From NCBI GenBank assembly GCA_913009835.1, contig CAJVXH010000008.1, positions 1 through 39,073 on the forward strand: 39,073 nt of DNA, in the 5' to 3' direction. The notes beneath the pieces are model-generated. The model did not search any database, was not told the DNA's origin, and saw only the letters and a list, made by a program, of their open reading frames with translations. Positions within the stretch are counted from its first letter, which is position 1. Each line of letters opens with the position of its first letter. A program made the translations under genes and the position numbers. Positions 1 to 39,073 of this stretch are shown here, in pieces. The DNA is from an uncultured bacterium (lineage in GTDB: Bacteria; Electryoneota; Electryoneia; Electryoneales; Electryoneaceae).

Positions 1-45
1 TGTACACTCATCATCAATCCTCGCGACCTCCATGACGTCTCGGAG

Positions 46-112
46 TTTTTTTTTTAATGATACGGCGACCACCGAGATCTACACTCTTTCCCTACACGAC
101 GCTCTCCGATCT
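46..112 (+). other. Illumina P5/TruSeq universal adapter (artefact), preceded by a 10-nt T run
   Basis: 56-112 reads AATGATACGGCGACCACCGAGATCTACACTCTTTCCCTACACGACGCTCTCCGATCT, the Illumina universal adapter with one T missing (GCTCTTCCGATCT expected). T run at 46-55. Confidence 0.98.
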
Positions 113-171
113 ATTGAACGTGGACACCATCGGTGTTCAATTCGGCTACCGCTTCTAAAGGAGATCAAACC

Positions 172-1347
172 ATGACCTATCGACTCTCTGTGATCGGGCT
201 GCTGGCTCTGCTTCTCCTGATTGCCGGCTGTACCGAAGAGATAAATGCCCCATCAAGTCCAGTGTCTGGCCATGAAGGCACTCTGGTACCTGTAGCTGAC
301 GCCTTTGCGTTAGCCATGAACCCGGGAGATGTTGGATCAGCGTACTACGTTTATAAGCCTTACGGATACACTGAAGATGGCAACCCCTTCCCGGTCGTTT
401 ACATGCTACATGGCTATGGTGGCGACGAGAATTATTTCCCCATTGTGTTTGGTCTCAAGGAAGCTGTTGACGAGAAAATCGCCCTGGGCGAGCTCGAGCC
501 AATGGTCTTGGTCTTCCCGAATGGTAAGACACCGCTTGGCGGCGGCTTCTACACCGACAGCGACTACCTTGGCGGAACCGCAACTTTCGCCCAACACATT
601 CTTGATGTTATTGCAGAAGTCGAGGCAGGTTACAATGTCTCTACTGATGCCGCAACCAAAGGCATTGCGGGCGCATCCATGGGCGGATATGGCGCCTTAA
701 GCCTCGCTATGGACAATCCTGGCATGTTCGGATTTGTGGGTGTCAACTCCGCACCTCTGGCTTTCTGGGGTACACGGACTCTTGATCCGGCCGACATGAC
801 CTATACTGGTATTGAGGAATTGCTCCCAACGATTCTGGCTCAGACTGGATACGATCCGGCTACCGATACACCGGAAGACTACCAGACGAAGATGGACCCA
901 TCCGTTGGACCGCCCACCTCGATGATGTTTGCGATGGCGGCTGCTTTCAGCCCGACCGATGCGGCGAACCCCGGCCCCACCAGCCACGGCACTTATGGCG
1001 TTGACCTGCCAATTGGTCTCGATGGTGAGATCTATATGCCTGTTTGGTCAAGGTGGATGGAGCGTGATATTCTAAACCGCGTCGTCAACCCAGATCCGGC
1101 CATCAATGATGCTGCTTCATTTGCGACTTTCGATCTGTACATGAGTGTTGGATTGGAAGACGATCTCGGTCTGTACGGTGCGCATCAGGTGCTGGAAGGG
1201 ACACTTACAGCCGTAGGTTTCCCACCCGCTGTAAGCATCTACTACGAGGGCGTAAACGATGTCTTTGGAGTGATTCCAGCCGGTCATGTGGAACACACAC
1301 TTCCCCAATTCCTGCTCATGCTGGAGTGGTTCGACACGAAGTTCTAG
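172..1347 (+). CDS. Esterase family (alpha/beta hydrolase) lipoprotein
   Basis: ORF track 133..1347. ATG at 172 preceded by AAAGGAG; lipobox LLIAGC; VVYMLHGYGG and nucleophile motif GASMGG. Confidence 0.8.
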   Translation: MTYRLSVIGLLALLLLIAGCTEEINAPSSPVSGHEGTLVPVADAFALAMNPGDVGSAYYVYKPYGYTEDGNPFPVVYMLHGYGGDENYFPIVFGLKEAVDEKIALGELEPMVLVFPNGKTPLGGGFYTDSDYLGGTATFAQHILDVIAEVEAGYNVSTDAATKGIAGASMGGYGALSLAMDNPGMFGFVGVNSAPLAFWGTRTLDPADMTYTGIEELLPTILAQTGYDPATDTPEDYQTKMDPSVGPPTSMMFAMAAAFSPTDAANPGPTSHGTYGVDLPIGLDGEIYMPVWSRWMERDILNRVVNPDPAINDAASFATFDLYMSVGLEDDLGLYGAHQVLEGTLTAVGFPPAVSIYYEGVNDVFGVIPAGHVEHTLPQFLLMLEWFDTKF

Positions 1348-1392
1348 CCTCAATTCGGAGTCATTCCGAATATTACTTCGGGAGTCATCTAC

Positions 1393-1424
1393 TACTTGCC
1401 ACGGACTTCAGTCCGTGGCAAGTA
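1393..1424. repeat. Perfect inverted repeat, 15-bp arms, 2-nt centre
   Basis: TACTTGCCACGGACT-TC-AGTCCGTGGCAAGTA. Confidence 0.9.
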
Positions 1425-1440
1425 TTTCTCTTGTCTGTTA

Positions 1441-1608
1441 CTCACAGCTCACAGCTCACAGCTCACCGCTCACCGCTCACCGCTCACCGCTCACAGCTCA
1501 CAGCTCAAAGCTCAAAGCTCAGTGCTCACCGCTCACAGCTCACCGCTCACAGCTCACCGCTCACCGCTCACCGCTCACCGCTCACCGCTCAAAGCTCAGT
1601 GCTCATAG
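1441..1608. repeat. Heptamer tandem array, 24 units of CTCANNG
   Basis: 24 consecutive 7-mers counted by hand: CTCACAG, CTCACCG, CTCAAAG, CTCAGTG, CTCATAG. Open in all three forward frames, which explains the LTAHRSP-type ORFs. Confidence 0.97.
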
Positions 1609-1622
1609 CTGGAAATAACTAC

Positions 1623-1650
1623 GAGATCCTTCACTTTCGTTCAGGATGAC
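1623..1650 (-). repeat. Module A hairpin repeat (reverse orientation, 1-nt insertion)
   Basis: GAGATCCTTCACTTTCGTTCAGGATGAC. Confidence 0.85.
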
Positions 1651-1674
1651 TCTCGTTCAATCGGAATGACTCGT

Positions 1675-2961
1675 TCAGCACCACCCTCTGTCCTTGCAGG
1701 CCTGCGCTACGCGGTTGATCGCGATGACATAAGCCGCATCACGCATGAACAAGTTCTTCTTGGCGGCCAGCTCACTGACAGCGACGAACGCGTCCGTCAT
1801 CTTCAGATCGAGCTTGCCTAGCACTTCGTCACGGGTCCAATAATAGTTCATGTTCGATTGTACCTGTTCGAAGTATGAGCAAGTCACGCCGCCGGCATTC
1901 GCGAGGAAGTCTGGTATGACAAAGATGTTACGTTGTTGGAGGACAGCGTCGGCTTCTGGTGTAGTCGGACCGTTCGCGCCCTCAACGATAACTTTTACGC
2001 GGTCAGAAATCTTGTTGACGTTTTCGCCGGTGATCTGGTTTTCCAACGCACATGGAAGCAGCACGTCAACATCCTGCTCGATCCAGGCATCACCCGGCAG
2101 AATTTCAAATCCCTGGTCTTTTGCCTTGTCCTTGTCGATTTCGCCAAAGCGGTCGGTGATCTCCAGGAGTTTGTCGAGGTCGATGCCGTCCGTCTTGCGG
2201 AAAGTGTGGCTCTCCTGATCCTTGTTGTCCCAGCTTGCGACTGCGATAACTGTTCCACCGAGCTGCGTGTAGAGACGCATGGCGTATTGTGCGACATTCC
2301 CGAATCCCTGGAAGGCAGCCGTAGTCGCTTCCGGTTTGATCTCGAGATCTTTGAGCGCCTCACGCAGGGTGAAGACAACGCCAAATCCAGTCGCTTCCGT
2401 ACGTCCCAGCGATCCACCCATTCCAACTGGCTTACCGGTAATCATTCCCGGTGCGTGACCACCGGACAAAGTTTCGTACTCGTCAAGCATCCATAACATA
2501 TGCTGTGCGGAGGTCATCACATCCGGTGCGGGAATGTCATTAACCGGACCAACATTCTTCCACAGTTGACGCATGAAGCCGCGGCAGATCTGTTCCTGTT
2601 CGTGCATTGACAGGTTGTGCGGATCGCAGATCACGCCACCCTTTCCGCCACCCAGCGGGATGTCAACACAGGCGCATTTCCAAGTCATCCACATGGAGAG
2701 GGCACGTACTGTGTCCACAGTTTCCTGGGGGTGGAAACGTATGCCGCCTTTGTTCGGACCACGGGCATCGTTGTGCTGGCAACGGAAACCACGAAATACT
2801 TTCGTCGCACCGTCATCCATTCTTACTGGAATGCTGAAATGATACTCACGCAATGGGGTACGCAGCAGTTCACGCGTGCCTTGATCGAGGTTGAGCAACT
2901 CGGCAACTTTGTCGAATTGCGTCTGGGCCATAACAAACGGGTTGAAACCTTTGTCCGCCAT
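1675..2961 (-). CDS. gdhA: Glu/Leu/Phe/Val dehydrogenase (glutamate dehydrogenase)
   Basis: FRGFRCQHNDARGPNKGGIRFHP, GGGKGGVICDP, GPVNDIPAPDVMT. Start placed at MADKGF with GAGGA upstream; ORF extends to 3003. Confidence 0.93.
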   Translation of the reverse strand: MADKGFNPFVMAQTQFDKVAELLNLDQGTRELLRTPLREYHFSIPVRMDDGATKVFRGFRCQHNDARGPNKGGIRFHPQETVDTVRALSMWMTWKCACVDIPLGGGKGGVICDPHNLSMHEQEQICRGFMRQLWKNVGPVNDIPAPDVMTSAQHMLWMLDEYETLSGGHAPGMITGKPVGMGGSLGRTEATGFGVVFTLREALKDLEIKPEATTAAFQGFGNVAQYAMRLYTQLGGTVIAVASWDNKDQESHTFRKTDGIDLDKLLEITDRFGEIDKDKAKDQGFEILPGDAWIEQDVDVLLPCALENQITGENVNKISDRVKVIVEGANGPTTPEADAVLQQRNIFVIPDFLANAGGVTCSYFEQVQSNMNYYWTRDEVLGKLDLKMTDAFVAVSELAAKKNLFMRDAAYVIAINRVAQACKDRGWC

Positions 2962-3156
2962 CTTTATCCTCACATCATATCTCGAATAACCTTCGCCATT
3001 CACGGGGGCAAAGGCTGCCCGATACAGTCATGATCGTTACTGTCAGGGACACAAAAACGGCGAAGCCTCGCCTTCAGCGAACCTCACCGCTTGTGCCAAA
3101 GGTAACAAGCGCAAATCTGCCGGGCAAGCGGAGCTCGGAGGGAGGGTCACACCACA

Positions 3157-4002
3157 TTACAGCTCAACTCGAGTCGCTTCTTCCAGGTTATCGGTTTCCA
3201 TCTCAATCAACACCAGTTCCGAACCATAGCACGCACCGTTCATCATCCAGCTTCTTCCCAGCAACTCTCTCCAGACACCAGTACGCCCAGTGGATTCATG
3301 AATATGTCCGTGTAATGTCAGCAGGGGTTGATTTCCCTCAATCCAACGGCGAATTGCAATAGAACCGACGTGAACATCCAGCGGGACATGCTCGATCATC
3401 TTTCCATCGAGTCCCGCCCTGTCCAGCGTGGTCTGGTATGGCGGTGAGTGAGCTAGCAAGACCGCGTCCTCCATGTTCACATCAGCCGTCAATTCCGCCA
3501 GATCCTTGACAATGGTCTGGAAACGGATCTGGTCAACATCAACACATTCTGAATTAAATCCCTCTTCGGGCGAGATACATCCGGGGTCAACGTAGCGGCT
3601 CACATCGTAGCGTTCCCAGTCCTTCAATTGAAACGGACTGGGCGGCACATAGCTGTAGCCGATCAGGGTCAGCCCCGCGTCTTTGATGACCTTTCCATGC
3701 AGGTAAGTCCAGAGCTCTGTCTCAGCAGCCTGCTCGACAAACCAGGGTTCAACGGAACGTCCGTCATCATTGCCGAGAATCAGGTAGACTCGAGGGTATC
3801 TTTCGCCGAGGACATTCCGCAGACGTTTGAATCCTACGAGTAGCGTGTCATTGAGAAAATCACCTTTGCCGAGGAAGGCGTTAGGCATCAAGTCTCCCCC
3901 CAACAACAACATGTCGGGCGGGTTCTCTTCCATGCATTCGAACAGTTTCTGGTAACGTCGAGGGTGCCCGTGCAAATCCGATGTGAATGCTATTTTTGCC
4001 AT
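3157..4002 (-). CDS. Metallophosphoesterase family protein
   Basis: MAKIAFTSDLHGHPRRY, LLLGGDLMPN, LILGNDDGR, LLTLHGHIHES: metallophosphoesterase signature blocks. Confidence 0.88.
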   Translation of the reverse strand: MAKIAFTSDLHGHPRRYQKLFECMEENPPDMLLLGGDLMPNAFLGKGDFLNDTLLVGFKRLRNVLGERYPRVYLILGNDDGRSVEPWFVEQAAETELWTYLHGKVIKDAGLTLIGYSYVPPSPFQLKDWERYDVSRYVDPGCISPEEGFNSECVDVDQIRFQTIVKDLAELTADVNMEDAVLLAHSPPYQTTLDRAGLDGKMIEHVPLDVHVGSIAIRRWIEGNQPLLTLHGHIHESTGRTGVWRELLGRSWMMNGACYGSELVLIEMETDNLEEATRVEL

Positions 4003-4179
4003 ACCCTCCTCTCAAAGGGACGAGTCTACGAAAGATTTCCAATCTTGTGTGCAACGGAAGAGTATAACGCTCTCCCGGCCTCTGCAAATGGTAATCGCTC
4101 TGGAAGCAATTTGAGTTTACAGCGTATACTATACAATTGTTCACGTGCGTTGCCTTTTGCTTCAAACCCGCAGCGTCAT

Positions 4180-4293
4180 GCCCACGACATTTATGTGCGT
4201 GGATAATCCGCGCTTGACGAGCAAGCACGGGCCTGAACGAAGGCCGTCATCCTGAACAATAAGGGTGTCATCCTGAACAAAGTGAAGGATCTC
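4180..4293 (+). repeat. Composite repeat: module D palindrome, module E, module A
   Basis: CCCACGACATTTATGTGCGTGGATAATCCGCGCTTGACGAGCAAGCACGGGCCTG followed by GTCATCCTGAACAAAGTGAAGGATCT. Confidence 0.8.
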
Positions 4294-4363
4294 GGTTTTG
4301 ACCTTCGATTCACCCGCGCTTCATATGACATACGACCGAGACATGGATTAACCAGGAAATTTC

Positions 4364-5398
4364 ATGCTACCTCCTGCTGACACATCGCAGTCTATCAGTT
4401 ATAAAGTGTTGACTCCTCAGGACTTGGACACCATCCTCAATCCACGGCAGGAATTCGCCATGGATGTTCTGCTCGGCTTATCGAAACAGTAGCGCAGCCT
4501 GTCATCTCGCTATTTCTACGACGACACCGGAAGCCGTTTATTTCAGCAGATCATGGAGCTGGAGGAGTATTATCCGACCGCCTGCGAGCGTTGGATACTC
4601 ACTCATCATGCCCGGGATATTGCCGACCTGTTTGTTGGCGAGCCGTTCAATCTGATCGATCTCGGCTCGGGTGATGGGAGCAAGACCAATGTCCTCCTCT
4701 CAGAACTGACCGCCCGAAAGCATGATTTCACGTACATCCCCATTGACATCTCGGAAGCAGCTGTTCAAGACCAGACAAAGCAGCTTCGGGCAGATTTTCC
4801 GGAACTTGAAGTCAGGGGGATTGTCGCCGAATATTTCAATGGTTTGATGTGGCATTCTCAATTTGCTAACAAGCGGAATCTGGTTCTCTTCCTCGGCTCA
4901 AACGTTGGCAATTTCCGACGCAGCGAGGCCAGAACCTTCATGCGCACGATGTGGAATTTCCTGCAACCGGGCGACCTGGTGCTGACCGGTTTCGACTTGA
5001 AGAAGAACATCGATGTGATGATGGGCGCATATAACGATAGCTTGGGGATTACCAAGCAGTTCAACATGAACCTCCTTCACCGCATCAACAAGGAACTCGG
5101 TGGTAATTTCGACATCTCCAAATGGCGCCATTACGCAACTTACGATCTGTTCAGCGGTGCGATGGAGAGCTATCTGGTCAGCCGGGTTGCACAGGATGTT
5201 GAGGTCCACGCTATAAACCAGGTTTTCCATTTCGATCCCTTTGAGCCCATCCACACCGAGTATTCGTACAAGTTCCTCGAGTCGGACATCATATCACTCG
5301 CTGAAGACACCGGGTTTGTTATCGAGCAGCAGTATTATGATGACCGCCGCTATTTCCTGGATTCTCTCTGGCGGGTGGAGAAACGAATTGGGTTGTGA
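4364..5398 (+). pseudogene. egtD: EgtD-like L-histidine N-alpha-methyltransferase interrupted by in-frame TAG at 4490-4492
   Basis: Reading from ATG 4364 gives ...EFAMDVLLGLSKQ*RSLSSRYFYDDTGSRLFQQIMELEEYYPTACER..., continuous in frame with ORF 4553..5398 (LIDLGSGDGSKTNVLL). Both sides of the stop look like EgtD family. Confidence 0.75.
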
Positions 5399-5493
5399 GG
5401 GCAAATCATCCTGACGCCGCGCCTGTCTGAACACGGTGAAGGGATCTCGGTATTAGCCTTCGCATAAGCCAGCTGACCGAAACAACAACGTGC

Positions 5494-5663
5494 CCCAGAC
5501 ATTTATGTCTGGGATCATCCGCCATATTCAAACGTTGACGAACCCCAGACATGAATGTCTGGGATCATCCGCCATATTCAAACGTTGACGAACCCCAGAC
5601 ATTTATGTCTGGGATCATCCGCCATATTCAAACGTTGACGAACCCCAGACATGAATGTCTGGG
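5494..5663. repeat. 50-bp tandem array carrying four palindromes CCCAGACAT-NN-ATGTCTGGG (module C)
   Basis: Palindromes start at 5494, 5544, 5594, 5644; centres alternate TT, GA, TT, GA. Confidence 0.95.
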
Positions 5664-5799
5664 GCACATTCAGGCTCTTCCTGTGCGATTGATAAACGTC
5701 TGATAACCCGCGCTTGATGAACCTTTTTGCACGGGCCAATTCTCCAGACTCCTGACTCCCGGGTTGGCGTGAACGTTTGTACAGAGCTATCTTCACCTC

Positions 5800-7968
5800 A
5801 TGCCTGAACAGCCCAAATCCAAGAAAGCAGCGCCGCTTGAATTGCCTGTCGCGTATCTGCGCGGCATCGGCCCACGCAAAGCCAGCGCCTTCAGATCCGC
5901 CGGAGTACACACTCTCCGTGACCTGCTCTACTACGTTCCACGTCGCTATCTGGACCGTTCACTCTCCACCCAGATCGGATCACTCCGTGGCGAAACCAAG
6001 GATGAGATCACGGTCATCGGTCGTATCACCGAGACTCAGATGACACGTGGTCGCGGTGGAAGTACCAGATATGAAGCCGCGCTGGAGGATGGCAGCGGTA
6101 CTCTGACGCTGATCTGGTTCAGGCAGACCAACCAGATCAGGAAGTGGATCAAGGAGGGGTATACAGCTGCCTTTTCCGGGAAGGTGACCAATTATGGCGG
6201 CACTCTTCAGATGGCTCACCCTGAGTCGATGACCTTGTCCCGAGGTGAGATGGAGGACTTGCGGGATGGCAAGGGACGCTGGGTTGCTCTCTACCCGGGA
6301 GGTAAGGAATTCGACAAGGTCAGTCTGGATGTGCGCGGCCTGCGCACCCTGATGGATCGCATTGTCGGCGAATATGTCAATTCTGTGCCTGAGATATGGC
6401 CGGAAGAACTCCGCAAACAGTACGGCTTGCCCACTATCAGCCAGGCGCTGGAAATGGTGCACCGTCCTCGAAATAAGCAGGAATGCGATCTCGGTTGGAA
6501 ACGAATCAAATTCGATGAGCTGGTCATCTTCCAGTTGCTATGGGCCTGGACACGTCGACGCAACCGTGAAAAGGTGAAGGGCATCGCATACCCGGAAGTC
6601 GGTGGCTTGACCCGGAAGTTGATCGAAGATATTCTGCCATTCAAACTTACCGACGCTCAGCGACGGGTGATGCGTGAGATCTGGAATGATATGAAGCAAC
6701 CTTTCCCGATGACACGGCTCCTCCAGGGTGATGTTGGATCTGGAAAGACAGTGATCGCCTTGATCGGCATGTGTATCGCGGTGGAAAATGGTCATCAGGC
6801 GGCGCTGATGGCACCCACCGGAATCCTCGCTGAACAGCATTATATCACCAGCCGGAAGTATCTCGATAAGCTTGGTATCCCGGTCGATCTGCTGACGGGC
6901 AGCCTGACCGAGAAAGCGCGACGTGAGAAGCATGAGCAACTCGCGCAGGGCCAGCCGGGCATAATCATCGGCACCCACGCGCTCATCCAGGACAAGGTCC
7001 GTTTGCCCAATCTCGGCTTGACAATAATTGACGAGCAGCATCGATTTGGCGTTGCTCAACGTCTGAAACTGATGGAACCTGAGCAGTCGAAAGGACGAGG
7101 GTTGGATGGTTCGGACCTCGCCCGTCCTGATGTGCTGGTGATGACCGCCACCCCTATCCCCCGTTCGTTGGCGTTGACTCTCTATGGCGACCTTGATGTC
7201 AGCCGGCTCGATGAGATGCCGCCGGGTCGTGGAAAAGTGAAGACCGAAGCCCGTAACGCCGATTTCGAGCGTATGAAGGTCTATGAGCGCGTTTCAAAAC
7301 GTATTCATAAAGGTGATCGGGCCTTTATCATCTTTCCGCTGGTTGAACAATCGGAGAAACTGGATCTGGCAGCCGCAGTGACCGGGCATGAAGAGCTCTC
7401 AAAAGGCGTTTTCAAGGGAATCGAGGTCGGTCTCCTGCACGGTCGGATGAAGGTTGGCGAAAAGACCGAGGCTATGCGTCGTTTTGCATCGGGAGAAACT
7501 CCGGTTCTGGTCTCGACGACTGTCGTCGAGGTTGGGGTGGATGTCCCGGAAGCGACAATCATGGTCATCGAACACGCCGAACGTTTTGGCCTCAGCCAGT
7601 TACACCAACTACGGGGGAGGATCGGCCGTGGTGGACGCGACGGCTATTGTGAGCTCCTCTACTATCCCCCTCATGGAAGGAAAGCGGAAGCTCGTCTGGC
7701 CATTATGAAAGCTACTAATGATGGTTTCCTGATCGCGGAAGAGGATTTGCGTATTCGAGGTATGGGTGATTTTTTCGGTACCAAGCAAAGTGGGCTTCCG
7801 CCATTGCGTTTCGCAGACATTGTCGAGGATCATGACCTGATCCGAATAGCGCGTAAAGCCGCTGAGGACTTGCTGAATTCGAGTCCTGACCTGGCGAAGT
7901 ACCCGGAGTTGAACGCTGAATTCCGTCGATCAGCTCTCGGTCGTGTTGGTTGGCTCGAGGCGGGATAA
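5800..7968 (+). CDS. recG: ATP-dependent DNA helicase RecG
   Basis: Wedge/OB N-terminus (AYLRGIGPRKASAFRSAGVHTLRDLLYYVPRRY), LLQGDVGSGKTV, DEQHRFGV, MTATPIPRSLAL, QLRGRIGRGG. Confidence 0.96.
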   Translation: MPEQPKSKKAAPLELPVAYLRGIGPRKASAFRSAGVHTLRDLLYYVPRRYLDRSLSTQIGSLRGETKDEITVIGRITETQMTRGRGGSTRYEAALEDGSGTLTLIWFRQTNQIRKWIKEGYTAAFSGKVTNYGGTLQMAHPESMTLSRGEMEDLRDGKGRWVALYPGGKEFDKVSLDVRGLRTLMDRIVGEYVNSVPEIWPEELRKQYGLPTISQALEMVHRPRNKQECDLGWKRIKFDELVIFQLLWAWTRRRNREKVKGIAYPEVGGLTRKLIEDILPFKLTDAQRRVMREIWNDMKQPFPMTRLLQGDVGSGKTVIALIGMCIAVENGHQAALMAPTGILAEQHYITSRKYLDKLGIPVDLLTGSLTEKARREKHEQLAQGQPGIIIGTHALIQDKVRLPNLGLTIIDEQHRFGVAQRLKLMEPEQSKGRGLDGSDLARPDVLVMTATPIPRSLALTLYGDLDVSRLDEMPPGRGKVKTEARNADFERMKVYERVSKRIHKGDRAFIIFPLVEQSEKLDLAAAVTGHEELSKGVFKGIEVGLLHGRMKVGEKTEAMRRFASGETPVLVSTTVVEVGVDVPEATIMVIEHAERFGLSQLHQLRGRIGRGGRDGYCELLYYPPHGRKAEARLAIMKATNDGFLIAEEDLRIRGMGDFFGTKQSGLPPLRFADIVEDHDLIRIARKAAEDLLNSSPDLAKYPELNAEFRRSALGRVGWLEAG

Positions 7969-8001
7969 TCAGCGCGAGCTCTGAGCGAAAAGCATCATGC
8001 C

Positions 8002-8406
8002 CCAGACATTTATGTCTGGGATTGACCCAAGCTACCAGATGCGATGAATCCTGACATTTATGTCTGGGATTGACCCAAGTTACCAGATACGATGACGCCA
8101 GACATTTATGTCTGGGATTGACCCAAGTTACCAGATACGATGACGCCAGACATTTATGTCTGGGATTGACCCAAGTTACCAGATGCGATGAATCCTGACA
8201 TTTATGTCTGGGATTGACCCAAGTTACCAGATGCGATGACTCCTGACATTTATATCTGGGATTGACCCAAGTTACCAGATACGATGACGCCAGACATTTA
8301 TGTCTGGGATTGACCCAAGTTACCAGATGCGATGAATCCTGACATTTATGTCTGGGATTGACCCAAGTTACCAGATACGATGACGCCAGACATAAATGTC
8401 TGGGGC
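8002..8406. repeat. 48-bp tandem array, 8 full units plus a terminal ninth palindrome
   Basis: Units begin at 8002, 8050, 8098, 8146, 8194, 8242, 8290, 8338, 8386; unit CCAGACATTTATGTCTGGGATTGACCCAAGTTACCAGATACGATGACG with two main subtypes. Confidence 0.97.
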
Positions 8407-8442
8407 ATGATACCAGCGTGGCTGAGTTATTTGGATAACCGA

Positions 8443-9198
8443 ATGCCGACTAATTACAGTTCAGCCGAATTCCTTGACCTGCTTGGAGATCACGTGGGCA
8501 CGTCCTGCGCTGCCTTGATAGGAGGTGGGGGGAAGACATCCCTGCTGCTCCGACTGGGACAGGAGCTAGTCGATCGTTCGTCTGGGAAGAACGTCCTCCT
8601 CGCCGCTTTGACACGTCTACAGCACAATCTCGAAGATGGGTCCATCACCTGTCAACGAATGCTTGAGGTGGGCGCGGATGAGATGATGCAGCGTCACAAT
8701 CCGATGTTTGTCCTGGGATTGCCCATATCCTCAGAGAGTGAGAACGAAACCTCGGATCTGACTATCACTGGTCTACGTCATCGCTTCGCGGCAACCGTAT
8801 TTGAATGCGATGGCGCTCGCGGGCTCCCCTTGAAAGCGCACAACCAGCGAGATCCAGTCGTCCCGGAGTTTGCCTCGAATGCGATAGTAATTGTCGGCGC
8901 TGATGTGGTCGGGACGCGCGTGAGTGATGGATTGGTGCATCGCCCGGAATTGTTCTGCGATACTTGGGAAGTAGGATCAGATCACGAGTTGGATGTCTCT
9001 TTCATCACTACTGTGATTACGTCAAAACGGGGGTATCGACGTAAGATACCTGATTCTGTCCCAACTTCTTATTACGTGAACAAAGCTGATCAGTTTCCTC
9101 GTCAGGCGAACGAGCTCGCGCGGACAATTGCTCGACAATCCGGTCAACCGACCTGGATGGGATCGTTGCATGAAGGCTGGCTGGAGCGGGTCAGATGA
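8443..9198 (+). CDS. yqeC: YqeC-like selenium-dependent hydroxylase accessory protein
   Basis: GGGGKTSLLLRLGQEL, FECDGARGLPLKAHN, ADVVGTRVSDGLVHRPELF. ORF opens inside the repeat at 8380; start at 8443 (or 8407) more likely. Confidence 0.7.
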   Translation: MPTNYSSAEFLDLLGDHVGTSCAALIGGGGKTSLLLRLGQELVDRSSGKNVLLAALTRLQHNLEDGSITCQRMLEVGADEMMQRHNPMFVLGLPISSESENETSDLTITGLRHRFAATVFECDGARGLPLKAHNQRDPVVPEFASNAIVIVGADVVGTRVSDGLVHRPELFCDTWEVGSDHELDVSFITTVITSKRGYRRKIPDSVPTSYYVNKADQFPRQANELARTIARQSGQPTWMGSLHEGWLERVR

Positions 9199-9223
9199 AC
9201 GTTCGGGTTGAATGGATCTGGTC

Positions 9224-9380
9224 GTCATCCTGAACGAAGTGAAGGATCTCGTCTTTATCTATTTGATAATATACGAACTACGAGATATGCCCACGACATT
9301 CATGTCGTGGATTATCCGCGCTTGACGAGCAAGCACGGGCCTGTTTCTCAGGACTCAGGACTCAGGACTCAGGTTTCAGA
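9224..9380 (+). repeat. Composite repeat in order A, linker, D palindrome, E, heptamers
   Basis: GTCATCCTGAACGAAGTGAAGGATCTC ... CCACGACATTCATGTCGTGG ... CCGCGCTTGACGAGCAAGCACGGGCCTG TTT (CTCAGGA)x3 CTCAGGT. Confidence 0.85.
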
Positions 9381-9393
9381 ACTAGAGGTATCC

Positions 9394-10167
9394 ATGATCA
9401 ACAGTGAAGTCTGGATTGAGGCCGGCCAACTCGCGGCGCAAGGCCAGATGTTTTGCATCGCGGTGTTGTCACATACGAAGGGCTCGGTACCGCGACGTGC
9501 CGGTTCAACGATGCTGATTCGTTCGGACGGTTCCACTATTGGGACCATCGGTGGCGGTTCAGTCGAAAGGCAGGCGGCGGAAGAGGCCTTGCAGGCGATG
9601 GCAAGCGGTGAAACGCGCACGCAGGAATATGATCTGATTGATCCGGACGGCGACGGTATCTGCGGGGGTAAAGTAACTGTCCTTCTCCTGCCCCAAATGG
9701 CGCGAATGACACTCCATTTGTTTGGGGCCGGTCATGTGGCCCGTCCGTTGTGTAAACTGGCCGCAATGACAGGTTACGCTGTTACCGTGTATGATGAGAT
9801 CGATGACTGGGCGACACCTGCTAACTTCCCCGAGTCAACGCACATCCAGACTGGCGACCTGACCGAAATCACAACAGAACTGGAAACCGGACCCCTGGAT
9901 GCAGTCGTTATTCTAACCGGCTCCCACAAGCTGGATCTGGAAATTCTGCGCCGTTTCAAGGATAACTTACCATCCTACATCGGTGTTATTGCCAGCCGTA
10001 AAAAGGCCGCCTTTTTCCGAAAGAACCTCGTGGAGGATGGTTGGTCAAGGGAGGATATCAAGCGAATTCACACACCTATCGGCCTCGATATCAGCTCGCG
10101 CACACCTTCTGAGATCGCGGTGTCAATTATTGCTGAAATCATGAAGGAACGGGGACCCGTCGAATAG
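9394..10167 (+). CDS. XdhC/CoxI family protein
   Basis: GSVPRRAGSTMLIRSDGSTIGTIGGGSVE, LHLFGAGHVARPL, IGVIASRKKAAFF, HTPIGLDISSRTPSEIAVSIIAEIM. Confidence 0.88.
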   Translation: MINSEVWIEAGQLAAQGQMFCIAVLSHTKGSVPRRAGSTMLIRSDGSTIGTIGGGSVERQAAEEALQAMASGETRTQEYDLIDPDGDGICGGKVTVLLLPQMARMTLHLFGAGHVARPLCKLAAMTGYAVTVYDEIDDWATPANFPESTHIQTGDLTEITTELETGPLDAVVILTGSHKLDLEILRRFKDNLPSYIGVIASRKKAAFFRKNLVEDGWSREDIKRIHTPIGLDISSRTPSEIAVSIIAEIMKERGPVE

Positions 10168-10203
10168 CGAATCACGTTTCGTCATCACTCACAAAACAAC
10201 GAC

Positions 10204-11847
10204 TCACCGCCGCAGCATCCACATTAGCAGCTGAAAATAGGTGATGTATTTACGTTCTGGATGGCGAATTGAGGAAGCTAGCAGTCCAACGCTCAACATC
10301 AGGAACTTGATTGCTCGGCTAACTAAATAGAACGGATTAATCCGAGTTTTCTTTTTACGTTTCCGCCGCTTCGATTCTGACGGAGCGACGGAAGCCTGCA
10401 CCTTATCGCTTTTACCATACATTCGCGAACGCAGGTAGAATACATAATCACGAGCTGCGAACAGTTGCAACAGCGCTTCATGCTTGAGAATTGGCGCAGT
10501 TTGAAGTAACCAGTGCACACATTTTTCGGGTGGATAACGACGTTGAGGAGGTAAATTCAATTCCTGTTCAACGAACACCTTACGCAACGCCTCCAGCATT
10601 AGATCCAAGGCCGCCCCGACACCCATCTGTTCGGCCTGTGGGCGAAGGACCTTCCAGTCAACCTGAGTCCCCCACTTCTCCATCGCAAGGCGGGCATCGA
10701 ATAGAACACGCAGCGGCTGCAACATGTGTTCGAGACTGCCATGAACGATGATATGTAGAATCTGGTCCTCGATTCCCAGCACTCGAGCTGGGGCACCCAT
10801 TAGCGTGACCTCTCCAGAGCGCGACCAGATTTCATTGGTATCCCAACTCAGATCAGAATAATATGGAACCAGGTCTCGATGCAGGTCTACTTTGACGCCA
10901 CCAACCGGGTGCTGCAGCCAGATTTCTTTTTCACTCGCGGCGGAATCCTCAGCCTGTATCCGGTTGTAGCCTAATTCGATAAACACTGCCAGAGCCTTGT
11001 CCATATCCTCGGGACGGACCAGGTAATCGAGATCAGTCATGGCTCGTGCGGACGGTCCGGGATAGAGTTCCTGCGCATACCACAAGCCCTTCAGAGATAT
11101 GCAGTCAACACCTTTCTGCGCCAGTTCAAACTGAATGGAGAGATGGGCTTGTATGAAGCGCTGCTGTCTTGCCCACGCTTTCTGGTAATGGTCCCTGAGT
11201 GTTGTGATCACTTCATTGGGAAGAAGATCGAGCGCTTCTTGATGTTCGAAACTGAAGTACAAGTACGAGGTGAGCTCATGCCTGGTCGCCATCGCGGTAA
11301 TTCCCGGCCAAACATGTAGCGGGATGGATAGTATTTCCTCTCTCGATCTACCTTGCTGGCACGCAATCAACAAGCGGAAGAAGTATATCGGCAATTGAGC
11401 CAGTGTGGAGTTATTAACCTTTTTCCCGCCAACCGTGGCTGGATAGCTGAGCAGCCGTTGATGACTCGTACGAATCGATTGCCACAGCTTCGCCCTTCCC
11501 CGACCGAGATGGCCTCCCGCCACCCGTTTCCAGCTTCCATTGCGCCATACCGCATCAACCAGACCAACAAATTGTTCGCGGGTTACAACTTCTTTGTCTG
11601 GATGTACCCTGTCATCACCCTGAGTGACCAGATCACCAGATCGATGTTCCTTAACCCGGTGAACGATGTACATGTCTCGATTCTCTTGCCGGAACACGAC
11701 AACATCACCCTTGCTTACATCATCAATCGAACACCTTTTAACACGCAGCCTCTCCAGCGGTTGGAAGAGAGAGCGCATGCTACCCCCGTGATAGAGGAGG
11801 TACAGGTGTTCATCATCAGAGCTAATGTGTACGCACATATCCTGCAT
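10204..11847 (-). CDS. S26-like (SipW/ER-type) N-terminal region fused to NTP_transf_5-type nucleotidyltransferase
   Basis: N-term GGSMRSLF, GDVVVFR, IVHRVKE, LVTQGDDRVHPD resemble S26 blocks; later KGLWYAQELYPGPSARAMTDLDYLVRPEDMDKAL is the nucleotidyltransferase core. Confidence 0.72.
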   Translation of the reverse strand: MQDMCVHISSDDEHLYLLYHGGSMRSLFQPLERLRVKRCSIDDVSKGDVVVFRQENRDMYIVHRVKEHRSGDLVTQGDDRVHPDKEVVTREQFVGLVDAVWRNGSWKRVAGGHLGRGRAKLWQSIRTSHQRLLSYPATVGGKKVNNSTLAQLPIYFFRLLIACQQGRSREEILSIPLHVWPGITAMATRHELTSYLYFSFEHQEALDLLPNEVITTLRDHYQKAWARQQRFIQAHLSIQFELAQKGVDCISLKGLWYAQELYPGPSARAMTDLDYLVRPEDMDKALAVFIELGYNRIQAEDSAASEKEIWLQHPVGGVKVDLHRDLVPYYSDLSWDTNEIWSRSGEVTLMGAPARVLGIEDQILHIIVHGSLEHMLQPLRVLFDARLAMEKWGTQVDWKVLRPQAEQMGVGAALDLMLEALRKVFVEQELNLPPQRRYPPEKCVHWLLQTAPILKHEALLQLFAARDYVFYLRSRMYGKSDKVQASVAPSESKRRKRKKKTRINPFYLVSRAIKFLMLSVGLLASSIRHPERKYITYFQLLMWMLRR

Positions 11848-11991
11848 ACGTCAGGTGACCTGTGAGATTGCGAATGGACGATCGGAAAGAAAAGGTACGC
11901 ATTAACTTCAGCAACACGGAATATCAGATCAACTATAACCGGAGAGACGTATCCCGAAGGTCGGAACAACCCATGGGTCAACACAAACAAA

Positions 11992-12020
11992 AACACTCAC
12001 CCCGATCGAGGGTGAGTGTT
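11992..12020 (-). terminator. Rho-independent terminator for the 12046-14457 gene
   Basis: 11-bp arms AACACTCACCC / GGGTGAGTGTT, 7-nt loop; minus strand runs into TTTTTGTTTG. Confidence 0.8.
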
Positions 12021-12045
12021 GAAAAGCATCGATGTGTACTTGTGA

Positions 12046-14457
12046 CTACTGCAACAGCGTAATCTTACGATGAGTGACCTGATTGTCGCCAGTCATGCGC
12101 AAGAAATAAATACCAGATGCGTTGTTGCCTGCGTTCCAGGTAAAGTTGTGCAAACCACCGAGCAGCGTTCCCGAATACAGCGTGGCAACTTCACGACCCA
12201 GAATGTCAAAGACCTTCAGCGACATCTCGCCAGTTTCTGGCAGGCCAGCCTTGATCATGATCTGTGCGTTGAACGGGTTCGGGTAAGCGTCATGAATACC
12301 GAACTCAGTCGGAATCACGCTGTCATTTTCACCCACGTCCAAGCTCGCTACGTCCGTGTCAATCGCCCGGATGCTCATGTTAACAATTTCCGATGAGGTG
12401 TTCCCAACGGTGAACTCGTAGTCTTCCATGTCTCTCAGACGTCCAACCGGTGTCCGGCCACTCTCTGTATCCTCATACAGCCACAACTCGATGTTTTGCG
12501 GAACGTCTTGAATGTTTGGCCAATACATGCGGAATGTTTCACCTGGCAGACGACGGGCTTTGACTTCTATGTTCCATGTATCATCGCTGCCATCTTTGTC
12601 GCGATAGTCATGGGCGAAGCGTGTTCCCTCTTGCCAGTCAGGATGCGAGAAAGCCATGCTGACATATTCCGATGCTGGTGGAGTCATCTCGAATGCGTCC
12701 CAACCGTCATAGCCGTCATTAGCGATACCACGGGTGCCGAGCTTGTTTTGATCGTCTCTGAACACACCGTCAATCGACTCCACAGCCAGATCCAATGACC
12801 AGCCGTAATCGAGGAAGTCATCCATTCCGTCGATGGTCGGGCCATGCTCACCACCATCAAAGACAAACTCAATATCGCCGTTACCAGAAGTGGTTTTAAC
12901 TATGATGAATCCTTCCCAAGCATCTAGACTCGCTGAATTTGCAAGTTCGATAAGATATTGTGAACCATTCCAAGTGTAGATATTTGCGTTGATGCCGTCC
13001 TGGCCCCAACCGGAAGGATTGCCATCTACTGTCAGTACTGTCGTCGACACATCGTATGGACCATAATAAGGATTCGCAAACATTGTCCGACCGTTTAAGC
13101 CATCCGCATAACCTATGATCGTCTGGTTCACATTGGATTGCGGAGAGCCAGCGGTTTGTTGCAGACTAGTGATATCGAGCACTGGGTCTGACACTCCCGG
13201 CTCCACATCCTGGACAAAGAAATAACCGAGTCCCGGTTCAATGTCTGGAGGTTCAGTGCCTGGATCGCCATCGCCGTTACCAAAACGGTCGTACACATGT
13301 GTGGTGTTATTATAGCGACTCATCACCCAAGTATCTTCTTCACTGTCCCCACCGAGATCATCGCTAAACAACGCGTCTGCATTCCTGTTTCCGGCTAAGG
13401 CTATCGTGCAGGGCACTCCAAAGAAATACCAAGTATTCGCGTCTGACACATCATATGTGTACGTATCAATCCAAAAATCTACATCGTCGAAATAAATCGT
13501 CTGGTCAGCCGCACCTGCGTCGTCCGGGTAAACTATTAGTCTTACCTGCACATATTGTGTGGATGCCGACAACGTTAACGTAGTAGAAAGCGTCTGCCAA
13601 GAACCACTGTTACTTGAGAAATCAAAACTCCAACCAATCGGAGGGATCGCATCACTATACGCTACCAAGTACAAGCGGCAGAACGAATCGTCATTATCCA
13701 TGACCTCAACAGATGCCGCGACAGTATCTCCAACCCGTCCAGTCAGCAACTGGTAGGCTCTGGCGCTATACCCATTTGGTTGAGAAATAATTGCCAGGGA
13801 AGCCGAACCTGAATTCACTATGGCGTTCTCTTCCGCGACTGCACCATCACCGCCCAAGACCAAGTTCCAATTATCAGGATCTCCTGCTGTCCAATCCTCA
13901 AACCCAGGGTTCAACGGCATCGGAGAAGTCGGGATTGCAGATGTGATCGAACAGAGATCCACGTAGGCCGTATGTGGCCCGGGGGTTGCCTGATCAAAAT
14001 AATAGATGATTTCAATCTTCATATTGTCAGCATTCGCAGGTGTGATAAAGTTAGCGCTCACAGACTGCCAACTAGCCGAGTTGTAGGAATTGTCAAATTC
14101 AGTTTGCAGCCAGACGCCGAATTCGTCATACACCTTGACGTTCATCCGGACGTAGCCATCATCACTGTCGTAAACGAATATTTCTGCAGTAACTTCTACG
14201 TTAGGATCAACACTGAAGTACTGGACCAAGCGCGGCTTGTCTCCTGCGTCATCCGCGAATAACTTGCATGACGCTTCCCCGCTAATGGCAAATGCATCCT
14301 CCGTAACATATGCCCCTTGCACAACAGTCCAATCATCCGGGTCATCGTCAGTCCAGTTTTCGAAATCCCCGTTTTGTACAGTTTGCGCCTGAGCGGACAA
14401 TGCAAACAGTCCCAGCAGGGCAATCAACAATCCAACATAGAGAACCGAAGACTTCAT
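12046..14457 (-). CDS. Secreted protein, two CBM/galactose-binding-like repeats and C-terminal T9SS type A sorting domain
   Basis: Signal peptide MKSSVLYVGLLIALLGLFALSAQAQ; NGDFENWTDDDPDDWTVVQG and NPGFEDWTAGDPDNWNLVLG repeats; C-term DAYPNPFNAQIMIKAGLPETGEMSLKVFDILGREVATL...ASGIYFLRM. Confidence 0.85.
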   Translation of the reverse strand: MKSSVLYVGLLIALLGLFALSAQAQTVQNGDFENWTDDDPDDWTVVQGAYVTEDAFAISGEASCKLFADDAGDKPRLVQYFSVDPNVEVTAEIFVYDSDDGYVRMNVKVYDEFGVWLQTEFDNSYNSASWQSVSANFITPANADNMKIEIIYYFDQATPGPHTAYVDLCSITSAIPTSPMPLNPGFEDWTAGDPDNWNLVLGGDGAVAEENAIVNSGSASLAIISQPNGYSARAYQLLTGRVGDTVAASVEVMDNDDSFCRLYLVAYSDAIPPIGWSFDFSSNSGSWQTLSTTLTLSASTQYVQVRLIVYPDDAGAADQTIYFDDVDFWIDTYTYDVSDANTWYFFGVPCTIALAGNRNADALFSDDLGGDSEEDTWVMSRYNNTTHVYDRFGNGDGDPGTEPPDIEPGLGYFFVQDVEPGVSDPVLDITSLQQTAGSPQSNVNQTIIGYADGLNGRTMFANPYYGPYDVSTTVLTVDGNPSGWGQDGINANIYTWNGSQYLIELANSASLDAWEGFIIVKTTSGNGDIEFVFDGGEHGPTIDGMDDFLDYGWSLDLAVESIDGVFRDDQNKLGTRGIANDGYDGWDAFEMTPPASEYVSMAFSHPDWQEGTRFAHDYRDKDGSDDTWNIEVKARRLPGETFRMYWPNIQDVPQNIELWLYEDTESGRTPVGRLRDMEDYEFTVGNTSSEIVNMSIRAIDTDVASLDVGENDSVIPTEFGIHDAYPNPFNAQIMIKAGLPETGEMSLKVFDILGREVATLYSGTLLGGLHNFTWNAGNNASGIYFLRMTGDNQVTHRKITLLQ

Positions 14458-15090
14458 GGGAAAGTCTCCCCGATAGTTAAACTACGCTAAAAGCAATCGG
14501 ACGATAACATGCTTATCTGATCCGACATCTTGATTTTCACTCAATAGCGGATTCCGTCGATCAGACAAAACCCGAGACACAACCAATGCAGCGCGACAAT
14601 GTACTCCCAGTGCATCCAAAAAATCTACATCGAGAGCTACTCGATTCCTGTGTTGGAGAACACATTGGCGAGGCTCATCCTCTTGTAGACTGAGCATGGA
14701 GACATGTTTTGCGAACATCCCGCCTGCGACTGAATGTAGCAGATCTTAACCACCGTCACAACAGACGATGTGTATAATATCACACGGGAGTACCTCAGGA
14801 GGGTACATCCCAAAAGTCTCTCTCTGATTCTCCCTCTCAGTTATTCCTGTGATCTATGTCATTGCGATTCACTCCTGAATCACCGACCTTTACACTTTGT
14901 GCGGTTTGTCTGTGCGCTTTAGGTTCTCGTTCGGACATCCGGTGCTCTGTTCGGAGAGCTCTTGTTGCTGCGGGGAGTGCATTGCGATTATTTTTGCCGC
15001 ATATTCGGTGCTGATACGTGTTACAGTATTTGGTGCTATAGCTAACAACATTGAACTCAGATGCGATACTATATTCAGGAGGCACTCGTG

Positions 15091-15255
15091 ATGAAAAGCG
15101 TGGGATATGAAAAACCCTTGCTTGTCGAGCTGTCCATGCTCCACGACACTGCTCATGGTTTTAGTGAGCCGGATCCACCATCTTCTCCCGGGGAGGGTAA
15201 TGGCGGAGAGAAGAAATCGGATGAGCAAGAGTCAGATTCTTATGAATGGTTGTGA
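15091..15255 (+). CDS. Candidate RiPP precursor peptide (54 aa)
   Basis: ATG with AGGAGG 8 nt upstream; MKSVGYEKPLLVELSMLHDTAHGFSEPDPPSSPGEGNGGEKKSDEQESDSYEWL; YxxPxL near N-terminus; directly upstream of the PqqD-like gene. Confidence 0.6.
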   Translation: MKSVGYEKPLLVELSMLHDTAHGFSEPDPPSSPGEGNGGEKKSDEQESDSYEWL

Positions 15256-15555
15256 TTGGCCATCCTTCCCATGCCGCAGACTGCCTTAGTATTAGTGGCA
15301 GATGTCTCCGTTATCTTCCGCAGTGATGCGAATGGCGGAGGCGTGTTGTATCACCCCGGTTCGGATCGGGCTTACAGTGTGAACCAATTAGGAGCCAGCA
15401 TCTGGATGTTGCTTCGGAAGGAAATTTCTTCCGGGGAAATCATCAGTCAGATGCAGGCTTCTTTATCTCCTGACAACCCTCCCTCTCTCCGTGAGGATGT
15501 TGAAGCCTTCCTGGCCAGCTTGGTTGAGAATGAGCTCGCCCATGCCTCTGAATGA
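15256..15555 (+). CDS. PqqD-like protein (RRE fold)
   Basis: GVLYHPGSDRAYSVNQLGASIWMLLRKEISSGEII is a PqqD-type block. TTG start at 15256 or ATG at 15271. Confidence 0.8.
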   Translation: MAILPMPQTALVLVADVSVIFRSDANGGGVLYHPGSDRAYSVNQLGASIWMLLRKEISSGEIISQMQASLSPDNPPSLREDVEAFLASLVENELAHASE

Positions 15556-16462
15556 CACCTCTTACCTGCTGAGATTGTCCGACAATTCTGACTGGCAGTT
15601 TACCAGTACCACCGACACTGCGGAGTGGGAGTGGTTGAATTTCTTCGCTTCAACCCTCGGATTACCTGTTCTGGAAAACGATGGCTCAGCAGTTGAGAAT
15701 GGAATCCTGATATGTTCTGAGAAACGCAAGAGTGAATGTTTGCTCGAAATGGGTGCCTCTCATTGGGGGGTGAATGCCCGGGTCAACGAGTTTCAGCTCG
15801 GTCCGTTAGCAGTGTATTCCACTCCCGGCTCAAACCACTTGATGCATGTTGTCCCCAACGATGAGAGCCATAAAGATTGGTTGATGAGCATGTGGTACGG
15901 GCTGTACCCGCTCTACCCGCAGCTGCTTCGGATGGGTCATCTTCCCTTACATGCTGGTTTGGCGACCTGGCGAGGCCAGGGGATCCTCTTCGCCGCACCG
16001 GGTGGGACAGGCAAATCTACTACCATGCGTCGATTGCCGATGGACTGGGATGTCCATTGCGACGATGAGAGCTGGTTGGTCAATGCCGATGCTGGTTTGT
16101 TCTCTCATCCCCTGCCAACCTGGAGCGATCTGGTATTACGAGGTGAACGGAAGAGTTGGAATTCCCCACATGCCTCCCCGGCGAAGGCGATTGTGTTTCT
16201 CCGTCAGGCTGAGAGCGTGAAGATCAACCGTTTGTCACCGGCTGAATGCGCGACATTGCTGAAACAGGCTACGGAGCAGATTCTCCGTCGTGCCTGGGCT
16301 GTGCTCCCCCCTCCCGATCTGAATAAGGTGCGTGCGCGAGTGTTCGAGCTTGCGGATGAACGTTCTCGCTCGCTCCACGGTTATCTGCTGGATCTGAACC
16401 TGACCGATCCGTTCTGGACAACTTTGGAAGTTGCTCTGATGAAGGATATCGCTATTACTTAG
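15542..16462 (+). CDS. HPr kinase-like P-loop protein of RiPP-type clusters
   Basis: Walker A FAAPGGTGKSTTMRRL, HCDDESWLV, FLRQAESVKINRLSPAE. ATG overlaps the PqqD-like ORF by 14 bp. Confidence 0.75.
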   Translation: MPLNDTSYLLRLSDNSDWQFTSTTDTAEWEWLNFFASTLGLPVLENDGSAVENGILICSEKRKSECLLEMGASHWGVNARVNEFQLGPLAVYSTPGSNHLMHVVPNDESHKDWLMSMWYGLYPLYPQLLRMGHLPLHAGLATWRGQGILFAAPGGTGKSTTMRRLPMDWDVHCDDESWLVNADAGLFSHPLPTWSDLVLRGERKSWNSPHASPAKAIVFLRQAESVKINRLSPAECATLLKQATEQILRRAWAVLPPPDLNKVRARVFELADERSRSLHGYLLDLNLTDPFWTTLEVALMKDIAIT

Positions 16463-16469
16463 CAATGTC

Positions 16470-16539
16470 GTCATCCTGAATATTTTCTTGAAGAATCTCG
16501 GGGTTGACCTTCTGATGACCCCAGACATAAATGTCTGGG
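16470..16539 (+). repeat. Diverged module A/B followed by module C palindrome
   Basis: GTCATCCTGAATATTTTCTTGAAGAATCTCGGGGTTGACC ... CCCAGACATAAATGTCTGGG (16520-16539). Confidence 0.75.
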
Positions 16540-16655
16540 GCATGACACATCATACACCCCCTGAAGTGGCATGTATCATGCACAGAGTGAAGGATCTTGC
16601 CTTACATTCATACATTATTAACCGATCTGCCTGATCGAACCATAGTTGGAGACTC

Positions 16656-18467
16656 ATGACGTCGCGACGGTCAAACGCAAACCCCTCTTCGCATCGCCCC
16701 ATCTCCCGCATGCTCGGCCTGTTGATGGTGTACGCACCTCGTCAGTCAATTCTGTATCTCGTTTTTTCCATCTTCCGTGGCATACTTCCACTCATTCAGT
16801 TAGTTCTCTTCAAATGGATAGTTGACAGTATTGTCCTCGCTGTCGAAATGCCCGACCCGACCGTGGGATTGCCGGCGGTAATGGGATATGTCATCGCCGC
16901 AGGTGTCACTTACTGGCTGTTGGTGAGTTCGACCACCGTTGACAATTGGTTGCGACAACTGCTGGTGCAACGTTTCACCGACCACCTCCAGGACAAGATT
17001 CACCGCAAGTCAATCACCGTCGGCCTCGCCTATTACGAGAACAGCGAGTTTCGTGACAGCCTCCACCGTGCGCAACGTGAGGCGCTCACTCGTCCGGCCC
17101 GTCTCATCCAGGAAGCGGGCAGCCTTTTTCAGAATACGATTTCACTGATTGGCGTCGCTGGATTATTGATCAATGTCCATTGGTTACTAGGTCCTGCGCT
17201 GGTGTTAGCGTCCTTGCCGGATGTTTTCCTCCGTCTGCATTTCTCCCGGCGCTGGTACAAGTGGGAACGTTCCCGAACCCAGGAAGAGCGGCGCGCACGA
17301 TATTCGAGCTGGGTGTTAACCAGCACCTACTATGCGAAAGAGCTTCTTTTATATGGGCTGGGTGATTTATTCAGCGAACGTTTCCGGGAGCAACGCCAGA
17401 AGTTGCGCGAGGAGAAGCTGGACCTGGTGTCCCGGCAATCAAAATTTGAGCTCGTCGCGAAACTCTTCTCAGCCTCGGTGATTCTAGGTCTCTACGCCTT
17501 CGTCTCCTGGCATGCCGTCGTCGGGTCCATCACTCTCGGTGCCTTAGTGCTGGTGATTCATGGGTTGGCGCGTGGCGGGTCAATGCTCCAGCGAGTGCTG
17601 GCCGGCATAGCTGCCATGTATCAGAACAACCTCTTCCTCAGCAACCTGTTCGAGTTCATTGACCGGGAATCGTCGCTGAGCACTCCTGCCAAACCTGCAC
17701 CCATACCTTACCGCATCACCAAAGGTCTGACGGTGGAGAATGTGTCATTCCGTTACCCGAACCGCTCAGACTGGGCCCTGCGCGATGTCTCTTTTGAGTT
17801 GAAACCATCCGAAGTACTGGCAGTGATCGGGACCAATGGGTCGGGCAAGACTACTTTGGTCAAGCTACTGACCCGATTGTATGATCCCACCGAGGGCCGC
17901 ATCACGCTGGACGGTAGGGATCTGCGCGACTATGATCCAGATGAGTTACGTCGTTTGTACAGTGTGATATTCCAGGATTTCGCCCGTTTCCACAGTTCCG
18001 TACGGGAGAATATCGAGCTTGGGGACGCTGGTAGAGAGCTGCGATTTGATCGAATAGAGCAGGCCGCCAAGGATGCCGGGGTTGAGGATTATGTGCAGCA
18101 ACTTCCCCAAGGCTACCAGACTATGCTCGGCACCTGGTTCAAGGATAGCGTGGACTTGAGCGAAGGTGAGTGGCAGCGCTTGGCGCTGGCCCGCGCATTA
18201 GTACGTCCCTCGCAGATAGTGATGCTGGATGAGCCTTCCAGCTCGTTGGATGTGAAGAGTGAGTATGCGTTGGTTTCACGTTTGCGTCAGGTGTTGAATG
18301 ACCGCGCGGCTATACTTATCAGCCATCGTCTTTCAACAATAAATTCAGCCGATCATCTATTGGTGTTGGACCACGGTCAAGTCACCAACTATGGAACGCC
18401 AGATGAGCTGCTGGCTGGAGATGATAGCTTTGCTGAGCTGCTCGACTCTCATCACAGCGCGACTTGA
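16656..18467 (+). CDS. ABC transporter, fused permease/ATP-binding protein
   Basis: N-terminal TM region; GTNGSGKTTLVKLL, LSEGEWQRLALARAL, IVMLDEPSSSLD, LISHRLSTI. No N-terminal C39 peptidase domain seen. Confidence 0.93.
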   Translation: MTSRRSNANPSSHRPISRMLGLLMVYAPRQSILYLVFSIFRGILPLIQLVLFKWIVDSIVLAVEMPDPTVGLPAVMGYVIAAGVTYWLLVSSTTVDNWLRQLLVQRFTDHLQDKIHRKSITVGLAYYENSEFRDSLHRAQREALTRPARLIQEAGSLFQNTISLIGVAGLLINVHWLLGPALVLASLPDVFLRLHFSRRWYKWERSRTQEERRARYSSWVLTSTYYAKELLLYGLGDLFSERFREQRQKLREEKLDLVSRQSKFELVAKLFSASVILGLYAFVSWHAVVGSITLGALVLVIHGLARGGSMLQRVLAGIAAMYQNNLFLSNLFEFIDRESSLSTPAKPAPIPYRITKGLTVENVSFRYPNRSDWALRDVSFELKPSEVLAVIGTNGSGKTTLVKLLTRLYDPTEGRITLDGRDLRDYDPDELRRLYSVIFQDFARFHSSVRENIELGDAGRELRFDRIEQAAKDAGVEDYVQQLPQGYQTMLGTWFKDSVDLSEGEWQRLALARALVRPSQIVMLDEPSSSLDVKSEYALVSRLRQVLNDRAAILISHRLSTINSADHLLVLDHGQVTNYGTPDELLAGDDSFAELLDSHHSAT

Positions 18468-19460
18468 TCAGGATTCGCCATCCCCACCCTTATATAGAAA
18501 CCGCCCGATGAGGTTGACCCATTCGGTGAATTCGCCATCCTGATCCTGGTTCTTGGCCAAAACTCTATCCAACGCGTTCAGTTTGGAGTCGATCTCGTCC
18601 AGGTAATACAACACGAACGCTTCCCGTGTCATCGGAACAACCGGGCTGCTGTTTTCAAGCTGACCCTGATGACTTAGTACGAGGTGTTTGAGCTGTACTG
18701 CGGTGGATTCATCCAGCTCCTCTACGTCGTCCATCTTCCTTTGAATGAACTCCGCGCCCAGCACTATATGACCTTCCAGACGACCTCGAACGGTGTAGTC
18801 GATCAAGGTGTCCGCTGTCAATTCCCACAGCTTTCCGATGTCGTGGAGGAAGGCACCTGCGGTCAGCAGGTCACGGTCCAGTTGAGGATAGTGATCGCAC
18901 AGTTTTACGACCAGGCCTACGATTGATGAAGTGTGTTCGAGCAACCCGCCGAGATAACCGTGATGCCACATTTTGCCTGCTGGGGAGAGTGTGAAATCGG
19001 CCATCAGCTCCTCATCAGCCAAGATCTCATCGAGTAGTTTTTTGATGCCTGAATGTTGAACTCGACCCACTGCCTCGTGGATAACCTTCCAATCCTCTTC
19101 AGGATCATGATCACTCTTCGGGACAAACCTGTCGATCTCATACTCGTCTGCCGCTGTCACCGGACGTATCAAATGCAGCTTCAATTCCAGCTTGCCCTGG
19201 TATTCTTGCGGGGTAGCGCGAATCTTGACAATGGTCCCGACGGGCAGTGCTTTCTGAAAGGTCTCCGCGTCATCCCACAGATTTGCCTTGATGTGATCGG
19301 TACGATCTGCGAGGTCGAGAAGCAGGTATGGTTTGTTGTCACGGGTGGTGCGCAGCTCAGATTTGCGCACGACGAGAAAGGTGTCCAGCTGGTCGCCAGG
19401 TGCGATTTCTCCGAGGAACGGCCAGTCATATCTCGGACCGTCAGGTGTGGTATCAGTCAT
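18468..19460 (-). CDS. YhaM-like OB-fold/HD-domain 3'-5' exoribonuclease family protein
   Basis: N-terminal OB-like region with KPYLLLDLADRTDHIKANLWDD; HD motifs HHGYLGGLLEHTSSIV and FLHDIGKLWEL. Confidence 0.82.
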   Translation of the reverse strand: MTDTTPDGPRYDWPFLGEIAPGDQLDTFLVVRKSELRTTRDNKPYLLLDLADRTDHIKANLWDDAETFQKALPVGTIVKIRATPQEYQGKLELKLHLIRPVTAADEYEIDRFVPKSDHDPEEDWKVIHEAVGRVQHSGIKKLLDEILADEELMADFTLSPAGKMWHHGYLGGLLEHTSSIVGLVVKLCDHYPQLDRDLLTAGAFLHDIGKLWELTADTLIDYTVRGRLEGHIVLGAEFIQRKMDDVEELDESTAVQLKHLVLSHQGQLENSSPVVPMTREAFVLYYLDEIDSKLNALDRVLAKNQDQDGEFTEWVNLIGRFLYKGGDGES

Positions 19461-19465
19461 AGTAC

Positions 19466-19560
19466 GTCATCCTGAACGAAGCGTTTGTCATCCTGAACGA
19501 AGTGAAGGATCTCTCTTTTGACTCATCGTCATCCTGAACGAAGTGAAGGATCTCTCTTTT
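19466..19560 (+). repeat. Three module A copies in direct orientation (first truncated)
   Basis: GTCATCCTGAACGAAG at 19466; full copies at 19487 and 19528. Confidence 0.92.
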
Positions 19561-19923
19561 GACTTCTATAAATCATTACCGAACGGCAATGAAATAGCGT
19601 AATCATCCCAGTCCGGATTCCCTTCTTCAATCAAGTTGATTTTCTTTTCTCGCCGCCAACCCTTCAGGGTCTTTTCTGCTTTGATCGCATCGATTGCGGT
19701 CGGAAACTCTTGATAGTAAACGAGTCGGTCCATCCGGTATTTTTTGGCAAAACCTTCGACCAAACCGTTTTTATGTTCTTCCATTCGTCGATGAAGATTA
19801 TTGGTCATGCCGATGTAAAGACCTCGCGTTTTGTTAGTGAGGATATAGACGTAGAATCGGCGGATTGAAGGCATATTATTTTACCAAAATCAATGAGAGA
19901 TCCTTCACTTCGTTCAGGATGAC
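19528..19923 (-). mobile_element. Candidate GIY-YIG cassette bounded by 29-bp perfect inverted repeats
   Basis: Left arm 19528-19556 GTCATCCTGAACGAAGTGAAGGATCTCTC; right arm 19895-19923 GAGAGATCCTTCACTTCGTTCAGGATGAC; GIY-YIG ORF fills the interior. Confidence 0.55.
19566..19874 (-). CDS. GIY-YIG nuclease family protein, single domain
   Basis: FYVYILTNKTRGLYIGMTNNLHRRMEEHKNGLVEGFAKKYRMDRLVYYQEF...IKAEKTLKGWRREKKINLIEEGNPDWDD. Confidence 0.95.
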   Translation of the reverse strand: MPSIRRFYVYILTNKTRGLYIGMTNNLHRRMEEHKNGLVEGFAKKYRMDRLVYYQEFPTAIDAIKAEKTLKGWRREKKINLIEEGNPDWDDYAISLPFGNDL

Positions 19924-20009
19924 GTATTTAGTGTTCAGAGCGACGAACATGACGTTCAGGATGACGTATTTAGTGTTCAGAGCGACGAACATGACGTTCA
20001 GGATGACAC
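19913..20009. repeat. 42-bp direct repeat, about 2.3 copies
   Basis: TTCAGGATGACGTATTTAGTGTTCAGAGCGACGAACATGACG starting at 19913, 19955 and (partial) 19997. Confidence 0.93.
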
Positions 20010-20061
20010 TATCCTTGCCTGTATTGGCTTTTCCTACACTGTTGCAATAAGGTCAACACCG

Positions 20062-20087
20062 AGATCCTTCACTTCGTTCAGGATGAC
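20062..20087 (-). repeat. Module A (reverse orientation)
   Basis: AGATCCTTCACTTCGTTCAGGATGAC. Confidence 0.9.
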
Positions 20088-20191
20088 GAGTATGCCCCAT
20101 GATGATGACGAGTATGCCCCATGATGATGACGAGTATGCCCCATGATGATGACGAGTATACCCCATGATGATGACGAGTATGCCCCATGAT
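20082..20191. repeat. 22-bp tandem repeat, 5 units
   Basis: GATGACGAGTATGCCCCATGAT starting at 20082, 20104, 20126, 20148, 20170. Confidence 0.95.
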
Positions 20192-20209
20192 GATTGTGTG
20201 CTGAGCCAG

Positions 20210-20392
20210 TTACTCCTCTTCCGAATCCAGTTTTTCCAGCGCCTCCATCTGTGTTTCCAGATCCTCAAGACGCTTTCCCACGGATTCGATATCATCATCC
20301 AGCCCATCGCTCATCTTCCGCAACAGCTTCAGCAACCTCTCCAGGGTGACCAGGGAAATGGTCAATGCTATGATGAGAACAAACGTGCTCAT
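20210..20392 (-). CDS. Small protein, N-terminal TM helix plus acidic coiled coil (60 aa)
   Basis: MSTFVLIIALTISLVTLERLLKLLRKM...LEDLETQMEALEKLDSEEE; ATGA overlap with the upstream threonine aldolase stop. Confidence 0.6.
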   Translation of the reverse strand: MSTFVLIIALTISLVTLERLLKLLRKMSDGLDDDIESVGKRLEDLETQMEALEKLDSEEE

Positions 20393-21426
20393 GTTCTTGC
20401 CGAAATTATTTCATGGAAGATTTGCAACGCCTCGTCGATACCTGCATCGTCGACATCAAGATGGGTGACCAGGCGCATGCGATGCTTGTCAAAGGCAATC
20501 GTGCCGACTCCCCGTTCGGCGAGTTTATCCATCATCTCCAGGGCAGACTCATCCTGGAAACTCAACCAGAGGATGTTGGTCTGCACTCCATCCATATCCA
20601 CTTCGATCACATCGTATTTGTTTAATTCGTCTGCCAGACGCTTTGCGCGAGCGTGATCATCACGCAAGAGTTGTCTATTATTTTCAATGGCATACAACGC
20701 CCCGGCAGCGACAATCCCCGCCTGACGCATGCCTCCACCGAGCCGTTTCCGCCAACGGTGCGCTTCATTGATGAACTCTTTTGTCCCCGCGACCATACTT
20801 CCAATCGGCGCGCCCAATCCCTTGCTGAAACAGACGGAGACCGTGTCGGCATAAGACGCCCAGACATGCTCCTCAACGCCTGATTCTGCTGCCGCATTCC
20901 AGAGTCGGGCACCATCCATGTGAATGAACATTCCGTGCTCGTCCGCCAGCTTTCGGTGTCCGGCAATGGTATCCAATGGCCAGATGAATCCACCTCCGCC
21001 GTTCGTTGTGTTCTCAATTTCGATAATGCGGGAAGGGGGGAAATGGTGATCTTTTGGACGGATGCGTGCTTCAACCTCTTCCGGGCTGAACACTCCCCTG
21101 TCGCCTGCCATCGGCCATAATTGCGCGCGTGCGATGACGCTGGTGGCCGCCGCCTCGTAGTTGAAGATGTGTGCTTTTTCGCTACAAAATATTTCGCAAC
21201 CGGTTTCAGCATTGACCGCGAGTGCGAGTTGGTTTGCCATAGTGCCGGAGGGAACAAATATCCCAGCTTCTTTGCCCAGCAAATCCGCCACCCGTTCTTC
21301 CAGGGCTCGAACCGTCGGATCTTCGGCGAATACATCGTCCCCAACCTCGGCCTCCGCCATCACCCGCCGCATCTCCTTCGACGGCTTGGTCACTGTGTCG
21401 CTGCGCAGATCCACTCGGAACATCAT
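20389..21426 (-). CDS. ltaE: Low-specificity L-threonine aldolase family protein
   Basis: VDLRSDTVTKPSKEMRRVMAEAEVGDDVFAEDPTVRALEERVA, FVPSGTMANQLAL, HMDGARLWNAA, VCFSKGLGAPIGS. Confidence 0.93.
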   Translation of the reverse strand: MMFRVDLRSDTVTKPSKEMRRVMAEAEVGDDVFAEDPTVRALEERVADLLGKEAGIFVPSGTMANQLALAVNAETGCEIFCSEKAHIFNYEAAATSVIARAQLWPMAGDRGVFSPEEVEARIRPKDHHFPPSRIIEIENTTNGGGGFIWPLDTIAGHRKLADEHGMFIHMDGARLWNAAAESGVEEHVWASYADTVSVCFSKGLGAPIGSMVAGTKEFINEAHRWRKRLGGGMRQAGIVAAGALYAIENNRQLLRDDHARAKRLADELNKYDVIEVDMDGVQTNILWLSFQDESALEMMDKLAERGVGTIAFDKHRMRLVTHLDVDDAGIDEALQIFHEIISART

Positions 21427-21442
21427 TACTCCCTTTCTACAT

Positions 21443-22543
21443 TCACTCCGGTTCGCTGTGATAGATAATCCCCAGACGAACCGTCATCGGTCGTAAATCC
21501 CCAGACAGCATCGTGTCTGTTGCGTCCCCGGTGGGGAACATCATGCCAAAGGAGCCGTACGCTGTCAGTTCCGGACTGAGTATATATGATCCGCCAAAGC
21601 CGAATTGAGCAAATGTCTGGTCGTTGGGATCCTGAAACCTCATGCGCAGACCTGTTCGCAGGCCGATAGTTTCGTTGATCTGCATTTTCCCGGCAACACC
21701 AGCACTCATCAATGAAGACTCGAATTCGGCCCCTTCACCATCCACCTCGACCATGTCCATGTTGTAATACAGGACATCCGTCTCAATCCCGAACCTGCCC
21801 AGATCCCATCCTACACCTGCACGCAGCCCCAGCGCACCGGAATAGTCAATGTCGATCTTGTTTCTCTGATAGCCGACATTGATAGGCCGCTCGACGGTGA
21901 ATTTACCCATCGCAGGAGTCTCCACCGACACCGCCCAGCTCACTATTTCATATTTCTGTTTGATTCCAATTCGTACAAACCAGAGTTGAGGACTGTATAG
22001 GGTATCCCGGTCTGCCGGGTTGATGATTGCGCCCGTTTTCCCCTTGCCGATAATCGGTCCGGCGCTGATAGCGGCGGATAAACCTCTCCCGAAACGACGG
22101 GCGTATGATGCGGTAATCTCTGAATATGATTGACTGTTACGGATCTCTCCGACACGGTTGAAATCTGCACTGGCGTTCAGAACATTCCGGGGTGCATACC
22201 CAAGCGCGAACACGCTTGATGAGAAGCTGTAGAGATAGCCTATCATACCCACACCGGCTTGAGCACCGGATGAGTTCACCTTTGATTGGGTGCTGTAGGC
22301 TCCGCTAATTGTCCCATCGGCATATATCTGGTGACGGTCGACAATCATTCCAGCTGGATTGCTCCACATGCTGAGCAGGCCATCGTCGAGCACCAGCATG
22401 CTGTTAGCGGTGGCGGTGTTTATTGAAGAGCCAGCAGCGAGAAAACTGTTGTACACACCGATCTCACCGGCGAAACTCATCGGAAGGGTGACTGTTAAAA
22501 GAATCAAGGCAGTCAGTGCGGTTGATAAAAGAGCTTTCATCAT
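21443..22543 (-). CDS. PorV/PorQ-like outer membrane protein
   Basis: Signal peptide; LAAGSSINTATANSMLVLDDGLLSMWSNPAGM; alternating beta-barrel-like sequence to the C-terminus. Confidence 0.65.
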   Translation of the reverse strand: MMKALLSTALTALILLTVTLPMSFAGEIGVYNSFLAAGSSINTATANSMLVLDDGLLSMWSNPAGMIVDRHQIYADGTISGAYSTQSKVNSSGAQAGVGMIGYLYSFSSSVFALGYAPRNVLNASADFNRVGEIRNSQSYSEITASYARRFGRGLSAAISAGPIIGKGKTGAIINPADRDTLYSPQLWFVRIGIKQKYEIVSWAVSVETPAMGKFTVERPINVGYQRNKIDIDYSGALGLRAGVGWDLGRFGIETDVLYYNMDMVEVDGEGAEFESSLMSAGVAGKMQINETIGLRTGLRMRFQDPNDQTFAQFGFGGSYILSPELTAYGSFGMMFPTGDATDTMLSGDLRPMTVRLGIIYHSEPE

Positions 22544-22600
22544 GGTGTCCGATACCAGAATTACTGAGTCCGTTACTCGAATTACTTGAAGTGGTCGGCG

Positions 22601-23179
22601 TACTCATCCTGCCTGAGCGTCATCCGCCTGAGCGTCATCCGCCTGAGCGTCATCCTGCCTGAGCGTCATCCGCCTGAGCGTCATCCTGAACGAAGTGAAG
22701 GATCTCGGCGTTGACCTTTGGATAATCCCAGACATAAATGTCTGGGGCACGAAATCGCGTCATCCTGCCTGAGCGTCATCCTGCCTGAGCGTCATCCTGA
22801 ACGAAGTGAAGGATCTCGGCGTTGACCTTTGGATAATCCCAGACATAAATGTCTGGGGCACGAAATCGCGTCATCCTGCCTGAGCGTCATCCTGAACGAA
22901 GTGAAGGATCTCGGCGTTGACCTGCATTTCATCCCAGACATAAATGTCTGGGGCACGAAATCGCGTCATCCGCCTGAGAGCGTCATCCGCCTGAGCGTCA
23001 TCCTGCCTGAGCGTCATCCTGAACGAAGTGAAGGATCTCGGCGTTGACCTGCATTTCATCCCAGACATAAATGTCTGGGGCACGAAATCGCGTCATCCGC
23101 CTGAGAGCGTCATCCTGAACGAAGTGAAGGATCTCGGCGTTGACCTTTGGATAATCCCAGACATAAATGTCTGGGGCAT
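22601..23179. repeat. Large composite array: five A-B-C copies with intervening 15/17-bp GCGTCATCC(TG)CCTGA reiterations
   Basis: Five module A copies, each followed by TTGACCTTTGGATAATCC or TTGACCTGCATTTCATCC and CCCAGACATAAATGTCTGGGGCA. Confidence 0.95.
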
Positions 23180-23202
23180 GAACGTAACCGCATTCATGTG
23201 AA

Positions 23203-23997
23203 CTAGAGCGTAAAGGCTTCAACGTACACGATTTTCAACGAGCGCCCCATACCTTGTGTCTCAACGCTGGTATTGAGCAAGTCGTACACATCAAACTGAA
23301 TCGCTAAAGATTTGGCGAACGAGAATCGAACGGCCGCGTTCAGATAACCGAATTCACCCTCGCCGAATCCGTCTCCGTCGATATTATCATCGAGTGCCAG
23401 GTCATACTCGGCAACGAATGTCAACTGTTCGTTGAGGCTGAAGTCCACTCCCATGAAACCATCCCAGCCCCGTTGTTCCTGCACTTCGATAGTGTTGTAG
23501 TTAATCCCAGCGTGAATGCCGAAGCCTCCATACTCTGAACGGAAATTCCGCGAAACTACTGCATATGCTCCCGGCGCCTTATAGAGGTAACGTTTCTGAT
23601 CCATGTACCACGGTCCATACCCCTGCATCTGGTAACCAACAGTGATGGCGGGCAGTGTCATGGACTCCTCGATGATCCGATACTTGACCGTGACTCCCGG
23701 TAATTCGTTACCATCGAGCTCCTTATACCCCAGTACATGCTGTCCACCGTAGGAGATGCCGAACATGAACCGGTGAAACAGTCCCACTCCGAGCCCTGCC
23801 TGCAGGCCTCCATCGCCGGCCACACGCATGTCCAGACCATACTGCGCTTGCTTCAGGGTTCCGGCGGTAGGATTGAGCACCAGTTCCTGCATCTCAAGTG
23901 CGGATGCCGGTTCCTGGGTTTGGGCAGATGATGGCAGCACGAACAGACTACAGATGAACATGCAACTCAGAAGTGACAGTAACCCACAGCGTGGCAT
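23203..23997 (-). CDS. Outer membrane beta-barrel protein, uncharacterised
   Basis: Signal peptide MPRCGLLSLLSCMFICSLFVLPSSAQ; C-terminal barrel-like strands (DFSLNEQLTFVAEYDLALDDN, AAVRFSFAKSLAIQFDVYDLL). Confidence 0.6.
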   Translation of the reverse strand: MPRCGLLSLLSCMFICSLFVLPSSAQTQEPASALEMQELVLNPTAGTLKQAQYGLDMRVAGDGGLQAGLGVGLFHRFMFGISYGGQHVLGYKELDGNELPGVTVKYRIIEESMTLPAITVGYQMQGYGPWYMDQKRYLYKAPGAYAVVSRNFRSEYGGFGIHAGINYNTIEVQEQRGWDGFMGVDFSLNEQLTFVAEYDLALDDNIDGDGFGEGEFGYLNAAVRFSFAKSLAIQFDVYDLLNTSVETQGMGRSLKIVYVEAFTL

Positions 23998-24314
23998 GGA
24001 CAAACTCCAAGTTTGAACTTGTCTGGCGGGTGGTCCGCCGATCCATTGTTGAATATAGTGATAAGGGGAGAGCCCGTGGAAACTGTGTTGGGATAGAGAA
24101 GTATATGTTGGTACCACTCGTCATGGAGGTATTTTAGCCTTGCAACGGGGTGGGCATGGCACTACCTTCCCGCCTTCAGTGACAGACGATAGAGGAAAAA
24201 CTTTGATCCCTTATGCGGGGAGTTCTGGGTCATTTGATAGTCCAACGCGACTCTCAGGGAGTCACGCTGAGTCTTCGCTCAGAATCGAAGACGATCTAAG
24301 GAGATGGAAATCCG

Positions 24315-26069
24315 ATGAAAACCAAGTTGATGCTGCTGTTTATTGCCGTTACGATGATGGCTCTGATCTGGGGTTGTGGACAGAAAGTGCCGAAAGACGT
24401 CGTGATGGTCGTCGATGGTGATGAGATGACCGTTGATGATTTCCGCGATATGGCTTTCCGCCGATTTGGTGGTGAGACGATGATCGCCACACAGACTCGT
24501 GCCGCCATGGAAGATTATGTCCAGACCGTTCTCGAGGCAGAACTGGTTGCTGCAGATGGGCGAGCCAAAGGCTACTCCAACCGTCCTGAAGTTCTATCCG
24601 CATACGAAGAAGCACGTTCGATGGCAGCTATTGGCGAGCTCTATCAGCGAGTGATTGTTGATTCTCTGGTTCCGGAATCCGAGATACGAAAGCTGTATGA
24701 TGCTGACGCGAATGAGGTCAACGCTTCCCACATTCTGATCAGAGTTGATGAGGATACTGATTCCTCGGCCGCAAGGGAGGCTATTTTCAAGATCCGTGCG
24801 GATCTGATCGCAGCTCATGAAACCATTGACAGTACCATTTTCGCAACAGCTGCTGGTGAATACAGCGAAGATGAGTCTTCAGAAGGTGGAAATCTGGGAT
24901 TCTTCCGTCGCGGGGACATGGTCCCATCGTTCGAAAACACTGCCTTCAGCACTACTCCCAACACCATGTCAGAGCCTGTGTACTCACCATTCGGCTGGCA
25001 CCTGCTCTTCGTTCACGCGCTTCGTCCGGTACCCGATCGTCCGTCATATGAAGAGGATCATGACCGCATCAAGCAGCTGGTTATGCGTGATCATGGCCAG
25101 GAGTTGATGGATGCCGCACGGGAATATGTATTCCAGCTTGAAAAAGCACGACAGGTTGAATTCCAGATGGACAACATCACCACCGTCTTCAATGTCCTTG
25201 ACGCCAAGGAACCAGCAGCGGATCCATTCAGCTTCCTCACTGAAGAGCAACTTCAGCTTGTGTTAGTCACCTATGACCAGGGTGAGTTTCTTGCCAGCGA
25301 CTTGCGTCCCTATGTGAACAAGCAAATGAGCAATCGCAAGTTTGAAGATCCTGAAATGGTGAAGGCTATTACTCAGAACTATATCACTGAGAAGGTTCTT
25401 TTGCCGGGTGATGCTGAGGTGCGCGGTTTTCTGAGTCTGCCGGAGGTGATGGATCAGGCGAAATTTGCTGCCGACACTCGTATCCGTCAGATTGTCAACC
25501 AGGAGAACAGCACTCTGCCAGAAGCTACTGACGAAGACCTGATGGCTTTCTATGAGAAAAACACTGAGGATTACCTGCTCGATGCCCAGTACACATTGAT
25601 CGAAGTTCTCGTGAAGGAACGCGAACTGGCAGACAGCATCAAAACTCTGGTCGACAGTGGTGATTATAAGCTGAAAGATTTGGCGGTCGAGAACACAATC
25701 CGTCCGGGTGTTGCTGAGAAGGAAGGCATTTTCGGCCCGATTCGTAAAACCCAGCATGGTGCCATTGGGCGTGCTGCCGCAAAAGCCGAAATCGGTGAAC
25801 TGGTTGGTCCGATTCGTGTGCAGGACAAATGGTCTCTGTTCAAGGTCATCTCCAAGGAAGAGCCGAGGGCTGATGATTTTGAAAACGTTCGCGACAAAGT
25901 GAACGTCGATTGGCGTACCTGGGCTCGGGAAGATCGCCAGGCTACCTACATGGATAGCCTGAAATCTGCGATCGACTATGCAGTCCAGCGAGACGTTATC
26001 AAAGTTGCTTTCCCTGATATTGTCTGGGCTGATGAAGTTGAGGATCCGAGTGATCCTTCAGGGCATTGA
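24315..26069 (+). CDS. Peptidylprolyl isomerase (PpiC/parvulin-type) lipoprotein
   Basis: Lipobox MALIWGC; NASHILIRV, EGGNLGFFRRGDMVPSFE, PVYSPFGWHLLFV. Confidence 0.87.
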   Translation: MKTKLMLLFIAVTMMALIWGCGQKVPKDVVMVVDGDEMTVDDFRDMAFRRFGGETMIATQTRAAMEDYVQTVLEAELVAADGRAKGYSNRPEVLSAYEEARSMAAIGELYQRVIVDSLVPESEIRKLYDADANEVNASHILIRVDEDTDSSAAREAIFKIRADLIAAHETIDSTIFATAAGEYSEDESSEGGNLGFFRRGDMVPSFENTAFSTTPNTMSEPVYSPFGWHLLFVHALRPVPDRPSYEEDHDRIKQLVMRDHGQELMDAAREYVFQLEKARQVEFQMDNITTVFNVLDAKEPAADPFSFLTEEQLQLVLVTYDQGEFLASDLRPYVNKQMSNRKFEDPEMVKAITQNYITEKVLLPGDAEVRGFLSLPEVMDQAKFAADTRIRQIVNQENSTLPEATDEDLMAFYEKNTEDYLLDAQYTLIEVLVKERELADSIKTLVDSGDYKLKDLAVENTIRPGVAEKEGIFGPIRKTQHGAIGRAAAKAEIGELVGPIRVQDKWSLFKVISKEEPRADDFENVRDKVNVDWRTWAREDRQATYMDSLKSAIDYAVQRDVIKVAFPDIVWADEVEDPSDPSGH

Positions 26070-26082
26070 TACCAAAGACCTT

Positions 26083-26985
26083 ATGAAGACGGCCGGCCTG
26101 ATGCTGGCCGTCTCTCTTTTAGCGATTCTCACCAGTTGCAAACTGCTGGATAGTGAGCCGCCCGCCGATGCTCTCGCCGTTGTTGGGGAACACTGGATAA
26201 CTCATGACGACATCGTCGCTGATCTGGCTTCGATGGACATAGATACTACCAGCGATCGAGAGATTGCTCTTTACGTCAACCAGTGGATTGACACTCAGCT
26301 CCTGCTCCATGAAGCTCATAAGCAGGAATTGCATCGAGACCCTGAATTCCTTAGACGTATGCGCGATCTGGAGACCGATGTCCTGGTATCCCGCCTCATG
26401 GATGCGAACATCCTCGTTGAAACTCCAAGTTCTCAGGCGATTGTTGATTACTGGAAGGATCACACTGGCGAGTACACCCGTGTGGCCAATGAGGTCAGCC
26501 TCATTATTGCTCGAGTCGACACTCGTAACCAGGCATGGCGACTACGAGAAGGGTTTGACCAGTCCTCATCTGCTGCCCAGATGCGGGAGGAGATGGGATT
26601 GAATCGAATCGACACTCTACATTACTTGAGTGTGGATCGTCTCCCATCAGAGATTGCTCAAGCCATTGAGCCTCTCCGCTCTGGACATTCCAGCCTGCCT
26701 GTGGAGTATCAGGGAGAGTACCTCATTATCAAGCTGGTGGAACGATTACGTGCTGGCAGACCTCGTTCCCTCGAAGAGATCGAGCCACTGGTTGAAGCAC
26801 GTATGATCGCAGAGCAGCGCAGCCGTCTGCGGTTAGAGTACATAGAAGCCTTGCGTCGAGAAGCACGGCAGAGCGGGCTGGTTCGTATTCGTTTCGATGA
26901 TGACCAAAGCGGATCCGTCCAGCAAACAGAAATTGCCCCGGACAGTACTGAGACTGGGACTGATACCACGTCCACACAGGAGTAG
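26083..26985 (+). CDS. SurA/PpiC-like lipoprotein without an obvious parvulin domain
   Basis: Lipobox LAILTSC; SurA N-terminal-like helical region; between two PPIase genes. Confidence 0.6.
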   Translation: MKTAGLMLAVSLLAILTSCKLLDSEPPADALAVVGEHWITHDDIVADLASMDIDTTSDREIALYVNQWIDTQLLLHEAHKQELHRDPEFLRRMRDLETDVLVSRLMDANILVETPSSQAIVDYWKDHTGEYTRVANEVSLIIARVDTRNQAWRLREGFDQSSSAAQMREEMGLNRIDTLHYLSVDRLPSEIAQAIEPLRSGHSSLPVEYQGEYLIIKLVERLRAGRPRSLEEIEPLVEARMIAEQRSRLRLEYIEALRREARQSGLVRIRFDDDQSGSVQQTEIAPDSTETGTDTTSTQE

Positions 26986-26989
26986 CCAC

Positions 26990-28279
26990 GTGAAGCACCT
27001 TCGTATAATAACCATCATCCTTTTACTGGCACTGCTGGTTCCGACAGTTCAATCGCAGGACATGCAGGTTGTGGACCGGATAATAGCCGTCGTTGATGAT
27101 GAGATCGTTCTTGAATCAGAGGTACTCCAGTACGTTCAGGACATAGTCCTCCGTAATCGAGAGGCATACCGAACCGAGGAGAGCATCACCGAGCTTCAGG
27201 ACAGGGTGCTGACCGAGCTGATAAACCAGAAGATTCTTCTCTCGATTGCCGCATCGGACACCAACATCGTAATTGAGGATCGGCAGGTTGATTTAACTTT
27301 GGACGATAGAATCGCCCAAGTCACGCGCGAGGTCGGTGGTGAAGAGGCGCTTGAGGATTATTACGGAAAGCCAATCCGCCAGATACGTCGTGAATTCCGT
27401 GACCAGGTACGAAACAGCCTCCTGATCGAACGTGTCCGCAATGTTCAGATTCGCAAGACCTCAGTCACCCGTGACGAAGTTCAGAACTTTTATAATAATG
27501 TCAAGGATGAATTTCCTTCGGTGCCCGAACGTGTACGACTCGCGCACATCCTGATCGAGATTGAACCTGCCGAAGAGGCTCAGTCTCTGGCGAAATCCAA
27601 GGCCGACAGCTTGTTCCAGCTACTGATCAGCGGTGCCGACTTCGATTCATTGGCGATGGAATTCTCAGAGGATCGAGTTTCCGGTGCCAAGGGTGGCCTT
27701 CTCGGAACAACTGAACGCGGTGACCTGGTACCCGACTTCGAGACCGTCGCGTATAACCTCGAAGAAGGTGAGATCAGCGAACCGATCCGCACTCGTTTCG
27801 GATATCATATCATCCGTCTCAACTGGCGGCGTGGCGAAAAGATCAACACCAACCATATTCTCGTCATGTTGCAAGCGACTGATAGCGACGAACAACGCGC
27901 TGTTGAGAGTGCTCGTTTACTCCGTGATCGGATATTGGCTGGTGAGGATTTCGAGAGCATTGCCAGGGATGAATCGGATGATGACGAGACTGCCAGAGTG
28001 GGTGGTGATCTCGGCTGGTTCGACCTGGAAACCATCCCCGATCAATTCCAGCAGGTCGCACGGACGCTAGAAGTCGGCGAGGTCAGCGAACCGTTTTCCT
28101 CGCGGGTGGGCGTACATCTGCTGACTGTCACCGAGCATGCTGATGAACGTGAGGTCGATCTGATCGAAGATTGGGACCGAATCAGTAAGATGGCGTTGCG
28201 TGAGAAACAGGATATGGAATACGCGAATTGGCTGGATGAGCAACGTGAGGAGGTTTTCATCGAGATAATGATGGAATAG
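26990..28279 (+). CDS. surA: SurA-like peptidylprolyl isomerase, two parvulin domains
   Basis: GTG start, signal peptide; VDRIIAVVDDEIVLESEV; RLAHILIEI...GGLLGTTERGDLVPDFE and NTNHILVML...GGDLGWFDLETIPDQF. Confidence 0.85.
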   Translation: MKHLRIITIILLLALLVPTVQSQDMQVVDRIIAVVDDEIVLESEVLQYVQDIVLRNREAYRTEESITELQDRVLTELINQKILLSIAASDTNIVIEDRQVDLTLDDRIAQVTREVGGEEALEDYYGKPIRQIRREFRDQVRNSLLIERVRNVQIRKTSVTRDEVQNFYNNVKDEFPSVPERVRLAHILIEIEPAEEAQSLAKSKADSLFQLLISGADFDSLAMEFSEDRVSGAKGGLLGTTERGDLVPDFETVAYNLEEGEISEPIRTRFGYHIIRLNWRRGEKINTNHILVMLQATDSDEQRAVESARLLRDRILAGEDFESIARDESDDDETARVGGDLGWFDLETIPDQFQQVARTLEVGEVSEPFSSRVGVHLLTVTEHADEREVDLIEDWDRISKMALREKQDMEYANWLDEQREEVFIEIMME

Positions 28280-28422
28280 CGGCAAATTATTCAGGGTATT
28301 GACAAAAACCATACCCATGTTGGCTCATCCAAAATGGGTATACTGGTTAAGTTACGCCATTCTGAATGAGGAGGGTGTCATTCTGAATGAAGTGAATAAT
28401 CTCTCTTTCTCTGTAGCCCGCG

Positions 28423-28899
28423 TCAGCAGTCAGCAGCCCGTCTTTTCCCCCTCTTCTTCTGAAAGAAATCGCGCAACAGATCGGCGGCTTGATCCTCCAA
28501 CACTCCAGCGGTCACCGGGTAACGGTGGTTGAGCCTTGGATCATCATGCATCCGATAGAGCGATTCAATCGCACCGGCCTTGGGATCATGAGCGGCGTAG
28601 ACCAGACGGTCGATCCGTGCCAGCCACAGCGCTCCGGCACACATCGGGCACGGTTCGAGAGTGACGTACATGGTTGCCCCGTTCAGATACCTTGATCCAA
28701 TTGTATTCGCGGCTGCGGTTATTGCGTCCATCTCAGCGTGTGCGGTGGGATCGTTGAGGGCTAAAGTTCGATTACGCCCCTTTCCGATGACCTTGCCGTC
28801 TTTTACCACAACGGCGCCGATGGGTACTTCGTCGTTACGTCCGGCCTCTTCGGCAAGACGCAACGCCATCTCCATGTAGATACGATCGAGATCAATCAT
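28423..28899 (-). CDS. tadA: tRNA-specific adenosine deaminase TadA
   Basis: DEVPIGAVVVKDGKVIGKGRN, DPTAHAEMDAI, YVTLEPCPMCAGAL. Confidence 0.94.
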   Translation of the reverse strand: MIDLDRIYMEMALRLAEEAGRNDEVPIGAVVVKDGKVIGKGRNRTLALNDPTAHAEMDAITAAANTIGSRYLNGATMYVTLEPCPMCAGALWLARIDRLVYAAHDPKAGAIESLYRMHDDPRLNHRYPVTAGVLEDQAADLLRDFFQKKRGKRRAADC

Positions 28900-28976
28900 G
28901 AGTTCTGAGGGTTGATTTTCGTAGTTTCTTTAACCAAAGTAGATACTGTTGATTAACTTGAAACCGTTAATAGATC

Positions 28977-29061
28977 GTCATCCTGAACGAAGTGAAGGAT
29001 CTTGTAGTATGTCTATTATCAAAGAGATAACAGCGAGATCCTTCACTTCGTTCAGGATGAC
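28977..29061. repeat. REPIN-like inverted doublet of module A, 26-bp perfect arms
   Basis: 28977-29002 GTCATCCTGAACGAAGTGAAGGATCT; 29036-29061 AGATCCTTCACTTCGTTCAGGATGAC; 33-bp spacer. Confidence 0.95.
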
Positions 29062-29145
29062 ATTCACCAATCAGTATCGTTTTTCAACAGTCGCAAGGTA
29101 AGGTGAGGAAATCGTCGGTTCCAATATGACAGGGGAAGCGTACCC

Positions 29146-30006
29146 GTGAAGATACATCAATTGACGTTGATCGTTACGACGCTGCTGGGGATAATCGCCC
29201 TGTTGAACTCGGCAATCGCCTCCTCCAAATCTTTCGAAGTGGCTTCAAATTGGGAATGGACTCTGGTCCCCACCGGACAGATCTGGGCATATCAGCACAC
29301 CGAAAAGGATCCGACTTCAACATGGGATTACGGCGCAGAGTTGCTTTTTCAGATCGGCGAGGGCTATGGACACTCACTGTGGTTCGGTGCCGGGTATCGT
29401 CAGGCGGCCGGTTTTGACAACAGCGGCTCGATAACCCCTTTCAATCCCCGTCACATCGATAGCGGACAATTCCTGAGCTGGCGTTGGCGGCCTGTAGACC
29501 GATTTGTCATTTTTTCTCACCTGGAGCGCTGGTGCTATCACGAGATCGACATCCGTTCACCGATGAGCTTCTTTTCCACCAATGTCGGGTTTGGATTCGG
29601 CACTGTATCCCCTGTCGAATCACTGGTTGCGACCACATATCGTGCCTGGAAGGATAATCGTTCCTGTTTCGATGCATATGTCTTCGCTGGCCCTATGATT
29701 CACGGCGGCCCTGCTGAGATCCTGGGCAACCAACCCTTGCGTCAGGGTGAGGCGGAAGGCTTGCTGGTGGGAGCGTGGCCGGTATATAAATCCCTGCTGA
29801 TTGAGTTGCGGGCGGAATGGGATTTGCTTCTGCTTCGTGAGAGTGCGGATGTACGCTTACGGCATCGCGGTGATCTAAGGTTGAGTTTGTTGGTGCAACG
29901 GGAAGCTGGACTGGTATCCTTGTTTGTCGGGCATCACCCTCATGATGATTATCCGGATCGCAGCTGGCCGGTTTCGATGTATATCGGGCTTGCGTATCGG
30001 ATGTAA
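29146..30006 (+). CDS. Hypothetical secreted/outer membrane protein
   Basis: Signal peptide MKIHQLTLIVTTLLGIIALLNSAIASS; barrel-like strands. Confidence 0.55.
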   Translation: MKIHQLTLIVTTLLGIIALLNSAIASSKSFEVASNWEWTLVPTGQIWAYQHTEKDPTSTWDYGAELLFQIGEGYGHSLWFGAGYRQAAGFDNSGSITPFNPRHIDSGQFLSWRWRPVDRFVIFSHLERWCYHEIDIRSPMSFFSTNVGFGFGTVSPVESLVATTYRAWKDNRSCFDAYVFAGPMIHGGPAEILGNQPLRQGEAEGLLVGAWPVYKSLLIELRAEWDLLLLRESADVRLRHRGDLRLSLLVQREAGLVSLFVGHHPHDDYPDRSWPVSMYIGLAYRM

Positions 30007-30177
30007 GATCAGTCGCACAGGGCAGAATTCTCTGACCAAATCTGTACCATCCTAACTTGATTTGATCTCTCATCAATTGGTATTAATCTACAGTCCCTGG
30101 CGCATTTTTGAATTACTTTAAGGTTTGATGGATGGTATAGCAGGCAGACGATCATAGCGCGCGTGGAGTGGTATTCA

Positions 30178-33100
30178 ATGACTAAGCTAAACCGTTCAGC
30201 CGAACATTTGCTGGAAGCCCTGCAGGGTCGGGCGAAGGAACTAAACTGTCTCTACGAAGTTGAGGAGCTGTTGAATGACAGCGATCTTGATATCGAGACA
30301 GTGCTACGTGGGGTGATCAGTGTAATTCCGCCTGCCTTCCAGTACTCGGACTATTGCTTCGCACGAGTATCCTATGATAGCGACGTGTTCTGCCCAGATG
30401 GCATGCGCGCCACCAAGTGGGTGCTTCGTTCGCCGCTTGAAGTGCATGATCGCACTCTCGGAAATATCGAAGTCTTTTATACTCGTGAGATGCCTGGCGA
30501 AGATGAGGGTCCATTCCTCAAGGAAGAAGTGAAGCTGCTCGACACTATCGCAGACCGCATTGGGCATTTCATTCTTCACAAGCATTTGCGCAAGGTGATT
30601 CGAGGTTGGGAAACCGCTCGCAAAGACATGAAAAGCCAGGGCCCCTGGCGGGTAGTGGTGGATCTGTTACGTCGCACCGATCAGGAGCTGTTCCTCGTTG
30701 TTGCGCGCAAGATGATGAACCATCTCTGCTGGCAGGGCATACCAGAGGCCGACAAGATCCTCGCCAAACTGGGGTCGAGTGGAAATCTGTCCGAAGAGGA
30801 TGTTGATGATCCGAATCGACCCAAAAACCACTCAAAATCATTCGACATTCTAACTCTGAGCGAGGAGATTTTTAACATCGCTGAAGAGAACATCTACGAT
30901 AATGAAATATTGGATCTTGTACAGAAGTACATGCAGGAAGATCGGGCGAGTTTCCTCGTACGAACTTTGATCAACCTCAACAGCACACTATCAGACATCT
31001 CCGATGCTCTCCGTCGTTTCCACCATCTGTCTCTTGACACGATTGAATTGCCTGAATCAACTCGCAAAAGTCTGAAAGTAGCGATGGTCCGTCGTTTCCT
31101 CAGCGACCAGCTTGAATTCATCCAGATTGCCAAGGACCATGTCGAAATCAAGGATTTCATTCAGCTTATCCCCCGTTTGATCCATCCAGTCAACAGTCAT
31201 GGCAAACTTGGTGGCAAAAGTGCCGGGATGTATCTCGCCTGGAGGATACTGAAGCGGAACGTGGACAAGCATCCTGAATTCGCCGAAATCAAGCTGCCGA
31301 AAACCTGGTACATAACTTCGGATGGTCTGCACAGTTTTCTCCATCACAACAATCTGGAAGAAGTCACCGAGCAGAAGTATAAGGACATTGCACAGGTCCG
31401 ACAGGAACATCAGCACATCGTTCACCTGTTTAAGTCTTCTCATTTCCCGCCGGAGATAGTACCCGGTTTGTCGATGGCATTGGATGATTTTGGTGACAGT
31501 CCGATCATCGTGCGCAGCTCAAGTTTGTTGGAGGACCGCTTGGGATCGGCGTTCTCCGGGAAATACATCAGCCTTTTCCTCGCCAATCGTGGAACGAAGC
31601 AAGACCGTCTGGAAGCGTTGAAGGATGCCATAGCCGAAGTGTATTCCTCTACTTTCGGTGCAGATCCTATCGAGTATCGGGCGGAGCGTGGACTTCTCGA
31701 TTTTCACGAGGAAATGGGTATCCTGATCCAGGAGGTCGTGGGTACACGAATAGGCCATTATTATCTACCGGCATACGCCGGGGTAGCGTTCAGCAACAAT
31801 GAGTTCCGTTGGTCACCACGAATCAAACGTGAGGATGGATTGATTCGTATGGTTCCTGGTCTCGGAACCAGGGCTGTCGATCGTATCGGTGATGACTATT
31901 GCGTTATGGCTGCTCCGGGCCAACCTTCGCTGCGTGTAAATGCTACTGTTGAGGAAAACGTACGCTATTCCCCACGTTACATAGACGTAATCGACTTTGA
32001 TAAGAACGATTTCGTCACTATACCGATTGATGAGTTTCTGAAGGAACATGGCGAGAGCTACCCGCGGATCAACGAGATAGTCTCGGTTGTAGAAGAGGAT
32101 CGCCTGCGTCAACCGGGTTTGTTCGATCTGGACTTCGAGAACATGGAGTATGCGGTCACTTTCGAAGGTTTGATGCACAATTCTCCTTTCCTTCGCCACA
32201 TGAAAGCTGTACTGAGCACACTCGAAGAGAATCTCAAGAACCCGGTAGATATTGAATTCGCCCATGATGGCAAGCATTTCTATTTGCTGCAATGCCGTCC
32301 TCAGAGCCACGGGGACAACGCTCGTCCGCAGCCTATCCCCAAGGATATTCCTGAAAGCGCGATCCTCTTCTCAGCCAACAAGTACATTTCCAATGGTTGG
32401 GTTCCGGAAATCCTGTATATCGTGTATGTTGACGGTGAAGCCTACGCTGAACTTGAAGACAAGAAACAGATGCAGCGTGTTGCCCGTGCGGTTGGGCAAA
32501 TGAACAAGTTGCTGCCAAAGCGTCAATTCATACTGATGGGTCCGGGACGTTGGGGCAGTCGCGGTGACATCAAGCTCGGTGTCAGCGTCACCTATAGCGA
32601 AATCAACAACACCGCGATGTTAATCGAAGTGGCACGGAAGAAGGGTAATTATCTACCGGATCTATCCTTCGGCACTCACTTTTTCCAGGATCTGGTCGAA
32701 GCCTCAATCCGCTATCTGCCTCTATATCCTGATGAACAGAGCAACTTTTTTAATGAGCGCATCCTGACTCAATCATACAACATGCTTGGAGAAATGGCAC
32801 CTGAATTCAAGGATCTCGAGCACGTTGTCAAGGTGATTGATGTTCAGCGCAGCGTGGCAAATAAGGTGTTGAAGGTTTACATGAACGCCGATATGGGAGA
32901 AGCTCTAGCGGTGTTTTCTCAGTCCACCCAGGGGACCGAACCAGAGCTGAAACCGATCATATCCATCAGTGATCTCCCCACTGGCGAAAACACTGAGGGG
33001 CATTGGCGTTGGCGTTTCAGGATGGCGGAACGAGTCGCCAGCCATATTGAACCTGGCCAGTATGGAGTCAAGGCGTTCTACATTTTCGGCAGCACCAAGA

Positions 33101-33378
33101 ACGGGACTGCCGCACAGGGTAGCGACATTGATCTGCTACTCCATATCGAAGACGATGTTGAGAAGCGTGGAGAACTCGATCTTTGGCTGGACGGTTGGTC
33201 GCAGGCACTGGCGGAAATGAATTATCTGCGCACCGGATACCGCACTGACAGGTTGCTCGACGTACACTATGTTACCGATGAAGACATCAAGAATAATAGC
33301 AGTTATGCTGTAAAAATTGGCGCTATCACCGACGCTGCGAAAGAGATCCAGATGGGTTCATCAGACGACAACGAGTAA
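30178..33378 (+). CDS. PEP/pyruvate-binding (PPDK_N-like) protein with C-terminal nucleotidyltransferase domain
   Basis: GKLGGKSAGMYLAWRIL, IIVRSSSLLEDRLGSAFSGKY, IEFAHDGKHFYLLQCRPQ; C-term FYIFGSTKNGTAAQGSDIDLLLHI. Confidence 0.85.
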   Translation: MTKLNRSAEHLLEALQGRAKELNCLYEVEELLNDSDLDIETVLRGVISVIPPAFQYSDYCFARVSYDSDVFCPDGMRATKWVLRSPLEVHDRTLGNIEVFYTREMPGEDEGPFLKEEVKLLDTIADRIGHFILHKHLRKVIRGWETARKDMKSQGPWRVVVDLLRRTDQELFLVVARKMMNHLCWQGIPEADKILAKLGSSGNLSEEDVDDPNRPKNHSKSFDILTLSEEIFNIAEENIYDNEILDLVQKYMQEDRASFLVRTLINLNSTLSDISDALRRFHHLSLDTIELPESTRKSLKVAMVRRFLSDQLEFIQIAKDHVEIKDFIQLIPRLIHPVNSHGKLGGKSAGMYLAWRILKRNVDKHPEFAEIKLPKTWYITSDGLHSFLHHNNLEEVTEQKYKDIAQVRQEHQHIVHLFKSSHFPPEIVPGLSMALDDFGDSPIIVRSSSLLEDRLGSAFSGKYISLFLANRGTKQDRLEALKDAIAEVYSSTFGADPIEYRAERGLLDFHEEMGILIQEVVGTRIGHYYLPAYAGVAFSNNEFRWSPRIKREDGLIRMVPGLGTRAVDRIGDDYCVMAAPGQPSLRVNATVEENVRYSPRYIDVIDFDKNDFVTIPIDEFLKEHGESYPRINEIVSVVEEDRLRQPGLFDLDFENMEYAVTFEGLMHNSPFLRHMKAVLSTLEENLKNPVDIEFAHDGKHFYLLQCRPQSHGDNARPQPIPKDIPESAILFSANKYISNGWVPEILYIVYVDGEAYAELEDKKQMQRVARAVGQMNKLLPKRQFILMGPGRWGSRGDIKLGVSVTYSEINNTAMLIEVARKKGNYLPDLSFGTHFFQDLVEASIRYLPLYPDEQSNFFNERILTQSYNMLGEMAPEFKDLEHVVKVIDVQRSVANKVLKVYMNADMGEALAVFSQSTQGTEPELKPIISISDLPTGENTEGHWRWRFRMAERVASHIEPGQYGVKAFYIFGSTKNGTAAQGSDIDLLLHIEDDVEKRGELDLWLDGWSQALAEMNYLRTGYRTDRLLDVHYVTDEDIKNNSSYAVKIGAITDAAKEIQMGSSDDNE

Positions 33379-33410
33379 CTCGGTTGGGTGACCCTGTTGG
33401 CTGAGGAGGA

Positions 33411-33526
33411 CAGGCCCGTGCTTGCTTGCAAGCGCGGATAACCGTCACTTTGAAATATCCGCCGTCCTCAATCACTTTTCATCCAAACCGACGGACAACC
33501 CGCGCTTGCAAGCAAGCACGGGCCTG
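33411..33526. repeat. REPIN-like inverted doublet of module E, 27-bp perfect arms
   Basis: 33411-33437 CAGGCCCGTGCTTGCTTGCAAGCGCGG and 33500-33526 CCGCGCTTGCAAGCAAGCACGGGCCTG; 62-bp spacer. Confidence 0.95.
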
Positions 33527-33606
33527 TTTTCATATCTCAGTACTTTGTACTCTAGACTCAGGACAGGCAAGTACCTTACTCGGGTAACAAACATTCAAGC
33601 AACACG

Positions 33607-35019
33607 ATGACTACCATAAATCCGGATAAGAACCGTCTACGTGACCTCCCCAAAGTAGACATAATTCTCCAGCACGAAGCGCTGGGTAAGTGGCGTTCTA
33701 CTCCTCTGGCCGTCGATATCATCCGTGAATTGCTGGATGAAACCCGACAGCTGGTGATGGAGGATGACTCAACCATCATCCCTGATATCCCTGACCTCGC
33801 ACGCCAGGCCTGCGCCCAATTGGACGATAGATTCCGTTCGCCGTTGCGCCGTGTGCTTAATGGAACCGGGGTGGTTATTCACACCAACCTCGGACGCTCT
33901 CCTCTGTGCGAATCAGCGATTACCGAGATGAACGCCGTCGCCCGGGGATATTCCACTCTCGAATATGATCTGAAGAATGGACGGCGCGGATCTCGTCACA
34001 ATCTGGTCAAACAATCGCTACTGGCGTTGACTGGTGCCGAAGATGCGCTGGTTACGAACAACAACGCCTCAGCCGTGTTGTTAGCTCTGACTGCCCTGTC
34101 GAAACGGAAAGAAGTGATCGTCAGCCGCGGCCAGCTGGTCGAGATTGGCGGCAGCTTCCGTATACCGGACATCTGCCGTGTTTCCGGAGCGAAACTGACG
34201 GAGGTGGGTTCGACAAACCGCACTCGGATTGCGGACTTTCGAGCTGCGGTCAGTGACCGAACTGGCATGATCCTGAAAGTTCATCCCTCCAATTTCCGGG
34301 TTATTGGTTTCGTTGAGGAAACGAGTCTGGCGGAGCTGGTTGCGCTAGGCAAGGAGTTCGGAATACCGGTTGTAGATGATCTCGGCAGTGGCGCGTTGGA
34401 CAATCTCTCAGCTCACACGACCCAGCTACCGTCTGAAACTCTGGTGCGGGAGAGTGTTGAAGCTGGTGCGGATGTGGTCACTTTCAGCGGCGACAAGCTA
34501 CTCGGCGGTCCGCAGGCTGGTCTGGTGGTGGGCAAAACCGCGACAATCACGAAGATGTGCATGCACCCTCTGATGCGTGCCGTTCGCCCGGACAAACTCA
34601 CCTTCGCTGCCCTGTCGGCGACATTGCAGGAATATCTCACCGGAACCCACACCCAATCACTTCCAATCTGGCGTATGTTGACCGCTTCCGTTGAGGAACT
34701 GGAAGAGTGGCTGAAACCCTTGAGTATTGAGATTCAATCAGCAACTGAGGATACCGGTTTACGGTTGGAAATTGGCCCTTCGACTTCCTATACCGGCGGC
34801 GGTAGTCTTCCGGAAGAGGAATTGCCGAGCCATGCGCTGGTTTTTTCAGGATCGCAGCGGCGCTTGAAGGCATTGCAGACTGATTTGCGGCTCGCGGACG
34901 TCCCTTTGATCGGGTATCTTAAGGATGGTGGATTTCATCTTGATGCTCGTACCTTGATGATCGAATCCCGCGAGGAAATTGAAGTGTTGCTACTGGCCGG
35001 TCTGGAGGTAGAATCATGA
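33607..35019 (+). CDS. selA: L-seryl-tRNA(Sec) selenium transferase
   Basis: LNGTGVVIHTNLGRSPL, NNNASAVLLAL, VSRGQLVEIGGSFRIPDI, EVGSTNRTR, FSGDKLLGGPQAGLVVG. Confidence 0.96.
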   Translation: MTTINPDKNRLRDLPKVDIILQHEALGKWRSTPLAVDIIRELLDETRQLVMEDDSTIIPDIPDLARQACAQLDDRFRSPLRRVLNGTGVVIHTNLGRSPLCESAITEMNAVARGYSTLEYDLKNGRRGSRHNLVKQSLLALTGAEDALVTNNNASAVLLALTALSKRKEVIVSRGQLVEIGGSFRIPDICRVSGAKLTEVGSTNRTRIADFRAAVSDRTGMILKVHPSNFRVIGFVEETSLAELVALGKEFGIPVVDDLGSGALDNLSAHTTQLPSETLVRESVEAGADVVTFSGDKLLGGPQAGLVVGKTATITKMCMHPLMRAVRPDKLTFAALSATLQEYLTGTHTQSLPIWRMLTASVEELEEWLKPLSIEIQSATEDTGLRLEIGPSTSYTGGGSLPEEELPSHALVFSGSQRRLKALQTDLRLADVPLIGYLKDGGFHLDARTLMIESREEIEVLLLAGLEVES

Positions 35020-36386
35020 GACGTCTGTTTTTCACCTTGCTGTTAGTATGTCTGGCATTTGCGGTAGTGAATGGCCAGACTGACAGCGTTGTAGCCGATA
35101 CCACTATCACGGATTCGGCTGATACTTCGCCTCCGCGCGGGCTGGTCCACCTGATCAAGGTTGAGGGCGCAATCCACTCGGTGGTGACGCAATCTCTGAA
35201 GCGTGCAATCAAGCGTGCGGATGATGCCAATGCCGACGCTCTGATCATTGAGCTCGATACGCCGGGCGGTCTGCTCGAGTCAACGCACGACATTACCAAG
35301 GCCATTCTCAACAGCCCGGTTCCAGTGGTGGTTTATGTCGCGCCGGACGGAGCCCGGGCCGGATCTGCGGGCGTGTTCATCACCATGGCCGCTCATGTTG
35401 CCGCTATGGCACCCAGCACCAACATCGGCGCTGCAACTCCAGTGGGAATGGGTGATTCTCCGACCGCGACCGATACCACCGAAGCAGCTCAATCGGATGC
35501 CGAAGCCATGCGTCGCAAGGTGACCAATGACGCAATCGCAAACGTGCGCGCCATGGCCGAAAAACACAATCGCAACCCTGACTGGGCGGAAAAAGCGGTG
35601 CGTGAAGCGGCCTCAATTACTGCCAGCAGAGCCCTTGAGCTTGGGGTGATCGAGTATATCGCGGTGGATTTGGATGATCTCCTCGAACAGATGGACGGGA
35701 TGATCGTCAAAGTCGAAGGTCACGAGATCATCCTTAACACTATGAATGCTCATGTTGAGGAGTTCGAACCGACTTGGCGTGAGAATTTCCTTAATACCCT
35801 GGCCAACCCGAACCTGGCGTATATTCTGATGATGATCGGGTTTTACGGCCTCATATTCGAACTCTACAATCCGGGTGCGATCATACCCGGAGTTGTTGGC
35901 GTGATCTGCCTGGTCCTGGCATTTTTCGCGCTACAGACTCTACCGATCAGTTGGGCAGGGCTGCTGCTCATTGTACTGGCAATTGTCATGTTTGTGTTGG
36001 AGGTATATGTGACCAGCTTTGGATTTCTCACATTCGGCGGCGTGGTCTCCTTGATAATGGGATCAGTGCTGCTGATCGACACTGATGTCCCTGCTTTACA
36101 GGTTTCATGGGGAGTGATTATCCCCACGGTGCTCGTCACGGTCCTCTTCTTCGTCTTCGCCTTAACCCTGGGTATAAAGGCGCAGGGCAGAAAGGTGGCG
36201 ACAGGCAACGAAGGTATTGTTGGAGAACATGGCACAGCTGTCGCTGACCTCAATCCGCGCGGTAAAGTCAAGATTGGCGCCGAATACTGGAAAGCGGAAG
36301 CGGAAGGCGACCCCATCAAGGAAGGCGATGAGATCGTGGTCACTGCCGCCGACCGTTTGATAGTGAAGGTTAAACGAGTGAGTTGA
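35016..36386 (+). CDS. NfeD family protein (ClpP-class protease domain plus NfeD C-terminus)
   Basis: LIIELDTPGGLLESTHDI, GARAGSAGVFITMAAHVAAMAPSTNIGAATPVG; TM region; OB-like C-terminus. ATGA overlap with selA. Confidence 0.92.
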   Translation: MRRLFFTLLLVCLAFAVVNGQTDSVVADTTITDSADTSPPRGLVHLIKVEGAIHSVVTQSLKRAIKRADDANADALIIELDTPGGLLESTHDITKAILNSPVPVVVYVAPDGARAGSAGVFITMAAHVAAMAPSTNIGAATPVGMGDSPTATDTTEAAQSDAEAMRRKVTNDAIANVRAMAEKHNRNPDWAEKAVREAASITASRALELGVIEYIAVDLDDLLEQMDGMIVKVEGHEIILNTMNAHVEEFEPTWRENFLNTLANPNLAYILMMIGFYGLIFELYNPGAIIPGVVGVICLVLAFFALQTLPISWAGLLLIVLAIVMFVLEVYVTSFGFLTFGGVVSLIMGSVLLIDTDVPALQVSWGVIIPTVLVTVLFFVFALTLGIKAQGRKVATGNEGIVGEHGTAVADLNPRGKVKIGAEYWKAEAEGDPIKEGDEIVVTAADRLIVKVKRVS

Positions 36387-36387
36387 G

Positions 36388-38736
36388 ATGAGACCGCCGG
36401 GGCGTGCGACAGTACTGGCTGCGATTGCCTTCACACTGGGTCTGCTGCTCGCTCCCGATCACTTCCTATCTTGGACTGTGCTTTTTATCCCCGTTGGCTT
36501 GTTGGTGCTGACGGGGATTTCTCTGCGCTTCAAGTCTCCAGAATCAGTCCGCACAATGTTGCTGATGCTCATATTTGTCAGCGTTGGTTGGATACACGGC
36601 GTCCCTCACCCACCGCCGCAATTACCGGAGGGGGCGGTGTGGGTTGAGGGAACAGTCCGCATACCTGTTGAGCGATACGATGACCGTTTGCGTTACAGAC
36701 TGAGCCTGCACCGATGGTGGGCTGTGGAGAATAACGGCGGCGAGCTGGATCTGGGCGCGGTTGTGTATTTGCCGGATTCGGTCGTCTTGCAACCGGGCGA
36801 GGAAGTGCGGATGATTGCCCGGTTCGATCATTTCGTCAGCCCACGAAATCCCGGCGACATCGATTGGCGCAGCTATTGGGAAAACCGCAATGTCAGCGTT
36901 CGATTGCGATCTGTTCAGAACGTTGAACCATTGGGCATAAATAAGTTTTTCGGTGGATGGACCAGACAGATTGTTGGCGACTGGCGAGCGGGAATCAACG
37001 ATCTGATCCAAAGTCACCTCTCCCCCACAACTCAGCCGCTGGCACAAGCGTTGCTGATTGGAGATCGTTCCCAGTGGGAAAATGACCTCCGTGACCGGAT
37101 CGCTCTTTCAGGTCTGATGCATTTGTTCGCCATATCCGGATTGCACGTCGCGTTGATGCTCTTGATCGCCGTTAGTGTTCTATCGGGACTGGGATTTGGT
37201 CCACGAATAACCTCGCTGATTGCGTTGCCTTTGCTCCTGCTGTTGGTACCATTGACCGGAGGCAATCCCCCGGTGGTTCGAGCCTCAATCATCATCAGCG
37301 TGGCGATCATCGGGCGTGCTATCCAACGTAACACCGACCCATTTCACATTCTAGCCATCAGCTATCTACTGCTGTTGTTCATCCATCCTCAAGGTCTTTA
37401 TGACGCTGGCTTTCAACTCAGTTTCGCGGGTGCAGCCGGGACACTGTATGCGAGCATGCAGTTTGGGCCTCTCACTGCTCCGACCAGGAAGTACGCCACA
37501 ACTCGCGCACGTTTCATCCACCGCTGGTCACGGAGATTTGCACTGGCTTTCCTCGTCTCACTATACGCCTGGTTGTTCACCGCACCGATCCTCATCACCC
37601 ATTTCGGCCGGATCGCCTTGCTGGGTCCATTGATCACATTGCCTGCATTGCTGACAGTCACTCTGGCCCTTTCAGCGGGATGGACGATGGTTGCCGTCGG
37701 TTGGTGGCCCTGGTTATCGGGTGTGTTTGGCGCTTCTATGGATGTCCTGTTGGCGGCGACTGAGTGGCTGGCGAATATGGCCACGCAACACCTTCCTACC
37801 CTGGATTTCCTGCCCTTATCCGCGACGGTTATCGCGGTGATTATCCTGGTGTTGGTGTTGATTGGTACTTATCGAATAGTCAGACAGCCGTTGAGCGGTT
37901 CGTTGCTGGTGGGTGTCGGGGTGACAGTCATCCTCGTCTTCGGATCAATGTGGCAGGGGCAGAGTGATCGGGTAAAAGTAGCGTTCCTTGATGTTGGGCA
38001 GGGAGATGCAGTCCTGATCCGGTCTGGCAAACGGGCTGTGTTGATTGACACCGGATCAGGCTACACTCATACTGCCGTGGATCAACTCAAGAGACTAGGT
38101 ATCCGTGAGCTCGATCTGATGCTCATCTCGCACGGTGACGCTGACCATTGTGGCGCAGTGCCGGAGTTGGTGCGGGAAGTGAATGTTTCAGCGGCGTTGG
38201 TTGGGCCAGGCACATCACATGACCGGGCTGGAGCTGCCGCAATACAAGCGCTGCGAGAGGCGGGCACGGACGTTCGTGTCGCGTCTTCCGGAGCGACATT
38301 GTCCGGACCGTGGGGTAAGCTGACCTGCCTCTACCCTCTCAATCCGGAGGCTGATTCGCTCAAATCGGACAACGCTCAATCCTTGATCTGGCTTTGGGAA
38401 TGTGAGGGAGTGTCGGCGGTCTTTTCGGGTGATGCGCCGAATGTGGTGGAACGAGAGCTGGTGCGAACCCAGACCCTTCCGGACATCGATCTGCTTATGG
38501 CTGGGCATCATGGCAGCCGCAGCTCAACCTCAGCGAGATGGTTGAACGCCCTCACACCGGAAATGGTGATCGTATCCTGCGGAATTAACAACCAATATGG
38601 CCACCCGGCTGCTGATGTGTTGACGAGAATCGTGGCAATTGATACCGGAGTGTTTCGTACTGATTTGATGGGAGCGGTGTTGTTCGAGGTTCGAGGTGAG
38701 GAGTTTCACCAGATTTCTCACAGCCAGTGGTGGTGA
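36388..38736 (+). CDS. comEC: ComEC/Rec2 family DNA internalization competence protein
   Basis: LFAISGLHVALML competence motif; C-terminal VAFLDVGQGDAVLI, LMLISHGDADHCGA, LMAGHHGSRSST. Confidence 0.94.
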   Translation: MRPPGRATVLAAIAFTLGLLLAPDHFLSWTVLFIPVGLLVLTGISLRFKSPESVRTMLLMLIFVSVGWIHGVPHPPPQLPEGAVWVEGTVRIPVERYDDRLRYRLSLHRWWAVENNGGELDLGAVVYLPDSVVLQPGEEVRMIARFDHFVSPRNPGDIDWRSYWENRNVSVRLRSVQNVEPLGINKFFGGWTRQIVGDWRAGINDLIQSHLSPTTQPLAQALLIGDRSQWENDLRDRIALSGLMHLFAISGLHVALMLLIAVSVLSGLGFGPRITSLIALPLLLLLVPLTGGNPPVVRASIIISVAIIGRAIQRNTDPFHILAISYLLLLFIHPQGLYDAGFQLSFAGAAGTLYASMQFGPLTAPTRKYATTRARFIHRWSRRFALAFLVSLYAWLFTAPILITHFGRIALLGPLITLPALLTVTLALSAGWTMVAVGWWPWLSGVFGASMDVLLAATEWLANMATQHLPTLDFLPLSATVIAVIILVLVLIGTYRIVRQPLSGSLLVGVGVTVILVFGSMWQGQSDRVKVAFLDVGQGDAVLIRSGKRAVLIDTGSGYTHTAVDQLKRLGIRELDLMLISHGDADHCGAVPELVREVNVSAALVGPGTSHDRAGAAAIQALREAGTDVRVASSGATLSGPWGKLTCLYPLNPEADSLKSDNAQSLIWLWECEGVSAVFSGDAPNVVERELVRTQTLPDIDLLMAGHHGSRSSTSARWLNALTPEMVIVSCGINNQYGHPAADVLTRIVAIDTGVFRTDLMGAVLFEVRGEEFHQISHSQWW

Positions 38737-38742
38737 TACAGA

Positions 38743-39073
38743 CAGTCCTGAGTCCCGAGTCCTGAGAAAACAGGCCTGTACTTGGAGTGCAACCGATTAT
38801 CCAATCAACTCAGCTGGGGTGTTGTCATGCCATCCTCAATGAGGGAGTCATCCTGACGTGCGTCGAGTGTTTTCCGACGTACGAGAAGGATCTCGGTGTT
38901 GATCTTCGGATAAGCCACACGACAATTCAACCTTTGGATGATCCCGACTTGCTCGCATCCGGTTATCCAGATAACTCAGCTATGATATATGCCCCTGTGA
39001 CCCGCCGTCTTTTTGGCGGTTCGCAGGGATCATTTAACGACTGTCCTGAGTCCTGATAAATCAAACAGGCACC
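38743..39073. repeat. Degenerate copies of modules F, E, A/B and F
   Basis: GTCCTGAGTCCCGAGTCCTGAG AAAACAGGCCTG; ATCCTGACGTGCGTCGAGTGTTTTCCGACGTACGAGAAGGATCTCGGTGTTGATC; GTCCTGAGTCCTGA near the end. Confidence 0.75.

Follow-up and report, generated by a model that had tools for sequence, protein, structure and literature searches.

A GIY-YIG nuclease gene bracketed by inverted hairpin repeats, its likely target sites, in an uncultured bacterium and in other phyla

Results

The window, by which we mean the whole stretch of 39,073 nucleotides that was analysed, comes from an uncultured bacterium of the Electryoneaceae (contig CAJVXH010000008.1) and carries on its reverse strand a nuclease gene, P0001 (19566..19874), encoding a protein of 102 amino acids. 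This protein consists of one domain that matches the profile PF01541 (E=5.6e-17), as expected from an earlier note on this DNA, which had read it as a single-domain GIY-YIG nuclease. Membership of the GIY-YIG superfamily is given by the profile match and by an alignment in which the Tyr, Tyr, Gly, Arg, Glu signature is present. The catalytic-type residues Y10, Y20, G22, R30, H34 and E67 are intact, and each of them is kept in 136-138 of 138 homologues. At three other near-invariant positions of the same 138-homologue alignment P0001 differs from the family (E to Q at 55, R to A at 66 and L to Y at 92). The nearest solved structures by sequence are the UPF0213 proteins PDB 1zg2 and 1ywl, which are recorded as hypothetical proteins.

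The gene lies between two exact and inverted copies of a 29-nucleotide hairpin repeat, module A, whose GTC ends point outward; 30 nucleotides are identical when the flanking C is counted. One full copy occupies the gene's 3' flank, 9 bp from the stop codon (19528..19556, plus strand), and the other its 5' flank, 20 bp from the start codon (19895..19923, minus strand). These arms and distances bear out the earlier note, as does the identity of the arms with module A elsewhere in the window, where the 29-mer has 13 matches at up to 3 mismatches and 0 in 100 shuffles. In the window genome (3.59 Mb, 264 contigs), the 26-bp core of module A occurs in 129 copies at up to 3 mismatches, and a control pattern in 0. 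The same note had described a 396-bp unit of repeat, gene and repeat; its arms and gene stand, but the unit has no special boundaries, because full and half copies continue outward to about 19461 and about 20209. Beyond the 3' flank there is a second full copy (19487..19515, plus strand), a 41-bp tandem duplication of the inner arm, immediately preceded by a 5' half-copy, GTCATCCTGAACGAAG, and its filler (19466..19481, plus strand). Beyond the 5' flank, two 5' half-copies GTCATCCTGAAC lie within 42-bp tandem units (19954..19965 and 19996..20007, both minus strand), followed by a second full copy (20059..20087, minus strand) and by a short tandem array, GATGACGAGTATGCCCCAT.., read off the sequence, which begins inside this outer copy (20081..20196). 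Nuclease gene, repeats and tandem array together form an inserted block of 749 bp (19461..20209).

Elsewhere in the window, one full copy of module A has a 5' half-copy in front of it (4246..4292, plus strand), and two full copies separated by a short spacer make up a REPIN-like convergent doublet (28977..29061). A second repeat block (22600..23180, plus strand) contains module A five times in full, together with 5' half-copies GTCATCC(T)GCCTGAGC and a 20-bp palindrome, CCCAGACATAAATGTCTGGG. This perfect palindrome (or CCCAGACATTTATGTCTGGG) accompanies module A in composite tandem blocks genome-wide (22600-23180 in the window; loci L211, L212, L213 and L214). The window genome also holds a second short GIY-YIG gene (L160, G000 C96:4335-4535, and L002, 360-1390), which by eye sits beside an apparent DDE-type transposase gene; no module A-type hairpins were found near this gene on C96.

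Comparison with relatives reveals sites from which the block is missing. In G001, a genome of the same genus, the genes for a hypothetical protein (window 23203-24117), a porin, an aldolase, a small coiled-coil protein and a YhaM-like nuclease are contiguous, and a spacer of about 85 bp holding neither gene nor repeats stands where the window has its 749-bp block. The window's repeat block at 22.6-23.2 kb is likewise missing from G001, and in G002 and G005, members of the same family that do not carry the gene, the aldolase gene is joined directly to the YhaM gene. Empty orthologous sites, which the earlier note had recommended looking for, therefore exist. Since three relatives are without the block, the simplest reading is that it was gained in the window's lineage, and thus that the gene and the repeats insert into conserved clusters of genes. 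Between the window and G001 no alignable target duplication was found at the empty site, and precise excision was not seen. The two gene copies of G001 sit elsewhere, one of them between two complete doublets; around the copy on its contig C71 a symmetric pair of flanking copies was not found. In Azospirillum, sufB and sufC are separated by a homologue that has doublets on either side.

To place the arrangement in a wider context, homologues at 104 loci from Bacteroidota, Chloroflexota, Planctomycetota, Acidobacteriota, Pseudomonadota, candidate phyla and the window's relatives were compared with 771 other ORFs within the same loci. The motif GTCATYY is present on both sides within 200 bp, GTC outward, in 52% of the 104 homologues and in 0.6% of the 771 ORFs, a very large contrast between sets in which loci of the same genus are not independent. 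Any outward GTCATYY motif occurs at 88% of homologue loci and 21% of control ORFs, and inverted-match scores of at least 18 are reached by 33 of the 104 homologues and 5 of the 771 controls. The earlier note had staked its reading on the flanking copies being kept around other homologues and had proposed a comparison with other genes; the association survived the former test, and the latter confirmed the excess. That the nuclease gene is associated with the repeats in a general, specific and oriented manner is thus strongly supported. Repeat numbers are not the main evidence for this association, since across 99 genomes gene presence and the number of copies of the window's repeat are linked by an overall odds ratio of 3.6-4.5 but show no significant correlation inside the window's phylum. 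Two repeat-bearing genomes, G007 (24 copies) and G069 (25), have no short GIY-YIG gene, which gene loss would explain.

A passive origin of the bracketing would require only that the repeats act as recombination sites in which a horizontally moving gene became trapped, with no relation of enzyme to site. The repeats are indeed numerous and recombination-prone, and the dRS3 repeat of Neisseria is held to promote exchange (PMC3898611). We nevertheless regard this account as improbable: bracketing is seen for only 0.6% of the genes that share these repeat-rich loci with the nuclease gene, and the repeat sequences vary between genomes yet track the gene across phyla. The flanking copies are likely to be the nuclease's own target sites.

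The dispersed copies also have a preferred arrangement. Among the positions listed for four genomes, opposed copies within 150 bp of each other are convergent in 15 cases and divergent in 1. Doublet spacings recur within each genome (44, 49, 53, 59), and in G020 near-identical 79-bp doublets are dispersed at different sites. Convergent doublets, which are the REPIN arrangement (PMC3116915), have the orientation of the arms around the nuclease gene. The REP/REPIN repeats that accompany RAYT Y1 transposases share with the present system 5'-tagged short hairpins, convergent doublets and a repeat-flanked, low-copy enzyme gene, and differ in that the resident enzyme is Y1 rather than GIY-YIG (PMC3116915). 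Y1_Tnp genes are found in 78 of 99 relatives and number six in the window genome, so that REP-associated Y1 (tyrosine) transposases might move the repeats and the GIY-YIG gene be a bystander. We disfavour this explanation as very improbable, because no module A hairpin was found near the six Y1 genes that were checked (2 of 6 in G000 and 4 of 7 in G001), whereas GIY-YIG genes have repeats nearby.

The earlier note had proposed that the nuclease itself drives the spread of the repeats. In its fullest form, this would make gene and arms an autonomous unit, a REPIN-like replicator in which a GIY-YIG protein takes the place of Y1. The orientation that arms and doublets share, the recurrent spacings of the doublets, the near-identical doublets at scattered sites, and the absence of gene and arrays from the same sites in G001 all favour such a driver. 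On the other side stand the repeats of G007 and G069, which exist without the gene, the lack of observed target duplication or precise excision, and the behaviour of the gene: its paralogues within a genome share 45-81% identity, indicating that it was not recently copied, and it is often syntenic within a genus, as in Aquimarina. Rapid self-copying of the gene is thus not supported, and the gene resembles the low-copy, vertically kept RAYT genes more than an active transposon. Therefore, although the protein is plausible as a driver of repeat spread, the autonomous replicator strikes us as possible but doubtful.

The repeats of different genomes share a constant frame (GTC, AT, stem, small loop, complementary stem, AT, C) around a stem that is genome-specific, and even the two arms of one locus are frequently unlike in stem sequence. 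Of the gene-distal GTCAT sites, 66% of those near the nuclease gene and 15% of those far away are followed by a hairpin, and C closes the hairpin in 199 of 208 cases. There are two main classes. The 20-nt class has the form ATTCCNGC-GNAG-GCNGGAAT, and its inner pairs 6-8, which played no part in the selection of sites, are Watson-Crick in 43 of 47 hairpins, with three or four pair types at each position, as expected of covariation. The 21-nt class has a five-pair outer stem, a tandem GA mismatch, two pairs and a GNA loop; it includes module A (ATCCT / tandem GA mismatch / AC-GAA-GT, with a GNA mini-hairpin loop), and GNA loops are present in 16 of 19 hairpins of the GA/GA class. DNA mini-hairpins with GNA or GNNA loops on G-C closing pairs are exceptionally stable (PMC4686876). 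Because the inner pairs covary and the loops are of this stable kind, the evidence favours recognition of the repeat as a folded single strand. With nearest-neighbour parameters for DNA, the fold of a single module A strand is no more stable than that of shuffled sequences; such parameters may give too little credit to sheared GA pairs or to the GNA loop.

In front of a full copy there are often truncated ones, from one to several, each composed of a 5' half and a few bases of filler. Among the 427 distinct full copies from all loci, 49 have 5' halves upstream and 6 have them downstream, while 3' halves are found upstream of 2 and downstream of 0, in a search that needed nine matching bases and that shorter halves would escape. 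In 21 of 44 distinct half units, those inside one array not being independent, the match breaks off some two bases short of the hairpin centre, immediately ahead of the GNA loop; in module A the break is GTCATCCTGAAC|GAA. Tandem 5' half-copies occur in several phyla (window 19466, 4246 and 22600-23110; L088, L096, L105, L109, L205, L206, L214, L216 and L274). Nested insertion of one copy into the loop of another was considered and rejected, as it predicts downstream 3' halves and none were seen.

The asymmetry of the half-copies points to a nick near the loop, with extension from the 5' side. Because the ends that GIY-YIG enzymes leave are 3'-OH, the resident nuclease is a natural candidate for such a nick. 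The half-copies may alternatively have been produced by host processing of hairpins or by replication slippage, independently of the nuclease; SbcCD, for example, opens hairpins near the loop. This origin is a reasonable possibility, if not the one we lean towards, and it leaves the bracketing of the nuclease gene by its sites unexplained.

The dRS3 repeat of Neisseria, ATTCCC(N8)GGGAAT, is present in about 700 copies in intergenic arrays (PMC3898611). It conforms to the frame of GTC, AT hairpin AT, and C, and falls in the 20-nt class. With neisserial intergenic mosaic elements and dRS3 the window's repeats have in common this hairpin frame and arrays of paired inverted sites; module A differs from dRS3 in its tandem GA mismatch, its GNA loop and the shorter length of its outer stem. 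A homologue of P0001 in N. gonorrhoeae (45% identity over 81% of the query, E 1e-14), taken from a 2.17-Mb record filed as a plasmid, sits amid 16 dRS3 sites in 2.65 kb. Two such N. gonorrhoeae records of 2.17 Mb, NZ_CP119140.1 and NZ_CP119142.1, are labelled plasmids and are chromosome-sized. The main dRS3 sequence is also common in some Burkholderiales genomes, and a P0001 homologue is carried by 11 of 20 dRS3-rich Burkholderiales and by 2 of 20 dRS3-free ones; in G345 the homologue (L269) is bracketed by dRS3.

Discussion

A site-specific single-strand GIY-YIG nuclease of Neisseria, Ssn, whose target repeat is present in hundreds of copies, was reportedly described in Nature Communications in 2025, and thousands of homologues are said to exist. 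We take the N. gonorrhoeae homologue of P0001 to be this characterised Ssn. The window gene matches this description of Ssn, and is by homology and context a candidate for another member of the Ssn nuclease family. The two share a single-domain GIY-YIG protein and a gene surrounded by a high-copy repeat, which in the window would serve as the target; the window genome differs from the Ssn system in the sequence of its repeat, in its half-copy arrays and in its composite blocks. As an enzyme of this kind has already been described, the novelty of the present one is limited. Our literature search found no paper on an association of GIY-YIG genes with REP/REPIN, dRS3 or dispersed repeats.

The explanation that we favour on balance, with some confidence, is as follows. 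P0001 would be a small site-specific GIY-YIG endonuclease of the Ssn kind, and its recognition site would be the surrounding repeat folded as single-stranded DNA, consisting of GTC, a hairpin that opens with AT and closes with AT, and C. The folded strand would probably be nicked just 5' of the loop at times when replication, repair or DNA uptake leaves the repeat single-stranded. Once free, the 3' end could be extended into another copy, which would yield tandem 5' half-copies and added full copies. The gene would be kept between its own sites and, through recombination at these sites, might travel between genomes as a repeat-bracketed cassette, with spread of the repeats as a consequence of the protein's activity. 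Against this explanation stand the repeat-bearing genomes that have no short GIY-YIG gene, the non-significant correlation inside the window's phylum, the G001 gene copy on C71, the frequently unlike stems of the arms at one locus, and the unremarkable folding of the module A strand.

Many bacterial genomes are full of short hairpin repeats, and how these spread is an open question. The observations reported here tie a very widespread class of such repeats, including dRS3 of Neisseria, to a small nuclease gene that lies amid them. A broader claim, that a GIY-YIG nuclease rather than a transposase propagates REPIN-like repeats in many phyla by nicking 5' of the loop and 3' extension, with half-copy arrays as the fossil record and the dRS3 mosaic arrays as one instance, is offered tentatively, and we think it rather unlikely. 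A nick just 5' of the loop is a sharp prediction that a single oligonucleotide assay could test. The mode of repeat spread can be put to a direct test on the strength of the insertion evidence, the doublets and the one-sided half-copies.

On the Planktothrix agardhii plasmid NZ_LR882964.1 (L274), a homologue and its repeats are part of a defence cluster, with an MmeI-like restriction gene on one side and drmA, the helicase gene of DISARM, on the other.
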